Shown here piece after piece: positions 1 through 64,000 of a stretch of 64,000 bases of DNA. The notes below the pieces were generated by a model. That model was given only the letters and a program-made list of their open reading frames with translations. It was not told where the DNA came from and searched no databases. Source of the stretch: a virus. The stretch covers positions 34,913 to 98,912 of the IMG/VR virus record IMGVR_UViG_3300033233_000019, one strand, 5' to 3'. The translations under genes were made by a program, and so were the position numbers. Within the stretch, counting starts at the first letter, position 1. Every line of letters starts with the position of its first letter.

Positions 1-1
1 T

Positions 2-73
2 AGACTTGGCTCGTTTGAAAACAATTTAGACTGGCTTAGAGCCGCCCTAGACTACTTGGGAGTTAGTCTCTAA
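2..73 (+). CDS. C-terminal end of a gene entering from the left
   Basis: The frame is open from the window edge to a TAA at 71-73 and encodes 23 residues ending YLGVSL. The stop overlaps the next start codon (TAATG), which is typical of the tightly packed operon that follows. Too little is present to assign a function; the neighbourhood suggests sugar metabolism. Confidence 0.55.
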   Translation, partial: RLGSFENNLDWLRAALDYLGVSL

Positions 74-1503
74 TGACTACCACAAATTATACTCTTGTAG
101 TTACTTCGTGCGAAAGACCTGAACTTCTTAAGCAAACTTTATTATCGTTTGCAATGTATGCCGACATAGAGCCGATTGATACCGTTGTCATTGAAGATGG
201 CAATTCGGACGCTCCAGCTTGGTTCGAGAATATTCAAGGGCTTGGCAAACTTAGATGGCTAAAGAACGGTGTTCGTCGAGGGCAGACCTATTCTATCGAT
301 AGAGTTTATTCGGAAGTTAAGACCGAATATCTTTTCCATTCAGAAGAAGATTGGTTGTACACCCGCACAGGATTTATCAAAGAGAGTCTTGATATCTTGG
401 CAAAATACTCAGATATCTCTATGGTTGGCATTAGAGGAAAATCCGAACATCCCGAATTTTTTGACGCAGAGCGCGGGTTCAATATTCGGCAGAAAGATTG
501 GAATGGATGGGGCGGTATTTCTTGGAATCCCGGCCTTCGCCGTTTGGAAGATTACAATCGAATCGGAAAGTTTGGCAATCATGTCGATTACGACCTGACA
601 TGCCATGAGCATAAGATTAGTACAATTTACCGCTCGTTAGGATTCTTCATGGCGAGTCTCCCGGTTGCCTGCAAGCACATCGGAGCAGATCACAAAGTTT
701 GGAGTCGAGCAGTTGTATTACCCAAAATTCTGGTAACTATACCCGCTTGTCACCAATACTATGTCGGTAATTTGGCACATGAAAATTACGACAAGCATCA
801 AAACACTTTTGTCGGCGATCAGATTTTGGCGTGTCGTGAAACGTGGCTTAAGGATTCAAAATTAGACTACAAGTTTTTCTATGGGCAGGGCGCTGATCGT
901 GAACCGGGCGAAGATGAAGTTTTTCTCGATGTACCGGACGATTATCGCAGTCTGACCAAGAAGCTGAAAGCCACTTGTAAATGGGCGCTTGATCACGGAT
1001 ATGAATACATTTTCAAGTGTGACGACGATACTTACGTTTGGGCTGACCGTCTGCGTACAAGCGGGTTTGAACATCACGATTATGTTGGCTACGATTGGGC
1101 TTGCAATTCATCGAACAAACATCATTGTTTTGCTGGTGGATTCGCGTGTTGGTTTAGTGCGAAGGCCGCGAAAGTAATTGCCGATGCACTGGACACAACT
1201 GAACCTGCGGACGATGTTTGGGCTGGTCACATGCTGCGGGATGCAGGAATAAAGCTCGTGCATGATGCCCGGTATCATCCGAACAACGCGAACAAGTTCA
1301 TCAACATTGAAGACGTTCCTTTGCAGCACGCATACATTGCACTTCATGCGTGTGACTCGGAGACGATACGTCAGCTTCACGAAAGAGCGTGGATGTTAAG
1401 TGATTCTCCGGTGAGCAACGCAACAGGGTTTACGGAAGCAGACAGACAGAGTAAAACTTTTGAGCAAGAGCTTGCAGACCTAATGGGAGGGTTACAGGTA
1501 TGA
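73..1503 (+). CDS. Two-domain glycosyltransferase
   Basis: This 476-residue protein appears to be two GT-A-fold glycosyltransferase domains in one chain. Residues 1-220 look like a GT2-type domain, beginning TTTNYTLVVTSCERPELLKQ with an acidic EDGNSD segment. Residues 225-470 resemble the beta-1,3-galactosyltransferase (GT31-like) fold and carry a DDD metal/nucleotide-sugar motif at 317-319. The second domain is clearly related to the single-domain protein at 1714-2373. The gene starts at the TAATG overlap with the upstream gene. It may glycosylate a virion or host surface component, or the phage DNA; the substrate is unknown. Confidence 0.75.
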   Translation: MTTTNYTLVVTSCERPELLKQTLLSFAMYADIEPIDTVVIEDGNSDAPAWFENIQGLGKLRWLKNGVRRGQTYSIDRVYSEVKTEYLFHSEEDWLYTRTGFIKESLDILAKYSDISMVGIRGKSEHPEFFDAERGFNIRQKDWNGWGGISWNPGLRRLEDYNRIGKFGNHVDYDLTCHEHKISTIYRSLGFFMASLPVACKHIGADHKVWSRAVVLPKILVTIPACHQYYVGNLAHENYDKHQNTFVGDQILACRETWLKDSKLDYKFFYGQGADREPGEDEVFLDVPDDYRSLTKKLKATCKWALDHGYEYIFKCDDDTYVWADRLRTSGFEHHDYVGYDWACNSSNKHHCFAGGFACWFSAKAAKVIADALDTTEPADDVWAGHMLRDAGIKLVHDARYHPNNANKFINIEDVPLQHAYIALHACDSETIRQLHERAWMLSDSPVSNATGFTEADRQSKTFEQELADLMGGLQV

Positions 1504-1667
1504 GCGACACAACGGTTGTTACGCAGGAAGAAATAAAAGAGCTAAAAGCTAAAGTCAACAAGAGTATCGAGCAGTTGGTTCGCATGGTCTTGCAAGTAAA
1601 GAAGAGGGTTGACCAATTAGACGAGCGTATAGCCATATTCAACGCTAGGGCGGGTCATAAGCTATGA
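1500..1667 (+). CDS. Small coiled-coil protein
   Basis: This ORF encodes 55 residues with heptad-like spacing of Leu, Ile and Val between charged residues, so it is probably one long helix or coiled coil. It begins inside the last codon of the glycosyltransferase (ATGA overlap) and ends in an ATGA overlap with the next tiny ORF, which suggests translational coupling. Function is unknown. Confidence 0.55.
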   Translation: MSDTTVVTQEEIKELKAKVNKSIEQLVRMVLQVKKRVDQLDERIAIFNARAGHKL

Positions 1668-1717
1668 ATTATTTCTGGCCGAACATGATAGGGGAGTCTC
1701 TTTGGCATAAGACATGA
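1664..1717 (+). CDS. 17-residue ORF bridging two genes
   Basis: A 17-codon ORF (MNYFWPNMIGESLWHKT) overlaps both neighbours through ATGA junctions at 1664 and 1714. A purine-rich GGGGAG lies inside it, about 17 bases before the next gene. It may be a real micropeptide or simply a device that keeps ribosomes moving to the downstream glycosyltransferase. Evidence is positional only. Confidence 0.3.
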   Translation: MNYFWPNMIGESLWHKT

Positions 1718-2373
1718 AAATTCTAATTGCGATAATGGCGTGTTGGCATCGTGAGAATTACGCGGACGCACAACGAGAGACATGGATACGGGACATTCCG
1801 GCAGGAGTAGATTACAGATTTTTTTTCGGACCTAACGACAAACGTTTACCGAAAGCCGATGAGGTTTTTGTAACTTGCAAAGACGACTACCGCAGCCTTC
1901 CTTTGAAGGTAAAAGAAGCAATGCAGTGGGCCTATGAACAAGGCTATGATTACGTATTCAAAACCGACGACGATGTTTATGTACGTCCTGACAGATTAAT
2001 GCTTAGTGGTTTTGAGAAGTACCCATATTCCGGGTTTAGTTTTCAGGAGTATGGTGCAGTAGGTTTGGCGTATTGGTTAGATCGAGACTGCGTGAAGTTA
2101 GCTTCAGACAGCGATCCTTGGCTTGACGCCGAAGATTCTTGGATCAGCCAATTGATGAAAAGGAATGGAGTTCCATTCCGACACGATCCAAGATATAGAC
2201 TGGTTATCGTGGATCGTTTAGGTAGCAAAAACATAATTCAAGGTATGCCGGGATTTGAAAACGACATGATTGCCGTTGCAGAATTTCCCGGTCAAACAAT
2301 GCATGTGCCACATCAGCATTGGAAGGATTCACTTGAGGAATACAACGAGATAATGGAGAGAGTTTTAATCTAG
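1714..2373 (+). CDS. GT31-like glycosyltransferase
   Basis: This 219-residue single-domain protein has the DDD motif at residues 85-87 (FKTDDDVYV) and shares the order of motifs RETWI, DDYRSL, YDYVFK and DDDVYV with the C-terminal half of the 73-1503 protein. The two are evidently paralogous. It probably transfers a sugar from a nucleotide donor. It is followed after 8 bases by the dehydratase gene, with AGGAGG just before that start. Confidence 0.72.
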   Translation: MKILIAIMACWHRENYADAQRETWIRDIPAGVDYRFFFGPNDKRLPKADEVFVTCKDDYRSLPLKVKEAMQWAYEQGYDYVFKTDDDVYVRPDRLMLSGFEKYPYSGFSFQEYGAVGLAYWLDRDCVKLASDSDPWLDAEDSWISQLMKRNGVPFRHDPRYRLVIVDRLGSKNIIQGMPGFENDMIAVAEFPGQTMHVPHQHWKDSLEEYNEIMERVLI

Positions 2374-2381
2374 GAGGATAA

Positions 2382-3380
2382 ATGGTTTTCGAGGGGGAGA
2401 GCGTACTAATTTCAGGTGGAACAGGTTCAGTAGGTAAGACTCTGGTGCGCCGCTTACTAGACAGTACAGGAACACAAGGAACACCACGTAAGATTGTGGT
2501 TCTGTCGCGGGGAGAAGCTGAGCAATATGCGATGCGCGAGTATTACCAGCGCAAAGGTACTGCGGTCAGCAAGTTGGATTTTGTAATAGGCGATGTTCGT
2601 GATTATTCTACGTTAAGTGCTTCTCTGCGCGACGTGGATATTGTCATTCATGCGGCGGCAATGAAACAAGTTCCGGCATGTGAGTATTTCCCATATGAAG
2701 CGGTTCGTACTAACGTCGAAGGCACGGAAAACATCATCAGGGCGATTCAGAACCAAGATTATCCGGTCAAGACAGTTCTTGGCATTTCAACGGATAAGGC
2801 GTGCAAACCGACTTCGTGTTATGGGATGACAAAGGCAATTCAAGAACGCCAATTAGCACATGCAAATATGCGTCATCCCTCCACGAGGTTCATCGGTGTG
2901 CGATATGGCAACGTTCTAGCATCAACTGGATCAGTCATACCACTGTTCAAGGAGCAGATTGAGAAGGGTGGCCCTGTCACCGCAACATGTGAAGAAATGA
3001 CTCGATTTTTTATGAGTCTCGACGACGCAGTGGATATTATTTTTGCAGCAATTAAGGGAGCATTGCCGGGAGAGACATACATCCCTCGTATGCCAGCCTT
3101 ACGGATTTCTGATCTAGCAAAAGCCATGATTGGCAAGAAGAAAACAGAATTGAAGTACACAGGCATTCGACCCGGCGAGAAAATGCACGAGATTTTGATC
3201 AGTGCAGACGAGATTTACCGAACTTCAGATCGCGGCAAGTATTACTCTATTGCCTCAAACCTGCCTGAAATTCAGATGCTACCCGACGAACTTTGTCTCG
3301 ACAAAGAATACAGTTCTTCAGATGTGGTATTGCCGTCGAACGAAGTGATTGGGTTTTTGAAGAAAAACAGCCTTTTATAG
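2382..3380 (+). CDS. UDP-sugar 4,6-dehydratase (PseB/CapD-like SDR)
   Basis: This 332-residue protein is an extended short-chain dehydrogenase. It has a Rossmann glycine motif GGTGSVG at residues 12-18, the STDK segment near 137-139 and the catalytic YxxxK as Y147-K151. The length matches PseB/FlaA1-type UDP-GlcNAc 4,6-dehydratases, which make keto-sugar precursors for surface glycans. Together with the glycosyltransferases it forms a small sugar-modification cassette. The exact sugar cannot be read from the sequence. Confidence 0.82.
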   Translation: MVFEGESVLISGGTGSVGKTLVRRLLDSTGTQGTPRKIVVLSRGEAEQYAMREYYQRKGTAVSKLDFVIGDVRDYSTLSASLRDVDIVIHAAAMKQVPACEYFPYEAVRTNVEGTENIIRAIQNQDYPVKTVLGISTDKACKPTSCYGMTKAIQERQLAHANMRHPSTRFIGVRYGNVLASTGSVIPLFKEQIEKGGPVTATCEEMTRFFMSLDDAVDIIFAAIKGALPGETYIPRMPALRISDLAKAMIGKKKTELKYTGIRPGEKMHEILISADEIYRTSDRGKYYSIASNLPEIQMLPDELCLDKEYSSSDVVLPSNEVIGFLKKNSLL

Positions 3381-3417
3381 AGTCACGATTCATAACAGAA
3401 TTTTAATAATGTGACGA

Positions 3418-3470
3418 TGGCGTGAAGAGCGCCAATTTCTGATGGACGGGATGCTGCGGTATCCCGCCCA
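3418..3470 (+). promoter_or_regulatory. Two tandem hairpins between sugar cassette and packaging operon
   Basis: TGGCG at 3418-3422 pairs with CGCCA at 3430-3434 across a 7-base loop. TGGACGGGAT at 3443-3452 pairs with ATCCCGCCCA at 3461-3470 with one mismatch. Neither is followed by a clear T-run, so they may be a weak terminator, a processing site or a 5' leader structure for the JAMM gene at 3511. Confidence 0.45.
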
Positions 3471-3510
3471 CCAACGAAAGATATACACTTGCAAGACGGG
3501 GAGTTGATCA

Positions 3511-3942
3511 ATGGCAAGCAAGGTGAAGGTAAGCAGAAACGCTCTTAACTACTTTCGCAAGCTGGCAAGAAGCACCGACAAAGAAATTGAAGCCTATCTC
3601 ATAGGGGAAGTAGTTTCACCCCAACTTACCGTAATTCATCGTTTTGTATATACGAAGAAATATGAGAAGCAAACTACTGACGAGGTAAAGTGGTTTGATA
3701 AAGAGACAGATGCATTGAAACTAGAAGCGGGAGAGCAGAAGTTAGCAGTTGTAGGAAGTATCCATAGCCATCCGAATTATTGGCCGATTGTTTCGGCAAC
3801 GGATCATATTGCACATGTCACTGATCAAATGAGGATCATGGGAGTTTGTGCGACCATGAAACGCAAGACGATGGTCTGTTTTTGGGTCACCGAAAGCTGT
3901 TTACCCTGCGAAATAATCTACAATGAAAAAGGGAACGACTAA
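3511..3942 (+). CDS. JAMM/MPN metalloprotease-like protein
   Basis: This 143-residue protein carries a complete JAMM signature: H85-x-H87, seven residues, S95-x-x-D98, with a probable upstream glutamate at E27. JAMM domains are zinc isopeptidases or proteases (deubiquitinase-like RPN11/JAB family; in phages a JAB domain also occurs in lambda-type tail assembly proteins, usually fused to NlpC/P60). Here it stands alone before the terminase genes. Candidate roles are processing of a virion protein or removal of a host ubiquitin-like mark; neither is shown. A GGGGAG SD precedes the start. Confidence 0.75.
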   Translation: MASKVKVSRNALNYFRKLARSTDKEIEAYLIGEVVSPQLTVIHRFVYTKKYEKQTTDEVKWFDKETDALKLEAGEQKLAVVGSIHSHPNYWPIVSATDHIAHVTDQMRIMGVCATMKRKTMVCFWVTESCLPCEIIYNEKGND

Positions 3943-4216
3943 TTTACTAAAGGGTGAGATTCGCAAGGCGCTGAAGAATGAGCGTCTGACTCCGAATCAG
4001 CGTCGTGAGTACATCTGGATGCTGGCCGAACTTGACGGGTATGTTTTCAAGTTCAAGGAAACAAAATCGCCCGAGGAATTGCCGACTGAGGATGAAATAT
4101 TCGCACGAGACTCGCAAAAACGAATCAGGGAATTGCTTGGTGGAGAGGAGACACATGCAAGTACCAATGGTGAGCAGAGCGGAAGCAAAGAGGTTCTCAA
4201 AGGCGTGGAGTCATAA
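3923..4216 (+). CDS. Small charged protein of unknown function
   Basis: This 97-residue hydrophilic, mostly helical protein overlaps the end of the JAMM gene by 20 bases and the next gene by 62 bases. Its central part (LTPNQRREYIWMLAELDG) is helix-forming. Position upstream of the large terminase makes a small-terminase-like role conceivable, but no recognisable HTH was seen. Confidence 0.5.
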   Translation: MKKGTTNLLKGEIRKALKNERLTPNQRREYIWMLAELDGYVFKFKETKSPEELPTEDEIFARDSQKRIRELLGGEETHASTNGEQSGSKEVLKGVES

Positions 4217-4358
4217 AGGCGTTGCGCTTGTTATTGATGATCCATTATGCCAGTTCGCAGCAGACTTTGCGAATGTGGTGTTGAAGTCATTCGTACAGAG
4301 CTTCGTGCAGGAGAAAGCCGAAGCCGCAAAGCCAAAAGTCAAGATCGTGGAGGGATAA
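4155..4358 (+). CDS. Small unknown protein
   Basis: This 67-residue protein starts at an ATG preceded by a strong SD (GGAGAGGAG at 4142-4150). The frame is open further upstream, but the SD decides this start, giving a 62-base overlap with the previous gene. The C-terminal half is Lys/Ala/Glu rich. Function unknown. Confidence 0.55.
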   Translation: MQVPMVSRAEAKRFSKAWSHKGVALVIDDPLCQFAADFANVVLKSFVQSFVQEKAEAAKPKVKIVEG

Positions 4359-4359
4359 C

Positions 4360-4518
4360 ATGAACGGGATGCAATATCTACAACACAGTTTTACACTGCC
4401 AGCGGGATCGACCAACATTTCCTCGCAGAAATGGGATTTGGCGTTCATGTCTCGTGAAGAGTTTGTGGCGAAGTACCAAATCTCCAACAAAGAATATGAC
4501 AAGCTTGTGAAAGGGTAA
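4360..4518 (+). CDS. Small unknown protein
   Basis: This 52-residue ORF starts one base after the previous stop, with SD GGAGGG at about 4349, and is followed one base later by the phosphatase gene. Its C-terminal part (SREEFVAKYQISNKEYDKLV) resembles a short helix-turn-helix-like segment, but this is not enough for a DNA-binding call. Confidence 0.55.
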   Translation: MNGMQYLQHSFTLPAGSTNISSQKWDLAFMSREEFVAKYQISNKEYDKLVKG

Positions 4519-4519
4519 C

Positions 4520-5008
4520 ATGGAAGAAGTTTACCCTAAGCTTTGGATTGGCGACGACCAAGATTATCTGAAGATGAAAGACCGGGAAGGTTGGGCATTC
4601 GTAAGAGCGTGCAAAGAAGGGCCGGGCGGTCACCGTTCTATGGTGGGCTACACGACTCGTGGCGCTCCGAAAGGTCCGAACTATTACGCGGCGTGGAAAG
4701 ACAATCATATCGCGCTGAACCTGATCGACTCCGATGATCCGTCACATATCCATGATGAGTCAATTCTTCCTGCTCTTGAATTTATCAAGAAATTCTTGAG
4801 CGAAGGCAACAATGTTTTGGTTGCGTGCAACAAAGGCCACAGTCGAGGCCCAAGCATCACAATGATGTTCTTGGGAATGATTCACGATCTGCCCTCAAAC
4901 TTCAGAGAGGCATTCCGGGTCTTCAAGATTTTGTATCCGAAGTACGATCCGGCACAGGGAATTGAGTTCTACGTGAAGCATAAATACGCTTCTCTGACAA
5001 AGGAATAA
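4520..5008 (+). CDS. Cysteine phosphatase-like protein (CX5R)
   Basis: This 162-residue protein contains the CX5R loop of protein tyrosine / dual-specificity phosphatases, C103 to R109 (CNKGHSR), after a hydrophobic strand. An upstream acidic segment near residues 74-77 could supply the general acid. The usual His before the Cys is Ala here. Such proteins dephosphorylate phosphoproteins or small phosphates through a phosphocysteine intermediate. Its place in the packaging operon is common for phages, but the target is unknown. Confidence 0.65.
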   Translation: MEEVYPKLWIGDDQDYLKMKDREGWAFVRACKEGPGGHRSMVGYTTRGAPKGPNYYAAWKDNHIALNLIDSDDPSHIHDESILPALEFIKKFLSEGNNVLVACNKGHSRGPSITMMFLGMIHDLPSNFREAFRVFKILYPKYDPAQGIEFYVKHKYASLTKE

Positions 5009-5009
5009 C

Positions 5010-5555
5010 ATGGCAGATGATACCAGAGTTTCGGAAGAGCAGAAAGCGCAGTTGTCCAAACGGCGCGGACAGGCGGCGGCACAGATCGTCGATCCTGAAG
5101 AGCGCAGAAAGTTCATTTCGGCGCAGGGAGACGCGGAAGCGGCCAACAAGGGCGAACTTCCCGTTGCGAAGGCAAAGAAAATGAGTGAAGAGTCTGGACT
5201 GATGGGCTACAAGAAAGGCACACCTTATGTGCCGAAGACTGGTGCAGCAATTGTTCACAAAGGTGAGCGCGTTGTACCCGCCGAAAAGAATAACCCGATG
5301 GGCCTTGCGGAAGCAGCTTTGGGTCACCAAGATCGTGAACCAGCAGATAAGCCAGCAAAGCGCATCAAAGAAATTCGTACTCGTAAGACTAAAAACGGCG
5401 CTTTCATACATGAACACCATCACACACGACCGGACGTGCATCCTATGGAAGAGCACGCATCGGCGGATCAGGAAGCCATGCTTTCTCATATGGGATCACA
5501 GGCACCTAATATGGGTGAGTCTGAACCTGCACAAGCGGAAGGCGCAAGCGAGTAA
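5010..5555 (+). CDS. Hydrophilic packaging-region protein
   Basis: This 181-residue protein is rich in Lys, Glu, Ala and His and probably partly disordered. Residues 67-95 hold the motif YKKGTPYVPKTGAAIVHKGE, resembling a short sequence found near the ends of some phage structural proteins. It directly precedes the large terminase, so a small-terminase or virion role is possible but unproven. Confidence 0.5.
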   Translation: MADDTRVSEEQKAQLSKRRGQAAAQIVDPEERRKFISAQGDAEAANKGELPVAKAKKMSEESGLMGYKKGTPYVPKTGAAIVHKGERVVPAEKNNPMGLAEAALGHQDREPADKPAKRIKEIRTRKTKNGAFIHEHHHTRPDVHPMEEHASADQEAMLSHMGSQAPNMGESEPAQAEGASE

Positions 5556-5557
5556 AC

Positions 5558-7525
5558 ATGAAATACGCGAAACTCTTGGAGAACGAGTCCGACGCATTAA
5601 CCCTCAATCCGAATTGGCAGCATGTTGGTAAGACCAAACCGGATTTGATGGCAAACGCGAAGGCAAGCTTCAAGAGATTGACAGCACCAGATCAGACATT
5701 GGTCGATGCGTCATGGACAAAGTATTGTCTTGCTGAAAAGATTGCGTACAATCTGGAAGATGCAGTTTGGTTTCGTTATCTAGCGCAGACAAATTTGTTC
5801 TTTCTCTGCAACTTGCTTGAGAAGTACCAGCACATTACGTTTGACGCGCACGAAGAAATTTGCAACAAGTTTTTCGTCCGCAAAGACCCGACGTTCGCAA
5901 CGTTCCGCGACTTCGCATCTGCATACGTCGAATTGAAAGAACGGTTGCTGCTCGTACCTCGTGGCGGCTTCAAGTCGTCGATTGACATTGCAGACTGTAT
6001 CCAGTACATCATCAATTATCCAGAAGTAACCATCTTGATTATGACTGGTGTGTACAAACTGGCGCAAGACTTCGTGGGTGAATTGCGTGGACACTTTGAG
6101 AAGGCAGTAGCCAGCGTAGATTCAAAAGACAAGAAAACCTATGGTCACCGGATCATGGATGATGGCACCGTCAGTTTGTTTCAGGTATTGTTTCCTGAGC
6201 ACTGCGTGATCCCCACTGAGGGGAGCAGCCTTGAGTTTCAAACGCCAGCCTGTAAGGTTCCTGACAAGGAGCCAACAGTCATGGCGGCATCTATTGAGCA
6301 GTCATTGTCAGGTTGGCACTTTTGTATTGTGAAAGCCGACGACGTTGTGACTAACGAAAACTCGCAGACAATCACTCGTTTGCAGACAGTAGAACGTCAG
6401 TTGAGTATCAACAAAGCTATGTTGCACCCGTTCGGTTTTTTTGACAAGATTGGAACGTGGTACGACGAAGCAGACATTTACGGCATCGATATTAAGCGTG
6501 CCGAAGACCTTATCAAAGAGAACTTGCAACCTGACACTATCATCTACTTGAAGGCGTGTTGGGAACCGACAGAACAAGCAAAGAAGCTTGGTAAGATCGA
6601 AGAAGAAATGGTCGAAGCCGATTGGAAGCTTTGGTTTCCAAAGGATCGCAGTGGTATCCAACGTTTGTCTTACAAATTTCTGATGGCAGAAAAGCGTAAG
6701 AACGTTGAAATGTTCGCAATTAAGTATCTCAACGATCCACGCAAGGTTCATCAGGTCAAGTTCCCGCATGAACTTCTGATGCGTAGAACGATCCCTGCTT
6801 CGCAGCTTCCCCATACCGGGATGATTGTGCAGACATGGGATACAGCGTATTCATTGCAGAGTTGGGCCGACTACACGGTTGGCGTTACTGCGTTGATCTA
6901 TGCTGGCAGGTTCTACATTATCGATTGCGTGCGCGGCAGGTTCAATGATATTGAACTTCCACGCATTATCGCAACGACTGGCTACAAGTGGAAGCCGAAA
7001 AGAATTGCAGTTGAGGAATCAGTAGGAGTCAAGTGGATGAATCGAGAGATTCGCCGCGAAATGGACAAGCTGAACATCAGCATTCCTATTGAGTATGTTC
7101 CTCTTGGGGTAGGTAACAAGACTCGCGCCAAGGAAATGAAGGCAAAACCAGTTCTTAGGTTACTTGGCGACGAACGGTTGTTTTTCAGCAAGTCGTCCGC
7201 GTCATTAGAGGAAATGTTCACTGAACTGGAAGGTTTCCCGAACAAGACGCACGACGATGTTGTGTCGGCGCTGTCAATTCTGGTAGAACAGTTTGGCGCA
7301 TACGCTGACATGGAAGCGCGGGTAAATTTTGCAGCTTCCGATTTCACAGCCGATCAAAAGTCTAAGGCGCAGCACGAGCGTATGTACTGCGATGGTGCTT
7401 ACTCAAAGTACAACCAGAATTTCGCTCTGACTGAGGACAACATGATGGACATATCCTCACGACAGGAAATTCCTCAAGCACCTGACCCGATGGACGTGAA
7501 TCCATTGGCCGATCTAGGAATATAA
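5558..7525 (+). CDS. Terminase large subunit
   Basis: This 655-residue protein has an ATPase motor with a variant Walker A (PRGGFKSS, residues 134-141) and an acidic Walker B pair at D261-D262. A C-terminal RNase H-like nuclease domain begins near QTWDTAYS and ends with the HDDVVSAL segment typical of terminases. It translocates DNA into the procapsid and cuts concatemers. Length is slightly above the family norm. The gene lies directly before the portal gene. Confidence 0.93.
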   Translation: MKYAKLLENESDALTLNPNWQHVGKTKPDLMANAKASFKRLTAPDQTLVDASWTKYCLAEKIAYNLEDAVWFRYLAQTNLFFLCNLLEKYQHITFDAHEEICNKFFVRKDPTFATFRDFASAYVELKERLLLVPRGGFKSSIDIADCIQYIINYPEVTILIMTGVYKLAQDFVGELRGHFEKAVASVDSKDKKTYGHRIMDDGTVSLFQVLFPEHCVIPTEGSSLEFQTPACKVPDKEPTVMAASIEQSLSGWHFCIVKADDVVTNENSQTITRLQTVERQLSINKAMLHPFGFFDKIGTWYDEADIYGIDIKRAEDLIKENLQPDTIIYLKACWEPTEQAKKLGKIEEEMVEADWKLWFPKDRSGIQRLSYKFLMAEKRKNVEMFAIKYLNDPRKVHQVKFPHELLMRRTIPASQLPHTGMIVQTWDTAYSLQSWADYTVGVTALIYAGRFYIIDCVRGRFNDIELPRIIATTGYKWKPKRIAVEESVGVKWMNREIRREMDKLNISIPIEYVPLGVGNKTRAKEMKAKPVLRLLGDERLFFSKSSASLEEMFTELEGFPNKTHDDVVSALSILVEQFGAYADMEARVNFAASDFTADQKSKAQHERMYCDGAYSKYNQNFALTEDNMMDISSRQEIPQAPDPMDVNPLADLGI

Positions 7526-7534
7526 GGATACCCA

Positions 7535-9658
7535 ATGGCAGACGAACAAAGATTGGAAAAAGACGGTAATCCAAACGCCCAACTTGGTGCTGAAGATTAC
7601 ACATCGACGGGCGAAATCAAGACACTATCTGGTGATTTGGCACTCGTGGTTGGGTCAGCGCAAAGTGCAGAACAATTCATTGCGAATAAGCAGTGGCATT
7701 TGCTCTGGCGTGATGCGGATTTGCTGTATCAAGCGCCACGTCCAATGTCTGTGTATGAGAACACATACATTCTGGAACCTAACGTTCAGCGATTCACCGT
7801 CGCTAAAGTGTGCAACGCAGTTGTACCGCAGTTGTACAAAGGTCTTTTCTACGATGATCCTCCGATGGTTCTGCGCCCACGCGCAGGTACACGTCAGGAA
7901 ATCGTTGACGCAAACTCAACTCTGTTCTCCTATATGTTGGACGCTTGCAATTTCAAGCGCGAAACCAAGTGGGGTCTGGAACAGATGGCTCATCTTGGAA
8001 CATCGATTTGGAAGTGGGGTCTAAAGTACGAGAAGGTATTGGTTCAGAAGCGCACGGCGACACGCATCAACATCACACAAGGTTCCGCAGAGTCGGAAAC
8101 TTCGGAAGTAGTTGTGTCTGACGATCTGCCTAACATCACCACTACCGAAAAGATCGTTCCTCGTCCGTTCTTTGAGTACCGGGAAATCTCCCGCGTGTTG
8201 CTTGATAGTCATACCGAAGTCGGTGATATCCGTGAAGCTAAGTGGGTATGCGATGTTCGATACATGGACTTCTATGACATGCAGGACTTGCAAGAGTCCA
8301 TGACTGACAAAGACGGAAAACTGACCGAAGACGGTTGGGATTTTCCAAAGGACATGAAGGATTTGTGGTGTGAGCCTAGCGGCGGTGCATCCGAAGCGCC
8401 AGCAGTACGCGCCTCTGAGCAGCAGTCTATGGTTCGTGGCGTAGTTCATCACGCCGAAGACGTAAATGTGAAGAATAGTCCCGATCCGCTTCGCAAGAAG
8501 CTGGAAGTTTTGGAATATTGGGACAAGAAACGAAAAATTCTCGTGTTGGGTCGCAAGAAAGTGATCTACACAGGGAAAAATCCGTTCAACCAGATTCCAT
8601 TTCTCAGCGCAAACTGGTGGAATCGACGTAAAGCATTTTATGGCATGGGTCTTGGCCTGATCGTGGGTCAAAATCAGCGCGTTGATCAAGGAACAATCAA
8701 TGCAATTCTGAAAATCCTCAGTTTCGGCATCAATCCGATCTATCTGCGTAAGCGCGACAGCAATTCGCCCACACAGATGATCAGAACTGGTCTAGGAAAG
8801 ATTCTGACCGTCGATGGCGAAGTCGAAAAGGCTTACAAGCTGATGGATACTCCGAAAGTACCGAACGAAGTTTGGTCGGCACTTCAGGAATCAGAACGCG
8901 CAACAGAATCTTCTTCTGGTGCAGATCAGATGCTTGTGCAGGGCAGCACCGCTGGCCCACGTACATCGATGGGGCGTACAGCGGGTGGTGCAAACATCCT
9001 CGCGGGTGCTAGTGCAACTCGTTTGGACGGGCCGCTTGACAATTTCATTGGTCAAGTGTTCACTCCGTTCCTGTACATTCTCGACTTTCTGATTTTCAAC
9101 TACGTGCCAGATAAGGAAATCGTTTCCATTCTTGGTGATGAACTTGGCAAGGAATATGCCAAATCGCTCGACATGCAAGAGTTCCACGATGCCAAGTACG
9201 AGTACGAAGTTCTCGCTGGCGCAAGTCTGGCTGCAAAGCGCACAATGGCACAGTCCATGACGCTGATCACTCAGATTTTCTCGCAGCCGAACATCCAAGA
9301 GAATTTGGCAGACATTAACGAAGAGTACATCGACTTCAAGCCAATCTTGAGTATGTGGATGGAAGCTTCGGAGTGGAAGAACAAGCAGGATATCATCAAG
9401 AAAATGACTCCTGCAATGAAACAGAAACGCGCAGCAGCACAGCAAGCGGCGCAGCAGCAAACCAAGGCAGCTATTCAGCAGCAGACTGATCAGCAAAAAT
9501 TCCAGCAGAAACAGCAGTTGGAAGATCAGGCAACTGAGGGCCGAATCAAGCGTGACTTGGTGAGAGAAGCTTTCCGCAAAACGTCAGGCAGTCAAGCTTC
9601 AGAGGGAGTTTCCAATCCTAAAGGTCTAGGCGGCGAAGAGACACCGTTTGGTGCATAA
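7535..9658 (+). CDS. Portal protein
   Basis: This 707-residue protein follows the terminase and has the size and composition of podovirus-type portal proteins. It has a mixed alpha/beta core with an internal region around 390-500 (VGQNQRVDQGTINAILK) typical of portals. A Gln-rich C-terminal helix from about 625 onwards would form the barrel. It makes the dodecameric ring at the packaging vertex, which the terminase docks on and the neck proteins bind. Confidence 0.85.
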   Translation: MADEQRLEKDGNPNAQLGAEDYTSTGEIKTLSGDLALVVGSAQSAEQFIANKQWHLLWRDADLLYQAPRPMSVYENTYILEPNVQRFTVAKVCNAVVPQLYKGLFYDDPPMVLRPRAGTRQEIVDANSTLFSYMLDACNFKRETKWGLEQMAHLGTSIWKWGLKYEKVLVQKRTATRINITQGSAESETSEVVVSDDLPNITTTEKIVPRPFFEYREISRVLLDSHTEVGDIREAKWVCDVRYMDFYDMQDLQESMTDKDGKLTEDGWDFPKDMKDLWCEPSGGASEAPAVRASEQQSMVRGVVHHAEDVNVKNSPDPLRKKLEVLEYWDKKRKILVLGRKKVIYTGKNPFNQIPFLSANWWNRRKAFYGMGLGLIVGQNQRVDQGTINAILKILSFGINPIYLRKRDSNSPTQMIRTGLGKILTVDGEVEKAYKLMDTPKVPNEVWSALQESERATESSSGADQMLVQGSTAGPRTSMGRTAGGANILAGASATRLDGPLDNFIGQVFTPFLYILDFLIFNYVPDKEIVSILGDELGKEYAKSLDMQEFHDAKYEYEVLAGASLAAKRTMAQSMTLITQIFSQPNIQENLADINEEYIDFKPILSMWMEASEWKNKQDIIKKMTPAMKQKRAAAQQAAQQQTKAAIQQQTDQQKFQQKQQLEDQATEGRIKRDLVREAFRKTSGSQASEGVSNPKGLGGEETPFGA

Positions 9659-9667
9659 TGGAGGATT

Positions 9668-10027
9668 ATGAATATCGAACCGGATGTTGAACTAACAGGG
9701 ATCGAGAGAGCGCACTTGTCAGTGTGGCTGTCTGATCCAAGCTTCAAAATCGTGCAGAAACTTTTGGAAGATGAGGTTAAGAAATTCAACATTAGCCTCA
9801 TCAATGCTACTACCCCGGAAGAAGTTGTGGTTCGTCACAGCTATGCTAAGGTAGCGGCGCAGATTTATTTGGGGCTGATCAACCGGATACAAACTGAAGT
9901 GGAGTTTTACACAAAGTCTCCGAAACCTTCAGACAAGCCAGTTGACCCGACAGAAGAATCGTTGGATTTGGGCGACCTTGCAGAAGCAATGGCCGATGTA
10001 CCAAATCTGATGGAAATTGAGCCGTAA
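9668..10027 (+). CDS. Small protein between portal and scaffold
   Basis: This 119-residue acidic, mostly helical protein has SD GGAGG at 9660-9664. It lies between portal and scaffold-like genes and may be a head assembly accessory protein. No family was recognised. Confidence 0.55.
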   Translation: MNIEPDVELTGIERAHLSVWLSDPSFKIVQKLLEDEVKKFNISLINATTPEEVVVRHSYAKVAAQIYLGLINRIQTEVEFYTKSPKPSDKPVDPTEESLDLGDLAEAMADVPNLMEIEP

Positions 10028-10088
10028 GCGGAACGTCCGCTATAGAAATCGTAGAGCGTAACAAACGCGCTATAAATGTGGAGTAATT
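10028..10088 (+). promoter_or_regulatory. Two-hairpin leader, copy 1
   Basis: Directly after the previous stop there are two short hairpins: GCGG/CCGC with loop AACGT at 10029-10040, and GCGT/ACGC with loop AACAA at 10056-10068. Each is followed by an A/T block (TATAGAAAT, TATAAAT), and then GTGGAGTAAT provides the SD for the scaffold gene. The same layout occurs at 13925-13990 with other stem bases, so this is a repeated RNA element rather than chance. Confidence 0.6.
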
Positions 10089-11051
10089 ATGTCAGACGAA
10101 ACACCCGTTGTGGAAACACCCGTCGTGGAGCCAGCCGCTCCTGTAACGCCAACTGAGGTTGTGTACGAATACCAACCCGTAGATGATCTTGGTCGCCCGT
10201 TGGGTGCCAAGCAGGTTTTCAAAGGAAAAGATTTTCAGGAAATCGCAAACAAGATTGCCGAATCGAATATGAATCTGGTGAAGCTCAATCGTGACCTGAA
10301 CCGGAAGAATCGTCTTGGCGAGTTTGTTCCCGATAACATTCCTGAGACAGCAAAACGCATCAATCGTGACGCTGTGGACTTTCGTCCGCGTCCGTTGACC
10401 GACGAGGAGCGCATTTCGTTGGCGCATGACATGGCTGATCCGGCCAAGTTTGATGAGGCTTCGGATCGCTTGTTTACAGCCAAGATTGGCGCAAGTCCTA
10501 AGCGCATCAGCGAAGTGCTGACAAGCGCACAAGACGATATCGCGGCAATGCGAACCAAAGAGGAAGGCGACCTTTTCGTTAAGGCCAATCCTTCTTACTA
10601 CGTTTGCATGGAAAATTTCAGAACCATCGCTAACTGGATGATGAAGAACGATCTAGCACCAGTTCGTGAAAACTTTCAACTTGCATTTGACACGCTGAAA
10701 CCAGTCGGATTACTGGTAGAAGCTCCAATCCCGCGTGAGGATCATCCACCTGTCGTTGCGGCACCAGTCGTAGCGCCTGTAGTGGAACAACCTCCGGTAA
10801 ATTCGCAACCGGAGCCGGAACCCGTTAGTCGGATTACTAACGACGAGCCGCAGACGCAGCCAAAGCGTACACCTAGAGTAGCATCTGGATTAACCCGTGA
10901 CCAAGGCTCAGACTTTGGCACACCTTCCAAGAGCAATACTCTAACGGTGGCAGAGATCGAAGCAATGTCTTCGGAAGTTTACAAGAAGCGTTTATTGACC
11001 GAACCCGGCTTTTCAAAAGCTGTGGATGAGGCATACGCTCCAAAGAAATAA
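10089..11051 (+). CDS. Probable scaffolding/capsid assembly protein
   Basis: This 320-residue protein lies immediately before the major capsid gene. It has a Pro/Val/Glu-rich N-terminus, a charged central helical region and a disordered Pro/Glu-rich segment near 215-260, with a short conserved-looking C-terminus. Composition and position fit a podovirus scaffold. The call rests on context, not on a sequence signature. Confidence 0.65.
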   Translation: MSDETPVVETPVVEPAAPVTPTEVVYEYQPVDDLGRPLGAKQVFKGKDFQEIANKIAESNMNLVKLNRDLNRKNRLGEFVPDNIPETAKRINRDAVDFRPRPLTDEERISLAHDMADPAKFDEASDRLFTAKIGASPKRISEVLTSAQDDIAAMRTKEEGDLFVKANPSYYVCMENFRTIANWMMKNDLAPVRENFQLAFDTLKPVGLLVEAPIPREDHPPVVAAPVVAPVVEQPPVNSQPEPEPVSRITNDEPQTQPKRTPRVASGLTRDQGSDFGTPSKSNTLTVAEIEAMSSEVYKKRLLTEPGFSKAVDEAYAPKK

Positions 11052-11088
11052 CCGATCATTCAACTTCGTCTCAGGATAGGGTAACTAT

Positions 11089-12120
11089 ATGAGTTTCTCT
11101 CCTAGCTCCAACGCGCAGTCGAATCTTCCACAGAGCACCGTGAAGTATTACGACAAAAAGTTCCGCGAGAACTTGAAAGCGCAGACCCCATTCGTCGCTT
11201 GTTCGGAACGTCTCGACCTGCCGATGAAGTCTGGTAACCAGTACCAGATGTTTATGTACGTTCCCCTGGCGGCAAACGTGACCGCACAGACTGAAGGTAC
11301 AGTCGGCAACGGCATCGCGGTGTCCGTTCTGACAAACACAGCGACCATCGGTGAGTACGCCGATTACGCTAACTTCTCTTCGCTGTCTCTCGCTACCGCG
11401 ATTGACAACACCGTCGAGAACGTTGCGCGTGAAATGTCGTACCGTCTTGGTGAGTCTCTGAGCGCACTGGTTCGTGCGACTGCTGATGGCGCAAGCGCCA
11501 TTGACAGTTCCGTGCTGACCTCGCTGGCTGCAACTTCCACGACTTCGTTTACGGCCCTGAGCCTGTCTCAGATTCGTAACAGCGTGCAGAGTATGGCTGG
11601 CCGCTCGATTCGTCCTTTCGACGAAGCAAGCAAGGCATTCTGTGGCGTTATCCACCCGTTCGCCCTTGGCGACGTGCTGGCTGACAACAGCAACGATGCC
11701 CCGCTCGACATGCTGAAGCACACCCCCGTGGGTCTGGCACGCATGGAAGAGCTGATTTCGGTCGATCTGACTGAAGTGATTGAACTGCCGTCCAGCGGTG
11801 TTCAATTCTTCCAGACGAACCAAGTCACCACGACAGGGACATACAAGTCCGTGTCGAACCTGACTGCACTGCGTACCTACATCTTCGGGCGCGATGGGAT
11901 TTACTCCATCAACCTTGGAGCACAGGGTGACACAGGCTTCGGTGATGGTGAATGGCGCAACATCAAGTGCAACATCGTTCAGAACGCTGAACCGACTGTT
12001 GCCGATCCTGAAGGGCTGATCCCCGGATGGACAAGCTATCGTGTTCACTTCACGACTTCGCTTGGACCGGATACCACTATCCGTATGCGTCAGATTGATG
12101 CTGCTTCGGCAATCAGCTAA
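11089..12120 (+). CDS. Major capsid protein (N4 gp56-like)
   Basis: This 343-residue protein begins with SNLPQSTVKYYDKKFRENLK and continues with the FVACSERLDLPMKSGNQYQM region seen in the N4-gp56 family of HK97-fold capsid proteins. GC content and codon choice look more optimised here than in neighbours, as expected for the most abundant virion protein. A hairpin terminator-like element follows. Confidence 0.87.
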   Translation: MSFSPSSNAQSNLPQSTVKYYDKKFRENLKAQTPFVACSERLDLPMKSGNQYQMFMYVPLAANVTAQTEGTVGNGIAVSVLTNTATIGEYADYANFSSLSLATAIDNTVENVAREMSYRLGESLSALVRATADGASAIDSSVLTSLAATSTTSFTALSLSQIRNSVQSMAGRSIRPFDEASKAFCGVIHPFALGDVLADNSNDAPLDMLKHTPVGLARMEELISVDLTEVIELPSSGVQFFQTNQVTTTGTYKSVSNLTALRTYIFGRDGIYSINLGAQGDTGFGDGEWRNIKCNIVQNAEPTVADPEGLIPGWTSYRVHFTTSLGPDTTIRMRQIDAASAIS

Positions 12121-12141
12121 TCACTGATAAGAAGAAATTGA

Positions 12142-12180
12142 TGAGGGTGTCAAAATCATTGGCACCCTCACAATCGTTTT
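12142..12180 (+). terminator. Hairpin after the capsid gene
   Basis: TGAGGGTG at 12142-12149 pairs perfectly with CACCCTCA at 12163-12170. CAATCGTTTT follows, a weak T-run. It is probably a leaky terminator or an mRNA 3' stabiliser allowing extra capsid mRNA relative to downstream genes. Confidence 0.6.
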
Positions 12181-12195
12181 GAAAGGACAAATTCT

Positions 12196-12684
12196 ATGGC
12201 AGATGTACAAGAATCTTATCCTCTACCGACAACTGGTCTTCTGAAGCCGACTGAAATCGTGCTGACTGGTTCTGGTCTTTCCACATTGGTTACCGCGAGA
12301 CGCTACATGGTCACGCTGTCGCTTAATGGAACCAGTTCCGTCGCCGTGACTGCGGCTGCGAAGGACATTGCTGGTGCCGATCCGTCTTACACAGGAGCGT
12401 TTCATTGGGTTGCGCGGAATGCTGCGCCTCAAGCTGCAAACGCTGGTGATGTGGTCGAGTCTTATCCGGTTTCCACTGACGGTGTTGTGGCGAACATTGC
12501 TTCGTTCAACTCCGACAAGTCGGTTGCGGCTCTGACTTCGGCTTCTAATCCGCCTACTGTGTATGCACACACGGTTGGTGAAGCACTGGTCGAGTGCTTC
12601 GTTCCGTCCTTCGACGTTGACGGTGCAAACGACTACCTGAAGGGTGGCGTTTACACAGAGTTGATTGTCATTGTGACTCCGTAA
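12196..12684 (+). CDS. Probable capsid decoration or head protein
   Basis: This 162-residue protein is rich in Ala, Thr, Ser and Val, with a predicted all-beta character. It sits just after the capsid gene and is flanked on both sides by hairpins. Decoration/cement proteins often occupy this position. No family signature was recognised. Confidence 0.5.
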   Translation: MADVQESYPLPTTGLLKPTEIVLTGSGLSTLVTARRYMVTLSLNGTSSVAVTAAAKDIAGADPSYTGAFHWVARNAAPQAANAGDVVESYPVSTDGVVANIASFNSDKSVAALTSASNPPTVYAHTVGEALVECFVPSFDVDGANDYLKGGVYTELIVIVTP

Positions 12685-12693
12685 TTCAAAATC

Positions 12694-12724
12694 GGGGCAG
12701 TGAAATTGAGAAAGTAACTGCCCC
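12694..12724 (+). terminator. Intercistronic hairpin
   Basis: GGGGCAGT at 12694-12701 pairs perfectly with ACTGCCCC at 12717-12724. No T-run follows, so it more likely stabilises or punctuates the mRNA than terminates it. Confidence 0.45.
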
Positions 12725-12754
12725 ACTAACTAAGCGGAGAGGAAAGGAAAGCTA

Positions 12755-13081
12755 ATGTCTGAAGTAAACGCTTCATTAACAAAACGTGTTGGTACAAGCG
12801 ACATTAACTACGAGAACTATCAGGTTGCGGCAACTTCTAGTTCCTTCCCTAAGACCATTGTCTCCCGTGACACAGGTACGATTTTGGGTACAGTTCCACC
12901 GGGTCAGGCTGGTCTGAAGTTGGTTGATGGAACGCAGCAACAGTCTGTTGCTCGTGTATGCGCCGTTCCTCGTCAGACTGTTGGTGGAGTCGCAATGGAC
13001 GGTGATGGTAACTTCATCCGTAAGGAAGATGATGCCACTTATCGTGGTAATGCGGCTGGCTACAGCAATCTTGGCGAGTAA
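12755..13081 (+). CDS. Small head-region protein
   Basis: This 108-residue protein is Gly/Thr/Val rich and probably beta-structured, with a good SD (GGAGAGGAAAGG). Location between the capsid and neck genes suggests a virion component. Family unknown. Confidence 0.5.
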   Translation: MSEVNASLTKRVGTSDINYENYQVAATSSSFPKTIVSRDTGTILGTVPPGQAGLKLVDGTQQQSVARVCAVPRQTVGGVAMDGDGNFIRKEDDATYRGNAAGYSNLGE

Positions 13082-13093
13082 GAGAGTTTCATT

Positions 13094-13115
13094 AGCGAGT
13101 CACTTGTGACCCGCT
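13094..13115 (+). terminator. Intercistronic hairpin
   Basis: AGCGaGTCAC at 13094-13103 pairs with GTGACcCGCT at 13106-13115 with a single mismatch and a 2-base gap. TTTCTTTT follows about 14 bases downstream. This is the third hairpin in a row after head genes. Confidence 0.45.
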
Positions 13116-13312
13116 ATTAAAGCTTTCTTTTGGATAACTATCAAAAGGGATGTAAGGTCGGATTACCTGAACCCTGAGTAGACGGTGAGTCCAATAGGCA
13201 AGCATTCATCCGGCCAGATGGTGTCTTGCTGCCCAATACGAAACGTAGATTGCCATCCCAACAATCACTGTACAGGCGTTTTCGTGTTGCGGTCTTTTCT
13301 TAGGAGGAAAGA
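13116..13312 (+). ncRNA. Structured leader before gene 13313
   Basis: This 197-base non-coding stretch has no convincing ORF. GGTCGGAT at 13156-13163 pairs with ATCCGGCC at 13208-13215 (8 pairs, one G-U), enclosing smaller pairings. It ends in a strong SD (GGAGGAAAG) for the gene at 13313. It may be a structured 5' UTR; no known riboswitch class was recognised. Confidence 0.35.
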
Positions 13313-13924
13313 ATGGGGAGCACAGTAGGCAAAGAAAAAGCACCGTGGGAGTCGTATTCAGCTACGTTTGAAGAGAAGCTCGATCCGCAGTTGGAAGAAG
13401 CTATTAAACGATATGCTGAAACTGCACACGGAAAAACAAGCAACCAAAACGCCGAAGAGTTGTGTCGGCAAAAAGAAATCAGTGCCGAAGTTGCAAAAGA
13501 GTATCAGTGGGTAACTCCCGACGAGTATGCAGACGAAGGGCCGCGAATAGGCAAGGTTCTGCATTCATCGGAATTGATTACGCTGCTGAGAAACAAATGC
13601 AAGCTTCGCTGTTGGTATCGTGACCATCCTCAAGCTAGAAAGGTCACGCTCGTTGTTCAACGTTGGGCGCAGATTCCCGAAGTCGGCTGTTGGGTTCAGC
13701 TTGGCTTCATGCCAGAGTACACGATCATGGGTTTCGACGATCATGGCGTGCCATTGGCAGAAAGATATCGGGGCTGGCGCACATGTATTTTGCAGTTGAT
13801 TTTGAAGGGGCTTATCGCTGAAGAACTTGCCAACAAGGTCTTCGGATATGCTCATGGGACTGTTTCAGAGCGGTATCTTGAAACGCTGTATGGTTTCAGG
13901 AATCGCCGTTTTGCAGTGATCTAA
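13313..13924 (+). CDS. Unknown late protein
   Basis: This 203-residue protein has a charged N-terminal helical half and a C-terminal domain with several Trp and Cys residues (RCWYRDHPQ, EVGCWVQLG, GWRTCILQ). It is preceded by a structured leader and strong SD. It could be a neck or head completion protein by position; no family was recognised. Confidence 0.55.
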   Translation: MGSTVGKEKAPWESYSATFEEKLDPQLEEAIKRYAETAHGKTSNQNAEELCRQKEISAEVAKEYQWVTPDEYADEGPRIGKVLHSSELITLLRNKCKLRCWYRDHPQARKVTLVVQRWAQIPEVGCWVQLGFMPEYTIMGFDDHGVPLAERYRGWRTCILQLILKGLIAEELANKVFGYAHGTVSERYLETLYGFRNRRFAVI

Positions 13925-13990
13925 CCGGAACGCCGGAATATAAATGTGATGTAGCCGGAACAACCGGGATAGAAATTGTGGAGTAATACA
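13925..13990 (+). promoter_or_regulatory. Two-hairpin leader, copy 2
   Basis: CCGG/CCGG with loop AACG (13925-13936) and CCGG/CCGG with loop AACAA (13955-13967) are each followed by an A/T block (AATATAAAT, GATAGAAAT), then GTGGAGTAAT as SD. Loops and spacing match the leader at 10028-10088, while the stem bases differ but still pair. Confidence 0.6.
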
Positions 13991-14536
13991 ATGACAGAAG
14001 AAAATCAGCAAGAACAGTTGTCACCCGAAGAGTTTGAGAAGAAACGTCAGAGACTTGAACTTCGTCGGTTGGAAGCGGATACGCAGGACATTGAAGAGCG
14101 TTTGGCAGAGCGCGAAATGAAGCGCGAAACCAAGCGTCAACGCAGCATCAACAACGGCCAGACATTGCGCCAGATCGAAGCCAGCACAAAGGCTGTGCAA
14201 GAACATTGCAACCATAAAAAGGGCGGCAGTGGAGCACAGGGATTTATTGCCGGTGAGGGCGATGATTCTCAGTACTCCGTGCTGAAGCATCGTATGCCCA
14301 TGGGCGACGTGTGGGTTCGCTGTCTGCGCTGCGGTAAAACATGGAAGCCACCCGTGGAGTCGAAGTACACGGTTAAGGGCAAGTTTGACCAAGACGCATT
14401 CAACGCTGCCGTGCGCGAGTACGAGTCAGCAGTTGCGTTTCAGACTCGTAACCAGACGAGCGGATCGATTCAGTTCCGGGCTTCTGACGGCGGTAAGCAC
14501 TTCCGTGAAGTCACCAAAGATGTGAATTTGCGTTAA
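13991..14536 (+). CDS. Zinc-binding unknown protein
   Basis: This 181-residue protein starts at 13991 because GGAG of the leader lies seven bases upstream. The frame is open from 13976. Residues 10-80 are a charged coiled coil with repeated RLExR-type runs. HCNH near residue 75 and CLRC near residue 117 could bind one zinc ion. Function unknown. Confidence 0.55.
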   Translation: MTEENQQEQLSPEEFEKKRQRLELRRLEADTQDIEERLAEREMKRETKRQRSINNGQTLRQIEASTKAVQEHCNHKKGGSGAQGFIAGEGDDSQYSVLKHRMPMGDVWVRCLRCGKTWKPPVESKYTVKGKFDQDAFNAAVREYESAVAFQTRNQTSGSIQFRASDGGKHFREVTKDVNLR

Positions 14537-14637
14537 CCTGCGGTAAGCATGTCGGCCTACAGTGCCGACTACGTGCCTATAAAAGGCATTCGGTGAAACT
14601 CCGAGCAATCGCCCGTTATAGCCGGGCGCTAAATTTA
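14537..14637 (+). promoter_or_regulatory. Stack of small hairpins before an HNH gene
   Basis: Several short hairpins lie in tandem: GTCGGC/GCCGAC, TGCC/GGCA around TATAAAA, and CGCCCG/CGGGCG around TTATAGC. No good SD is visible before the HNH start at 14638. The region may be an RNA leader limiting HNH expression. Confidence 0.35.
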
Positions 14638-15042
14638 ATGATAAAAACACACTGCAAGAACGGTCACGCATTGACCAAGGATAATTTAGTATTACGAAAG
14701 AACGGTTACGCGCAATGCCGTGTGTGCTTTAATAAGTCGGCTAAAGAATGCACCAAACGCTGGCGCACTAGGCATCCAGACAAGGCTAAATACAGTAAAC
14801 TAAAATATCGTTACGGTGTTACTCCTGAACAGTATGAAACAATGTATGAACAGCAAGAAGGAAAATGCATTTTGCCTTCATGTGGTCGCCCTATAAACGC
14901 AACCAATCACGATCACGTTTCTGGATTGCTTCGTGGTTTGATGTGCAAAGAACACAATATAGCACTTGGATTATTTTCTGATAGTCCTAAGCTGCTAAGA
15001 GAAGCGGCTGAGTATTTAGAAAGGTTCATTTATGGCAGGTAA
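14638..15042 (+). CDS. Endonuclease VII-like homing nuclease
   Basis: This 134-residue protein has an N-terminal zinc motif (THCKNGH with CRVC), the family phrase KYRYGVTPEQY, and the core NHDHVSGLLRG followed by an LGLFSDS segment. The second Cys pair is altered (CKEH). Start 14638 aligns with relatives; the frame is open from 14593. It ends 11 bases inside the next gene. T4 endonuclease VII-type HNH-fold enzymes nick or cut DNA, and free-standing copies promote their own spread. Confidence 0.8.
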   Translation: MIKTHCKNGHALTKDNLVLRKNGYAQCRVCFNKSAKECTKRWRTRHPDKAKYSKLKYRYGVTPEQYETMYEQQEGKCILPSCGRPINATNHDHVSGLLRGLMCKEHNIALGLFSDSPKLLREAAEYLERFIYGR

Positions 15043-16144
15043 CTCGACTATTTCCTTACAGAGCGTGGTTGATGATGCCCTGTCAATGGGAGACATTGCG
15101 CCAGCTTTGTCTACAGGTGGCTTCAGCGATCAGCCAGCACTCTCGATTGCTAACGACGTTTTAAACGCAATGCTTTTGGGTGGCCCCGGTGGGGAGCCGT
15201 TTAACTGGAAGTGGAACCGTTTCTTCGTCCAACCTTTCGCAACGATTTCGTTGCAGCAAGACTATTTCGTACCCGGTAACATTAGGCTTGGGTGGTTAGA
15301 GTCTGCCTTCGCAGTAGATATCAACAACACTTCCATTCCAAAACCTAAGCGTTCCATCGAATGTCATCGTGACCTTCTGCCTACGGACGCGCAAACAGGC
15401 TATCCCGGCAAAATGTGCTGGATTCCAAATGATCAGTGTCTCACAGGAACATGGGGTCAACATCCGTTAGGCCCGACTTCTGTGGGTTCACCCGGTGAGC
15501 AAACTGGCGGGGCAAGCATCACAGGTGCTCAGAACCCCGGCCCGAATGTGATATACACCGATCCTGTTGGAACAACCAATCAGCCAGTCAACGCGACCAC
15601 AATCATCACCGATCCCAACGGCAACCTTTGGGTTGTCACTACATACGGTCAGTGCGGCGCTACACAACCCGTGTGGCCTACAAATCCGGTGTACCCGACT
15701 CTCGCAAGTCCAAATACAGTTGCGACTACGCAGACCGATGGGTCAGTCGTGTGGACAGCCATCAACCCGAAAGGGCAGGGCTTCCGGTTGAATCCGATTC
15801 CGCCCGTTACAGGCATTAGCTGGTTAGTCCAGCCAATCGCTCAGTTGCGTCCGACGCGCTTCACTGCGCTGGCAAACACGCTTGAGCCGATTCCCGACGA
15901 CTACGAGAAATATTTCAAGCAGGGATTCTTTGCACAGTGCTATCGCAGAAATCCCGATCAAAAAGTTCGCGCTCGATTCACAGAAGAGTGGGCGCTGTTC
16001 ATGCGTGATTTGGACATGGCAGTTCGTTCCGGTCAGCGTGAAATGGATGACTTCGGATTCTATCCGGGTCAGTCAATCATGGATGCAGGTACTGCTTTTA
16101 ATCCCATAAATCCAGCCATGCCATATGGGGTTTGGAATGGCTAA
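15032..16144 (+). CDS. Neck/head-tail adaptor-like protein with inserted module
   Basis: This 370-residue protein is related to the one at 17299: shared FxWKWNR-type motif, IPDxYxxY segment and a C-terminal helical part. Residues about 175-250 are a foreign-looking module with DPNGN, VTT, PVWPT and TDGSVVW. The same module occurs in 17299 and four times in 20936. It probably forms part of the connector below the portal. The start overlaps the HNH gene by 11 bases. Confidence 0.6.
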   Translation: MAGNSTISLQSVVDDALSMGDIAPALSTGGFSDQPALSIANDVLNAMLLGGPGGEPFNWKWNRFFVQPFATISLQQDYFVPGNIRLGWLESAFAVDINNTSIPKPKRSIECHRDLLPTDAQTGYPGKMCWIPNDQCLTGTWGQHPLGPTSVGSPGEQTGGASITGAQNPGPNVIYTDPVGTTNQPVNATTIITDPNGNLWVVTTYGQCGATQPVWPTNPVYPTLASPNTVATTQTDGSVVWTAINPKGQGFRLNPIPPVTGISWLVQPIAQLRPTRFTALANTLEPIPDDYEKYFKQGFFAQCYRRNPDQKVRARFTEEWALFMRDLDMAVRSGQREMDDFGFYPGQSIMDAGTAFNPINPAMPYGVWNG

Positions 16145-16565
16145 CATAAAGACGCATTGCAAGAATGGTCATGAATTCACAGAAGAAAATAGTCGTTGGA
16201 CTATTAAAGACAATGGAAAACGCCGTCGTATTTGTCGTATTTGCAACAACGAGTATCATCGCCAAATACGACATACAAATCCTTCTGCTAGAGACAAGAT
16301 TCGTAAATACGAACGCGAGTACAAATTAAAATATAAGTACGGTGTTACCGCCGATATGTGGAGAAACATGTTTGAGAAACAAGGCGGCTGTTGTGCCGGA
16401 TGTAACACTTCATTTGAATTTGTAACGCCCTGTGTGGATCATTGCCACATTACTAATGATTTTCGCGGACTACTTTGTCATGCCTGTAATCGCGGAATTG
16501 GTCTTTTGAAAGATAGTCCTGAACTTTTAGAAAAACTGGCAACTTATTTGAAAAATAACCACTGA
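16137..16565 (+). CDS. Endonuclease VII-like homing nuclease
   Basis: This 142-residue protein has the N-terminal IKTHCKNGHEFTEEN zinc motif closely matching the 14638 protein, then CRIC, the KYGVTADMW phrase, CAGC, VDHCH and the CHACNRGIG core. Start 16137 is inside the last codons of the upstream neck gene (8-base overlap), with GGGG just before it. All metal ligands appear intact. Confidence 0.85.
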   Translation: MANIKTHCKNGHEFTEENSRWTIKDNGKRRRICRICNNEYHRQIRHTNPSARDKIRKYEREYKLKYKYGVTADMWRNMFEKQGGCCAGCNTSFEFVTPCVDHCHITNDFRGLLCHACNRGIGLLKDSPELLEKLATYLKNNH

Positions 16566-16648
16566 ACAGAGGAACCCTAATTCAAGGGTACAGTGGCTTT
16601 ACCGTTGTCGTGCTCTGGTTTAGAAAGACGGTAAACAGGAATTACATC
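16566..16648 (+). promoter_or_regulatory. Hairpin leader before protease gene
   Basis: ACCCT/AGGGT forms a small hairpin, and TTTACCGT pairs with ACGGTAAA across about 22 bases. The 3' arm ends beside the CAGGA SD of the GTG-started protease gene, so this structure could modulate its translation. Confidence 0.35.
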
Positions 16649-17290
16649 GTGAAACATTTTTTGCTGTCTATCATTCTTGCATTGTCACTGTTGACACAGA
16701 CCTGTGTCGCGCAGCCAAACATCAGAGAAACTCAACACGCAGCAATGCACTGGCTGCTGTTTCAAACTGAAAAAGATGCATGGTATTGCACCGGATATGC
16801 AATTTCGGAGCACGCAGTTTTAACAGCGGGACATTGTGATGAACCCGGCATGTCGGTATCATTTGATAAGGAACTGGAACTAAAGCCAGCACCAACTGAA
16901 ATCACTGCAAAGTATTTTGATGGCAATGATCATATGATTTTTGTGGTGCCTTCTATTACATTTGCTGATACAGTATACTATAACCCAAAAAAATATAAGC
17001 TGCCCAAGCAAGGTGAGCATGTTTACTATTGGGGTAATCCTGAACGTCACCGAGATTTGTATCGTGAGGGTTATATGTCAGGTATTGATCCCGATCCCGA
17101 TACCGATCTACGCACAAAAGATGCAGGAATTTACTTCATCATAAACGCTGCTCCCGGCGATAGTGGTTCAGTTGTTTTTGCCGAAAATGGTCGCATTGTT
17201 TCAATGGTTAGCGCATCGGGCGACAGTACAATTATGCTTGGTTATCCGCTGGCATTCACACCAGAGCAGGTAGCTGAAGCCGAAAAGTAA
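16649..17290 (+). CDS. Secreted trypsin-like serine protease
   Basis: Read from a GTG at 16649 with SD CAGGA, the protein has 213 residues. Residues 1-21 form a classic signal peptide (short basic start, hydrophobic LLSIILALSLL, cleavage after CVA). The chymotrypsin-fold triad is visible: H62 in LTAGHC, D94 in DGNDHMIF and S172 in PGDSGS. C47 and C63 fit the conserved disulfide beside the active His. It would act outside the cytoplasm, unusual for a gene between neck genes. It could process envelope or virion proteins; the target is unknown. Confidence 0.8.
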   Translation: MKHFLLSIILALSLLTQTCVAQPNIRETQHAAMHWLLFQTEKDAWYCTGYAISEHAVLTAGHCDEPGMSVSFDKELELKPAPTEITAKYFDGNDHMIFVVPSITFADTVYYNPKKYKLPKQGEHVYYWGNPERHRDLYREGYMSGIDPDPDTDLRTKDAGIYFIINAAPGDSGSVVFAENGRIVSMVSASGDSTIMLGYPLAFTPEQVAEAEK

Positions 17291-17298
17291 AGGAATCT

Positions 17299-18198
17299 AT
17301 GGCAAGTACAATCACGCTGCTGCAAACAATGGAGTGGGCTAAGAAGCTGAACTTCAATCGTAGTTCTGCTATCGGGAACTATCTTGAACCAGCCATGACG
17401 AGCGCAAACATTGTGAAGCAAGCAATCCTTGGCGCACCGTTTGAGTGGCGCTGGAATCGCAAAGAATACGCTTGGACATGTGTCAACCCGGCAACAGTTT
17501 GGGCCGCAGTCACCGTGTACGCTTTGAATTTTCGTTTCAAAGACCCGAATGGAAACATTCAGATGGTCACTGCTATCGGATCGGCTCCGCACAAAAGCGG
17601 TGTTGTCCAGCCTACTTGGAGCACCAACACAGCAGGTAACGGAACAACCGCAGATGGCGATCTAGTATGGACGGTGTTTGATCTTCAGACATACCAAGTG
17701 AGCGTTCCTGATTTTGGCTGGATCGAGCACGCATCCGTGCAAGATATCGGCCAGTCTCCTGCTAAATGGTATTCAGTTCAGCCACAGTTGTCTTTAGCTT
17801 TGGATTCTTCCCAAGCTCGTCCAACAAAGATTTCGGCACATACAGATGATCTTAACGGCAACATTGGTTTCGTGCTTATGCCTGTACCTGACAAAGCATA
17901 CCCGATGAACATCCACATTCAGAAGAAAGCTTCGCTGTTCACGAGCGTAAACGACACATGGTCACCGATCCCCGATGAGTATTCTTACATCTACAGTTGG
18001 GGTTTCTTGGCGTTGATGTACATGTTTGCTGATGATCCAAGATTCAACATGGCTAATCAAAAATTCGTCGCACATCTGTTGGCTAACAACGAAGGTCTGA
18101 CTGAGACTGAAAAGAATATGTTCTTGGGTAATTGGGGTGGTATTACAGGCTCCGAAATCGCCAGAGGGCAGCAAGGCGCTCAAGCAAGACAAGTTTAA
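17299..18198 (+). CDS. Neck/tail tubular A-like protein with inserted module
   Basis: This 299-residue protein is a paralogue of the 15032 protein, with FEWRWNR near residue 50 and a matching IPDEYSYIY segment. Residues about 59-132 contain the DPNGNIQ, PTWST and DGDLVW module. The remainder resembles podovirus tail tubular/adaptor proteins that link portal and nozzle. Good SD (AAAGGAAT). Confidence 0.6.
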   Translation: MASTITLLQTMEWAKKLNFNRSSAIGNYLEPAMTSANIVKQAILGAPFEWRWNRKEYAWTCVNPATVWAAVTVYALNFRFKDPNGNIQMVTAIGSAPHKSGVVQPTWSTNTAGNGTTADGDLVWTVFDLQTYQVSVPDFGWIEHASVQDIGQSPAKWYSVQPQLSLALDSSQARPTKISAHTDDLNGNIGFVLMPVPDKAYPMNIHIQKKASLFTSVNDTWSPIPDEYSYIYSWGFLALMYMFADDPRFNMANQKFVAHLLANNEGLTETEKNMFLGNWGGITGSEIARGQQGAQARQV

Positions 18199-18254
18199 AC
18201 TTGAAGAAGGAAATTCTGCATAGGCGAGAATGCCGGAAAGACACGGTATAATCT

Positions 18255-18557
18255 ATGGCAGCACCAACTTTTGTTGATCCATCCGGCGCACCAATTGCCA
18301 ATGGCGTTATGGTTGTCAGCTTGAATGCTGACGCAAAATCGTCACTTGGGCAGGTTCACAGCCAGCGCACAAGATTTGCACTCGACTCTACAGGTACACC
18401 TGATGTGTCCGCAGTGCAACTTTTGTCGTCTCTAGCAAACAACTATGACAGCAACAACACTCCGTCGTATTCCGTAACGGTGTACAACGCTTTAGGTGAA
18501 CGAGTTTGGGGGCCAAGCATTCCGGGCGATCCGGCGCTTCCGTCTCCTCTTCAGTAA
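18255..18557 (+). CDS. Small tail appendage protein
   Basis: This 100-residue protein begins FVDPSGAPIANGVMVVSLN. It resembles the first 90 residues of the next gene (FQDADGVVLNKGYLLFEL), so the pair probably share a beta domain used in tail or baseplate assembly. A TATAAT-like box lies just before the start at 18247-18252, but no -35 was seen. Confidence 0.5.
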   Translation: MAAPTFVDPSGAPIANGVMVVSLNADAKSSLGQVHSQRTRFALDSTGTPDVSAVQLLSSLANNYDSNNTPSYSVTVYNALGERVWGPSIPGDPALPSPLQ

Positions 18558-18565
18558 AGGAAAAC

Positions 18566-19474
18566 ATGCCAGCAACAAAAACAAAATTGATTGGTGGATT
18601 GTTCCAAGACGCAGACGGTGTTGTCCTGAACAAAGGCTATTTGCTCTTTGAGTTGTCACACGACTCACAGGTTACAGGATTGATCACTCAGGTTTGCGCT
18701 GGTGTGAATATCAAGATCACCCTAAATTCCAGTGGTAGCGTTGACCAGACTGTAGCCCAATACATTTGGGGTAACGACGATCTGCTTCCAATCAACAGTT
18801 TTTATACAGTCGCGGGTTACACTGCGGCTGGTCAGCTTGCTTGGGGGCCGAATCACCAGCAAGTAACAAGCGGCGCAACGTTCGACGTTGGCACTTGGGT
18901 TCCTGACCTGTTGACTAATTGGAATCCTCCTCTTCAGTCGCCAGAACTCGACACAAACGGAGTACTGAACGGCAATCAAGCCAAGCTGAATTTGAAAAAC
19001 GGTAAGAACATCGCCATCACGGATGCGGGTAACGGTGACGTTACAATCGCTGGCCCAACATTCGCTGGCGGAAAAAACATCACGGTCACAGGAAACACTT
19101 CAGGCGGCGCTGGAACAGTAACTATTGCTGAGATTTCTACTCCTTACGACATTGGTATTCCGATTGTCGGACAGCCAGATGCCAGCGAGTCAATCGGCTA
19201 CATCATTCCACGAGCAGTTACCTTCCTTGGAAATTTCTCAGGATCGTATGCTACGAGCGCAGTAGCTTCTGCCGGAACGATTGTTTTTGTGATCAAGAAA
19301 AACAATGCTCAGGTCGGCACTGTCACTTTCACTGCAAGTGTGACAGGTGTTTTTGCTTCAACAAGCGGCTTACCAGTATCGTTTGCCGCAGCAGATTTGC
19401 TTGAATTAGTTGCCCCGGCAGTTGTCGATGCAACGTGGGCGAACGGAAGATTTACGATTGTTGGGAGCCGATAA
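18566..19474 (+). CDS. Tail appendage/fibre protein
   Basis: This 302-residue protein starts at 18566 after AAAGGAAAAC; the frame is open from 18506. Residues 1-100 match the preceding small protein. After that it is Gly/Thr/Val-rich beta sequence with near-repeats (GKNIAITDAGNG, GKNITVTGNTSG). It probably forms part of the adsorption apparatus. The stop overlaps the next start as TAATG. Confidence 0.55.
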   Translation: MPATKTKLIGGLFQDADGVVLNKGYLLFELSHDSQVTGLITQVCAGVNIKITLNSSGSVDQTVAQYIWGNDDLLPINSFYTVAGYTAAGQLAWGPNHQQVTSGATFDVGTWVPDLLTNWNPPLQSPELDTNGVLNGNQAKLNLKNGKNIAITDAGNGDVTIAGPTFAGGKNITVTGNTSGGAGTVTIAEISTPYDIGIPIVGQPDASESIGYIIPRAVTFLGNFSGSYATSAVASAGTIVFVIKKNNAQVGTVTFTASVTGVFASTSGLPVSFAAADLLELVAPAVVDATWANGRFTIVGSR

Positions 19475-20568
19475 TGAGTACACCTGTCGTTTACACAATT
19501 TCGTCGCCAAACGGCAGCGCAGATAGATCAGTTACAGGCTATGCCTCCGCATTGAAGCAGCTTTTGTTATTCAACGCTGCATCAGGAACTTTCTTAAATG
19601 TGGACGGAACAGCCTTCACGCTTTCATCGTTTACTCCTGATCCTAATGCTGGCGGAAGTCAGTTTCAATGTGCTGGCCCAATGTCTTCGGGCTGCGATGC
19701 TGCGGGAAATTGGTACAGTAACCTTGATAGTAGTCCTCATTATGTCGAAAAGTATGATAAGGCTTCTAAGCTGAAGCTTACGTCTAACACAGACTTTCCG
19801 ACAGTAGGTTCGTTAGGGCCACCATCGGTCAACGTTCAAAAAGACAATTCTAGCATCGAGCACGTCGTGGCATTCGAGGACAATGCGGGTCAAATCGCAG
19901 TGTGGGATACAGGTATGCTGTTGCAAGGTTATGCGTTTGTTCGCAATCCTTCTGGTGCTGTATCGAACTCGTCATTCACTTCATGCTACGACAAAAACGG
20001 TTTGCTTTGGGGATTGACCAACACTTCACTTAGCAACAACGGAAATTCCAATCTAGTGTCTATCGATCCGGCTGGCGGTTCAACTGGAAACAACTTCAAC
20101 ACTGTGGCATGGTTTACTGTTGCAGGAGTGACATACGGGCAATCGATGGCAATGTGGTATGTTGCTTCTGATCACTCATTGGTCTTAGCAACTCGTACCG
20201 GGTTTTTGATCAAATGGGATATCGCCACTCATTCTATTGTCGCAAACGTTGATCACTCAGCACAACTTGGAAGTCAAGATTATGGAACTGCTGCTGGATG
20301 GGCAAAGACCGGAACCCTGCTAAACGATAAGATTCACTTTGGCGGACTGAATGGCGTTCTGTATGTGTTCAATGCAGTGACTTTGGCAATTGACACTACT
20401 TACAATTTCCGAACAATTCTAAGCAACGGTACGTTTGGCTGGCCTGTTCTTCCGCTCCAATATTTTCCTGAGCAACAGCTTGTAGTAATCAACTACACTG
20501 GAAATACTTGGAAGATTGTGCAGCTTGCCCCTAAAACGCATCGAAGAATGATTTTCATCAACACATAA
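19474..20568 (+). CDS. Beta-rich, propeller-like tail protein
   Basis: This 364-residue protein has repeated segments with small aromatic-ending strands (such as HVVAFEDNAGQIAVWDTG and LVLATRTGFLIKWD) suggesting a beta-propeller. It starts at 19474 in a TAATG overlap, with GGGAG upstream. It is likely a virion surface or receptor-binding component. No enzyme motif was found. Confidence 0.5.
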   Translation: MSTPVVYTISSPNGSADRSVTGYASALKQLLLFNAASGTFLNVDGTAFTLSSFTPDPNAGGSQFQCAGPMSSGCDAAGNWYSNLDSSPHYVEKYDKASKLKLTSNTDFPTVGSLGPPSVNVQKDNSSIEHVVAFEDNAGQIAVWDTGMLLQGYAFVRNPSGAVSNSSFTSCYDKNGLLWGLTNTSLSNNGNSNLVSIDPAGGSTGNNFNTVAWFTVAGVTYGQSMAMWYVASDHSLVLATRTGFLIKWDIATHSIVANVDHSAQLGSQDYGTAAGWAKTGTLLNDKIHFGGLNGVLYVFNAVTLAIDTTYNFRTILSNGTFGWPVLPLQYFPEQQLVVINYTGNTWKIVQLAPKTHRRMIFINT

Positions 20569-20577
20569 GGATAGAAC

Positions 20578-20943
20578 ATGGCTAATAGATTACCTGATGG
20601 CGAAGCTTCTTGTAATTCGGTTTATGATAACTACATTCAAAACTCCAAAAGACGGGGTTTGTCGTTTGAGCTAACCAAAGAAGAAGCAAAAAGTCTGTTT
20701 ACATCGAATTGTTATTATTGTGGTGTTGAGCCATCAAAATTTCGCCAGCCTAAAAACAGGATTCGTTCAGGATTCATGTACAACGGTATCGACCGGGTAA
20801 ACAATGAAATTGGGTACACGGCAGATAATTGTGTAACATGTTGTTTTGTCTGTAACCGCATGAAATACATTTTGTCGCAAAAAGAGTTTTTGGAACATAT
20901 AAGCCGAATTGCAGCTTATAGGATTGGCGGATTAAATGCCTAA
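20578..20943 (+). CDS. HNH endonuclease (CxxC, IDR..GYT type)
   Basis: This 121-residue protein has CYYC near residue 46, then GIDRVNNEIGYTADNC, CFVCNRMK and a C-terminal helix. It is a different HNH branch from the endonuclease VII-like copies and is closest in layout to the 60847-61449 protein. Its last 8 bases overlap the start of the giant tail gene. Confidence 0.75.
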   Translation: MANRLPDGEASCNSVYDNYIQNSKRRGLSFELTKEEAKSLFTSNCYYCGVEPSKFRQPKNRIRSGFMYNGIDRVNNEIGYTADNCVTCCFVCNRMKYILSQKEFLEHISRIAAYRIGGLNA

Positions 20944-23900
20944 TCAAATCGGGTTATCTGGTGGTCAGCCACAAAAACAAACCAGATTCGCACCACTATA
21001 TACTGGCAGATGGAGTTCAGGTTTATGGACTAATCGTTCTCCTCTTCGTGATGGCAACACATCGCGCATCGTGGAAAAGTTCTATGGTGCTGCGGGTGAT
21101 GCTCTGATCGACGGCCTGAACGTTGAAATCACAAACAGACTGACATTGGCTCGTAGACCGGGCAATCCAGTGTTCGATTCAAACACCTACACTGGTGTTG
21201 ACAACATCCAAGCATTCAGCATGTTCTCTCCGACTACGGAGCAGATCGATGTGATGATTGACGAAGCTAATCAGCTTTCGTCTCTGTTCGGCGGCGTTAA
21301 GTCACTCGTATGGAATAAGAGTGTTGGCGCTGGACAGACATACATGCAGCCAGTTGGCAACAGTCTGTATTTTGCCAACGGCATTGACAACAAGAAATGG
21401 CTCCAAAGTCTAGTGACTTGGGCCGCAAGCACACAATGGAACGGGCCAACATCGCCCTACATGACTACGTTTCTGATTGATTCCAACGGGAACATTCAGC
21501 AATTGACTGCTTGCATCATCGGCATCACTTCGACAACTGTAGCCAGCGGTGTCCTGACTGTGACTGCCACAGAGACATTGCAGCCCGGTGGTCTACTGAG
21601 CGATCTTGTGACACCCGGCTTGCAGGTAAAGTTTCCTGCGGCTCTAGCGGCAACAACTCTTCAAGGATTGATAGTCACCGTTGACACAGTTAGCGGTTTG
21701 ACATTCACTGCAAAAGTCACCCTTGCCAACTACGCTTCGACTCCTGAGACTGCCAAAACGATGAACGTGTTTGGCGGCTTTCCGGTTTCTGGTGTAGGCG
21801 TTCCAACATGGTCAACAACTCCACTGACGCCCGGTATGGCAACGCCATCCGATGCCCTCACGCTTGATGGAACAGTTCAGTGGACTAATCGCGGTACTCC
21901 GGTTGAGAATTGGGGCATCAAACCGCCCACAACGACAATGCCGAAGCCGGGACTCAACTCTTCGCGTGTCGCGTGGAACACGAATACATTCTACTCCAAT
22001 CCGGGTGTGATCATCGACGCTAACGGGAACATTCAGTTAGTCACCATCGATGGCATTTCTGGTGCCTCAGTACCTACATGGGGAACGAACGTCAACGATC
22101 TAACGGTTGATGGTGGAGTAACGTGGAAACTTATCCAGAAGGCTCCTTTAGGATGGGCCGCTGGAACAGCATATACGCCGGGAGTATTTGTCACTGGCGC
22201 AACAGCCGGAACAGGCACATGTTTGTTTCGCCTTCGAGCCTTCTCACAGCCATTGCTCAAGAACGGCAACATCGACGTTTGGACGTGGAATCACGATCAT
22301 AGTCGCGGTGTTGGATCGTTCGCTCTTTTGGCTCCCGTGGTAGCTGGCGTTTCAAACGCTGGTACTCACACCACAACCAACACTTATGTTGGACATGCAA
22401 CAGTCAATTGCATTTCAAAGACAACCCCAGTATCTTCTTCTCCCGGTAACGGCGATGATGGATTTTGGGATCAGCAAAGCAACGCTGGTGAGTGGGTTAG
22501 CAATAGCCGTATCTATGCGCCGCACGCTGACACGAGCAGTGTCATTAGCGGCACGCTAACCGTTGGAGTACCCGGACAGTATACTTTCGCGCTGAATCAC
22601 CATGATGGTTGTTTCATCGGCTTTGGTGGCGGCGCAACGAAAGTGTCTGGCGTGCTCATCGACGACGCAGCGGTTTCCCCTGCCAGAACCACAACAGCAA
22701 TGTTCGGTTATCCGATCTTTGGTGGTACTGACACTGGTCTATCAGGAAACGCAATCTGGAATGACACGGTTACAGTCAATTTTCCTGTAGCTGGTGACTA
22801 TCCGTTTGAAATCGACTATGCGTACTGGTATCACTCTTCGTCGCACACTGAGCAGCCTGTAATGAAAGGTGCTCCCAACTCCGAAGTGTACATGGAAATG
22901 GTTTGCAACGGCAAGACCATCATTCCTACCACACCAGTGAGCGGTGCGACACAACCTATTTGGCCGGATTGGACAACTGCTTTTGCAGCATACGATTCGA
23001 CTGCGAACGACACAAAATACCCCACAGTAACCGATGCATCTGGAACAATGGTTTGGGAAAATCTTGGGCCAGTAACCGATTATGTGTGGGTGGCAACAAC
23101 CACATTCACGCTGCCAAATCAGATCATCATTGATCCTAACGGCAACCAGCAAGCGCCGTATCGAACAGGCGTAACTGGTTCCGATGCCTCAACTGAACCT
23201 TCAGTGTGGGCAACAGGAATCGGGCAACTGACCAACGACAATCCCAACCTTATATGGATATGTCATGGTGGAGCATCCTCGTCCGCGTTAGGTGGAACGT
23301 TAAGCACGTTCTCCGATCAAGGATGGGAGTATTGCATCGCTTTGGTTAACACGCTGGACAACACTGTGTCGAACTGTGGTAAGTTGTCAGTCGGAACAGG
23401 AAAAATCATCGGCGCGAAGAGTTTGAACTTTGCGGCTGGTGACGGTCTTCCTCCTGCATCGCAGATCGATCCACAGGTCGATTATGTGGCGATATTCAGA
23501 ACGACTGACGGTTTGGGCGTGCCGTTCTTGATTCCGGGGTTGGAGAATAACACCTTCTACACAATCTCACTGGCAGAATATCTGGCAAACGGATACTCTG
23601 ATACGACACCGGATACGTCGCTCGACAACCTTATTCAAGGCCCGATTTCGGGAGAAAACACTCCTCCCGCTGGCGGCGCTCAGAATTTGACGTACCATTT
23701 GAACCGCATCTTCTTCAGCGTTGGCAACGTGGTCTACTGGACTTCTGGCCCGGACGATCCCATTGGCAACGGTCTGAACGGTGTGTCACCTTTGAACTTC
23801 GACCAATTACCGTCGCTGGTAAAGCGCATTGTGCCAACTGGATTGGGAGCACTGGTATTCACAGTTTCCGATATCTTCATCATCAACGGAACTGGAACGT

Positions 23901-24751
23901 CAAACAATCCTATCCAGAGTGCTCAACCGTTTATCTCTGGTATTGGTCTGCTGAGTTACAACGCTTTGGCGCTCAAGGGAACAACGATTGGCATGTTCAC
24001 TACGGACAAGCAATTCTTGATCCTTGACCCGACGAGCGGCGTTTCAATCGCTGGATTCCCAATCGGTGATCGTCTTCGCAAGAACAACGGTCAGCCGGGA
24101 ACAGCATGGAACCCTAAGAATGTGTATGTGACGTGGCACGCTAACGGCGAAGACCACGCATGGTATCTTTCGGATGGAGCGAACGGTTGGTACAAACTAA
24201 TCGACACTCCTGCTCCTGAAGACCCCGGACACTACACATGGTCGCCATTCGCTAACATCGTTGGCGGTTGCAAGGCTGTCTTGAGTATCGAAGTTAGTCC
24301 CGGTGTTCACGAATTGTTGCTTGGCCCAACAGGGTCAGGAGAGATTCTGCACAGAGACTTGACTACATTCACGGACGGTGCAAGCAGCACGTATGGCGCT
24401 TGGGCGGTTATTGGTTCGGCTGTGTTAGCACAACCGGGTCAAGTTGCCGAAGTCATGTTTATCACAACTGAGTCAGTTCGGACTGGTACTTCGCTTACGT
24501 TGGGAATTTTGGTTGACGAAGCGTTACCGTACTACACTGGCCCATTTGAAATATTGAAAGTTTGGGAAGACGATCCTACGGGTATTCCACCAAGCCGTTC
24601 AATATTTGGTCAGAGATTCTACATGTCAGAATCGAAAGACAAGCCAGCAATTTGCCGCCACATGCAGTTCCAGATTAATTGGGTGAAGGAAGAAGTAGCA
24701 AGCGAACTTCTGACGCTCACAGTATTCGGTGCGTACAACCAAGAAAGTTAA
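20936..24751 (+). CDS. Large nozzle/tail tubular B-like protein
   Basis: This 1271-residue protein has an N-terminal part (about 1-170) and C-terminal part (about 880-1271) that read like podovirus tail nozzle proteins. Examples are the DGLNVEITNRLTLARRPGN segment, the HANGEDHAWYLSDG region and a beta-rich end. Four copies of the NGN/PTW/DGTVxW module lie at about 180-325, 345-402, 656-712 and 715-778. Residues about 510-640 resemble a PA14-like beta domain (GTLTVGVPGQYTFALNHHDG). The inserts could bind surface sugars. It would close the virion tail. Confidence 0.65.
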   Translation: MPNQIGLSGGQPQKQTRFAPLYTGRWSSGLWTNRSPLRDGNTSRIVEKFYGAAGDALIDGLNVEITNRLTLARRPGNPVFDSNTYTGVDNIQAFSMFSPTTEQIDVMIDEANQLSSLFGGVKSLVWNKSVGAGQTYMQPVGNSLYFANGIDNKKWLQSLVTWAASTQWNGPTSPYMTTFLIDSNGNIQQLTACIIGITSTTVASGVLTVTATETLQPGGLLSDLVTPGLQVKFPAALAATTLQGLIVTVDTVSGLTFTAKVTLANYASTPETAKTMNVFGGFPVSGVGVPTWSTTPLTPGMATPSDALTLDGTVQWTNRGTPVENWGIKPPTTTMPKPGLNSSRVAWNTNTFYSNPGVIIDANGNIQLVTIDGISGASVPTWGTNVNDLTVDGGVTWKLIQKAPLGWAAGTAYTPGVFVTGATAGTGTCLFRLRAFSQPLLKNGNIDVWTWNHDHSRGVGSFALLAPVVAGVSNAGTHTTTNTYVGHATVNCISKTTPVSSSPGNGDDGFWDQQSNAGEWVSNSRIYAPHADTSSVISGTLTVGVPGQYTFALNHHDGCFIGFGGGATKVSGVLIDDAAVSPARTTTAMFGYPIFGGTDTGLSGNAIWNDTVTVNFPVAGDYPFEIDYAYWYHSSSHTEQPVMKGAPNSEVYMEMVCNGKTIIPTTPVSGATQPIWPDWTTAFAAYDSTANDTKYPTVTDASGTMVWENLGPVTDYVWVATTTFTLPNQIIIDPNGNQQAPYRTGVTGSDASTEPSVWATGIGQLTNDNPNLIWICHGGASSSALGGTLSTFSDQGWEYCIALVNTLDNTVSNCGKLSVGTGKIIGAKSLNFAAGDGLPPASQIDPQVDYVAIFRTTDGLGVPFLIPGLENNTFYTISLAEYLANGYSDTTPDTSLDNLIQGPISGENTPPAGGAQNLTYHLNRIFFSVGNVVYWTSGPDDPIGNGLNGVSPLNFDQLPSLVKRIVPTGLGALVFTVSDIFIINGTGTSNNPIQSAQPFISGIGLLSYNALALKGTTIGMFTTDKQFLILDPTSGVSIAGFPIGDRLRKNNGQPGTAWNPKNVYVTWHANGEDHAWYLSDGANGWYKLIDTPAPEDPGHYTWSPFANIVGGCKAVLSIEVSPGVHELLLGPTGSGEILHRDLTTFTDGASSTYGAWAVIGSAVLAQPGQVAEVMFITTESVRTGTSLTLGILVDEALPYYTGPFEILKVWEDDPTGIPPSRSIFGQRFYMSESKDKPAICRHMQFQINWVKEEVASELLTLTVFGAYNQES

Positions 24752-24753
24752 CA

Positions 24754-25455
24754 ATGGCAACATTAAAAGAATCCTTGGCAACCGATTTAACGGGTTACGA
24801 GCCAGTTGACGTATCCAAGAACTTTGGACTCCCTCCAATGAGGGAAGGTCAACCTACTAAGAATCCGTTTCTTCGCTGTCCAATGCCACCTGTTACGGTT
24901 ACGCCGGATTCTCTTCGACAGTACTATATCGGGGGTCAGGTTCCTCAATTTCGTATCTTGACTCCCAACAACAACCAAAGTGGCGGCGGCAATGGTGGCG
25001 GAACAACAATCGTTGGCGGCGGCGGTACGGTAGTTACTCCCGCAGCCGGATCAAGTTCCACACCAGCAGCTATTGCAGCAACATCAGTATCGTTTACGAC
25101 TCCGAACCTGAATAACGGCCAGACATACGAAGCAATTCTGCCCATGTCTAAATCGTTCCAGCTTCTTCAGCTTGCCGCAAACGATACATGCCGTGTTGAG
25201 ATATACGGAAACGGCACAGCACAGAACAACGATCTGGCACGCGCACTCGATGCACCACCGCTGCCGGGATCACAGCAGGACTTGATCACGGACGTTGTGC
25301 TCGACACAGCGCCGTTCAAATGGACATTCCAGAATCGAGTGGGAGCCAATTCGGACAGCCCGCAGCAATCATTGATCTACATCACGATCACTAATCTTGA
25401 TGTTAGTAGCATGACGATTACGATTACGCTGTTCTATGTGCCGCTTGAAAGCTAA
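24754..25455 (+). CDS. Tail protein with Gly-rich linker
   Basis: This 233-residue protein starts at 24754, three bases after the previous stop; the frame is open further upstream. Residues 70-100 are a Gly/Asn/Thr-rich flexible linker joining an N-terminal anchor (about 1-68) to a C-terminal beta domain. This is a common design for attaching an appendage to the nozzle. Function inferred from context. Confidence 0.5.
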   Translation: MATLKESLATDLTGYEPVDVSKNFGLPPMREGQPTKNPFLRCPMPPVTVTPDSLRQYYIGGQVPQFRILTPNNNQSGGGNGGGTTIVGGGGTVVTPAAGSSSTPAAIAATSVSFTTPNLNNGQTYEAILPMSKSFQLLQLAANDTCRVEIYGNGTAQNNDLARALDAPPLPGSQQDLITDVVLDTAPFKWTFQNRVGANSDSPQQSLIYITITNLDVSSMTITITLFYVPLES

Positions 25456-25457
25456 TT

Positions 25458-25727
25458 ATGAATCGTGAAATCACAAGTTCGTTGTGGCCCTTGACGGGTG
25501 ATGTGGATGCTGAAGCGGGTAACACGTTAGTCCGCGTTATCGGCATTCAAGGTCGAACCGTTGACAATCCGACGCTGTTTGGCGGCGAACACATCGCCTA
25601 CGATCCAGTGACAAACCATTGGATACCCTTTCTTGAGGCAACGATCCAAGTGAACGGTATGACGGTCAGCGATGATCCATACATCAGTGTCAATGTGCCA
25701 AAGCCAGTTTTGGTGAACGGTTCCTAA
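25458..25727 (+). CDS. Small tail-region protein
   Basis: This 89-residue protein has a compact, probably beta-structured sequence (TLVRVIGIQGRTVDNPTLFG). It is tightly spaced after the linker protein, and its stop overlaps the next start as TAATG. Unknown function, likely virion associated. Confidence 0.5.
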   Translation: MNREITSSLWPLTGDVDAEAGNTLVRVIGIQGRTVDNPTLFGGEHIAYDPVTNHWIPFLEATIQVNGMTVSDDPYISVNVPKPVLVNGS

Positions 25728-26101
25728 TGACTAAAAATCAGAGGAATAGCTACATGCGGGAATACAGCAAACGTTGGAAACCCGGCTGTGATTTCAACAA
25801 AAACAGAAATCTAAAGCACAAATACGGGATCACACTGGATCAATATCAACAGATGTTGGTTTTGCAAAATAATTTGTGCTTGTTGTGCAAACAGACTTTT
25901 GATTTTAACGACAACGTTGGTTATGGCAGTCCAGTAATAGACCACGATCACGGCTGCTGTTCTGGAACTAAGTCTTGCGGAAAATGCATTCGTGGAGTGA
26001 TTCATCGCCGTTGCAATATCGGCTTAGGAGCGTTTTCGGACGACGCTGTGCAATTGAGACTAGCCGCTGAATATTTGGAGAAATTCAATGTTAAATCTTA
26101 A
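25727..26101 (+). CDS. Endonuclease VII-like homing nuclease
   Basis: This 124-residue protein has the LKHKYGITLDQYQQML phrase, CLLC, IDHDH, an extra Cys-rich loop (CCSGTKSCGKC) and HRRCNIGLGAFSDD. The inserted Cys cluster between HDH and the terminal Cys-Asn motif is unusual among the copies here. It starts at a TAATG overlap and ends 14 bases inside the next gene. Confidence 0.82.
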   Translation: MTKNQRNSYMREYSKRWKPGCDFNKNRNLKHKYGITLDQYQQMLVLQNNLCLLCKQTFDFNDNVGYGSPVIDHDHGCCSGTKSCGKCIRGVIHRRCNIGLGAFSDDAVQLRLAAEYLEKFNVKS

Positions 26102-26504
26102 CGATACAACTCCTGCGGCACAGGCAGGATATCAGAATGGCGTATGGCAGGAAGATTCCTCTGGCAACGCTTCAATTGCTATGAAGTTCCAAGGCTTCGG
26201 CGGCAAGACAACAATCGCCCCGGTAGCTGGCGCATTGACTGTTGATTGCTCATTAGCAAACAGCTTCTATATCAATGTGAATGCAGCGATCACATCTATG
26301 AACATCACCAACCCGGTTGACGGGCAGGAGATTACAATTCTGTGGGTTCAGGATGGCACTGGACATGCAATTGTGCTGGCAGGAAACATGCAAGGTGCGA
26401 CTGCACCGACGACAACCGCCAACAAAGTAAGCTGCCAAAAGTTCACGTACAACACTGGCAACGGCAACTGGTACGCAGTTTCCGCTGGCGTTGTAAACAT
26501 GTAA
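26088..26504 (+). CDS. Small beta-rich tail fibre protein
   Basis: This 138-residue protein has a Gly/Ala/Thr/Asn-rich sequence with a fibre-like C-terminal half (MNITNPVDGQEITILW, NGNWYAVSAG). It is probably part of the tail appendage set. Start overlaps the HNH gene by 14 bases. Confidence 0.5.
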   Translation: MLNLNDTTPAAQAGYQNGVWQEDSSGNASIAMKFQGFGGKTTIAPVAGALTVDCSLANSFYINVNAAITSMNITNPVDGQEITILWVQDGTGHAIVLAGNMQGATAPTTTANKVSCQKFTYNTGNGNWYAVSAGVVNM

Positions 26505-26512
26505 GGAGAGAC

Positions 26513-26917
26513 ATGGTAACAACACGATGGATTCAGCCGGAAGACCACGACTTGATTACTGAGTCGCTAAAGACCGACGAGTATCACTTCGGAAATGAAG
26601 CCGATTTTTTCTATGATCCAGATACCTGTTGCAACGTCTACGAAGACGAAAACGGGCCGATCATGTATTTGAGGGGATACGTCGATTCCCAAGTCGGTGA
26701 GAGAAGCGTTTGTATCGATATTCAGTTCTTGTCGAACATCGACGCGAGACGCAATATGGAAGCACTGCTGTTCGCCAACAAGTATTTCGTGGCAAACTGC
26801 AAAGAGCAAGGATTTGAAGAACTGGTCTTCAGTACCAAGTCTACAAGACTGAAGAAATTTTGCACGAAGTATCTTGGCTTTGCCGAAGTAGATGGCAAAA
26901 TGCATAAGGTTTTATAA
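26513..26917 (+). CDS. GNAT-fold-like protein
   Basis: This 134-residue protein starts at 26513 with SD GGAGAG. Its order of elements (acidic beta segments, then IQFLSNIDARRNMEALL, a central helix, and a C-terminal FCTKYLGFAEVDG) recalls GNAT acetyltransferase-like proteins often found near podovirus internal virion genes. The acetyl-CoA loop is not clearly conserved, so catalysis is doubtful. Confidence 0.45.
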   Translation: MVTTRWIQPEDHDLITESLKTDEYHFGNEADFFYDPDTCCNVYEDENGPIMYLRGYVDSQVGERSVCIDIQFLSNIDARRNMEALLFANKYFVANCKEQGFEELVFSTKSTRLKKFCTKYLGFAEVDGKMHKVL

Positions 26918-26942
26918 CTGCCAGCTTAATTACCTGTGCAGC

Positions 26943-26970
26943 GGGGAGTGCCCTTTCACTCCCCAATTTT
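26943..26970 (+). terminator. Rho-independent terminator
   Basis: GGGGAGTG at 26943-26950 pairs perfectly with CACTCCCC at 26957-26964 over a 6-base loop, followed by AATTTT. It separates the tail block from the internal virion block. Confidence 0.75.
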
Positions 26971-26985
26971 CTAAAGGGAGAAATC

Positions 26986-27402
26986 ATGAAAATGTCTAAA
27001 TGTCACCCAAATAGATTACATTGGGGAAAAGGATTATGCAAAAGGTGTTGGAGTAAAAAGTGGTACGCTCAGAACAAAGCAAAATGGGAGCGATACTATC
27101 AGAAAAACAAGATAAGAATTTGCAAACGAGTAAAACTTCGTGCCAAAAGTATACCGGATAGGCATATTGTGGAAAGATACGGCATTACTTTGGAACGCTG
27201 GATTGAAATATTTGAAAATCAAGGCCAAGTTTGTGCTATATGCAAAACTGGCAAACCTAACGGACGTGGATGGCATACTGACCACGATCACGACACTGAC
27301 AAGGTGAGAGGCATATTATGCCACCACTGCAATGTCGGTATAGGAAACTTAAAAGATAGCATTGAGCTATTAAACAGTGCTATAAGCTATTTAAGAGAAT
27401 AA
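26986..27402 (+). CDS. Endonuclease VII-like homing nuclease
   Basis: This 138-residue protein has an N-terminal KCHP..GLCKRC zinc motif, VERYGITLERW, CAIC, TDHDHDTDKVRGILC and HHCNVGIGNLKDS. It closely resembles the copy at 63223-63666, which shares the KCHP..GLCKxC N-terminus. SD AAAGGGAG is good. Confidence 0.86.
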   Translation: MKMSKCHPNRLHWGKGLCKRCWSKKWYAQNKAKWERYYQKNKIRICKRVKLRAKSIPDRHIVERYGITLERWIEIFENQGQVCAICKTGKPNGRGWHTDHDHDTDKVRGILCHHCNVGIGNLKDSIELLNSAISYLRE

Positions 27403-27410
27403 GAGGGCAC

Positions 27411-28268
27411 GTGGGATTTTGCGGCGGTAATGTTTCAAGTCAAGAAAAAACGGCGCAAGCTAATCAGGCTGCATTGTCGAACACATTGACGCAACAGGCA
27501 CAGACAATCATGGGTGCCAGTTCCAAAGTGTTCAACGACCTGATCGCTGCATTTGCGCCTATCGTGGCGGCAGGGCCATATCAGGAAGGCTTCTCGCTCT
27601 CCCAATTGGCCGAAATGAAATCTCAGGCGGTCACGCAGACAGGCGTTGCTGCTCGAAATGCCATGACTGCGGTCAAGCAAGCTGCATCTGCCCAAGGCGG
27701 CGGAAACATCCCGCTTCCCGGTGGTGCGACAATCGGCGCTGAAATTGGTGTTGCCAATGCTGCCGCTCAGACGGGCGCAGCGCAGCTAACAGGCATCGAC
27801 CTTGCAAGCAAAGAGCAAGGTCTGAAGAACTTCTATGCTGCCGCTGGTGTACTTGGCGGTGCTCCCGGCGCAGCTTTCGGTGTGGCTAACCAAGCGGGTC
27901 AGGTGGCAACAGGCGCAGCAGCGGCCTCTGCGCAGACAGCCGAAGATATCACAAAGGTTCAAAACCAGCCCGGATGGGGTCTTAGCTTGCTGAGTGCAGC
28001 TTCCTCCCTTGGCGGCGCGGCAATCGGCAAGTGGTGCTGGATTGCTGAAGCACTATACGGTGTTGACGCTCCGAAGACGATATTGGTTCGTAAGTGGATC
28101 AATAACGTTTACGCGAAGACGTTCGTTGGTAAGATCGTGTTGTTCTTCTACGGTCTGCTTGGCAAACAGGTTGCCAAGTTAGTCAAAGTTAGTCCTATGT
28201 TGCAGCGGGTTTTCCACCCGATTTTCGACAAGGCGCTGGCAAAGGCAGAAGCATTCTACAAGGAATAA
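27411..28268 (+). CDS. Internal virion protein (small, Ala-rich)
   Basis: This 285-residue protein uses a GTG start. Residues 1-190 are Ala/Gln/Gly-rich amphipathic helices. Residues 200-285 contain WCWIAEALYG followed by a basic, membrane-seeking segment (IVLFFYGLLG), a pattern common in phage ejection or tail-end proteins. It resembles the first of the ejection proteins in podoviruses. Confidence 0.6.
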   Translation: MGFCGGNVSSQEKTAQANQAALSNTLTQQAQTIMGASSKVFNDLIAAFAPIVAAGPYQEGFSLSQLAEMKSQAVTQTGVAARNAMTAVKQAASAQGGGNIPLPGGATIGAEIGVANAAAQTGAAQLTGIDLASKEQGLKNFYAAAGVLGGAPGAAFGVANQAGQVATGAAAASAQTAEDITKVQNQPGWGLSLLSAASSLGGAAIGKWCWIAEALYGVDAPKTILVRKWINNVYAKTFVGKIVLFFYGLLGKQVAKLVKVSPMLQRVFHPIFDKALAKAEAFYKE

Positions 28269-28270
28269 TT

Positions 28271-31072
28271 ATGGCAGAAGAAACTGAACAGAAAATCGAC
28301 AGTCCCACAGTTGAGCCGACTGAAGAAACGACAGACAACAATCAGCAAGCTGAAGCTGATGTTCAGCCGAAGGAAGAGTCTACTTCAGGCGCAGAGGACA
28401 AGACTGCCGCTTCTGAACCCGCTACTGCACAGCGCATGATTGGTGCGCGTGAAGATAACGCACAGTACGCCAATGCTCCGACGTATTCATCGGACGAGGC
28501 TGTCAGCACTGTTTCTCAACAGTTGTCGCCTGAGCAGCAAAAGATGATGGCGCAGCGTGCAGCAGAGCATGAAGCTATCGATCATACCGCGAGTAAGTGG
28601 AGACATGCAGCCGAAGCTATGGCTGGCGGTGAAGCCACTACCTACAAGTATGACGCTGCAACCGGAGAACTGAAGTCCGAAAAGAAGCCGTTGACCAAAG
28701 GCCAGATTATGATAGGCATTCTTGCCAACGTGTTAGGCGGCATGGGTGCTGGCGCAGGTGCGCGTAATCCGGCTGAAGCCATCGGTCAAGGATTCCAGTA
28801 CGGTGCCAATCAGGTGAAACAGCGTGACGAACAGGCACGTCAGCAAGCGACTGACGACTGGAAGCGTCGTGTTCAGACTATTCAGACTAACTTTCAGATT
28901 CACCAGAACGAAATGGCTCAGAACAAATTGGGATGGGACGCCAGCATGGAAGATGTTAAGCTTGGCGCTCCGCTCTACAAGATGCTGACCGATGGTGAAG
29001 CTGCTGGTGAGTTCAAGGACGAAAACGGCAAGCCGATCAAGGTCATTCAGAAAATCATTTCAGGCAGCGATTTCCAGAAGGAAATTGCCAGCGATCCTAA
29101 TTGGTCGTCTACACATAGCGCCATCAAAATCGGGCAGGAATGGGACATAGACCCGAAGACCGGGAAGCCACATCAGAATCCTTATGGTGACGCTGCAATC
29201 AATATGAAGTACGCGATCATCGACAAACAAGCACTGGAAACCAAGGTGGCTATTCCACCTGAGTTCAGAAAATACATCAAGGGCAACGTTCCTGAAGACT
29301 GGAAAGTTCGTCTTGGATTTCTCAACGATCTGAAGTCCAAAATATCCGCAGCAAATGACAGCAAGCACTACGCTGGTCAACTTACTGGTAAGGATAAAGA
29401 CACAACTTCAGATCGTGCAAACAAAGGAACAACTGAGTCCGGCAAGCCATTTGCTGAAGTGCAAAACGACCCTAACGCTTCGATTTGGGATCGATACCCA
29501 AACCTGAATCAACTGGCAGATGTTATGTCCAAGGTTGAGTCGGGTGGTAAGCCTGACGCGATTAGTGTTCGCAACAATAACCCCGGCAACATCACTAATC
29601 CTGATGGATCGATCAAGAAGTTCAATTCGCCGGAAGAAGGCAGAGCAGCACAACTTGCATTGCTTGGCCGTTTGAAAGAGAAGTATCCTGACCTGACCGC
29701 TCAAGACCTGATCGATGGCGGCAAGGGATATGCAGGATATGCTTCAACCAAGGCACCCGGCAATTCGCCGGAATCGGTTAAGAATTACGTTGACAGCATC
29801 AACCACAACGTTCCGACTGCCGGATTCTCTGGTGCCGCTCCGAAAGACATGCCAAAGGGATTGGAATGGTCTGAACCGGATACCAGCGAGTTAGAGTTGT
29901 CGGCGCACAATGCCCTGAAGAGACTTGGCGGATTCAACGCATTCAGAATCTATCCGGGCGAATCGAAATCGTTTGCGAAGTCACAAGCGGATTCCGGTAA
30001 GATCAACGCCGAAGATTACTCGTCGATACTCAACCTTATGGAGAGCAAAGACGGTAAGTTAAAGGGCGCTGACGCGATCAACGAAGACAAGCAGATTATG
30101 GCTGTTGCTGCGGACGTTAGAAAGAAACGGGCAGAAGCAGGAGTCGCCGTTGACAAGAAACAGGCAGACTTGGATGCCCATAACAAAGCATTCATCAAAG
30201 CCAACGAGCCAATCATCACCGCAGTCGGTGAAGGTAAGCTGTTCAACATTGCTCACATTGTCGGTCTGCGTAATGAAGATCGTAGCGTTTTGGAAAACGA
30301 GATTAGCAGCCGTTACCCGAACTGGAATCCTGAAGAGATTGGCGCAAAGGTTGATCTGTTCAAGGATGCGGCGGGTGCAAAGAAAATGACTGCTGGATCG
30401 TTCGCAAACTCTGTGAACGTCGCCAACACTTCGATTGGTCATATTGCTGGCGCTATTAGCTCTATCGAGCAATTGAAGGCAAAGTATCCTAGTGAATTTT
30501 CAGACACGAGCATGGGATCAAATTCACTGCAATGGTTCAATAAGAAGTTTGGCAATGAGCCAGCATGGAATAGATATCGTGTCGCGTTGGAAACTGGCAT
30601 CACCGATTGGCAGAACTTGCTGAATAATCAGCACGCTCTGACAGACGTTGTGCGTAAACAGACCGACGAATACATGAGTCCGACTTCCCCGCTTGTTAAC
30701 AGCGTGAATGGACTTCAGGAAATGGCTCACACTGCGGCTGTTCGTATTAAGCCTCTGAACGAAACGTGGAAAACCACGATGGGCGCAGATCACCCGAATC
30801 TGATCCAGAATGAAACTCTTGGAGCTATTCGCAAGATCAACAACCCGGAAGTTTCGCGCATCCTTGGCGAAATGAGTACGGGCGGAACGATAACAGGCAG
30901 TAGCGATGGTCGAGGCCAAGGCGGTACGAAAGTTGCCGATTGGGTCAAACCGTTGGAAGCAGGTTACGTTCGCGTTAAAGGCCCGGATGGTCTACCACAC
31001 GACATTAAGGCCGACATGTTGGATGCGGCAAAGAAACAGTATCCGACATTGCAGGTAGTTTTTGAGAAGTAA
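28271..31072 (+). CDS. Internal virion protein with murein hydrolase-like domain
   Basis: This 933-residue protein has an acidic, disordered N-terminus (1-60) and long helical regions. Residues about 415-520 read as a virion lysozyme-like domain (VRNNNPGNIT, FNSPEEGRAAQL, KNYVDSINH). Such domains open the peptidoglycan locally during DNA entry. The remaining parts are helical and probably ejected with the genome. Confidence 0.7.
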   Translation: MAEETEQKIDSPTVEPTEETTDNNQQAEADVQPKEESTSGAEDKTAASEPATAQRMIGAREDNAQYANAPTYSSDEAVSTVSQQLSPEQQKMMAQRAAEHEAIDHTASKWRHAAEAMAGGEATTYKYDAATGELKSEKKPLTKGQIMIGILANVLGGMGAGAGARNPAEAIGQGFQYGANQVKQRDEQARQQATDDWKRRVQTIQTNFQIHQNEMAQNKLGWDASMEDVKLGAPLYKMLTDGEAAGEFKDENGKPIKVIQKIISGSDFQKEIASDPNWSSTHSAIKIGQEWDIDPKTGKPHQNPYGDAAINMKYAIIDKQALETKVAIPPEFRKYIKGNVPEDWKVRLGFLNDLKSKISAANDSKHYAGQLTGKDKDTTSDRANKGTTESGKPFAEVQNDPNASIWDRYPNLNQLADVMSKVESGGKPDAISVRNNNPGNITNPDGSIKKFNSPEEGRAAQLALLGRLKEKYPDLTAQDLIDGGKGYAGYASTKAPGNSPESVKNYVDSINHNVPTAGFSGAAPKDMPKGLEWSEPDTSELELSAHNALKRLGGFNAFRIYPGESKSFAKSQADSGKINAEDYSSILNLMESKDGKLKGADAINEDKQIMAVAADVRKKRAEAGVAVDKKQADLDAHNKAFIKANEPIITAVGEGKLFNIAHIVGLRNEDRSVLENEISSRYPNWNPEEIGAKVDLFKDAAGAKKMTAGSFANSVNVANTSIGHIAGAISSIEQLKAKYPSEFSDTSMGSNSLQWFNKKFGNEPAWNRYRVALETGITDWQNLLNNQHALTDVVRKQTDEYMSPTSPLVNSVNGLQEMAHTAAVRIKPLNETWKTTMGADHPNLIQNETLGAIRKINNPEVSRILGEMSTGGTITGSSDGRGQGGTKVADWVKPLEAGYVRVKGPDGLPHDIKADMLDAAKKQYPTLQVVFEK

Positions 31073-31081
31073 AGGAGCATC

Positions 31082-32887
31082 ATGCCGGAACCAGAACAAG
31101 CAGTAAAACCCGCCACTTCTCAGTCAGCAGGGCCAGCGCAATCTGGCCCCGTTGATTTCTCTGCATTTGGCGAGAAGCCGAAAGATGGTTCGACACCATC
31201 TACGCCACAAGCGTCACCACAGGGTGCCGTTGATATGTCGGCGTTTGGTGAGAAGCCGAAGGGACAGGAACAAGCTGCACCGGAAGCACAAGGTACACCG
31301 GAAGAGAAGCCTAGTGGTATGGAAGCCGTTTCTGGCTTTGAAGCTGGCGCTACTCCTGAGACTGGTTATCATCCGGGGCCACTTAATAAGGGTGTCACTG
31401 GCGGTATGGGTGCCGAAGCTCTGGACATGCTCAAAGGTCTGCCTAAGATGACATTGGGCGTTCCCGGCCTTGCATACGAGCATCTGAAATACGTTCCTTC
31501 ACAGTATCGTGCATACGAAGCCGCCCGTCAAAAGGGATTGTCTCCTGTGGAATCGATGAAAGTTGTTCAGCAGGAGATTCAGAAAAAGGGCAACGCTTAC
31601 ACTCAGTTAGTGCAGCGTGTCAAAGATTTGAGAAGCGCAGATTCGGAAACGTCAGCCAGAGCTATTGGCAAGACGATCATGGATTTGGTTCCTATCGCAT
31701 TAGGTCTTGCTGAAGGCGTTGCGCCAGCGGCAGAGGAAGCTGCTATTCCGGCTGCGGCTGAAGCCACGGCTCCAATTGCGGCTGAAGCTGCTCCTATCGA
31801 AGCTGCGGCTGCGAGAACTGCACAGCAAGTTACACATCGTTACAATCCAGCAACCAAATCAGTCGAGCCTATTCAACAGGCAGTGGCTAAGGGCGCTGGT
31901 CAGGTTGCGGAGAAAGTTGGTCTGCCGGAAGGTACGGCAGCAACCGTAGCTCCGTCTGGTGAAGCAATTCAGCCAGCAATCGAGCACGGTCTGAATGAAG
32001 TATCGGAAATGGCAGCAAAGGATGCTGGTGTTCCGTTCGCTAAAGGCGCTGATGTTCGTGATTCAATCGGAGCCACTGCTAGAGCTACCAAGGCAAGCGC
32101 CAGTGCAGATTACAAAGCACTGGACAACGCTTCGGAAGGTCGCTGGCAGCGTTTCGATGATTCTATCGAGAACATCAACAAAGAAATCGCTGAAAAGGTT
32201 GGCATCGACGACGAGAAAGTTACTCGTTTGGAAGCACGCCGTGATGATATCTTGGCTTCGCAAGAAAACATGCTCAAAGACATGGTTTCCGAAGGCAAGG
32301 TCGATCCGTCTATCGCTGATCGTGCCAGAGCAGCATACAAGAAGTCAATGGCATTGCACGACGTTAACGCCGCTGTTCGTGGCGCGACCAAGCGCACTGT
32401 CGTTGCTGGTAAGTCCGCGAACGTGACCGATCCTGATGGATTGCTCAATCGTTTGAACAAACTCAATGATGTTCCTCCGTCCGGTGGCCCAAGTCGCTTG
32501 CAGCAAGCATTAGGCGAGAAGGGTGCAAAGACAGCTATCGAGCACGCAGAGAATGCTCAGATTGCAAAGGCAGCGATCAAGGAATTTACTCCGACTTCCT
32601 CTACTGGTAAAGTTGCTCTTGAAGACATACTTAGAAAGCATACAACTGCCAAGCCGGGAATAGTCACTGGTGCTAAAGGCAAGGTAGACTGGAAAGCAGC
32701 AATGAATGATTTTGAACAGCTTGAACCAGCAGAACGTAATGCTATGTTTGGTAACGATGTGCCTGCTCTTCGTTCAATGTTGGCTCGTAATGCCAGAATA
32801 CAAACTGCAAAAGAGTGGATACTGAAATACGGAGGGTACGCCGCAGCCGGTGCAGCGGGTGCTGATATTCTTCGTATGACTTTTTAA
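31082..32887 (+). CDS. Internal virion protein (Ala/Glu-rich)
   Basis: This 601-residue protein has a disordered Pro/Gln-rich N-terminus with an internal near-repeat (VDFSAFGEKPK and VDMSAFGEKPK). Long amphipathic helices and a strongly Ala-rich region near 205-245 follow. A hydrophobic Gly/Ala segment lies at the C-terminus. It lies between the two other large internal proteins and is probably ejected with the DNA. Confidence 0.55.
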   Translation: MPEPEQAVKPATSQSAGPAQSGPVDFSAFGEKPKDGSTPSTPQASPQGAVDMSAFGEKPKGQEQAAPEAQGTPEEKPSGMEAVSGFEAGATPETGYHPGPLNKGVTGGMGAEALDMLKGLPKMTLGVPGLAYEHLKYVPSQYRAYEAARQKGLSPVESMKVVQQEIQKKGNAYTQLVQRVKDLRSADSETSARAIGKTIMDLVPIALGLAEGVAPAAEEAAIPAAAEATAPIAAEAAPIEAAAARTAQQVTHRYNPATKSVEPIQQAVAKGAGQVAEKVGLPEGTAATVAPSGEAIQPAIEHGLNEVSEMAAKDAGVPFAKGADVRDSIGATARATKASASADYKALDNASEGRWQRFDDSIENINKEIAEKVGIDDEKVTRLEARRDDILASQENMLKDMVSEGKVDPSIADRARAAYKKSMALHDVNAAVRGATKRTVVAGKSANVTDPDGLLNRLNKLNDVPPSGGPSRLQQALGEKGAKTAIEHAENAQIAKAAIKEFTPTSSTGKVALEDILRKHTTAKPGIVTGAKGKVDWKAAMNDFEQLEPAERNAMFGNDVPALRSMLARNARIQTAKEWILKYGGYAAAGAAGADILRMTF

Positions 32888-32896
32888 TTTCAACCT

Positions 32897-32958
32897 AACT
32901 GTCGTTTCGTCCAATCCGACAGTTATTGGCGGCTTACGCTTTGCAAGGTGTAAGCCGC
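32897..32958 (+). terminator. Two tandem hairpins
   Basis: AACTGTCG at 32897-32904 pairs with CGACAGTT at 32917-32924, and GCGGCTTAC at 32929-32937 pairs with GTAAGCCGC at 32950-32958, both perfectly. No T-run is present. They may reduce read-through into the HNH gene or stabilise the upstream mRNA end. Confidence 0.5.
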
Positions 32959-32969
32959 AGTAGTATGAT
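32941..32969 (+). promoter_or_regulatory. Possible sigma70 promoter
   Basis: TTGCAA at 32941-32946 and TATGAT at 32964-32969 are 17 bases apart, giving four and five of six consensus matches. It overlaps the second hairpin and lies just before the HNH gene at 32989. Confidence 0.3.
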
Positions 32970-32988
32970 TGGATGAGATTGGGCGGAT

Positions 32989-33387
32989 ATGAAAAAGTTA
33001 GAACCGGATTATGAGAAAAGTAGGCATCACAAGTATTATGAAGAGCACAAAGATCAGATAAAGGCACGAGTAAAAGAGTATGACAAGACACACAAGCGAG
33101 ACTCGAAAAGTAAGAAACTTAAACACAATTTTGGCATTACTTTAGAGCAATACAACGACATGCTTGTGTCACAAAACGGTGTATGTGCGATCTGTAAGCA
33201 AGTGGAAACTCACAAGCACAAGAGCGGCGTGCTGTGCAAATTATCTGTCGATCACTGCCATACAACAGGTAGAAATAGAAAATTGTTGTGTCACAAATGT
33301 AATTTAGGACTTGGGATTTTTAACGATAATCCAGTCGTATTACACGATGCGGCTCGATATCTGGAAGAATGCAATTATGGCAACTAA
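32989..33387 (+). CDS. Endonuclease VII-like homing nuclease
   Basis: This 132-residue protein has a Lys-rich N-terminus lacking the first zinc motif. It has LKHNFGITLEQYNDML, CAIC, VDHCHTTGRNRKLLC and HKCNLGLG. The HNH core looks intact. Its last 11 bases overlap the start of the 1294-residue gene. Confidence 0.83.
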   Translation: MKKLEPDYEKSRHHKYYEEHKDQIKARVKEYDKTHKRDSKSKKLKHNFGITLEQYNDMLVSQNGVCAICKQVETHKHKSGVLCKLSVDHCHTTGRNRKLLCHKCNLGLGIFNDNPVVLHDAARYLEECNYGN

Positions 33388-36300
33388 TGCACCGACACCT
33401 AATTTTAGCGTAACAGGGTTTGAACAATCTCCGCCGGAGCAGGATCAGGCAACAGTGGCCAATACCTCTGCCAGCGTTGAGCCAACTGGTGCAACGCCAG
33501 ATATATCAAAAAACATCGCTGAATCGATTAAATCGATGAAGACTGTTGGCGAATATGAGCCTTCTCCAGCGGTTCACGCCAATCTGCACTATGATCCAAA
33601 ATCTCACAAGTACGTAGACCTTGGTGTTCCGAATGTTTCTTCAATTGGAATACCGCACGACGCGGACGCCAATGCTGTTTCGGATGCAGTCTACAGTGCG
33701 TACAACAAAATCTTTCCGTTTCGGTCTGCCGAAGACAAAGATTTGCTGACTGACGTTGGCAAGGTCGTCGGCGCAACCGAAGCTATGTCTCGCAAAGGTG
33801 CTGAAGTTGGTGGCAAGGTAGCACTGGGAATGCTGACCGGACAGGGGACAGTCACAGGATTTGAACCTGTCGAAGATTTGCCAACCGTTACACCTGAAGA
33901 GTTCAAGAAAAGCAATCCAGTTGCGGCTGGTATCGCACAAGGTCTTGGAGAAACAGTCGGCGGCTTTGTGGCCGATCCTAAGAACTGGCCTTTGATGTTC
34001 TCCGCTTCAGCAGCACCGTTGCTTCGTAGCTCGATCCAATTTGGATTCGCAATGCTTATGGGCAAAGGAATGGTTGACGAAGCTAATCAATTGGCTGAGA
34101 ATTGGGACAATCTTACACCTGACGAACGCGCCAAGGAAGTTACCAAACTTGGACTTGGCACGATCATGGCGGTAGAAGCCACTCGTCACGCAACAAACAA
34201 CGGTGTCGATGCTATCACTGGAACCAAGATTGGTGAAGCTTCGCACGTTGCTGTTGAAATCAACGGCAAGAATTACGATCTGCCGAAGGAGCACGCTGGT
34301 TGGATGGCGGAAGCTATCCACAAATACACTGCGGAAAACGAACCTTTATTCCACGGCCCTTATCCTGAAGCAGAAGTTAAACAGCCAATCGCTGAAGGTC
34401 TGACTCCTGAAGGCGCGAACTTCTCTAACGAAGAGATTGCGCGTCAGGCTCGTGGCGAGAAGTACTACACCGTTTCAAAGGGCGGCAACATCACAGCCCA
34501 AATGTCGCAGCCGGATGCGGCCAGTGACTTGAAGGGCGGCGCGGTAGTAAAAGTTCTGCCGGATGGAACATACGATGTTCAGCGTGGCGATTCATCCATC
34601 GCTGAGAAGTACAAGGATCGTGTTCTGGAAGCAAACAAACCGCCGAAGGATTTGTCGGTAGCCGACGACTGGCAAAAGATTGTCGAGTCAACGGAACCCG
34701 GCACAGAGCATGTTCAAACAGCATTTCCAAATTCCGATGTGAGTAGACTGACCGACAGCAGTTGGAAAGTTAAGACTCCTGCTGGACACGACATCATAGT
34801 GGTTAAAACGCCAGAAGTTTCGACTGAAGGTTCTGGTATCACACTAAAGAATAATCAGTATGCGGCAGGCTCATGGCAGCAAATTGACACAGGCGGTATC
34901 ATGTACTTGGCAAAGATTGCTGGTCAAGACACCGTTCATCACGAAGCATTTCACGCAGCAATGGATTTGGCATTAAGTAAAGCCGAGCGCAAATCAATCA
35001 TTGATCGTTACGGTAATGAAGAAATGGCTGCGGAAGCGTATGGTAAATGGAAACCACAAGCAGAGACAAATACTTTGTTTGGAAAAATTCAAGCATACTT
35101 TGGTCGTTTGTACAATTCTATATTAAACCCGGCAGAGAATGTTTTCTCAGACATTCGCTCAGGCAAAGCGTGGGAAAAATCAGCAAAGCAGGCCGGACTA
35201 GATAATACAGTAAATCTTTCGATTGGTAAGAAACCTGTAAGCGATGATAATTTAACAAAAAAAATCATGGCAGAACATGCCCTCGGTGGGTCAACGTTCA
35301 ATGCAAAGACCGGGGAAAATCAAAAAGATTCTAACACTTACGCAGTCAGTACTGAGCCAGACAGAACAAGAGTTATCAACGGACCTATTACTGATAAACA
35401 TATCGCTGACTTTAGAAAAGATAATGCCGATAAACTTATAAAAGATTCGGATAACTATTCATTAGGCACATGGAAAGCTGGTGACGGTAGTCATCAGTTG
35501 GATGTGGTTAGACACGTAAAGACAGAGGCAGAAGCACAGAAATTGGGAAGAGAGAATCGTCAGATAGCAGCATACCACTTGGGTGATAAGGGCGAAGTAC
35601 CAATACAATATCCTCTTACTAACGCGTTAAGAGAAAAGTACGGTACTGACAATAATCCGGCACAGACAGGATTTGTGTCTGTAAATGGAGACTTTATTTC
35701 TCTTGGTCCTACCGAACATCCTCCCGCTTTGATGGCGGCTTTTCGTGATGCTGGAATTAAACTTCCCAAAGACATTACTATAAATAACGTACTTCCTTGG
35801 TTTTTGGATCAAGAGGGTGCTGTCCGCGTGCGTATTCGTCGTTCTCCCGCAGGATGGGAGATGGCAATTAGTTCTCCAACAAATATTCGTCCAGAAACAG
35901 TTGATACACTTAAACGTGGTCTTGAAAGTATGGGACCACATGCGAATGCATATGTAGAAAAAACTACGCCTGACGAATCCTCCAATCAATATAAACGAAT
36001 TGAGGAAGCTAATCCCGATAAACTTGAGACTGCTTTGCGTGATATTAAAGCATACACAGCGAAAGCACCAGAGGTAGTTCCAGAAATTAAAAATCCACTA
36101 GCGGCGGCAGCAGAATCTTTAGGTGGTAAAGAGGCAAACGATCCTATTGATTTACTACGTCCTGAAGAGAAGGCACGTTTGACCCCAAAGGCGCAAGCTA
36201 AGCTTCGTGATGAATATGCACGTCTTCAAGGTAGTATACCTGAACAGGCCGCTGCGGTTCGTGTTGGTATGACAGCATCAGATTGGTGGGATCGTGGGCA

Positions 36301-37261
36301 TAAAGTATACCATGCTATGTCTGATGCTGACCCGGCAAGTTTTCCTCCTGAGTTACAGACACAATTTGCGAATGTAGTGGGTTCAACGTCGCCACACCAA
36401 TCAGTTGAAATGGCAACACTGGAAGCTTTACATGTTTGGAATCAATGGATGGAAAAAATTTATGAACCGAGCAAGCCAAATACGGAAGCCAATATTCGTA
36501 AATATGTTAAGTTTTTTTCATTGGAAGCCGCCAAAATGCCAAACCTAGTTAGAGCACTTAGAGGCGAAGATTTATTCGCTGGACGTACTAAGTCCTTCAA
36601 AGCCCCAACTATGGGTCAAGCATTACAGGCACCGACAACGATTACAAGAGAGTCCGGTGTAATGGATTCCCATATGGGAGATATTCACGGTATCAATCAA
36701 GAGGCAATGGCAAAGCCCCAAACTTACTATGCTATGGTGGCTAATAGTCGAGCGGTTGCTAATGAAGTAAGTCGCCAGATTGGTGAGCGGATTGACACAA
36801 GGGATGTGCAAGCGGCTCAATGGGCGACAAAACTTGCAATCAAAAACCTGTTGCAAGAGACGCCAACAGCCCCGGCTGGCAAAATTTTGGAACGCTTAAC
36901 CCCGGAAGTCATTGATTCTTATAAAAAAGATATTGTTGACATTTTGGGAAGTAATGATATAATCAGGTTTCAGGGTAAAGACTACCGAATCCCTGAAATG
37001 CTAAAGGAGCTTTATGGAGAAGAATTTGTCACAAAACTCAACGAAGGACTCGCAAAAATCCCCAAAACGACTCGGAAAGGAAGCCCTGCGTCAGGTTATA
37101 TTCCAGAGCTTACTCCGCTTGTCGAAAGGCTCCGTACAAAATACGGAAAGCCGGTAGAACCGGAGATAGAGCCTGAACAGGCAATCGAAGAGGGAGATAC
37201 TAGTTTTGATTTCGGGGCAAATGTCATTAAAGCCGCCAAAAAGCCGTTAGGCGGTCAATAA
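33377..37261 (+). CDS. Very large mosaic internal/polyvalent virion protein
   Basis: Started at 33377 (the frame is open from 33311), the protein has 1294 residues. A zinc metallopeptidase-like HEAFH motif lies at residues 522-526, followed by a Glu-containing helix. Residues about 660-860 and 930-1190 read as further unrelated domains, as in large polyvalent proteins that are injected with phage DNA. By eye the coding sequence from about 35.1 kb onwards is richer in A/T than the first half. Last of four consecutive large virion genes. Confidence 0.55.
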   Translation: MATNAPTPNFSVTGFEQSPPEQDQATVANTSASVEPTGATPDISKNIAESIKSMKTVGEYEPSPAVHANLHYDPKSHKYVDLGVPNVSSIGIPHDADANAVSDAVYSAYNKIFPFRSAEDKDLLTDVGKVVGATEAMSRKGAEVGGKVALGMLTGQGTVTGFEPVEDLPTVTPEEFKKSNPVAAGIAQGLGETVGGFVADPKNWPLMFSASAAPLLRSSIQFGFAMLMGKGMVDEANQLAENWDNLTPDERAKEVTKLGLGTIMAVEATRHATNNGVDAITGTKIGEASHVAVEINGKNYDLPKEHAGWMAEAIHKYTAENEPLFHGPYPEAEVKQPIAEGLTPEGANFSNEEIARQARGEKYYTVSKGGNITAQMSQPDAASDLKGGAVVKVLPDGTYDVQRGDSSIAEKYKDRVLEANKPPKDLSVADDWQKIVESTEPGTEHVQTAFPNSDVSRLTDSSWKVKTPAGHDIIVVKTPEVSTEGSGITLKNNQYAAGSWQQIDTGGIMYLAKIAGQDTVHHEAFHAAMDLALSKAERKSIIDRYGNEEMAAEAYGKWKPQAETNTLFGKIQAYFGRLYNSILNPAENVFSDIRSGKAWEKSAKQAGLDNTVNLSIGKKPVSDDNLTKKIMAEHALGGSTFNAKTGENQKDSNTYAVSTEPDRTRVINGPITDKHIADFRKDNADKLIKDSDNYSLGTWKAGDGSHQLDVVRHVKTEAEAQKLGRENRQIAAYHLGDKGEVPIQYPLTNALREKYGTDNNPAQTGFVSVNGDFISLGPTEHPPALMAAFRDAGIKLPKDITINNVLPWFLDQEGAVRVRIRRSPAGWEMAISSPTNIRPETVDTLKRGLESMGPHANAYVEKTTPDESSNQYKRIEEANPDKLETALRDIKAYTAKAPEVVPEIKNPLAAAAESLGGKEANDPIDLLRPEEKARLTPKAQAKLRDEYARLQGSIPEQAAAVRVGMTASDWWDRGHKVYHAMSDADPASFPPELQTQFANVVGSTSPHQSVEMATLEALHVWNQWMEKIYEPSKPNTEANIRKYVKFFSLEAAKMPNLVRALRGEDLFAGRTKSFKAPTMGQALQAPTTITRESGVMDSHMGDIHGINQEAMAKPQTYYAMVANSRAVANEVSRQIGERIDTRDVQAAQWATKLAIKNLLQETPTAPAGKILERLTPEVIDSYKKDIVDILGSNDIIRFQGKDYRIPEMLKELYGEEFVTKLNEGLAKIPKTTRKGSPASGYIPELTPLVERLRTKYGKPVEPEIEPEQAIEEGDTSFDFGANVIKAAKKPLGGQ

Positions 37262-37277
37262 ACAATATGGAGGTAGT

Positions 37278-37460
37278 ATGACTTTTACACAGAGAACAAG
37301 GCTGATTAATATAGCAAATCGTCTCAGGGATTTAGAAGCCGATATTCGAAACTTGGTAACCCCTGTGGTTTGTGAGCGTTGGATTAGCGGAGCAGATTAT
37401 GAGGAATTGGCGATAGCCACTGATTCAGAATTGAAGATAATGCTTGACAAACTTCGGTAA
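37278..37460 (+). CDS. Small helical protein
   Basis: This 60-residue helical protein has SD GGAGG at 37269-37273, after the large internal protein. Its 3' end overlaps the -35 box of the downstream promoter. Function unknown. Confidence 0.5.
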   Translation: MTFTQRTRLINIANRLRDLEADIRNLVTPVVCERWISGADYEELAIATDSELKIMLDKLR

Positions 37461-37472
37461 CTGTGAGATAAT
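37444..37472 (+). promoter_or_regulatory. Sigma70-type promoter before lysis genes
   Basis: A perfect TTGACA (37444-37449) and GATAAT (37467-37472, five of six) are separated by exactly 17 bases. This is one of the best matches in the window and would drive the hydrolase gene at 37546 with the following small lysis genes. Confidence 0.7.
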
Positions 37473-37545
37473 GCTTGTACAGTGATACTTGAACCATTCA
37501 ACTTGCTGATTCAGCAGGCCGCGCTTGCTGTAGAAGGGGTGTTCA

Positions 37546-37953
37546 ATGCTGCGTCAAGATGATTTCCAAAAAGGGCAATTGGTTCTTTATGCGTGGCAAT
37601 ACTCTCACGAATATGGCGGTCCCAAGCCAGCCATAATGGTAATGAATGCTATTATGAATCGGGTAAAAGTAGGGCAGGGATCGCTGTTAGAAGTTTTATC
37701 GCGTATCCCAAAGTACGCCGCAGAATACAAACAACCAGATGGATTTCCTAGCATATGGGATCAGACACTCGTGCGTCTCCTGCACGAAGTTGAATCCGTC
37801 TTCGACAATTCTGGCAAAGATATTACGGACGGCGCACTGTTTTGGTGCGATCTTCGCCGGGTAGAGACTGAGTGGTTCAGGAACACGATTCTCGGCAATC
37901 CCACACAGCACCCCCGCGTAGCGGACTTCAATTCGCTGACGTTCTTTCGGTAA
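37546..37953 (+). CDS. Cell-wall hydrolase-like protein
   Basis: This 135-residue protein has the segment PAIMVMNAIMNRVKVGQG and later GALFWCDLRRVE and HPRVADFNSLTFF. These resemble SleB-type cell-wall hydrolases in order and spacing. Located after a strong promoter and before a two-helix membrane protein, it is a candidate endolysin. Catalytic assignment is tentative. Confidence 0.5.
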   Translation: MLRQDDFQKGQLVLYAWQYSHEYGGPKPAIMVMNAIMNRVKVGQGSLLEVLSRIPKYAAEYKQPDGFPSIWDQTLVRLLHEVESVFDNSGKDITDGALFWCDLRRVETEWFRNTILGNPTQHPRVADFNSLTFFR

Positions 37954-37975
37954 ACGATATGAAAACAACGAAGCT

Positions 37976-38308
37976 TTGATTATACTGAGTGACGCAATCG
38001 ACCTGCAAAAAGAGACGCTCCAAATTTTGAGAGAAGCGTTAGCAGTTTTGAAGGCGGCGGTTGAAGAGTTGAAGGCATCGCGTGTGCCGCCGATTCACAT
38101 CACTCCGTACACGTCTCCGGTAATCGCTCCATACACATGGCAGAATATCCAACCGAATCGGATAGGTGATCCGTCGCCCAACATAACGCCGACGATTACA
38201 TGCGAAGGAAAGTACGCGAACGCAATCTCTAACGCTCACACATGCGAAGCGAAAGGCGTGAGCGTGTTCTACAGCAACACAAAGGATGTATGTGGCAAAA
38301 GCTTATAG
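37976..38308 (+). CDS. Small protein, TTG start
   Basis: A 110-residue reading from a TTG start. The N-terminal third is a helix (LQKETLQILREALAVLKAAVEELK), then a Pro/Ile/Thr-rich segment and four Cys in the last third. The next gene begins 18 bases before its stop. Start choice is uncertain because no strong SD is visible. Confidence 0.4.
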   Translation: MIILSDAIDLQKETLQILREALAVLKAAVEELKASRVPPIHITPYTSPVIAPYTWQNIQPNRIGDPSPNITPTITCEGKYANAISNAHTCEAKGVSVFYSNTKDVCGKSL

Positions 38309-38541
38309 GTTGGTGTCAAGGTCGTCACACAGCTTTCGCAATTTATTTCACAATTGCAGGGACGGTCTTGGCAGTGTTTCACAAACTCGACGTTAACTTT
38401 ATCATGCTTATCGGTGCCGTGCAGGGCTTAGTTTTGGGACACTCAATTAAGGAAGATGTAATGGATTACATGAAAGCTAAACAGCCTTCCTCTGAAATTG
38501 CCGTAATTGACAATAATGCCCATAATGGGGCTGACAAGTAA
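38290..38541 (+). CDS. Two-helix membrane protein, holin candidate
   Basis: This 83-residue protein starts at 38290 after AAAGGATGT. Two hydrophobic segments (about 13-30 and 35-50) are joined by a short turn, with a charged C-terminus. Size, topology and location after a hydrolase fit a small holin. The stop overlaps the next start (TAATG). Confidence 0.5.
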   Translation: MWQKLIGWCQGRHTAFAIYFTIAGTVLAVFHKLDVNFIMLIGAVQGLVLGHSIKEDVMDYMKAKQPSSEIAVIDNNAHNGADK

Positions 38542-38996
38542 TGTCTCACAATGACGATACAAGGCGTTGGCGATTAGCCCATCCTGAGCAGGACAAAGCA
38601 GCCAAAGAAAGTTGGAAACAAAGTAATCCAAATCATCACGCCACTTGGAGAAAGAACAATCGAAGCAGGATTCGCGGATATGCATTGAAGCGAATTTATG
38701 GTATCACACTCAAACAGTTTGATGCAATTTTTGAAGCACAAGGAAGTTGTTGCAAAATTTGTAAATCGACTGACCCGAAGGGACGACACAATTCGTGGCA
38801 TGTCAATCACGATCATAATTTAGAGGGCAAAAACATTCGCGGTATACTTTGTCAGCGGTGCAATCTTACACTTGGGCAATTGGAGAACAACAATTTGTTG
38901 CAATCTATGTCTGCTTATCTTGAGAATGCCAGCCACAATATACAGACAAATCGTGACCTGTGCCTCAAGGAAGAAGAAAATGGTAATACAAAGTAA
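38541..38996 (+). CDS. Endonuclease VII-like homing nuclease
   Basis: This 151-residue protein has LKRIYGITLKQFDAIF, CKIC, VNHDHN, GILCQRCNLTLG, then a longer C-terminal tail than other copies. The first Asp of DHDH is Asn here. It is inserted inside the lysis gene group between two membrane proteins and overlaps the downstream gene by 17 bases. Confidence 0.82.
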   Translation: MSHNDDTRRWRLAHPEQDKAAKESWKQSNPNHHATWRKNNRSRIRGYALKRIYGITLKQFDAIFEAQGSCCKICKSTDPKGRHNSWHVNHDHNLEGKNIRGILCQRCNLTLGQLENNNLLQSMSAYLENASHNIQTNRDLCLKEEENGNTK

Positions 38997-39345
38997 CGAA
39001 GTACATCTGGCTTGGCATCAAGCAATCGCACCTTGGCTAACTGTACTAACGCCATTAACCATCATCGGGATCGCATGGAAATTGCGTGGTTGGATCGATG
39101 ATTTCAAAGCTGGAATCGCCAGCTTCAAAGCCGGGATCGAAAACAAAATTGATGTTCTCGCTAATAATCATTTGGCTCATGCCAAGATGGATATCATCGA
39201 AGCAGTTAACGAGGGAGTGAAGGTTGAGTCGGCACAGCATCATGGCATTATCGACGCGGTAAGAGAAGCGAACGCGGACACAGCAACGGCAGTGCGCCAG
39301 AGCGGTGATCGTATCGTGGACACATTGATCGCTCTGAAGAAATAA
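38980..39345 (+). CDS. Single-span membrane protein, lysis-region
   Basis: This 121-residue protein starts at 38980 with SD AAGGAAGAAG; the frame is open from 38872. One transmembrane segment lies near residues 15-32 (WLTVLTPLTIIGIAWKL), followed by a long amphipathic helix. It could be a holin, antiholin or anchoring protein. Function not assigned. Confidence 0.5.
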   Translation: MVIQSNEVHLAWHQAIAPWLTVLTPLTIIGIAWKLRGWIDDFKAGIASFKAGIENKIDVLANNHLAHAKMDIIEAVNEGVKVESAQHHGIIDAVREANADTATAVRQSGDRIVDTLIALKK

Positions 39346-39346
39346 C

Positions 39347-39381
39347 TTGACAGAACTGCACAGCGGCGGTACACTGTGCAG
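39347..39381 (+). promoter_or_regulatory. Sigma70 promoter with overlapping palindrome
   Basis: A perfect TTGACA at 39347-39352 and TACACT at 39370-39375 are 17 bases apart. A perfect inverted repeat, CTGCACAG (39356-39363) and CTGTGCAG (39374-39381), spans the spacer and the -10 box. The layout looks like an operator or a hairpin at the transcript start. It would drive the HNH, exonuclease and nucleotide genes. Confidence 0.6.
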
Positions 39382-39411
39382 GAAAGGTGACAAATCTAAT
39401 GACGGAGGCAA

Positions 39412-39828
39412 ATGCTGTACGACCCGAAGCGAACTAAGCAGTGCTCGAAATGTAAGAAACGGTTTAAGCATGTAAGGTTTAACAAGAACGGCAAACATGC
39501 CTCATCTTATTGTAAAGGTTGCGCCAAAATTTACAGCCAAAATTATTGGAAGAATGTACGAGCACCGAAGATATCATATAATTACGGCATAACTGAAGAG
39601 CAGTACAAACTGTTGTTGAGGCTACAGCGCAAAGTTTGCGCTATTTGTAAATGTCCTGATAAGCGGCGTTTGGGTATTGACCACGACCACATAACAGGAC
39701 AAGTACGAGGGTTGTTATGCACACGGTGTAACTTGATGTTGGGCTTGTCCAAAGACAGCATTGACCTTCTGCAAACATCCGTTGAGTATTTGAAAAGAGG
39801 GGTTAATGGTAAATCTAAAGCAGCCTAA
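39412..39828 (+). CDS. Endonuclease VII-like homing nuclease
   Basis: This 138-residue protein has a four-Cys N-terminal zinc finger (CSKC, CKGC), YNYGITEEQYKLLL, CAIC, IDHDHITGQVRGLLC and TRCNLMLGLSKDS. All core ligands are present. SD GACGGAGG. It overlaps the exonuclease gene by 23 bases. Confidence 0.87.
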   Translation: MLYDPKRTKQCSKCKKRFKHVRFNKNGKHASSYCKGCAKIYSQNYWKNVRAPKISYNYGITEEQYKLLLRLQRKVCAICKCPDKRRLGIDHDHITGQVRGLLCTRCNLMLGLSKDSIDLLQTSVEYLKRGVNGKSKAA

Positions 39829-40576
39829 GGTTCTTTTTTTAGACATTGAAACTCTGCCAAACATCGGATACACTTGGGGAAAATGGGATCAAAATGTGAT
39901 TGAGTTCACACAGCAATTATGCGTTGCAACATACGCAGCACGCTGGAATGATGGGCCGGTCTTTGCCAAGGCTCTACCTGATTATAAAGGGTATGTGCCG
40001 GGTTCTTACGACGACAGAGCCATTGTCGAGGATTTGTGGAAGCTGTTCGACGAAGCTGATATCATTGTCGCGCATAACGGCGACAACTTCGATGTTCGCA
40101 TGGTGCGTGGGCGCTTCCTTGTTCACGACATGAAGCCGACAGCGCCGTTCAAAACAATTGACACGAAGAAAGCCGCGAAGAAAGTCGGGCGATTCAACTC
40201 AAATTCTTTGAACGATCTTGGAAAGCTTCTGCTTGGCGAGAAGAAAATCAAGACCGACTTCGACCTGTGGAAAGGCTGCATCGAGGGCGATCCGAAGTGT
40301 TGGGCCAACATGGTGAAGTACAATAAGCAGGACGTTTGCCTTCTGGCAAAGTTGTACCACCGCTTAAAGCCTTTTATGCCCGAACACCCAAACTTCGGAT
40401 TATTCAATCAGGACGCAATTTGTCCGAAATGCGGATCAAACGATGTGCAATGGCGCGGTTATGCTCAGGCTGTCACCAGAGTATATCGACGCTTCCAGTG
40501 TAACAAATGCTCGTCTTGGGGGCGTGCTATTCACAGCGAAAAAACTAGCGGAGCAAAATACACTAATGCGGGGTAA
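39806..40576 (+). CDS. DnaQ/RNase H-like 3'-5' exonuclease with zinc ribbon
   Basis: This 256-residue protein has exonuclease motifs FLDIET (D13, E15), AHNGDNFD (D93, D96) and YNKQDV (D176), matching the DEDD superfamily, closest to stand-alone YprB-type RNase H-like nucleases. A C-terminal zinc ribbon is formed by CPKC (206, 209) and CNKC (232, 235). It may degrade host DNA or process replication or recombination ends. Confidence 0.8.
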   Translation: MVNLKQPKVLFLDIETLPNIGYTWGKWDQNVIEFTQQLCVATYAARWNDGPVFAKALPDYKGYVPGSYDDRAIVEDLWKLFDEADIIVAHNGDNFDVRMVRGRFLVHDMKPTAPFKTIDTKKAAKKVGRFNSNSLNDLGKLLLGEKKIKTDFDLWKGCIEGDPKCWANMVKYNKQDVCLLAKLYHRLKPFMPEHPNFGLFNQDAICPKCGSNDVQWRGYAQAVTRVYRRFQCNKCSSWGRAIHSEKTSGAKYTNAG

Positions 40577-40967
40577 GAAAGGTAAAATAACTGAATGCAT
40601 TCATGTGAATCGCTCACATTATAGCAACGGTCTGTGTAAGAGTTGCTACGTCATTCAATGGAACAATAAAACAGAAAGCCGACGAATAGAGTTCTTACAA
40701 AAGAACCGTGACCGCTCGACCAGTCGTGATTTGATGAACAATTTTGGGCTGACTGTCAGTGATTATGAATCGTTGCTAGCACAGCAGAATGGCGCATGTT
40801 TAATTTGCAAAGGCAATGCCTGTAAATACCGATTAGCTGTTGATCACAATCATAAGACAGGTAAAATTCGCGGCTTATTGTGTATGCGCTGTAACACAAA
40901 GTTGGGCTGGTACGAAAAATTTGCAAAGCAAATAGCCCAATATTTGAGTCAATCAAAGGAGGATTGA
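40566..40967 (+). CDS. Endonuclease VII-like homing nuclease
   Basis: This 133-residue protein started at 40566 overlaps the exonuclease stop by 11 bases; the frame is open from 40443. It has an N-terminal zinc motif (CIHVNR..GLCKSC), NNFGLTVSDYESLL, CLIC, VDHNHKTGKIRGLLC and MRCNTKLG. Core ligands appear intact. Confidence 0.82.
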   Translation: MRGKKGKITECIHVNRSHYSNGLCKSCYVIQWNNKTESRRIEFLQKNRDRSTSRDLMNNFGLTVSDYESLLAQQNGACLICKGNACKYRLAVDHNHKTGKIRGLLCMRCNTKLGWYEKFAKQIAQYLSQSKED

Positions 40968-40968
40968 T

Positions 40969-41505
40969 TTGAAAGTATACTTAGCATCGGCATGGAGCCG
41001 TCGAGAGGAAATGCAGGGCATCGCTGATAATCTCAGATTGATGGGACACGAGATTACCTCTCGCTGGCTTGTCAATGAGAAAGATTCCAGCACGTTCCCG
41101 GATGACGGGAAAGCTTCGCAGATCGACAATGATGCACGCGAAGCTAAACACACGGTCAACGCTCTTCACGACGTTGAAGACGTATTGGCTGCAGACGCAA
41201 TTGTTCGTTTCTCAGACGCACCTGAAATGGTGTGGCCGTTAGTGCCAGCACGCTTGCTTTCGGGCGCACGCAATTTTGAGTTTGGTGTCATGTACACCGC
41301 TGACGTTATTGCGAATAGTTTGGAAGACAGAACAGTTCAGGCTTACTACAACGGTAACATAGTTGTCGGAAAGCGCAGGTTGATGTTCGTGGTAGATGGC
41401 AAGCAAAATATCTTTGACCGATTGCCGGAAGTCATGCACGTAAAAGACGTGAATCAGTTGTACGAAGTATTCAAACGGGCAGCGGAATTAGAACGGGGAG
41501 AATAG
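40969..41505 (+). CDS. Nucleoside 2-deoxyribosyltransferase-like protein
   Basis: This 178-residue protein uses a TTG start with near-perfect SD AAAGGAGG. It has KVYLASAWSRREEMQ at the N-terminus, an Asp-rich ADAIVRFSD segment, and ARNFEFGVMY where the catalytic Glu of the family would sit. These enzymes swap bases on deoxynucleosides or hydrolyse them. Paired with the next gene it suggests deoxynucleotide pool editing or base modification. Confidence 0.6.
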   Translation: MKVYLASAWSRREEMQGIADNLRLMGHEITSRWLVNEKDSSTFPDDGKASQIDNDAREAKHTVNALHDVEDVLAADAIVRFSDAPEMVWPLVPARLLSGARNFEFGVMYTADVIANSLEDRTVQAYYNGNIVVGKRRLMFVVDGKQNIFDRLPEVMHVKDVNQLYEVFKRAAELERGE

Positions 41506-41507
41506 GC

Positions 41508-41927
41508 ATGGCAAGCGTTGTGATCGATAGTGTTAAAGATTCGGGCGAACGGCAGGAATTCACAACCGGAGCGGTAAGAGACACACAAGGCAAAAAGGGA
41601 TTTTTTTATTTGCTGCCGATGGTATCGCTGTTCTTGGTGTCTCGTGTCTACGAAGACGGAGCGACTAAATATGCTGCGCGAAATTGGGAAAAGGGTATTC
41701 CGATTAGCCGTTTTATTGATTCGGCTATGAGGCATCTAGCGAAATACATGGATGGACATCGTGACGAGCCGCATCTTTCACAGGCGGCATGGAATATTCT
41801 TGGAGCGTTGTGGACAGCGGCAAAGATTCATCTTAGTTTGTTACCAAAAGAGTTAAACGATCTTCCCAATAATGCTGCGCCATTGTCGCCGCACGAAGAA
41901 GAAAGCTTGAAGACTTGGACGGCGTAA
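41508..41927 (+). CDS. dATP/dGTP diphosphohydrolase-like protein
   Basis: This 139-residue protein has the phrases GAVRDTQGKKGFF, YEDGATKYAARNWEKGIP and MRHLAKYMDGHRDEPHLSQAAWNI. These match a phage family annotated as dATP/dGTP diphosphohydrolase N-terminal-like (MazG-like helical fold). Acidic residues for magnesium are present. It follows the deoxyribosyltransferase-like gene by 2 bases, so the two probably act together on nucleotide pools. Confidence 0.65.
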   Translation: MASVVIDSVKDSGERQEFTTGAVRDTQGKKGFFYLLPMVSLFLVSRVYEDGATKYAARNWEKGIPISRFIDSAMRHLAKYMDGHRDEPHLSQAAWNILGALWTAAKIHLSLLPKELNDLPNNAAPLSPHEEESLKTWTA

Positions 41928-42101
41928 ATGCCATATAGTGACAAAAACAAAGAAAAAGCGTATAGACTCACGACAAACGGAAAGACAATGCATAACTTCA
42001 ATTGGGTAACGGTTTCGGAGAGAATCGTGGCCGGGTTTATTAGCGGCATTCTGTCAGGCATCGTTGTCGCCGTGATCTTGATGCATTTATTGAAACACTA
42101 A
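41928..42101 (+). CDS. Small membrane protein
   Basis: This 57-residue ORF starts directly after the previous stop. A polar N-terminus is followed by one transmembrane helix (VAGFISGILSGIVVAVILM). It ends one base before the tRNA cluster. No SD is obvious; translation may depend on coupling. Confidence 0.45.
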   Translation: MPYSDKNKEKAYRLTTNGKTMHNFNWVTVSERIVAGFISGILSGIVVAVILMHLLKH

Positions 42102-42102
42102 T

Positions 42103-42177
42103 CAGGGTATAGCTCAGATGTAGAGCACACCGTTTGGGGCGGTGGGGTCGGAGACTCAAGCCCTCCTACCTTGACCA
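42103..42177 (+). tRNA. tRNA-Pro (anticodon TGG)
   Basis: Acceptor CAGGGTA pairs with TACCTTG, with C1-G72 and A73 as in bacterial proline tRNAs. The anticodon stem is CACCG/CGGTG with loop TTTGGGG, and CCA is encoded. The T-arm has one weak pair. It reads CCA and other proline codons. Confidence 0.85.
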
Positions 42178-42345
42178 TTTATAAAGCCAGCGCGTCTACG
42201 CGGATTCGTAGACCCCGTGCTGCCGGGGCCGTGAGGCGGGTGGCGCAAATTTGAATTGCAAGCAGGTTCGCCCTTGCTCGTGAGAGCGTAAATCCAGTCG
42301 CCTGTGTACGGTTGGGAAGCGCGTATAGGCAACCGACGAATTTAT
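42178..42345 (+). ncRNA. Structured RNA of unknown class between tRNA-Pro and tRNA-Met
   Basis: This 168-base region has no ORF and no ordinary tRNA. Hairpins include GTCTACG/CGTAGAC (42194-42213), CCCG/CGGG (42214-42227), GCTC-GTGA-GAGC with a GNRA loop (42276-42287), and CGGTTG/CAACCG (42309-42335). It lies exactly between two tRNAs and would be released when they are processed. It may be a degenerate or rearranged tRNA or another small RNA. Confidence 0.4.
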
Positions 42346-42422
42346 AGCGGGATGGAGAAGTCTGGTATCTCGTCTGGCTCATAACCAGAAGATCGAGGGT
42401 TCAAATCCCTCTTCCGCAACCA
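42346..42422 (+). tRNA. Initiator-like tRNA-Met (anticodon CAT)
   Basis: This 77-base tRNA has anticodon loop CTCATAA in stem TCTGG/CCAGA, T-loop TTCAAAT and encoded ACCA. Positions 1 and 72 are A and A, a mismatch like the C1-A72 mismatch that marks initiator tRNA. The D-arm begins GGAG with A11 as in E. coli tRNA-fMet. Two of the three G-C anticodon-stem pairs of initiators are present. An initiator tRNA is the best reading. Confidence 0.85.
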
Positions 42423-42567
42423 CTGAGACGGAGACACGGGTTCGACTCCCGTACTGGCACCGACTAACGATTAAGTCCGTAAGCGGATACGCTGTAAGGA
42501 CAGTGCCGCAAGGCTGAAAATAATCCGTTAGTCCCGGTTAGTTCAATGGAAGAACACCGTCATTATT
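42423..42567 (+). tRNA. Circularly permuted tRNA candidate (3' half, linker, 5' half)
   Basis: The 3' half comes first: anticodon-stem strand GACGG (42427-42431), T-arm ACGGG-TTCGACT-CCCGT (42436-42452) and acceptor strand ACTGGCA (42453-42459). The 5' half comes second: acceptor strand TCCCGGT (42532-42538), TA, D-arm GTTC-AATGGAA-GAAC (42541-42555) and anticodon-stem strand CCGTC (42557-42561). Across the halves the anticodon stem pairs 5 of 5 and the acceptor 6 of 7. The linker is a hairpin domain closed by GACTAACGATTA (42462-42473) with its complement at 42521-42533 (one bulged C). Joining CTGA (42423) to ATT (42562) would give loop ATTCTGA, anticodon TCT (Arg), but the join is not certain. 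Confidence 0.55.
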
Positions 42568-42642
42568 TGTAGGATGGCAGATTGGCTATGCGCGGCACTG
42601 TTAATGCCGACGAGACAGGTTCGATTCCTGTTCCTACAGCCA
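42568..42642 (+). tRNA. tRNA-Asn (anticodon GTT)
   Basis: Acceptor TGTAGGA pairs perfectly with TCCTACA. The anticodon stem CGGCA/TGCCG holds loop CTGTTAA, the T-arm is ACAGG-TTCGATT-CCTGT, and discriminator G and CCA are encoded. It starts directly after the permuted candidate. Confidence 0.85.
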
Positions 42643-42787
42643 TTTGAAAGTGTCTTAGACTAACAACCTAAGACGTGGTACGTTCTCAGACGTAAACTGA
42701 ATTGGCTGGCTCCTGCACTACCGTTAGGCTACACTAGAGTATGTGCGAACTGCCATCGAGAAGTTGAATACGAAAAGGACAACTCCC
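42643..42787 (+). other. Non-coding spacer with hairpins
   Basis: GTCTTAG pairs with CTAAGAC just after tRNA-Asn. A D-arm-like sequence can be read on the - strand near 42700-42735, but no full tRNA could be folded. The SD AAAAGGAC for the next gene lies at the end. Nothing else was recognised. Confidence 0.3.
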
Positions 42788-43117
42788 ATGAAATACGAAC
42801 ATGAGAATCTAATCGAAGAAAATCTTGAACCCACTCAAGAAGAAAGTGAAGAAGTAATACATTGTGGTCAGCCACTCGATCCCACAAGCGGTTTTGTCAG
42901 GGAGCATGACTACATCATCAGCCGTACAACTGGTGCAGCCGTGGAAGTAAAATTTGGTCCACAGCCGGGAAATCTTGTACCTGCTAACCCTTTCGCTAGT
43001 TTAGCGCAAGCCGGATACTTACATAGTCATCCCGAAATTCTTGGTAAAGATAAGCTTGCTGAATTCGACAAGGCTTCCAAAGGGCGCAAGATTCCTTACA
43101 AAGTAAAGAAAGGGTAA
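42788..43117 (+). CDS. Unknown protein after the tRNA cluster
   Basis: This 109-residue protein starts at 42788 with SD AAAAGGAC; the frame is open from 42743. The acidic N-terminus is followed by a compact domain and a basic C-terminus (SKGRKIPYKVKKG). No family recognised. Confidence 0.5.
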   Translation: MKYEHENLIEENLEPTQEESEEVIHCGQPLDPTSGFVREHDYIISRTTGAAVEVKFGPQPGNLVPANPFASLAQAGYLHSHPEILGKDKLAEFDKASKGRKIPYKVKKG

Positions 43118-43119
43118 TC

Positions 43120-43425
43120 ATGCCGATTGGCAAAGTTAACGACGATTTGAACATCACGGGCGATACTTTCAAAAACGGTACTCCTATTAACGAACCACAT
43201 GAGTTTGGAACACCAGTGACGCTGCCGCACGATTTCGGCAATGATATCCCCATCTCTGATCCTACAAAGAATTCTAATCCGGTGACATGGCCTACACCTG
43301 ACCCAAAGCACTTCGGAAATGTTTTTAATTTAGGGCCATTAGTAACTTCTGGTTTTGAACTGGAAGACGGATTAGGCGTGTCATTGTTAGAGAACGGCGA
43401 CATTCTCCTATTGGAAGTACAGTAA
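43120..43425 (+). CDS. Small fibre-associated protein, copy 1
   Basis: This 101-residue Pro/Asn/Thr-rich protein ends in GLGVSLLENGDILLLEVQ. The small protein at 44049-44180 ends in nearly the same sequence (GAGVILLENSDILLLEIQ), and each is followed by a MANTKIS fibre protein. It forms the first half of a duplicated two-gene unit and may be a fibre cap or assembly partner. Confidence 0.5.
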   Translation: MPIGKVNDDLNITGDTFKNGTPINEPHEFGTPVTLPHDFGNDIPISDPTKNSNPVTWPTPDPKHFGNVFNLGPLVTSGFELEDGLGVSLLENGDILLLEVQ

Positions 43426-43434
43426 AGGAAAATT

Positions 43435-44007
43435 ATGGCAAACACAAAAATTTCAGCTTTAACAAATGGCAATCCCGCACAATCCGGTGACTTGATTCCT
43501 ATCGCTCGGGCAGGTTCTAATTTTTCAATAACTGCGGGGAGTGTCACTGCGTTGGCTACAAAAAGCATAACTGTGCATCTAACTAGTTCTGATATTTTAG
43601 CTCTTAATTCCATTCCTTTTGAAATTGTGCCTGCTCCCGGTCCCGGAAAAGTTATCGTACCTTCGATGATAAAGTGGTCTTATGTCTTTGATACTCAAGC
43701 TTATGTCGGCGGAAGCGACTTATTCTTAATTTTGAATGCTAATTCAAATACATTTATCTTCTCGACTGTAAGTGCTTCCAGTGTGACTAATACTGCGATA
43801 GCTTCGGGATTTATTGAAATGAATGAAAGTGTAAAAGGAATCACATCTGTAATGGCTGCGGAAGACACGTTTGGTTATGTGCTTTCTAATCCCAACGCGT
43901 TAATGACGAATATTCCTTTGATGATTTTTGCTTCTGGAGCAGGATTTACGATAGGCGATGGCACTCTTGATATAAGCGTCGTCTATACCATCGAAGACAT
44001 GCCATAA
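43435..44007 (+). CDS. Tail fibre-like protein, copy 1
   Basis: This 190-residue protein begins MANTKISALTNGNPAQSG, a short motif common at the N-terminus of phage tail or fibre proteins, followed by beta-rich sequence. It is a paralogue of 44180-44767 (same first 35 residues with changes, shared PAPGxxxVIVP). It is probably a surface-exposed virion protein. Confidence 0.6.
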   Translation: MANTKISALTNGNPAQSGDLIPIARAGSNFSITAGSVTALATKSITVHLTSSDILALNSIPFEIVPAPGPGKVIVPSMIKWSYVFDTQAYVGGSDLFLILNANSNTFIFSTVSASSVTNTAIASGFIEMNESVKGITSVMAAEDTFGYVLSNPNALMTNIPLMIFASGAGFTIGDGTLDISVVYTIEDMP

Positions 44008-44048
44008 ACAAAGTTCCTACCGGATTTTGAAGAAAGAGGGAAAATAAA

Positions 44049-44180
44049 TTGTGGGAATTCCAACAGTCAACGGGCACGATTCTTCACAACGGAACCGTGA
44101 AATTCTCCGGCTACGCTGGTAGCGGCGCAGGAGTAATTCTTTTGGAAAACAGCGACATCTTATTGTTGGAGATTCAGTAA
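44049..44180 (+). CDS. Small fibre-associated protein, copy 2 (shortened)
   Basis: Read from a TTG start with SD GAAAGAGGG, this is a 43-residue protein ending GVILLENSDILLLEIQ, matching the end of the 43120 protein. It lacks the first about 60 residues of that copy. Its stop overlaps the next start (TAATG). The duplication and overlap support it as a real gene. Confidence 0.5.
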   Translation: MWEFQQSTGTILHNGTVKFSGYAGSGAGVILLENSDILLLEIQ

Positions 44181-44767
44181 TGGCGAATACTAAAATTTCA
44201 GGACTCACAGACGGCAATCCCGCACAATCCAACGATCTCATTCCTATCGCGCGCGGCGGTGCTAACTTTTCGGTTTCAGCAGGCAGTATTTCGTCCTTGA
44301 CGGAGCAAGTCGCCGTTGTACCCGTCAGTGCTGCACAATTGAAGGACACGCTGGCGAATCCTATTGTGCTGATTCCCGCACCGGGGGCGAACGAGGTTAT
44401 CGTACCTACACAAATTCAAATCGGATATATATTCAACGGAACCCCATTTAGCAGCCCAACGGATGGGGCAGCCTGTAATGGGGCATACAATGTCAGTGGG
44501 ACGCTTATTACTACATCGTCAACTAGAGACGACGATGCGGTATGGGCGGCGACATTAGCCACTTTCTCTGGTCTTACTTCATTACTAAAAAATGCGGCGG
44601 CAAATGCAAACACGATTGAGTATAACATCCTCACAACGAGTGATGCACCATTGGAACAAATAAAGGGTCTTGGGCTGTTGATTATCAATGAAGGTTCAGA
44701 AGACTTCAACGCCGGAAATGGCTCACTGATATTCACGATTCGCTACCGCATCATTACGTTGGTGTAA
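44180..44767 (+). CDS. Tail fibre-like protein, copy 2
   Basis: This 195-residue protein begins MANTKISGLTDGNPAQSN and parallels the 43435 protein over its whole length with many substitutions, mainly after residue 60. This suggests diversification of a surface protein after duplication. Confidence 0.6.
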   Translation: MANTKISGLTDGNPAQSNDLIPIARGGANFSVSAGSISSLTEQVAVVPVSAAQLKDTLANPIVLIPAPGANEVIVPTQIQIGYIFNGTPFSSPTDGAACNGAYNVSGTLITTSSTRDDDAVWAATLATFSGLTSLLKNAAANANTIEYNILTTSDAPLEQIKGLGLLIINEGSEDFNAGNGSLIFTIRYRIITLV

Positions 44768-44775
44768 GGATTAAT

Positions 44776-45099
44776 ATGATTTATTTATTCATTTTAGTTT
44801 GCATGTTTTTAATTCTGTCAGACATTGCCGACACAGAGACGAGCGTCAAGATTCAGCGCGACATGGGTTACGTTGAATCTACACCGATGTATGGCAAAGG
44901 CACTCGCCCATCACGGCTAAAATTCTACACTATCTCGATGTCGCTAAATGCAGTGGCAATTGTGTTTGGTTATTTATGCTTTCATTATTTGACGCCTTAC
45001 GTTCCGGTGTGGGCAATCATCCCGATGGTATGGGGCATAAAGCACTGCATCCCGGCATGGAGTTCGTACAAGACGCTGAAGGCAGCAGGAAAGTGGTAA
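44776..45099 (+). CDS. Three-helix membrane protein
   Basis: This 107-residue protein has hydrophobic segments at about 1-17, 50-70 and 73-90, separated by a polar loop with charged residues. It lies between fibre genes and a spanin-like gene, so a lysis or superinfection function is possible. Family unknown. Confidence 0.5.
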   Translation: MIYLFILVCMFLILSDIADTETSVKIQRDMGYVESTPMYGKGTRPSRLKFYTISMSLNAVAIVFGYLCFHYLTPYVPVWAIIPMVWGIKHCIPAWSSYKTLKAAGKW

Positions 45100-45130
45100 T
45101 GAGCAACACACGGAGATTGGAGAAGGAATC

Positions 45131-45841
45131 ATGGACATAAAATCCGAACTGTCATGGTTGCAGAAACACGAGCGCATAATCATTGTGTTTATGGTTCTAC
45201 TTGTTGGCTGTTTCTTAGGCAACAAATGGATCAATTACAGCGCTGCTAATGCCGATGCGAAGTACGCCGCGCTGGTCGAGAAGCTTGACGAACAGCAGAA
45301 GCAGAATACTGCGAACGCCCAGCAGACCGCGTTAGCAGTTAGCCAATACCAGTCAGCAATAAACAATATGCAGTCGCAGATTACCGCATTGACCGGGGCC
45401 ATTGCCAGCCGGGATGCCGCCCTTGCCAAGAAACAGCAGCAGATCGCCAGCATGACGCTCCCACAGGTCGCGCAGGAGTGGGAAAAAGCGCTAGGATTGC
45501 CTATAAACGCTCTGCCCGTTCAAGGGGTATCTGTGGTGGTTTCGGAGCCAGCGGCACGCCAGACGGTCAGCCAATTGACAAAAACAGCCACTTTGGAAGC
45601 TAACCTGACTGACCAGAAAGCCATAACAGGTAATGTTCAGTCTGGTTTAGACTCTGCAAATAAGGTGATTTCTTCGCAAACTACTGAAATTGCAGGACTT
45701 AAATCAACAGCCGTGCTTCAGGATCAAACCTGCAAAGCAGAAGTGGCAAAAGTCAAGGCAGACGCTCGTAAATCGAAGCGAACGTGGTTCATTCTTGGAT
45801 TCGTTTCCGGGGTAGCGACACGTCTTCTGGTGAAGTTCTAA
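45131..45841 (+). CDS. Spanin-like coiled-coil membrane protein
   Basis: This 236-residue protein has an N-terminal transmembrane helix (about 17-33), a long periplasmic-type coiled coil with repeated Gln/Ala/Lys, and a second hydrophobic segment at the C-terminus (TWFILGFVSGVATRLLVKF). Inner-membrane spanins have the first two features. The C-terminal helix is unusual and could span or touch the other membrane. Stop overlaps the next start. Confidence 0.5.
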   Translation: MDIKSELSWLQKHERIIIVFMVLLVGCFLGNKWINYSAANADAKYAALVEKLDEQQKQNTANAQQTALAVSQYQSAINNMQSQITALTGAIASRDAALAKKQQQIASMTLPQVAQEWEKALGLPINALPVQGVSVVVSEPAARQTVSQLTKTATLEANLTDQKAITGNVQSGLDSANKVISSQTTEIAGLKSTAVLQDQTCKAEVAKVKADARKSKRTWFILGFVSGVATRLLVKF

Positions 45842-46185
45842 TGAAGCGGGGCAGCACACGCACGACAGTTTTGTTTACGCTGGCACTGAAGTATGGATGG
45901 GTTTGCTGGTATTGCAATTTGCCGTTGCGCCCGTCTCCAAATCGGCCCTTGGCCGAAAGCTGCCATCATGCACAATGGATTGTGAAAGACCCGGTTGTTC
46001 ACATCGATCACATTATTCCAGTTTGTGCTGGCGGCACAGATGATATCGAGAATCTTGCATTGGCTTGCGAATTTTGTAATCGCGCCAAGCTGAATCTCGA
46101 TGCAGCAACATTTTTAGAATGGCTTGATCGAATCCGAAGTGTTGATGCATGGACACCGATTCGTGATGGTCGTAAAAAGTTCTAA
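45841..46185 (+). CDS. Classical HNH endonuclease
   Basis: This 114-residue protein starts at 45841 (TAATG with the spanin gene; frame open from 45784). It has CWYC, HIDHIIPVCAGGTDDIENLALAC, EFCNRAK: a complete HNH with two Cys pairs. It is unlike the endonuclease VII-like copies. A tRNA-Ala follows after 3 bases. Confidence 0.85.
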   Translation: MKRGSTRTTVLFTLALKYGWVCWYCNLPLRPSPNRPLAESCHHAQWIVKDPVVHIDHIIPVCAGGTDDIENLALACEFCNRAKLNLDAATFLEWLDRIRSVDAWTPIRDGRKKF

Positions 46186-46188
46186 CGT

Positions 46189-46262
46189 GGGCGGTTCGTT
46201 TAACGGGAAGATTATTCGCTTGCACCGAATGGATCAGGGTTCGATTCCCTGACTGTCCACCA
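46189..46262 (+). tRNA. tRNA-Ala (anticodon TGC)
   Basis: Acceptor GGGCGGT pairs with ACTGTCC including the G3-U70 wobble that identifies alanine tRNAs. Anticodon stem ATTCG/CGAAT holds CTTGCAC, T-arm is CAGGG-TTCGATT-CCCTG, with A73 and encoded CCA. The D-stem is weak. Confidence 0.85.
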
Positions 46263-46288
46263 AACTTTGTAATGCAGAAAGGAGTCAC

Positions 46289-46306
46289 ATGACTATAGTA
46301 AAGTAG
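46289..46306 (+). CDS. Five-codon mini-ORF (MTIVK)
   Basis: A mini-ORF with a strong SD (AAAGGAG) ends 12 bases before the next gene, whose own SD (GAGG) overlaps its end. It could be a leader peptide tuning translation of the 46319 gene. Evidence is positional only. Confidence 0.25.
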   Translation: MTIVK

Positions 46307-46318
46307 TGAGGTAGTCAT

Positions 46319-46555
46319 ATGGCTGGAAACGCGCATGGCAGTCGCCACCGCAAACACTTCGGCGGGATCACTCCCGCTGACTGCATGTACTGTGAAAATG
46401 GTACTCACCAAAACAAAAACGGTCACCGTCACAATCCCGCAAGCAAACGCGCTGGACGACGTAACGAGGCCGCAAAGGTTCAAAAGCATCAGGGCAAGAT
46501 CGTTTACCACAAGCAGGAAGGTTACGATTTCCATTCCCCTGTGTTCCGTAAATAA
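46319..46555 (+). CDS. Small His/Lys/Asn-rich protein
   Basis: This 78-residue basic protein is rich in His and Lys, with a CMYC pair near residue 22-25 and several His that could complete a metal site. SD GAGG lies about ten bases upstream. It could bind nucleic acid. No family recognised. Confidence 0.5.
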   Translation: MAGNAHGSRHRKHFGGITPADCMYCENGTHQNKNGHRHNPASKRAGRRNEAAKVQKHQGKIVYHKQEGYDFHSPVFRK

Positions 46556-46557
46556 CT

Positions 46558-46590
46558 CGCGGCCCCACCATGTGTGGGAGTCGTTTTAGA
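46558..46590 (+). terminator. Possible terminator hairpin
   Basis: CCCAC pairs with GTGGG in the GGCCCCACCATGTGTGGGAG segment just after the small His-rich gene, and TTTTA follows at about 46583. Weak but plausible terminator. Confidence 0.4.
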
Positions 46591-46700
46591 TGCCGTTAGC
46601 CCGGTTAGCGGCATTGGTCTTGACGGGCTGGTTGCCCGGATATCGCCTTCAAGGGCGGAATAGCGGAAGGATTTGATGCCTTTCGGGGTTTCGCCAAGTT
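46590..46700 (+). ncRNA. tRNA-like or structured RNA before tRNA-Gly
   Basis: A 9-pair hairpin ATGCCGTTA/TAGCGGCAT with a 7-base loop comes first, then CGGGC/GCCCG and a short CGCC/GGCG hairpin. A cloverleaf of about 74 bases (46593-46666) can be drawn with acceptor CCGTTA/TAGCGG and a GGT (Thr) anticodon-like loop, but its D- and T-arms are poor. It may be a decayed tRNA. Confidence 0.3.
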
Positions 46701-46704
46701 CTGA

Positions 46705-46778
46705 GCGGACATGGTATAGAGGCTGTGCCGTAGGTTACCACCCTGCTGACGCGAGTCCGACTCTCGCTGTCCGCTCCA
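46705..46778 (+). tRNA. tRNA-Gly-like (anticodon ACC)
   Basis: Acceptor GCGGACA pairs perfectly with TGTCCGC. U73 and C35-C36 fit glycine identity and CCA is encoded. Anticodon stem GTAGG/CCTGC holds TTACCAC, giving anticodon ACC. The T-loop is TCCGACT, with C in place of T55. An adenosine at position 34 for Gly and the altered T-loop are both unusual. Confidence 0.7.
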
Positions 46779-46796
46779 ATTCTTTTCTGAGGATCA

Positions 46797-47837
46797 ATGG
46801 CAACTAAAATCAATATCAATGGTGTGCATGAACTAGATTTTACATTGCCGGGTACAACTACGGCAACAATCGCCGCAGGAGTAACATCAATCATAAATGC
46901 AGGATTCAATGGAGTCCGCAAAGTCGCCAGTTCTCCTGACACGATTCTAACTTCCGACAACCAAAAACTTGTTGCTTACAACAGTGGTTCCGCAGTCGCA
47001 GTAACTTTGCCGCAAGCTGGCACTGCTGGCTTCGACAGTCATTTCGTATTTTGGGTTTCCAACATCGGCGCTGGCAGCGTCACAATCACATCGACAGCTT
47101 GCACAATCGATGGCAATGCAACGCTTGTGCTTGATCAGGGATCGGGCGCTACGATCTTCAATGACGGGACTAACTATTTCACCGTCGCTGGCGGTGGAGC
47201 GGCGACAGGCTTAGTTACCACCGTCCATCAGGTCGCCCACGGCTTCGCCACAGGTGACGCAATATACTTTACTGGCTCTGCTTGGGCAAAGGCTAAGGCA
47301 GACGTTGGCAGCACACTTGGCATCGGGATCGCAACGCTTGTCGGCGCAGACGATTTCAAAGTCACGACAGCCGGGTTCATCAAGAATCTTTCCGGTATGA
47401 CCGCAGGACAGTATTACTTCGTGTCCGATGCGACTGCTGGATTGCTGACAAGCACAGAGCCAACGACAGCGTTACACTATTCTAATCCGTTGTTCTTTGC
47501 ACTGAGCACGACAACCGGATTCGTTCTGCCCTTCCGTCCTAGCAAGATCGAGTTAGCCCCGTCCGTCGTAACAAAAACGGGTAACTGGACAGCGATTGCG
47601 AAGCAGACAGTTCTATGCGATACATCGGCTGGCGGCTTTACAGTTACACTTCCGGCATCAGCAAGCAATGCAACGTTTCCGATCACAGTTAAAAAGATTT
47701 CTTCCGACTTCAACGTGTTGACCGTAGCCACAACTGGCGGCGACACGATTGATGGTGATGCAACAAAAGAGATTCTGACACCCCAAACATCGCTGACCGC
47801 GCAAGCAGACGGCGGTACCACATGGGAAGTTGTCTAA
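46797..47837 (+). CDS. Tail fibre/surface protein
   Basis: This 346-residue protein is rich in Thr, Ala, Gly and Val with repeated fibre-like beta segments (TLPQAGTAG, SVTITSTACTIDG near the N-terminal half; TLPASASNATFPITVKK near the end). It probably contributes to the receptor-binding apparatus. The first half and the last 90 residues look like a repeat of the same beta domain. Confidence 0.55.
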   Translation: MATKININGVHELDFTLPGTTTATIAAGVTSIINAGFNGVRKVASSPDTILTSDNQKLVAYNSGSAVAVTLPQAGTAGFDSHFVFWVSNIGAGSVTITSTACTIDGNATLVLDQGSGATIFNDGTNYFTVAGGGAATGLVTTVHQVAHGFATGDAIYFTGSAWAKAKADVGSTLGIGIATLVGADDFKVTTAGFIKNLSGMTAGQYYFVSDATAGLLTSTEPTTALHYSNPLFFALSTTTGFVLPFRPSKIELAPSVVTKTGNWTAIAKQTVLCDTSAGGFTVTLPASASNATFPITVKKISSDFNVLTVATTGGDTIDGDATKEILTPQTSLTAQADGGTTWEVV

Positions 47838-47846
47838 AGGAATACC

Positions 47847-49547
47847 ATGAGTTATTTCCCTCCACAACCAAGCATCAAAGACACAAACAATAGCTCGTCC
47901 GCTACATTAGGCATCGGCGGTGTGTTCACTGGAACAGCAACCGATGTGTCGGCATATGCTACTGTCCAAGTCGGAGTAATCTCTGATGTTGCTAGTGCCA
48001 CAAATGGGTTGTCGCTTCAGTTCTCTGATGAAGTGGTTCCTACGAATTGGGACTTCGTTGCTGCGACAACTTATCCGGGCGGCAGTGTTGGTGTGACTGT
48101 TCCAAGCGGTCGTCGTGCAAGATGGTTCCGTATCGTTTACACAAACGGCGTAACAGGCCAAGCATCATTCAGACTGACTACTCGTCTGACTCCTATTGCC
48201 GTTGAAGCGACGAAGAGATTTCTGTCGCAGCCCCCAACAGATTCACAGTTAGCGGCACTGGTTAATGCCGTGATTACTGGTAAGAACGTATTCGATAACA
48301 AGTACATCAATGTTTTGACTGATAATGCTGGCAATTTGCAAGTCGGTTTCGGTACAGGTGGTAGCTCTGTAGACGCATTCGGCAGAGCACGAGTCGGTAA
48401 TCCGACCACATTATTCAATTCAAATTTCATCTACAACGCACAGCCTCTTTTGTGGGATACAGTTGTTACAGGCGGCGGAACAGCAGCGAAGACCGCTAAC
48501 GTTTCCTCAGTCACTCTGAACACAGGCGGCACCACAAACGGCGACGGCGTGTACATGCAGACGCATCGTTACTATCGCTACGAACCGGGCAAATCGCAAC
48601 TCATAATGTTCACTGGCGTGCTTGGAGCACAGAAGGCCAACGTCCGCAGTCGGTACGGCTATTACGAAGTAAACGACGGCTGCTACTTTGAAATGGACGG
48701 AACCAATGGGCCAGCGGTAAACATTCGCACGCACACATCTGGCTCTCCGGTAGATACTCCTGTTCTTCAAGCAAACTGGAATCTTGACAAGATGGATGGC
48801 ACCGGGAACACCGGAATCACCCTCGACTTCAGTAAGCAGCAGATTTTCGTTATTGATCTGCAATGGCTTGGTTCAGGACGTGTACGATTTGGATTTGTGG
48901 TCAATGGTGTGCTAGTCTACGCACATCAATTTTTGAACGATAACAGATTCACCTTACCATACATGAATACTGCACAGCTTCCATTGCGTGCAGAAATTTT
49001 CAATACTGGAACAGCCGCATCCGGCACGATTATGACAATGGTCTGCGGCTCGATTGTTTCAGAAGGCGGCGAGGAATCACCAAATGCTTTGCAGTTCACT
49101 GCTAACAACGGTGTTACTCCTATCGCTGTAACGACTCGTAGAGCGATTCTTTCGATTCGCCCTAAGACAACTTTCAATAGTATTGCAAACCACGTTCCTC
49201 TACGTAATCTTAATGTGTCCTTATATGCTGATGCAACAGTTTTGTATGAGGTTATTCACGGCGGATCGCTTGGCGGCGCACCTTCATTTGCAGATGTTGA
49301 CACGACAAACTGCGGGGCAGAAAAAGATGTGGCCGGGACAACTGTGACTGGCGGTGTCGTGATTGCGTCTGGTTATCTGAGTGTTTCTGGTGGCTCAAAT
49401 AAAAATAATATCGACATTCCACTGACACAGGAACTTCTTTGCACGATCAGTGCAGCGGGTGTACAAGACAACTTCAGTATCGTCTGTACATCATTCACAG
49501 GCACCGCGAATTGCGCTGCCTCGATTGTGTTCCAAGAGAGACGATAA
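47847..49547 (+). CDS. Large virion surface protein
   Basis: This 566-residue beta-rich protein has an N-terminal domain (1-125) and a central domain with GFGTGGSSVDAFGRARVG and DLQWLGSGRVRFGFVVNG segments, seen in phage adsorption or tail proteins. It lies in a run of four fibre-type genes. No enzymatic motif. Confidence 0.55.
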   Translation: MSYFPPQPSIKDTNNSSSATLGIGGVFTGTATDVSAYATVQVGVISDVASATNGLSLQFSDEVVPTNWDFVAATTYPGGSVGVTVPSGRRARWFRIVYTNGVTGQASFRLTTRLTPIAVEATKRFLSQPPTDSQLAALVNAVITGKNVFDNKYINVLTDNAGNLQVGFGTGGSSVDAFGRARVGNPTTLFNSNFIYNAQPLLWDTVVTGGGTAAKTANVSSVTLNTGGTTNGDGVYMQTHRYYRYEPGKSQLIMFTGVLGAQKANVRSRYGYYEVNDGCYFEMDGTNGPAVNIRTHTSGSPVDTPVLQANWNLDKMDGTGNTGITLDFSKQQIFVIDLQWLGSGRVRFGFVVNGVLVYAHQFLNDNRFTLPYMNTAQLPLRAEIFNTGTAASGTIMTMVCGSIVSEGGEESPNALQFTANNGVTPIAVTTRRAILSIRPKTTFNSIANHVPLRNLNVSLYADATVLYEVIHGGSLGGAPSFADVDTTNCGAEKDVAGTTVTGGVVIASGYLSVSGGSNKNNIDIPLTQELLCTISAAGVQDNFSIVCTSFTGTANCAASIVFQERR

Positions 49548-49548
49548 C

Positions 49549-50331
49549 ATGGCGAATAGTGCAGCAACAGGTGAAGTACAAGGACCGCAAGGTCAGCAGG
49601 GCACAGCAGGAGTTGCTGGTGCTACTGGTGCTCCCGGCGCTACAGGCGCAGCGGGTGCTAACGGACTAAATGCCGATATGACGCGCACGTCTACTACGTC
49701 AGTTACGGTTGGCTTGGGCAGTAAGACGTTCACCTATGCGTCTTCTACCAATCTTGGCTGGCTGCTTGGCACTCGTCTTCGTGCAGCATCGAATGCAACG
49801 CCGACTGATTATATGGAAGGCGTGATCACTGTCGTGTCCGCGATTTCGGTAACCATCAATGTTGACACGATCAGCGGAAGCGGAACGCACATCGATTGGG
49901 ACATTGCTGTGAATGGCAATCCCGGCACAGTGGCATCGAGAGCAAATATCATTTACACAACCGGAACTATTGCTGCTGGAGGTTTTGAAACAGGAAGTCT
50001 CGCTATAGCAAGAAGTTTCGCCATTATTGCCGTATCAGTAGATCGCTCGTCAAGAGTACGGCTGTATTCAACAGCAGCGCAGCGAACTGCGGACATAACA
50101 AGAGGAGCGTTTTCTCCACCTCCTGTAAATACAAGCCATGGAGTGATTATGGACATGGTTCTCGATGGTAGCGTCACTGCCCCATTGAGCAACTTCATTT
50201 GTAGCCCCGAAGTATATGGAGCTAACGGTGATGCTTCTCCTACGAGCACTATATATTATACTATCACAAACAACACTGTTTCAAACAGCACTGTACAAAT
50301 AACTTTGCTGACCAAGATTGAGGAAATCTAA
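49549..50331 (+). CDS. Fibre protein with collagen-like repeat
   Basis: This 260-residue protein starts at 49549; the frame is open from 49450. Residues about 9-40 are Gly-X-Y triplets (GPQGQQGTAGVAGATGAPG and onwards), forming a short collagen-like triple helix. A beta-rich C-terminal domain follows. Such proteins are usually trimeric tail fibres. Confidence 0.65.
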   Translation: MANSAATGEVQGPQGQQGTAGVAGATGAPGATGAAGANGLNADMTRTSTTSVTVGLGSKTFTYASSTNLGWLLGTRLRAASNATPTDYMEGVITVVSAISVTINVDTISGSGTHIDWDIAVNGNPGTVASRANIIYTTGTIAAGGFETGSLAIARSFAIIAVSVDRSSRVRLYSTAAQRTADITRGAFSPPPVNTSHGVIMDMVLDGSVTAPLSNFICSPEVYGANGDASPTSTIYYTITNNTVSNSTVQITLLTKIEEI

Positions 50332-50332
50332 T

Positions 50333-51424
50333 ATGGCAACTTACACAACTAACGTTGCACCTAGTAACGCTTCTATAGCTGCATTCGATGCATGGAGTCT
50401 AGCCATCAGTACGGCTCTTGGCAATTTCGGATGGGTACAACAAAACGACACAGGTCAGTTTGTTCAGACTGCCACAGTTTTGACTTTGACACAGGTGACT
50501 GTTGGCGCTAATGCCGTCTACTCTTATTCTAGTTTCACTGGACCTTCGCCGCGTGTTGGAATGTCTATTATCGTCACTGGCTTCGTAACAGGCGGCAATA
50601 ACGTAACCGCTACGCTCACGGCTGTTTCGGGCGGCGCTAGTGGCACCGTGACTGTCGCTCTGACTACACAGGCCAACGAAACTCATGCTGGTTCAGGAAC
50701 CACTACCGCTTTGGCGGCTCCTCCCGGTACAGGCGCTTATGTTTACGAAATTTGGAAGACAAGCGACAGTGTTGGGTTCCCGGTATTCCTAAAAGTTGAA
50801 TATGGCACCCACAGTTCCACAGCCAACACCCCAAGCATTGCCATGACTATCGGAACTGGTTCAAACGGAGCAGGTACACTTTTAAATCCGAGTTCTAGGT
50901 TCGGAGCAGACAACGTACAATCTAACTCTGCGACTCTTTATGCCTGTCATTTCTCGGGAGACGCCGGAAGATTTTCAATGATGATGTGGCATGGACAGGG
51001 AAACTTATCTTTCATTTATGTGTTCTCGCTAGAACGCAGTTATGACAACACAGGAACCGCCACGGGCAGCTACTATACTATCAACATGTATAGTGCGAAC
51101 TTGACTGGTAAGAATCAAACTCTGTTTCCATCTGGCGCTATTACTGTTGCTGAAACTGGTGGGTGGTGTGTAGCTATTCCCAAGACGGCTACTACGGGCA
51201 ACCTTGGAAGCACGACACACGTTAGTCCTACATTTCCGATGGTAGGTGGTATTGGAAATCCCGGAACTAACATTATGGTTTTTAGAGGAACCGATTTTTC
51301 TGACAACCAGATTGTGTTTATCTCAATCTACGGTGTGCAGCAAACTTACATAACATTTGCATCAAACAACGCGAACGTAACTTCCACCGCCGTTACAGTC
51401 GGCACTATGACTCGCTACAGTTAA
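50333..51424 (+). CDS. Tail fibre-like protein
   Basis: This 363-residue Thr/Ser/Gly-rich protein starts one base after the previous stop. It has an N-terminal helical segment (ASIAAFDAWSLAISTALGNFG) followed by beta sequence, and then segments typical of phage surface proteins (GTGAYVYEIWKTSDS). Probably part of the adsorption structure. Confidence 0.55.
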   Translation: MATYTTNVAPSNASIAAFDAWSLAISTALGNFGWVQQNDTGQFVQTATVLTLTQVTVGANAVYSYSSFTGPSPRVGMSIIVTGFVTGGNNVTATLTAVSGGASGTVTVALTTQANETHAGSGTTTALAAPPGTGAYVYEIWKTSDSVGFPVFLKVEYGTHSSTANTPSIAMTIGTGSNGAGTLLNPSSRFGADNVQSNSATLYACHFSGDAGRFSMMMWHGQGNLSFIYVFSLERSYDNTGTATGSYYTINMYSANLTGKNQTLFPSGAITVAETGGWCVAIPKTATTGNLGSTTHVSPTFPMVGGIGNPGTNIMVFRGTDFSDNQIVFISIYGVQQTYITFASNNANVTSTAVTVGTMTRYS

Positions 51425-51432
51425 GGACAACT

Positions 51433-52497
51433 ATGTCAACATGGAGTGTACCAACAAACAAACAGCAGACGGCAATTGTGGCTGGTCCATCATCTAGTCA
51501 GACATTAACTATGGGAACACCTATTGCCCATTCATTGCTGGTCTGTGTTGTGGCATGGACGGGAGCAGTTACCGTAACAATAGCCGACAGCGTAAACTCG
51601 TGGTTATCCATACCAACTATTACGAATGGTTCTAACCATGTGCAGATGTGGTACTGTTTGGACTCTCTTGCTTCAGCAAGTACATTGACAGCTACATTTT
51701 CTGCTAATGCTACTAACATACAAATTTTCAACGCAGAGTATCCAGTTGGTGCGACTAAACTGGCGATTACGGCAGCTTCGCAATCTGGAAGCATTACTAC
51801 TTATACCTGTTCGATAACAGAAGGTTCTCCTGTACTTGCTGGTATGCCGGTTGTTATCACTGGAATGGCCGATGCTGGCAACAATACGGGTGGTTCCAAC
51901 CCGGCATTCTTCATTATTCAATCTGTAGCTGGTGGTCCTCCGATTACCAGTTTCACGGTTGACAATCCTAATGGAGTTACTCGGGCAAGTCAAAGTGGCA
52001 CAGGAATTGTTGGACAGCAGCAAGGGTTAATTACTGTATCGGTTGATGCTGATTTACACACTGCTACAGGAACAAGCACTGCTCCATCAAGCGGCGCACC
52101 AATCATTACTTTTGGTGACGAATTGTGGATAGGATATGCTGATGCTGGAACATCCCTTACGTGGGCTGCTGCTGGTGGATCGCCATATACATTACGATCT
52201 ACAGCCGCAACAAGCAGAGGAGCATATGAAGATGTTCTGAATGCATCCGGGTCAGTTGCAGGAACGGCAACGTTCGCAATTACAAGCAATCCGTGGGAGG
52301 CAGGAGTAATTACTTTTTCGGTAAGCTCAGTTGGGACAAGTCTTACATTACCAGCAGTAGAATCAAACATATCAATGCAAGGTCCGCTAATAGCAACACC
52401 AAACGCTAGATATTCAATTAATACCGATCCAATGGGCAGTAGTAATTCGGGCTCTGGCAATGGAGTCGGTCAGATTTATCCAACAGGCAGGAATTAA
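51433..52497 (+). CDS. Last fibre-like protein of the late operon
   Basis: This 354-residue protein is rich in Thr, Ser, Ala and Gly. Its N-terminal about 115 residues resemble a jelly-roll-like domain, followed by GSITTYTCSITEGSPVLAGM. A related segment occurs in 50333-51424 (GPSPRVGMSIIVTGF near residue 70), suggesting a shared domain. It is the last + strand gene before the terminator. Confidence 0.55.
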   Translation: MSTWSVPTNKQQTAIVAGPSSSQTLTMGTPIAHSLLVCVVAWTGAVTVTIADSVNSWLSIPTITNGSNHVQMWYCLDSLASASTLTATFSANATNIQIFNAEYPVGATKLAITAASQSGSITTYTCSITEGSPVLAGMPVVITGMADAGNNTGGSNPAFFIIQSVAGGPPITSFTVDNPNGVTRASQSGTGIVGQQQGLITVSVDADLHTATGTSTAPSSGAPIITFGDELWIGYADAGTSLTWAAAGGSPYTLRSTAATSRGAYEDVLNASGSVAGTATFAITSNPWEAGVITFSVSSVGTSLTLPAVESNISMQGPLIATPNARYSINTDPMGSSNSGSGNGVGQIYPTGRN

Positions 52498-52514
52498 AAT
52501 ACGGAGAGGGAACA

Positions 52515-52544
52515 GGGCTATCGCAATAGCGATAGCCCTTTTTT
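52515..52544 (+). terminator. Strong rho-independent terminator
   Basis: GGGCTATCG at 52515-52523 pairs perfectly with CGATAGCCC at 52530-52538 over a 6-base loop, directly followed by six T. It ends the whole + strand late block. In the opposite direction no T-run follows, so it is one-sided. Confidence 0.9.
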
Positions 52545-52599
52545 CTTTTGCAGTTCGTTCATTTGCAGATTGGTTACATCGGTTACGACTCCGCGAAGA

Positions 52600-52956
52600 G
52601 TCAAGGGCTTGAACGTAATTGGACACCTCTCGAACCGCGGCATATTTGTCGTTGCGTGCAGTGCCTAGAGCCTCGTAAGACAAGAGGTCAGAAAGTGATG
52701 CGATCGTGCCCTCGATCTTGCTTGAGAGAAGCGCTTCGCGGCGGCTGAATGGCCCGATCAACAGATGCGGATTGGGCAATGTACGTGCCGTACCAGCGAG
52801 TTCGCTCAGTTTTCTGTCAGCCTCGCTGATTTGGGACGAAAGCTCCCACGTGGGTTCAATGATGGGCGGTAGATCGTTAGGAACAAAAGACCACAGGCCC
52901 TCAGTGTTCCGGACAAATTTACCGGGTTTGTTTTTTGAGAACGATTCAGTGTCCAT
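52600..52956 (-). pseudogene. Truncated Fic N-terminal domain, no catalytic core
   Basis: Residues 25-119 match the N-terminal domain of Fic (AMP-transferase) proteins: FVPNDLPP, SEADRKLSELAG, LPNPHLLIGPF, SRREALLSSKIEGT, VREVSNYVQALD. The motif SSKIEG (78-83) fits the inhibitory helix signature (S/T)xxxE(G/N). The catalytic HPFxxGNGR core is absent; after residue 119 the frame runs into unrelated sequence and the phage terminator, ending at 52414. It is either a relic of a bacterial gene or a retained inhibitor fragment. A good promoter precedes it. Confidence 0.7.
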
Positions 52957-52979
52957 CGGTCTATAAGCCTGCTTTTGGT

Positions 52980-53008
52980 ATTATCTGCTAATAAAAGATT
53001 GTTGGCAA
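52980..53008 (-). promoter_or_regulatory. Sigma70-type promoter for the Fic fragment
   Basis: Read on the - strand, TTGCCA (53008-53003) and GATAAT (52985-52980) are 17 bases apart, each five of six to consensus. Transcription would start about 16 bases before the Fic fragment start codon. Confidence 0.6.
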
Positions 53009-53121
53009 AACCTTTTATTATCCCTTGACAGCATGACCGCTCAAGCATGTAGTTATTTGGTAGCTTGGGGGTCACATGAACCACCTAACAAATAGGAAAG
53101 AATCCGAGTGGTGGGGGCCAT

Positions 53122-53895
53122 TCATGCGCCCTCGTTTTCGAGCAGCGGGCCCATATCTCCGAGGGAGGCATCCATCCATTCTTGATCTTCCTCGTCCAAC
53201 GCCGGAATCTGACATGCCGCCTCGACGTTGGGAATGCGCAGCGCGACACCGCGACGCACCCACGTATATGCGTTGACCATAGACCGCAGGCAGTCAGTCA
53301 GTTTTTCTAACACTTCGGGATAGATAGCAATGCTGTTGTCAAGCGCCATATTTAGGGAATCCAATCCAAACTGTCCACGAATGGCGTGATAGTTAAATTT
53401 CCAGCAACACTCTGCATCTTGCTGTTTGTCAGCATATTTAAGTTCCGCTGCAGCCAGTTGGGTCGTGAGGTCGGCGACCTTACGCAATGTCCAAGCCGTG
53501 AACATTGCCTGGTCACGAACGGCCGAGCCGAACGCGTCTGTGCCCTTATTGCGGAAGTCCGCTTCCAATTCGCAGATTGACTCGCGTGTGAGGCGCTGCA
53601 CAACATCCTGCGGAACAACAGCCCTGGCGAATTGCGACATCGCAAGCGTTAGAGCGAAATACTTCGGGAATACTACTTCATACACCCGATCATATTCTGC
53701 CGCTGTCTTGGTTTCGATCACGGTCAGCAAAAGTCGCTTTACTTCATCCGACATTCCCTTAAATACTTCACCTGCGGTTGCGGATAGCGCACGTGTCGAA
53801 TCCTTCGAGCGCGACGCCAAGAAAGCCAGCACGCCGTCAAGCCTCTCGCCACTGAGAGCTAGCTTCGCTTCGTCCATGGTCGCAGCAGGGTTCAT
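53122..53895 (-). CDS. Unknown helical protein
   Basis: This 257-residue, mainly alpha-helical protein has SD AGGAACC. The sequence has no transmembrane segment and no recognised motif, apart from a CC pair near 158. It is the last complete gene of the - strand block and is separated by about 165 bases from the Fic fragment. Base composition looks somewhat more GC-rich than the late genes by eye. Confidence 0.6.
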   Translation of the reverse strand: MNPAATMDEAKLALSGERLDGVLAFLASRSKDSTRALSATAGEVFKGMSDEVKRLLLTVIETKTAAEYDRVYEVVFPKYFALTLAMSQFARAVVPQDVVQRLTRESICELEADFRNKGTDAFGSAVRDQAMFTAWTLRKVADLTTQLAAAELKYADKQQDAECCWKFNYHAIRGQFGLDSLNMALDNSIAIYPEVLEKLTDCLRSMVNAYTWVRRGVALRIPNVEAACQIPALDEEDQEWMDASLGDMGPLLENEGA

Positions 53896-53948
53896 TGGTT
53901 CCTACGCCTCATTCAATGCAGATTTTTCCGACAAGTATGTAACGAAGA

Positions 53949-54149
53949 TCACCGCTGTTTGTGCCAACGAGCACGATTTGCCTTCAAAGTAATCTTGCGT
54001 CGTTCATCCGGTGATGCACGTGCAGCGCCACCGGCGCGGCCGTCGAGGTAATGACGAGTGGTGTAGATTTGGGCGTCGAGCGTGTTACGCTGCGTTAGCG
54101 TCATTAGCAGGAGCCACAGAACGACCAGCAATCGAAACAGAGTCTTCAT
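53949..54149 (-). CDS. Small secreted or membrane-anchored protein
   Basis: This 66-residue protein has an N-terminal hydrophobic signal (LFRLLVVLWLLLMTL) followed by a basic tail rich in Arg. SD AAGGGG is good. It could be an exported toxin, a lysis factor or a membrane anchor. Confidence 0.5.
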   Translation of the reverse strand: MKTLFRLLVVLWLLLMTLTQRNTLDAQIYTTRHYLDGRAGGAARASPDERRKITLKANRARWHKQR

Positions 54150-54162
54150 TTAGCCCCTTCAG

Positions 54163-54828
54163 TCAGCAGCCCGCAACCTTCACCTTCGTGTCAGGCACAA
54201 CTTTGAACTCGCACAGGACAGCTTCGTCGTACATGTCCATGTCCATCTTTTGCGCGTAGTGATCTGTAATCCACATCCGACCACCTACCGTCTTGATCGC
54301 CCACCACTGGTTATCGTTTGTGTTGTACGCCACAGCGTAGCCTAGAGGCATTCCGTCGCACGTCTCGTCCTGCTTGACCACCATTGCGTTCTGGAAGTAG
54401 GGCGGAAACGGAGGAAGTCTGTCGTCATATGCTGGCGCGGAGTATTCCTGAACGATGTTCATATCGTTTAAGAACAACTCATTGTACCGTTCAAGCTCTC
54501 CCCGCCATGCCACACGAAGCTTGATCCACGGGCCTTTGCCGCCAGAACTCTTCGCCAGATACGGAACGCCATTGTCACGGTTGGGCATTTGCTTGGTCGG
54601 CTTATCGCAGACCGTGTTAGCGCAGTTATCGCAGTCCGAACAATCCTCGCCTTCAAACTCGTTCAGGATGCCAACGGCCAGCACGTCCCATGGCTCGATG
54701 TTTCCGGTCTTGTCGAGTCCAATGATCTTCGGGTTGAGCAGCCACGAAGGGAACGGCGGCACGTTTGGATATGGGGAGGGTACAGGTTTTGGTTCCCGTG
54801 CGTCAAATTCTTCTTCAAGTGTCTTCAT
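54163..54828 (-). CDS. Cys-cluster protein of unknown function
   Basis: This 221-residue protein has a dense Cys motif at about residues 63-74 (CSDCDNCANTVC) that could bind zinc or an iron-sulfur centre. A Pro-rich N-terminus and a compact C-terminal half surround it. Its start overlaps the previous small zinc-ribbon gene by ATGA. Confidence 0.55.
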   Translation of the reverse strand: MKTLEEEFDAREPKPVPSPYPNVPPFPSWLLNPKIIGLDKTGNIEPWDVLAVGILNEFEGEDCSDCDNCANTVCDKPTKQMPNRDNGVPYLAKSSGGKGPWIKLRVAWRGELERYNELFLNDMNIVQEYSAPAYDDRLPPFPPYFQNAMVVKQDETCDGMPLGYAVAYNTNDNQWWAIKTVGGRMWITDHYAQKMDMDMYDEAVLCEFKVVPDTKVKVAGC

Positions 54829-54965
54829 TTGTTTTCCTTATAAAGTTCGCATCCCTTTACTCCCATCGACCATTGACAATTCTTTGATGGGCAGTAATGA
54901 CCAACGCAGTCTTTACGCAGCTTGGCACCACAGTATTTGCATCGTACTTCGTGCGTACACTTCAT
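54825..54965 (-). CDS. 46-residue zinc-ribbon protein
   Basis: This short ORF encodes CKYCG, then CVGHYC and CQW, giving at least four Cys and two His in a zinc-ribbon-like pattern. ATGA overlaps join it to the genes on both sides (54962-55231 and 54163-54828). It is too short for many gene finders but fits the operon exactly. Confidence 0.55.
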   Translation of the reverse strand: MKCTHEVRCKYCGAKLRKDCVGHYCPSKNCQWSMGVKGCELYKENK

Positions 54966-55231
54966 TGGAAAATCTCAATCAACATGTCCATGTAGTTCAG
55001 CACTTCCGAAAAGCCACATGAGTGACCTTCAGACCAAGCGTAGCTCACAACCTTTGCAGCGTAACGCTCTGGCACTCCGCTGTTGATCACATAGGCTCTG
55101 GCATCAGCGTAGAACTTGTCCATCAAGCTCGATTGGTCTGCTCGATACGCTTCTCTGTTGTCCTTGTAGGGCAACTTAGTTTCATACGCGCCAGAACGAA
55201 CTCTGTCTTCAAAACATTTTTCTTCGATCAC
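54962..55231 (-). CDS. Unknown small protein
   Basis: This 89-residue helical, charged protein (MIEEKCFEDRVRSGAYETK) is overlapped by 4 bases with the lysin gene on its 5' side and the zinc-ribbon gene on its 3' side. Function unknown. Confidence 0.55.
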   Translation of the reverse strand: MIEEKCFEDRVRSGAYETKLPYKDNREAYRADQSSLMDKFYADARAYVINSGVPERYAAKVVSYAWSEGHSCGFSEVLNYMDMLIEIFQ

Positions 55232-55737
55232 CGCGATCCTCCATCGGCCATGTACATGTCGTAAACTGCAATCACCTTTTCAGCACGCTTCGGATCAGTT
55301 GACCATTTGGCGCTGACACACTTGACGTATGTCACGCTGTCAGTCGCGTTAAGAGCGTCCATGTAGTGCTCAAAGCCTGAGACAGTTGATAGCCTCACGA
55401 GTGTGTCCTGACGATCCTTGAAGCACGAAGGCCAATCAGGATACACAATCCATCCTGCCACAACTTGAATCCAACCGTCAAGAACACCATCCGGCGTTCC
55501 CATCGCTTGCTCTTTAGGAATACCGACATACTCTCGCGTAGGCAGGTTGTGCGTGCCGTAAATCGCGTGCTTGTGCTGCTTCATTCCGAACAGATTGTTG
55601 TCTGACCGGGCTAACGCGGACGTTCCGTAGCCTGACTCTAGCGCAGCTTCGCACGCTGCCATCGTAGGAAAGATGCAGCCAGCGTCTTCTGCGGCTTTAG
55701 CTGCTCTATCCAGAAATGCTCGATTGTGGTTCTGCAC
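55228..55737 (-). CDS. GH73-like N-acetylglucosaminidase (lysin)
   Basis: This 169-residue protein has the FlgJ/GH73 signature ALESGYGTSALARSDNNLFG, with catalytic Glu at about residue 34, and the DWPSCFKDRQDTL segment typical of the family. It cleaves the glycan strand of peptidoglycan. No signal peptide is seen, so it is probably released by a holin. It lies on the early/middle strand, away from the + strand lysis genes. Confidence 0.8.
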   Translation of the reverse strand: MQNHNRAFLDRAAKAAEDAGCIFPTMAACEAALESGYGTSALARSDNNLFGMKQHKHAIYGTHNLPTREYVGIPKEQAMGTPDGVLDGWIQVVAGWIVYPDWPSCFKDRQDTLVRLSTVSGFEHYMDALNATDSVTYVKCVSAKWSTDPKRAEKVIAVYDMYMADGGSR

Positions 55738-55909
55738 GCTGCGCCTCTTTGCTTTCTAGGTAGGGATCAATCTCCACGACCAAGTTTCCCTGCATATCCC
55801 AATACTGCTCGATCCTGCGGCACGGATCGCCTTTGATGCCTTCACCGCGAACTGTTAGACGAGTGCGAATCATTTGCACAACCGCCACGTCACGAAACTT
55901 GTTTTCCAT
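55706..55909 (-). CDS. Small conserved-looking phage protein
   Basis: This 67-residue protein includes VVQMIRTRLTVRGEGIKGDP and IEQYWDMQGNLVVEIDP, a pattern recalling short proteins common in phage early regions. It overlaps the lysin gene by 32 bases. Function unknown. Confidence 0.55.
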   Translation of the reverse strand: MENKFRDVAVVQMIRTRLTVRGEGIKGDPCRRIEQYWDMQGNLVVEIDPYLESKEAQRAEPQSSISG

Positions 55910-56049
55910 TATCTACCTATCGCTTTCTCGACAAGGTTTAGCACGCGATTCAGAAACCACGCCACGCCAAGAGCGTAGGCGGCAATCACGATAATCCACA
56001 TGCTGAAAATCGCAAGCACGGCTTTCGTTGCTGTTCTCACTTTCATCAT
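55909..56049 (-). CDS. Small membrane protein
   Basis: This 46-residue protein is mostly one transmembrane helix (AIFSMWIIVIAAYALGVAWF) with a basic start. Its stop overlaps the next start as TAATG. Position beside the lysin gene makes a holin-like role possible. Two adjacent ATG starts are available. Confidence 0.5.
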   Translation of the reverse strand: MMKVRTATKAVLAIFSMWIIVIAAYALGVAWFLNRVLNLVEKAIGR

Positions 56050-56058
56050 GGCTACAGT

Positions 56059-56268
56059 CTACACCTTTTCAGGCTTTCTGTCAAGGTTTTTCTGAACGAT
56101 CACCTTGCACTTCCGGCTGCATCGTGGACAATGCCATGTGCCAAGCGTTGCCTCATCGAATTTATCTTCAGCCTTATCTTCCTTGCTACGTTCGCAAGGT
56201 TCTTTGTCGGCCTGAACATTGCAGCACACGCTGATGTACAGGTTAACTGGATTTTTGGACTTGCTCAT
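56059..56268 (-). CDS. Small zinc-ribbon protein
   Basis: This 69-residue basic protein has CC and CE pairs in the first half and HCPRC..CKV later, consistent with a zinc ribbon. SD GGAGAAAG is good. It starts within the last codons of recA. Confidence 0.55.
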
Positions 56269-57283
56269 TTGCTTTCTCCTTTTGTTCCTTGATCGTCCTG
56301 CTGATTTCCTGAGTCACCTTTTTCATTAGCGACTTTCTAAGCTTGAGTACTTCTATGGTTTTTGGTAGACCTTGGCCGATGTTCGCACCTTGGAACCGAT
56401 ACCATGCACCAGCCTGATTGATTACTTCCAGCGTGACACCGTACTCAACAAGACTCTTCATCGTGTCGAATCCTGATCCGTAAATCAAGTCAATGTCGGT
56501 TTCCTTCAACGGTGTACCGACTTTGTTCTTCACGCACTTGATGTGAATCTTGTGGCCGATTACGTCGTTGCCTTCCTTGAGTACGTCACGGCGTCTCGTG
56601 TCGAGCCTTACACTCGCGTAGAACTTGAGCGCCCTGCCGCCCGTTGTGGTTTCAGGACTGCCGAACATGACGCCGATCTTTTCACGAATCTGGTTGATGA
56701 AGATCACCGTCACCTGATTCTTCGCACAGATTCCGGTTAGCTTCCGGCACGCCTGAGACATTAGACGAGCCTGTAATCCCATGTGACTGTCGCCCATGTC
56801 GCCTTCTAGCTCCGCACGCGGAACTAACGCGGCAACGGAATCGACAATGATAAGTGTGACCGTCTGTGACTCGACCAACGCTTCCACAGTATCGAGAGCG
56901 TCCTCACCAGAATCCGGCTGACTAACAACAAGATCATCGACGTTCACTCCTAGCGTGTTCGCGTATGTCGGATCGAGTGCGTGCTCTGCGTCTACAAACG
57001 CGCAGATGCCGCCGTTCTTTTGCTCACATCCGATGATGTGAAGCGCCAGAGTAGTCTTGCCACTCGACTCAGGGCCGAATATTTCAATAATTCGACCACG
57101 GGGAATCCCGCCTGTTCCAATGACACCAGAATCCAAAGTAGGAAGCTGAGTGCAGATAGAGGGAATATCAAGTCCAACCTTATCCCCCAATCGGACTAGC
57201 GATGTTGTTGTCTTCAGCTTCTCGTTGAGGGTCTTCTCCAATTCGCGTAGGCTCTTGAACAGGCTTTCCTTGGTTTCCGCCAT
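56243..57283 (-). CDS. recA: RecA recombinase
   Basis: This 346-residue protein has Walker A GPESSGKT at residues 70-77, the [11 protein letters not shown] segment after Walker B (LIIVDS), and [21 protein letters not shown] (loop L2 region). The length matches bacterial RecA, and the N-terminus aligns with E. coli RecA without extra residues. It would promote strand exchange and repair of phage DNA, including cuts made by homing nucleases. It overlaps the upstream gene by 104 bases. Confidence 0.93.
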
Positions 57284-57710
57284 TCGATCCTTTCTCGTCG
57301 GCAGCTTTCCAGCTTGCGACTGTGCTCATAAACCGCAAAAACATTTTGGTGAACTTCGCGCCGCGTAACGCTGGCAGCATGTTCTTGCCATTCGGACTGC
57401 GCCACAACTCGTCGAGCGACTTCGTGAACTCACCGTTCTCGTTGAAGTACGCGAACCAGCAGAACTGGCAATTCGTTCGTGGCTCTTGACCAGTGAACTT
57501 GTGACCGCACGCTGCGACTCGCTTGTGCTGCACAGTGAAGAACTGACGCATCATTTTCTTGTACTCGCGCAGACCCGGCACTTTTTCAATTACTTCTGGT
57601 GTAGGCTTCACGCCCTCTTCGGCCACAACGTCTGATGGCGGCACGCCAATGATGTGTTCTGGCACCGCATCTAGTATCGCCTTGACTTGTTCCTTCGTGC
57701 TATCGTCCAC
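57180..57710 (-). CDS. Unknown protein with Cys/His cluster
   Basis: This 176-residue protein starts with GTG at 57710 (SD AAAGAGGAG). A possible zinc site is formed by CGHKF near residue 68 and CQFC near residue 80. The last third is hydrophilic. It overlaps the start of recA by 104 bases in another frame; the recA start is fixed by family length, so the overlap appears real. Confidence 0.6.
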
Positions 57711-57870
57711 GTTTGCGCTCCTCTTTCGTAATGATGTGACGTTCTTGTGCCGTTAACTGCGGCGGAATGATTCCGAACTTTTGCAGGATCATACGCTTCT
57801 CTTCCTTGCCAAGTTCATCGTCTCCGATTTCCAGTGCCATTTGCTGTTTTAGTCCGTCGATGATAGTCAT
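57700..57870 (-). CDS. Small charged protein
   Basis: This 56-residue protein (MTIIDGLKQQMALEIGDD...) is overlapped by 11 bases by the next gene and starts with a 4-base overlap of the metallopeptidase-like gene. Helical and basic at the end. Function unknown. Confidence 0.5.
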   Translation of the reverse strand: MTIIDGLKQQMALEIGDDELGKEEKRMILQKFGIIPPQLTAQERHIITKEERKRGR

Positions 57871-58313
57871 TTCTTCTTTCTCCTAGACCGCTTGAAAATC
57901 TGGTGAGCAATGTCTTCGTATAAATTGCCGATAGCGAAGGCAAAAAATTCTTGGCTTTCGATGGTCACAGGGATGTTGTTGAAGTCCCATATCTTGATGA
58001 TCGTGTGAACTAATTCGTGGATAAGAGTCCCTTGACCAGAGATTGTCCAATCAAAGTCGCTGACAGCAACAGCCCATTCACGGGGTGTTCCTTTGATATC
58101 CCACGAAGTTGAAAACGCCGCGAAGTTATCATCGAACTCGTCTCGCGGTTCTTTGGCAAGCGTGCCGCCCTTCTTCTCGATGTACTTTGCCAGCCAAGCA
58201 TTGAATTGCTTATTGTTGTAGTTGATGAAGACATGCACAGGTCTTTGGAAGATACAATCCTTCACCTTGAAACAAAGTTTACCGGGTTTGGGTCGTCCTT
58301 TAGCCTTTGGCAT
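57867..58313 (-). CDS. Metallopeptidase-like protein (HELVH)
   Basis: This 148-residue protein has a zincin-like HELVH near residue 100, followed about 20 residues later by Glu residues in ESQEFFAFAIG that could be the third ligand. The second ATG (58313) is preferred because AGGA lies at proper distance; the first is at 58319. Its substrate is unknown; similar small zincins occur in phage early regions. Confidence 0.55.
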   Translation of the reverse strand: MPKAKGRPKPGKLCFKVKDCIFQRPVHVFINYNNKQFNAWLAKYIEKKGGTLAKEPRDEFDDNFAAFSTSWDIKGTPREWAVAVSDFDWTISGQGTLIHELVHTIIKIWDFNNIPVTIESQEFFAFAIGNLYEDIAHQIFKRSRRKKK

Positions 58314-58674
58314 GTCCATTCCTAATGCTGATGAAGTACTTCGCTGTCGGCCAAATGTGATTCTGAATGAAGGCCAAGCCGATGCGCTGTTCGTAATAGT
58401 TCTTCTGCTCTTTGTCTAGTTCCTCTTTGCCCAAGAGAAACGTGCCGGCGAACTTTCGGATCATGGCATCGTCGTGTATGATCGCGCTGATGGTGTTCTC
58501 AACGTCGCAAACAAAATCACTTGCTGACGGTCTGGCCGGATTGGGTGTCCCACCGCCACCATATCGCTGCTCTTCCGTGTTCTGAGCAATCAATTTTGAC
58601 TTGTACTTCAGCTTCTCGTACTGCTCTAACACATCGTTGAACGCCAACAAATTTCGATTCGTCTGTCTCGACAT
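58300..58674 (-). CDS. Unknown helical protein
   Basis: This 124-residue protein has a Gly-rich loop (RYGGGGTPNPARPS) between two helical parts. It overlaps the metallopeptidase-like gene by about 14-20 bases, implying coupling. No family recognised. Confidence 0.5.
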   Translation of the reverse strand: MSRQTNRNLLAFNDVLEQYEKLKYKSKLIAQNTEEQRYGGGGTPNPARPSASDFVCDVENTISAIIHDDAMIRKFAGTFLLGKEELDKEQKNYYEQRIGLAFIQNHIWPTAKYFISIRNGHAKG

Positions 58675-58675
58675 T

Positions 58676-59044
58676 CTATCCTTTCGGCCCGTACTTCATA
58701 ATGCGTTTGACCTTGGCTTGACCAAGAAGTCCGTAAACCTTTCGGCCCAACGCTTGAACTGCTGGCGGGTTGTCGAGGTAGTCTGCCGCTGCTCTGAGCA
58801 ACGCAGGATCGTCGTTGAAGTAACCCAACCCTTTGTTCATTGTCATAGTGAGCAATCCCCGGATCAAACCGTCGCCATGCCGATGATCGATATTCAGACG
58901 CAGGTTGAGCGGACGTTTACCGGAGATTGCACACTTCCCACCTTGTGCTGCCGTCATCTTCCTGAAGTCGTCAGGCGTTAAACGATATAGCTTCCACAAT
59001 CTAGCCGCCCAACTCTTCGATGTTTTCTTCGTCTTTGGTGTCAT
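58676..59044 (-). CDS. Degenerate endonuclease VII-like protein
   Basis: This 122-residue protein has the family phrase LYRLTPDDFRKMTAAQGGKC, IDHRHGDGLIRGLL and NKGLGYFNDDPALL, but the second, third and fourth zinc Cys positions are replaced (AISG, TMTM). The HNH Asp/His and Asn remain. It may have lost zinc yet kept its fold, or be dying. It is placed within a run of unknown small genes. Confidence 0.7.
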   Translation of the reverse strand: MTPKTKKTSKSWAARLWKLYRLTPDDFRKMTAAQGGKCAISGKRPLNLRLNIDHRHGDGLIRGLLTMTMNKGLGYFNDDPALLRAAADYLDNPPAVQALGRKVYGLLGQAKVKRIMKYGPKG

Positions 59045-59535
59045 AGCAGCCCCAAGTCGATTATCTTGAACTCGCCCTCGCGGGTCTGCATGATGTTGTA
59101 GCCAGCTATGTCACGATCATCGCCTTCGTCGTCGAAGATCGCATCGGCAACTTGCTGAAGAACGTGTCCCACAAATACAGCCTTGCTCTGTCCTACTTTG
59201 TGGTAGTAATCCGTCAACAACACACCATTCCGTGTGTCCGCATAATACATGGCCGGAATGAAAGGTCGAAGCGCGGCGAACTTCTGTATCCGCGTAATCT
59301 TCCTGATTACGTAGATTTCATGGCGTGCGTGCTCAAGGTTTCCCTCTTTCGATGCGCCACTAATTGGGAACTTCACAACCAGCCGATTCGCTGAGTCCTG
59401 CTTGTTGATTGCGTACACTTCTCTGAACGCACCACTGGCAAGACGTGTGAGACTCAAGCCAATGTTACGAGCCTCTTTAGCGGTCTTTGGTTTGTACTCT
59501 TTGAACAGCTTAATGATTTCAGTTTTCGTGCTCAC
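59041..59535 (-). CDS. Protein-kinase-like protein
   Basis: This 164-residue protein starts with GTG (GTGA overlap). It has an N-lobe-like FREVYAI and VVKFP (lysine strand), a central helix HARHEIYVIRKI, then a compressed catalytic loop DIAGYNIM (Asp and Asn spaced as in D-x4-N) and a metal motif IDLG. It is short for a kinase, and the C-lobe is almost absent after IDLG. It could modify host proteins during takeover; activity unproven. Confidence 0.55.
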   Translation of the reverse strand: MSTKTEIIKLFKEYKPKTAKEARNIGLSLTRLASGAFREVYAINKQDSANRLVVKFPISGASKEGNLEHARHEIYVIRKITRIQKFAALRPFIPAMYYADTRNGVLLTDYYHKVGQSKAVFVGHVLQQVADAIFDDEGDDRDIAGYNIMQTREGEFKIIDLGLL

Positions 59536-59687
59536 TTGGCTTCCTTTACCAGCTTTCCTGCACGCTTGATAGCTTCACGTAACCGCTTGGCCGCAGATGC
59601 ACTCAGCTTCGATTCAGGAAGCCATTGGATCACGATGTTCCCGGCCCGTATGAGCATTCTCAGGTCTACCACTCGTAGCCCGGACAT
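59532..59687 (-). CDS. 51-residue basic protein
   Basis: This short ORF encodes MSGLRVVDLRMLIRAGN and a Lys/Arg-rich helix. It overlaps the neighbours by one to four bases (TAATG-like with 59687 and GTGA with 59535), a fit that supports it as real. Unknown function. Confidence 0.5.
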   Translation of the reverse strand: MSGLRVVDLRMLIRAGNIVIQWLPESKLSASAAKRLREAIKRAGKLVKEAK

Positions 59688-59983
59688 TAGTCACCGATCA
59701 TCGAGTAGGAATAGTCGCCAGCAATTCCTACATCCTTCAACGGACGAGTATTGAAGAAACTTCCAAGGTCAGGGTACTTGACTTCCACAGAGTCCCCATC
59801 AAATTTGATGCTGTCGGCAACCAAGATGAAGTTGTAGGCCGACCAATTACGCAACGCTTGCCAGAACCGCTCAGTCGGGTGCGCTTTGCAGTAGGCGGCG
59901 AAGCTTTCCAAGACCTTATTGTTTTTGTTTTCCGGCTGTCCATCGTACTCTCTGCCGTATCCATCACTCGCTCTGTATGGCAT
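59687..59983 (-). CDS. Small conserved-looking phage protein
   Basis: This 98-residue protein has FWQALRNWSAYNFILVAD, a phrase recurrent in small phage early proteins, and a tyrosine-rich start. Its function is not known. It sits in the middle of the dense early operon. Confidence 0.55.
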   Translation of the reverse strand: MPYRASDGYGREYDGQPENKNNKVLESFAAYCKAHPTERFWQALRNWSAYNFILVADSIKFDGDSVEVKYPDLGSFFNTRPLKDVGIAGDYSYSMIGD

Positions 59984-59984
59984 G

Positions 59985-60293
59985 TTAGTTCACCGTCCTC
60001 GATTCAAAATCTTCAAACATCTTGTAGCCGACTTCCGTGATGGCGAACACGCCGAACTCACGATTATTGTTGATCCGTGATTGAGCGATGCTTTCCTGAA
60101 AATCCTTCGACACGTTCTGCACGTATCCAAGACCTTCCAGTTCGCCAATCTCACGCATGTCCTGACGAATGCGCTTGGCTTTTTCTTCGGAATCTTTATT
60201 CGACTCAAACATAACAACGAAGACTCGTGTCGGCCCATTCGCCGCCGTGTTGAGCGTGTCATATTGGTACTTCGTTAGCTCAAGGATGCTCAC
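59985..60293 (-). CDS. Unknown protein
   Basis: This 102-residue alpha/beta protein (MSILELTKYQYDTLNTAANG) starts 4 bases inside the next gene upstream (ATGA overlap). Possibly a small regulatory protein; no motif seen. Confidence 0.5.
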   Translation of the reverse strand: MSILELTKYQYDTLNTAANGPTRVFVVMFESNKDSEEKAKRIRQDMREIGELEGLGYVQNVSKDFQESIAQSRINNNREFGVFAITEVGYKMFEDFESRTVN

Positions 60294-60484
60294 ACAGCCT
60301 CCGTTAATTGATCGACCTTGGGGCCACCGCTAACGATATCCTCGACCAGCTTGAACATGCCCATTGCTCGTTCCTCGACTTCCTCTTTGTAGCCAGCCGC
60401 ATGAATGTTCCGGCCACTGAGCCTGTCCACTTGGTACAGGTACATCTGAATCGCGGTCAGCAAATTATGTTCAATTTCGTTCAT
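60290..60484 (-). CDS. Small helical protein
   Basis: This 64-residue helical protein ends in an ATGA overlap with the next gene. A short spacer to the upstream gene precedes it. Unknown function. Confidence 0.5.
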   Translation of the reverse strand: MNEIEHNLLTAIQMYLYQVDRLSGRNIHAAGYKEEVEERAMGMFKLVEDIVSGGPKVDQLTEAV

Positions 60485-60517
60485 AAGTCCCTTTCCGATC
60501 CTGACAGCATTCTACCA

Positions 60518-60850
60518 CTACTCGTCAGTCTTGTCAACATCAAAATTCAGGTCGCCCATCCAAGGCTCGATCACAGCGTGTACATTTGTCTCAAGCCAGA
60601 CCGCCTTGGACTTCTTCGCCAATAGCCCGTCAATCGCCTTAAACGCCTGTTCTAGCCCCTGCCGGATGCCTGTATGCCACTTACCCCGATACTTCAGCGC
60701 CATGCGCCAGTCGCCAATATCGTTTAACGGTTTCAGTGTCGCCAAGACGTGAGCGGCCTCTAATCGGTAACCCGTCCCGGCCTGAACCCATGCCCACTTG
60801 CACAGCGGCTCCGGTTGCTTTTTTGCTGGACGAGTGACTATTAAGCTCAC
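60518..60850 (-). CDS. Unknown protein with RPAKKQPE tag
   Basis: This 110-residue protein is read from a GTG at 60850 that overlaps the HNH stop (GTGA). A TTG at 60877 would add nine residues. The first 13 residues contain LIVTRPAKKQPE, almost identical to the start of the HNH protein upstream. The rest has several Trp and looks compact. Function unknown. Confidence 0.55.
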   Translation of the reverse strand: MSLIVTRPAKKQPEPLCKWAWVQAGTGYRLEAAHVLATLKPLNDIGDWRMALKYRGKWHTGIRQGLEQAFKAIDGLLAKKSKAVWLETNVHAVIEPWMGDLNFDVDKTDE

Positions 60851-61449
60851 CTTGTTCGCCAGCCATTTCTCAAGCAATCTGTCATACTATGCCACTCAGG
60901 GTAAGTAAACATGGACGATTTTCCACGATTACATCGCCAGCAGCACACTACACAATTCGGCTCGCTGTAGCCAAAATTATTGTTTTTACGATCTAAATTG
61001 TGCTTTGCACCGTTTTTGGTAATAGCGAAGCTTGACCATGAAACTTTAGCATCACAGTAATGGCAATTATGTTGTTTAGTAAACCTTAAAAACTCTTCAT
61101 AAGTTATAGTACAAGTGATTGATCTGTCTTTAGCACTATGTACTAAGTAGTTGTAAAGTGCTTCATATGGACGAAGCTTGTTGCCCTCTCCCTTTAGGCA
61201 ACCACAACTTCTAGTCTTGCCTCTTCTAAGGTGATCCGACCGAACAACGACTTGCTTGCCACACTTGCATTCACACAGCCATCGTGTTCTATGTTTGAGC
61301 AATTCTTCAAACTTTAGCACCGTCAGTAGGCCGAACTTCTGCCCTAATAGATTTTTGATTGCTGGCATTCTTCGCTCTTTCTTGTTTTTCTTGTTCACGA
61401 TAAATTCTTCAGGCTGCTTCTTAGCGGGTCTGTTAACGATTAGTGGCAT
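60847..61449 (-). CDS. HNH homing endonuclease with borrowed N-terminus
   Basis: This 200-residue protein starts MPLIVNRPAKKQPE, a tag shared with the downstream gene. A Cys-rich domain follows (CECKCGKQ, CGCLKG), then an HNH of the IDR type: CHYC, HNLDRKNNNFGYSEPNC, CWRCNRGK. The native nuclease start may be MPAIKNLLGQKFG at residue 28; the first part may come from a split neighbour gene. Confidence 0.78.
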   Translation of the reverse strand: MPLIVNRPAKKQPEEFIVNKKNKKERRMPAIKNLLGQKFGLLTVLKFEELLKHRTRWLCECKCGKQVVVRSDHLRRGKTRSCGCLKGEGNKLRPYEALYNYLVHSAKDRSITCTITYEEFLRFTKQHNCHYCDAKVSWSSFAITKNGAKHNLDRKNNNFGYSEPNCVVCCWRCNRGKSSMFTYPEWHSMTDCLRNGWRTR

Positions 61450-61496
61450 ACGGTCAACGGAGGCGTCTTCATGATTTTGTCGATGATGCTACCCAT
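61440..61496 (-). CDS. 18-residue ORF
   Basis: A tiny ORF with strong SD GGAGG (MGSIIDKIMKTPPLTVCH) overlaps the end of the 61469 gene and the start of the HNH gene. It may be a leader for the HNH gene or a remnant from its insertion. Positional evidence only. Confidence 0.3.
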   Translation of the reverse strand: MGSIIDKIMKTPPLTVCH

Positions 61497-61885
61497 TGTT
61501 TCCTCCGTTTGTATGTGTTGAACTGCATGTTTAACGGAAATTCCACACGCATGTACTTTGCCGTGTACCATAGACCACCCTGTGTCGCTGGCCGGATGTG
61601 TTCTTTGACGCCTCGCAACGTCACAGCACACCACTGACGCCCTCTAATACTCAAGTGTGGCGCAAACGGCTTTGCAGCCGCGTGCCAGCCCGGTCTAAAT
61701 GCGAATCCCGGTGTCGGTACGGATTCGGCCTTGAGCCAGACTCCGGTATTGATCACCCGGCTTCGGTCAATGAACAACGGCCCATACGAGCCATCACGCC
61801 GATGCCGCAGGAGTTTGAACGCTCTGACGGTTTTTGCGCTCTTCCTCACGCTGTTTCTTCTCCTGTTCACGGTAGACTCCCGCAT
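61469..61885 (-). CDS. Unknown phage protein (FRPGWH..APHLS type)
   Basis: This 138-residue basic protein has GFAFRPGWHAAAKPFAPHLS and WCAVTLRGVKEHIRPA. This pattern recalls small proteins in phage early operons, with conserved Trp, His and Pro. It overlaps the previous gene by 92 bases. Function unknown. Confidence 0.6.
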   Translation of the reverse strand: MRESTVNRRRNSVRKSAKTVRAFKLLRHRRDGSYGPLFIDRSRVINTGVWLKAESVPTPGFAFRPGWHAAAKPFAPHLSIRGRQWCAVTLRGVKEHIRPATQGGLWYTAKYMRVEFPLNMQFNTYKRRKQWVASSTKS

Positions 61886-62075
61886 TCAAATTGAAATGAA
61901 TCTGCACCTTCTGAGCGTCAGTCAACGCATCATAAGGCTTGTTATGATCCTGCTTGGCGTACTTGTCGAGACGCGCCCAATTACGCACTAGAACATCGGA
62001 AGGTTTCACGTCCCAATCACAACGCAGGTAGACGATGTAAAGCGGCTTGCCAAGATGCTTAGTTGTCTTGCTCAT
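61794..62075 (-). CDS. Unknown protein
   Basis: This 93-residue protein has a beta/alpha start (PLYIVYLRCDWDVK) and a Gln/Glu/Lys-rich C-terminal helix. It overlaps both neighbours (92 and 17 bases). Function unknown. Confidence 0.5.
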   Translation of the reverse strand: MSKTTKHLGKPLYIVYLRCDWDVKPSDVLVRNWARLDKYAKQDHNKPYDALTDAQKVQIHFNLNAGVYREQEKKQREEERKNRQSVQTPAASA

Positions 62076-62217
62076 TGTCTTTCACTCCTGTCTTGAACCA
62101 CATCTTCGTTTCAGCATCCCATGTTTGCTTGGTTTCGGCATTAGCGGCGTGCTTGCGCTCCTGCCACTGGTCATTGGCGTGCCCGTTCTTCTGTGTGTTC
62201 GTCTTTTTACCCGGCAT
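62059..62217 (-). CDS. Small hydrophilic protein
   Basis: This 52-residue protein starts at 62217, chosen by the SD GGAGGAAC; the frame is open from 62247. Lys, Asn and Thr rich, probably disordered. Unknown. Confidence 0.45.
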   Translation of the reverse strand: MPGKKTNTQKNGHANDQWQERKHAANAETKQTWDAETKMWFKTGVKDNEQDN

Positions 62218-62225
62218 TGTTCCTC

Positions 62226-62660
62226 CTAAAAATTTCCTTCGGCGCATTGAAAAACTTTGTAGCCCTTTGACCTGTACATATTTACAACCTGATACCGATC
62301 ATCGAATATACCCACGATGCTTGACAAGTCATACGCCTCGCCAACCTTGCGGAGCATTTGCTCTTTGACGATGTTGTCCGGGCGGTGATCACCAGCCTTC
62401 CGCATGAACAGATCGTCGTATGGCACGTCATACCGACGTAGCCACGCTCTCGTGGCGGCTTTGCACTCGTCGCTTCTGCCGCTCATCATTATGATAGTGG
62501 CACCAGCGGCCTTGAGCAGCTTGATCGTCTGGATCACAGGCCAGATTGGACTGTCGAGATTAACCGCACCAAAGAATCCGCGCCAGTCTTTCTCAGCGAT
62601 GAAATGGATGCGATGCTGGCAATCAGCAATCGTTCCGTCAATGTCACAAAGATAAATCAT
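62226..62660 (-). CDS. HAD phosphatase, polynucleotide-phosphatase-like
   Basis: This 144-residue protein starts at 62660 in an ATGA overlap; the frame is open from 62696. HAD motif 1 is DIDGTIAD (D6, D8), motif 2 is MMSGRS and motif 4 is GIFDDR. It resembles the phosphatase domain of T4 polynucleotide kinase-phosphatase, without the kinase. It could remove 3' phosphates from nicked RNA or DNA ends. Confidence 0.75.
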   Translation of the reverse strand: MIYLCDIDGTIADCQHRIHFIAEKDWRGFFGAVNLDSPIWPVIQTIKLLKAAGATIIMMSGRSDECKAATRAWLRRYDVPYDDLFMRKAGDHRPDNIVKEQMLRKVGEAYDLSSIVGIFDDRYQVVNMYRSKGYKVFQCAEGNF

Positions 62661-62881
62661 GCAGACACCACTCTCGTGATCTTCATTTCGGGCCAATGGT
62701 AGCCGTGCTTTTGCGAATATGTGTTCGTGCGACCGATGGCGTTACGCGCAGCGTCGTATGTGGGAAACAGTGTCGCGTAATGGTTTAGCCAAGTCACGTT
62801 TTTGTAACCGAGCGTCTTGGTACGACCTTCGACAGTTGTAACCAAGTACCCGACTGTTTTCTTAGATGAATAGGTCTTCAT
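62657..62881 (-). CDS. Unknown small protein
   Basis: This 74-residue protein, probably beta-alpha, has many aromatic residues (NHYATLFPTYDAARNAIG). It overlaps the HAD gene by ATGA and the next gene by 20 bases. Unknown. Confidence 0.5.
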   Translation of the reverse strand: MKTYSSKKTVGYLVTTVEGRTKTLGYKNVTWLNHYATLFPTYDAARNAIGRTNTYSQKHGYHWPEMKITRVVSA

Positions 62882-63026
62882 GTTCCTCTTCCTTTTCTGG
62901 CTTCTTGAAGTAGTCCAGCTTGTCAGGCCGAAATATGCACATCGCTAAGATTGGTACGGTGACCGCCAGCCACACTGCCAAAATCAAGAACAGTGTGAAG
63001 TTATCGGACGTTAGCTCATCAGTCAT
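62862..63026 (-). CDS. Small membrane protein
   Basis: This 54-residue ORF has one transmembrane helix (FTLFLILAVWLAVTVPILAM) and a charged, Glu-rich tail. It is overlapped by ATGA with the upstream gene. Function unknown. Confidence 0.5.
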   Translation of the reverse strand: MTDELTSDNFTLFLILAVWLAVTVPILAMCIFRPDKLDYFKKPEKEEEHEDLFI

Positions 63027-63241
63027 ACGTTTATTGCCGCTTCCTTTTTATCCAACAAGCAAATCTCGGAAACCAATTCGGCAACCATTGCCTGAGTAAC
63101 TTCCAATGCTGCCTGTGCGTCTTCCCGAGCGTCTTCGGCCTTGCGGACTCGTTCCGCTTGCCACGAGACGATGAAGAACGCCATCACGAAGATTACGATC
63201 ATTCCGACTGTGCCAATGTCGATCATAAAGTATCCCTCCAT
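63023..63241 (-). CDS. Membrane-anchored coiled-coil protein
   Basis: This 72-residue protein has an N-terminal transmembrane helix (about 8-26) followed by an amphipathic helix with heptads. This resembles an inner-membrane spanin or a membrane anchor. It precedes another small membrane protein and overlaps it by 4 bases. Confidence 0.5.
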   Translation of the reverse strand: MEGYFMIDIGTVGMIVIFVMAFFIVSWQAERVRKAEDAREDAQAALEVTQAMVAELVSEICLLDKKEAAINV

Positions 63242-63666
63242 TTTTCTAGGTACACAATTGCCGCTTTCAAGTTCTTTGACAATTCACTAGCAAATCCTAG
63301 CATTAAGTTGCACTTCTTGCAAAGCAAATCTCTAACTTTTCCGTTACTATGGTCATGGTCTACGACCAGCGGTTTTACTACTTTGCAAATAGCGCACTTA
63401 CGCTCCTGCCTTTTCAATTTACGCTGATACTCGTCCGGGTGTAACCCGTATTTATATTTTCTGTGCGCTGCTGCTAGCTTCTCAGGATTATTTCTTTGCC
63501 AGTTTGCTAAGTAATCGGGATGCTCTTTAGTCCATGCCGCATTTTTCTTACGGGCAGTTTTCCTGTGCTTATTGCTATAGTCACGATTATAGCATTTCTT
63601 GCACAAACCGTTTCCGTAATTTCTTAACTTCGGGTGACACTTAGAGAATGTAATTGGCTTACTCAT
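63223..63666 (-). CDS. Endonuclease VII-like homing nuclease
   Basis: This 147-residue protein has an N-terminal KCHPKLRNYGNGLCKKC zinc motif, YKYGLHPDEYQRKL, CAIC, VDHDHSNGKVRDLLC and KKCNLMLG. It is closely related to the 26986-27402 copy on the other strand. The full set of ligands is present. It overlaps the gene downstream by 19 bases. Confidence 0.85.
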   Translation of the reverse strand: MSKPITFSKCHPKLRNYGNGLCKKCYNRDYSNKHRKTARKKNAAWTKEHPDYLANWQRNNPEKLAAAHRKYKYGLHPDEYQRKLKRQERKCAICKVVKPLVVDHDHSNGKVRDLLCKKCNLMLGFASELSKNLKAAIVYLEKWRDTL

Positions 63667-63926
63667 GCTGGTTTCCAGTTTCTCAATCTTGTAAATTTCG
63701 CAAGTTCTTTAGTTACCTCTAACTTCAAAAATCCGTCGTGCAACGCCCGGTGACACTGCCAACACAGCGTGATCAGATTGTCGAGCCTGTCGCTGCCCTG
63801 ATGTGACCGATAAACGATATGATGGACGTGCAACCCGTCTGTCCATTGGCACGAGCGGCACTTCCAGCCGTCTCGTTCCATTACTTCCCGGCTAGTGGTT
63901 TGACTCAGCACGCCGCATCCTTTCAT
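63663..63926 (-). CDS. Classical HNH endonuclease
   Basis: This 87-residue protein has CRSC, HVHHIVYRSHQGSDRLDNLITLC, WQCHRALH: a compact, complete HNH. It abuts the endonuclease VII-like gene with a 4-base overlap (ATGA). It overlaps the gene entering from the right by 35 bases. Confidence 0.85.
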   Translation of the reverse strand: MKGCGVLSQTTSREVMERDGWKCRSCQWTDGLHVHHIVYRSHQGSDRLDNLITLCWQCHRALHDGFLKLEVTKELAKFTRLRNWKPA

Positions 63927-63999
63927 CTGTGAAGTACTCTAACGGGTACGGCATTTGTTTCCCCGTCAGGTGGCGGTAAGCACGCCTAAGAATGACAAC
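63892..63999 (-). CDS. C-terminal end of a gene entering from the right
   Basis: The frame is open from the window edge to a TAG at 63894-63892, giving 35 basic residues (RRAYRHLTGKQMPYPLEYF and more). It overlaps the HNH start. Too short to identify. Confidence 0.5.
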   Translation of the reverse strand, partial: VVILRRAYRHLTGKQMPYPLEYFTDERMRRAESNH

Positions 64000-64000
64000 A

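What the first reader, a model, noticed from the sequence alone, without database searches (positions are those of the whole stretch)
42423..42567. Circularly permuted tRNA gene in a phage, nested between two normal tRNAs
Seen: the 3' half of a tRNA (anticodon-stem strand, T-arm, acceptor strand) precedes its 5' half (acceptor strand, D-arm, anticodon-stem strand). Across the halves the anticodon stem pairs 5/5 and the acceptor 6/7, with a normal T-loop and D-arm. The linker (42462-42531) folds back on itself through a 12-pair stem and two hairpins with GATA and GCAA loops. The CCA of tRNA-Met ends at 42422 and tRNA-Asn starts at 42568, so processing those two would create the free ends inside the anticodon loop. 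Known: permuted tRNAs occur in some algae and archaea and mature through circular or ligated intermediates. Inference: this RNA needs ligation at the anticodon loop, possibly giving tRNA-Arg(TCT). The HAD phosphatase at 62226 resembles an end-healing enzyme, but no RNA ligase is in this window.
Basis: partly seen in the sequence, partly recalled or inferred. Interest (0 to 1): 0.88.

Follow-up and report, generated by a model that had tools for sequence, protein, structure and literature searches.

The report
Permuted tRNA-like RNA between phage tRNAs
Between two ordinary tRNA genes this phage carries a small RNA gene shaped like a tRNA with its halves swapped; it looks more like the tRNA-mimicking core of bacterial Y RNAs, without their usual protein-binding stem, than like a gene for a working tRNA, though the second is not ruled out.

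Summary
At 42427-42561 a T-arm half precedes a D-arm half. The halves pair 5/5 (anticodon stem) and 6/7 (acceptor), and a structured 72-nt segment closes the acceptor. The element lies 4 and 6 nt from tRNA-Met and tRNA-Asn. Random halves of normal phage tRNAs pass the same pairing test in 0.04% of pairs. A covariance model built only from other phages' modules recovers it (48.8 bits, E 2e-13).

The ligated tRNA-Arg(TCT) reading is weak. As encoded, the joined loop has 10 nt, not 7. There is no CCA. The acceptor has a C-C mismatch, and the head helix takes over its first two bases. No Rnl1, Rnl2 or RtcB gene was found in the 98.9-kb record.

The topology is that of the tRNA-mimic core of bacterial Y RNAs (YrlA), which I find often in phage tRNA arrays, sometimes with a Ro60 gene. 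Those keep at least 16 nt to neighbouring tRNAs, room for the Ro60 stem. The window element and three others in two unrelated phages sit 0-9 nt from tRNAs, without that stem.

Best reading: a stemless Y-RNA-like tRNA mimic released by processing of its tRNA neighbours. Rivals: a permuted tRNA gene, or a remnant. Four true relatives lack it, so covariation could not be tested.

The parts
42346..42422 (+). tRNA-Met(CAT), ends with encoded CCA; its 3'-end processing would set the 5' end of the element
   Evidence: ARAGORN; Rfam 60 bits
42423..42426 (+). 5' spacer CTGA (would be loop bases 35-38 of a joined tRNA)
   Evidence: sequence
42427..42431 (+). anticodon-stem 3' strand GACGG
   Evidence: pairs 5/5 with 42557-42561
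42436..42452 (+). T-arm ACGGG-TTCGACT-CCCGT
   Evidence: Rfam aligns it to a tmRNA T-arm
42453..42459 (+). acceptor 3' strand ACTGGCA (5 bp used in the predicted fold)
42460..42531 (+). 72-nt head: 12-pair stem and two hairpins (GATA and GCAA loops) closing the acceptor arm
   Evidence: fold
42532..42538 (+). acceptor 5' strand TCCCGGT (first two bases taken by the head stem in the predicted fold)
42541..42555 (+). D-arm GTTC-AATGGAA-GAAC (A at position 20)
42557..42561 (+). anticodon-stem 5' strand CCGTC
   Evidence: pairs with 42427-42431
42562..42567 (+). 3' spacer ATTATT
   Evidence: sequence
42568..42642 (+). tRNA-Asn(GTT); RNase P cleavage here would set the 3' end of the element
   Evidence: ARAGORN; Rfam 54.7 bits

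Best explanation
A small structured RNA built on a circularly permuted tRNA fold, of the same architecture as the tRNA-mimic module of bacterial Y RNAs (YrlA), with an enlarged acceptor-arm head and without the Ro60-binding stem. Shown here: order, pairing, recovery by a model made from Y-RNA-like phage modules, and flush packing between tRNA genes, also seen in two unrelated phages. Inferred: processing of tRNA-Met at its 3' end and of tRNA-Asn by RNase P releases it as a nicked-loop RNA with 5'-phosphate and 3'-hydroxyl ends, and it acts unligated as a tRNA mimic for host RNA enzymes, such as PNPase (the partner of the YrlA core) or tRNA-processing and tRNA-cleaving enzymes.
For: Model R1, built from five permuted modules of other phages (Y-RNA-like), finds 42427-42561 full length at 48.8 bits, E 2.3e-13. 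The Rfam YrlA model has the same order of arms and hits the cores of similar phage modules (L258 and L635 full length, L180, L282, L234), some in records with a TROVE/Ro60 gene (G024, G028, G032 above the cut-off, G030 below it; G012 with Ro60 near two Y RNAs). Four CM-supported modules in three unrelated phages sit 0-9 nt from both tRNAs (window, G022, G023a, G023b), whereas modules with an outer stem sit at least 16 nt away. In G022 and G023a the acceptor is capped by 4-6 nt (a GTAA loop in G023a), and L163 has a large acceptor head like the window. No 7-nt loop would result in any of the four, and U33 is present in only two. No ligase of three families was found in the records of these three phages (PF09511; RtcB; PF09414). 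Literature: YrlA tRNA-like domain and its PNPase and Rsr partners (PMC8394870); Y RNAs suspected near tRNA genes in a Listeria phage (PMC12282133).
Against: No Rfam YrlA hit in the window even at E 10; no Ro60 in the record and no room for a Ro stem. R1 cannot tell a mimic from a permuted tRNA, and tandem paralogous normal tRNAs also score highly (46 of the listed hits overlap normal tRNAs). Four true relatives lack the element, so selection is not shown. The window's own loop does contain U33 and a possible TCT anticodon.
Confidence: 0.5

Rival explanations
1. A true circularly permuted tRNA-Arg(TCT) gene: the neighbours' processing makes ends in the anticodon loop, a host or undetected phage RNA ligase joins them, RNase P and 3' processing remove the 72-nt head, and CCA is added.
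For: U33 and a possible T34 C35 T36 G37 A38; A20 in the D-loop, an arginine identity base in E. coli (own knowledge); intact T- and D-loops; no other tRNA-Arg in the record; AGA is used at 8.3 per 1000 codons. Known permuted tRNAs have intervening sequences of 1-74 nt (PMC3978253). The ends expected from processing would suit an ATP-dependent ligase.
Against: 10-nt joined loop as encoded, three bases too many; C-C mismatch; no CCA although the neighbouring Met and Asn genes encode it; head helix competes by 5.7 kcal/mol; no PF09511, PF09414 or RtcB in the record; similar flush modules in other phages lack U33; no report of a phage or bacterial permuted tRNA gene was found in the library searched.
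Confidence: 0.2
2. A non-functional remnant: two tandem tRNA-Arg copies lost their outer halves, or a Y RNA lost its outer stem, and the piece persists in a labile tRNA cluster.
For: Cross-pairing is expected from common descent alone; absent in four relatives sharing many genes; acceptor mismatch; no partner gene; strong hairpins and tRNA-like debris lie in the same cluster (42178-42345).
Against: All but one of the arm pairs intact with consensus T- and D-loops; strong fold (z -3.4); flush ends on both sides; the same state occurs in other phages.
Confidence: 0.25
3. A permuted (two-piece) tmRNA or a permuted group I intron-tRNA.
For: Permuted gene order; Rfam tmRNA aligns the T-arm.
Against: Only the T-arm matches tmRNA; a true D-arm is present; no tag region; no intron hits in the window; flanks are tRNAs.
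Confidence: 0.03

Closest known systems
YrlA, bacterial Y RNA-like RNA (Rfam RF02553), tRNA-mimic module
   Same: Order T-arm, closed acceptor stem, D-arm, enclosed by an anticodon-stem-like helix; lies in tRNA clusters of phages
   Different: No Ro60-binding outer stem, no Ro60 in the record, 72-nt head on the acceptor arm, no match to the Rfam model
Circularly permuted tRNA genes of red and green algae and Thermofilum pendens
   Same: 3' half before 5' half; intervening segment within the known 1-74 nt range; junction in the anticodon loop
   Different: Bounded by other tRNAs rather than leader and trailer with a splicing motif; no ligase found; no proper acceptor end; loop of 10 nt
Permuted (two-piece) tmRNA
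   Same: Permuted gene order; product can work as two pieces without ligation
   Different: No tag region, has a D-arm and a 5-bp anticodon stem

Membership tests
Circularly permuted tRNA gene | 3' half encoded upstream of 5' half, together forming a cloverleaf | tested here: met
Circularly permuted tRNA gene | joined halves give a 7-nt anticodon loop with U33 | tested here: not met
   10 nt as encoded; 7 nt with U33 only after assuming a 3-nt trim
Circularly permuted tRNA gene | enzyme able to join the ends | tested here: inconclusive
   no PF09511, PF09414 or RtcB in the 98.9-kb record; host unknown, record may be incomplete
Circularly permuted tRNA gene | circular intermediate and mature charged tRNA | not testable with these tools
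   needs RNA from infected cells
YrlA / bacterial Y RNA | tRNA-like module in permuted order | tested here: met
   model R1 48.8 bits; same layout in the Rfam YrlA alignment
YrlA / bacterial Y RNA | outer stem that binds Ro60/Rsr | tested here: not met
   4 and 6 nt to the flanking tRNAs
YrlA / bacterial Y RNA | Ro60 (TROVE) gene in the genome | tested here: not met
   record may be incomplete
YrlA / bacterial Y RNA | match to Rfam RF02553 | tested here: not met
YrlA / bacterial Y RNA | binds PNPase, carries tRNA-type modifications | not testable with these tools
   needs experiments
Permuted tmRNA | tag-encoding region | tested here: not met
   only the T-arm aligns
Permuted group I intron-tRNA | intron halves flanking the permuted exons | tested here: not met
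   flanks are tRNA-Met and tRNA-Asn; no intron hits

The most novel reading that the evidence does not exclude
A working circularly permuted tRNA-Arg gene in a bacteriophage whose ends are made by processing of its two tRNA neighbours and joined by a host or unrecognised RNA ligase, which would be a first outside algae and archaea.
Probability: 0.17. Interest if true: 0.86.

Novelty: new variant of a known kind. Interest (0 to 1): 0.52.

Why it matters
Phage tRNA arrays seem to hold tRNA mimics that ordinary tRNA finders miss. If the stemless modules are made as stable RNAs, they would be the Y-RNA core working without Ro60, cut out by neighbouring tRNAs, and a simple system for asking what the tRNA-mimic module does in infection. 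If the ligated reading were true, it would be the first permuted tRNA of a phage. One sequencing experiment separates the two.

Tried and rejected
Group I intron and tmRNA readings. Orthologues in relatives: terminase and exonuclease relatives fetched; none of the four that share many genes has the module, so no covariation test was possible. G012 first looked like a close relative with a Y RNA and Ro60 but shares little more than the exonuclease gene. Cultured phages: only tRNA-level similarity. G021 (L193/L380), a 72-nt-linker candidate from my pattern finder, was not supported by the covariance model and is set aside. Many R1 hits of 37-67 bits are tandem paralogous normal tRNAs and were removed by overlap with ARAGORN genes. 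Covariation over the collected modules was not counted, because they were selected by pairing. Search of a bacterial genome collection for flush nested modules gave only planctomycete Y-RNA-like loci, a lone unclear locus and normal tandem tRNAs. A search with filters off split the hit because of the long insert.

Full report
What is there. The window is bases 34913-98912 of a 98,912-base virus record that encodes terminase, portal, DNA polymerase A, UvsX-like recombinase and six Rfam-scored tRNAs: Thr, Pro, Met, Asn, Ala and Gly. Anticodon-stem strands pair 5/5, acceptor strands 6/7, and the T- and D-loops are canonical. The element folds as a closed cloverleaf better than nearly all shuffles (z -3.1 to -3.4).

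Is it chance? My permutation finder returns this single site on both strands of the 64-kb window. Random pairs of 3' and 5' halves of different normal phage tRNAs pass the same acceptor and anticodon test in 151 of 386,629 cases, 0.04%. A covariance model, R1, built only from five modules of other phages, finds 42427-42561 over its full length at 48.8 bits, E 2.3e-13 in 215 kb. The caution is that tandem paralogous normal tRNAs can also score this high; here no normal tRNA overlaps the halves.

Does it look like a tRNA gene? Joined as encoded, the loop is ATTATT+CTGA, 10 nt, and ARAGORN cannot assign it; only after a 3-nt trim does it become Arg(TCT). The acceptor has a C-C mismatch and no CCA follows, although the neighbouring tRNA-Met and tRNA-Asn encode CCA. 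The stem of the 72-nt head takes the first two acceptor bases; pairing base 1 with base 72 instead costs 5.7 kcal/mol. Neither T4-type RNA ligase family nor RtcB was found in the record (PF09511 rings in three of the other phage records tested, so that search can detect it in phages). Processing of the neighbours should leave 5'-phosphate and 3'-hydroxyl ends (general knowledge of RNase P and RNase Z), so the PNKP-type phosphatase at 62226-62696 is not an obvious partner. In favour of a tRNA are U33, a plausible TCT anticodon, A20, and the absence of another tRNA-Arg.

What else has this shape? The Rfam alignment of YrlA, the tRNA-mimicking bacterial Y RNA, has the same order: T-arm, closed acceptor stem, D-arm, anticodon-like stem, then the outer Ro60-binding stem. 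Pattern scans of viral contigs with the finder and R1 revealed many such modules that no tRNA finder calls. Several match YrlA by Rfam below its gathering score, and several lie in records with a TROVE/Ro60 gene. In G012 a Ro60 gene is followed by two Y-RNA-like hairpins, one with and one without the tRNA-like module. A Listeria phage paper suspects Y RNAs near the tRNA genes with an Rsr-like protein downstream (PMC12282133), and a jumbo-phage survey reports TROVE proteins with a tRNA-like partner (PMC7824862).

Two kinds of module. Modules with outer stems stand at least 16 nt from neighbouring tRNAs. Four modules in three phages stand 0-9 nt from tRNAs on both sides, with no room for that stem and no TROVE match in their records: the window, G022, and two in G023. 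In G022 and G023a the acceptor is capped by a 4-6-nt loop (GTAA in G023a), which looks like a finished end. L163 shows a large head on the acceptor of an otherwise Y-like module. If joined, none of the four gives a 7-nt loop and only two have U33. The permuted layout is therefore shared while a decoding loop is not. G023 also holds a module with room for an outer stem (L385 18133-18217), so both kinds can occur in one phage.

Interpretation. I favour a stemless Y-RNA-like tRNA mimic with an enlarged acceptor head, released by processing of its tRNA neighbours and working unligated (0.50). It is not filed as a Y RNA, because the outer stem, the Ro60 gene and the Rfam match were tested and not met; the claim is that it works like the YrlA core. 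Its target is inferred: the YrlA core contacts PNPase and is modified by tRNA enzymes (PMC8394870), and competition with an anticodon nuclease has been suggested for YrlA (PMC7790460). A remnant (0.25) and a true permuted tRNA (0.20) remain open. The weakest point is conservation: four relatives sharing many genes with this phage (G008, G011, G013, G014) lack the element, so compensating changes could not be sought.

Known permuted tRNAs are from algae and archaea, with intervening sequences of 1-74 nt, maturing through ligated circles (PMC3978253). I found no report of one in phages or bacteria in the library searched; the library holds only open-licence papers.

Noticed in passing
L376:815-890 and L376:898-1040 (+), record G012: Two adjacent Y-RNA-like hairpins, one with a tRNA-mimic module, just downstream of a TROVE/Ro60 gene (G012 38659-39321): a phage Ro60-Y RNA cassette.
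   Followed up: partly
L385:8431-8757 (-) and L180:6599-6962 (-), record G023 and a 99.9% identical contig: A phage contig with about 40 tRNAs also carries a permuted tmRNA (Rfam RF04321 104 bits; tag ANDANGALALAA).
   Followed up: no
L388 8954-9021, 11717-11785, 12086-12154 (+), record G024: Several permuted tRNA-like modules in one tRNA array of a 351-kb phage contig that also has TROVE and RNA ligase genes.
   Followed up: partly
L632, L635, L636, L637 (planctomycete genomes): YrlA-like permuted modules with long similar flanks, below the Rfam gathering score (Rfam tested for L632 and L635).
   Followed up: partly
L163:8639-8776 (+): Y-RNA-like module whose acceptor arm carries a large structured head of about 70 nt, like the window element.
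   Followed up: no
window 42178-42345: Strong hairpins and degenerate tRNA-like sequence between tRNA-Pro (42103-42174, missed by ARAGORN) and tRNA-Met.
   Followed up: no
window 62226-62696 (-): Stand-alone PNKP-type 3'-phosphatase domain without kinase or ligase found in the record.
   Followed up: partly
window 46705-46778 (+): tRNA-Gly with the unusual anticodon ACC.
   Followed up: no
L380:14919-15053 (-), record G021: Second candidate with a 72-nt linker right after tRNA-Thr(TGT); pairing by finder but not supported by the covariance model.
   Followed up: yes
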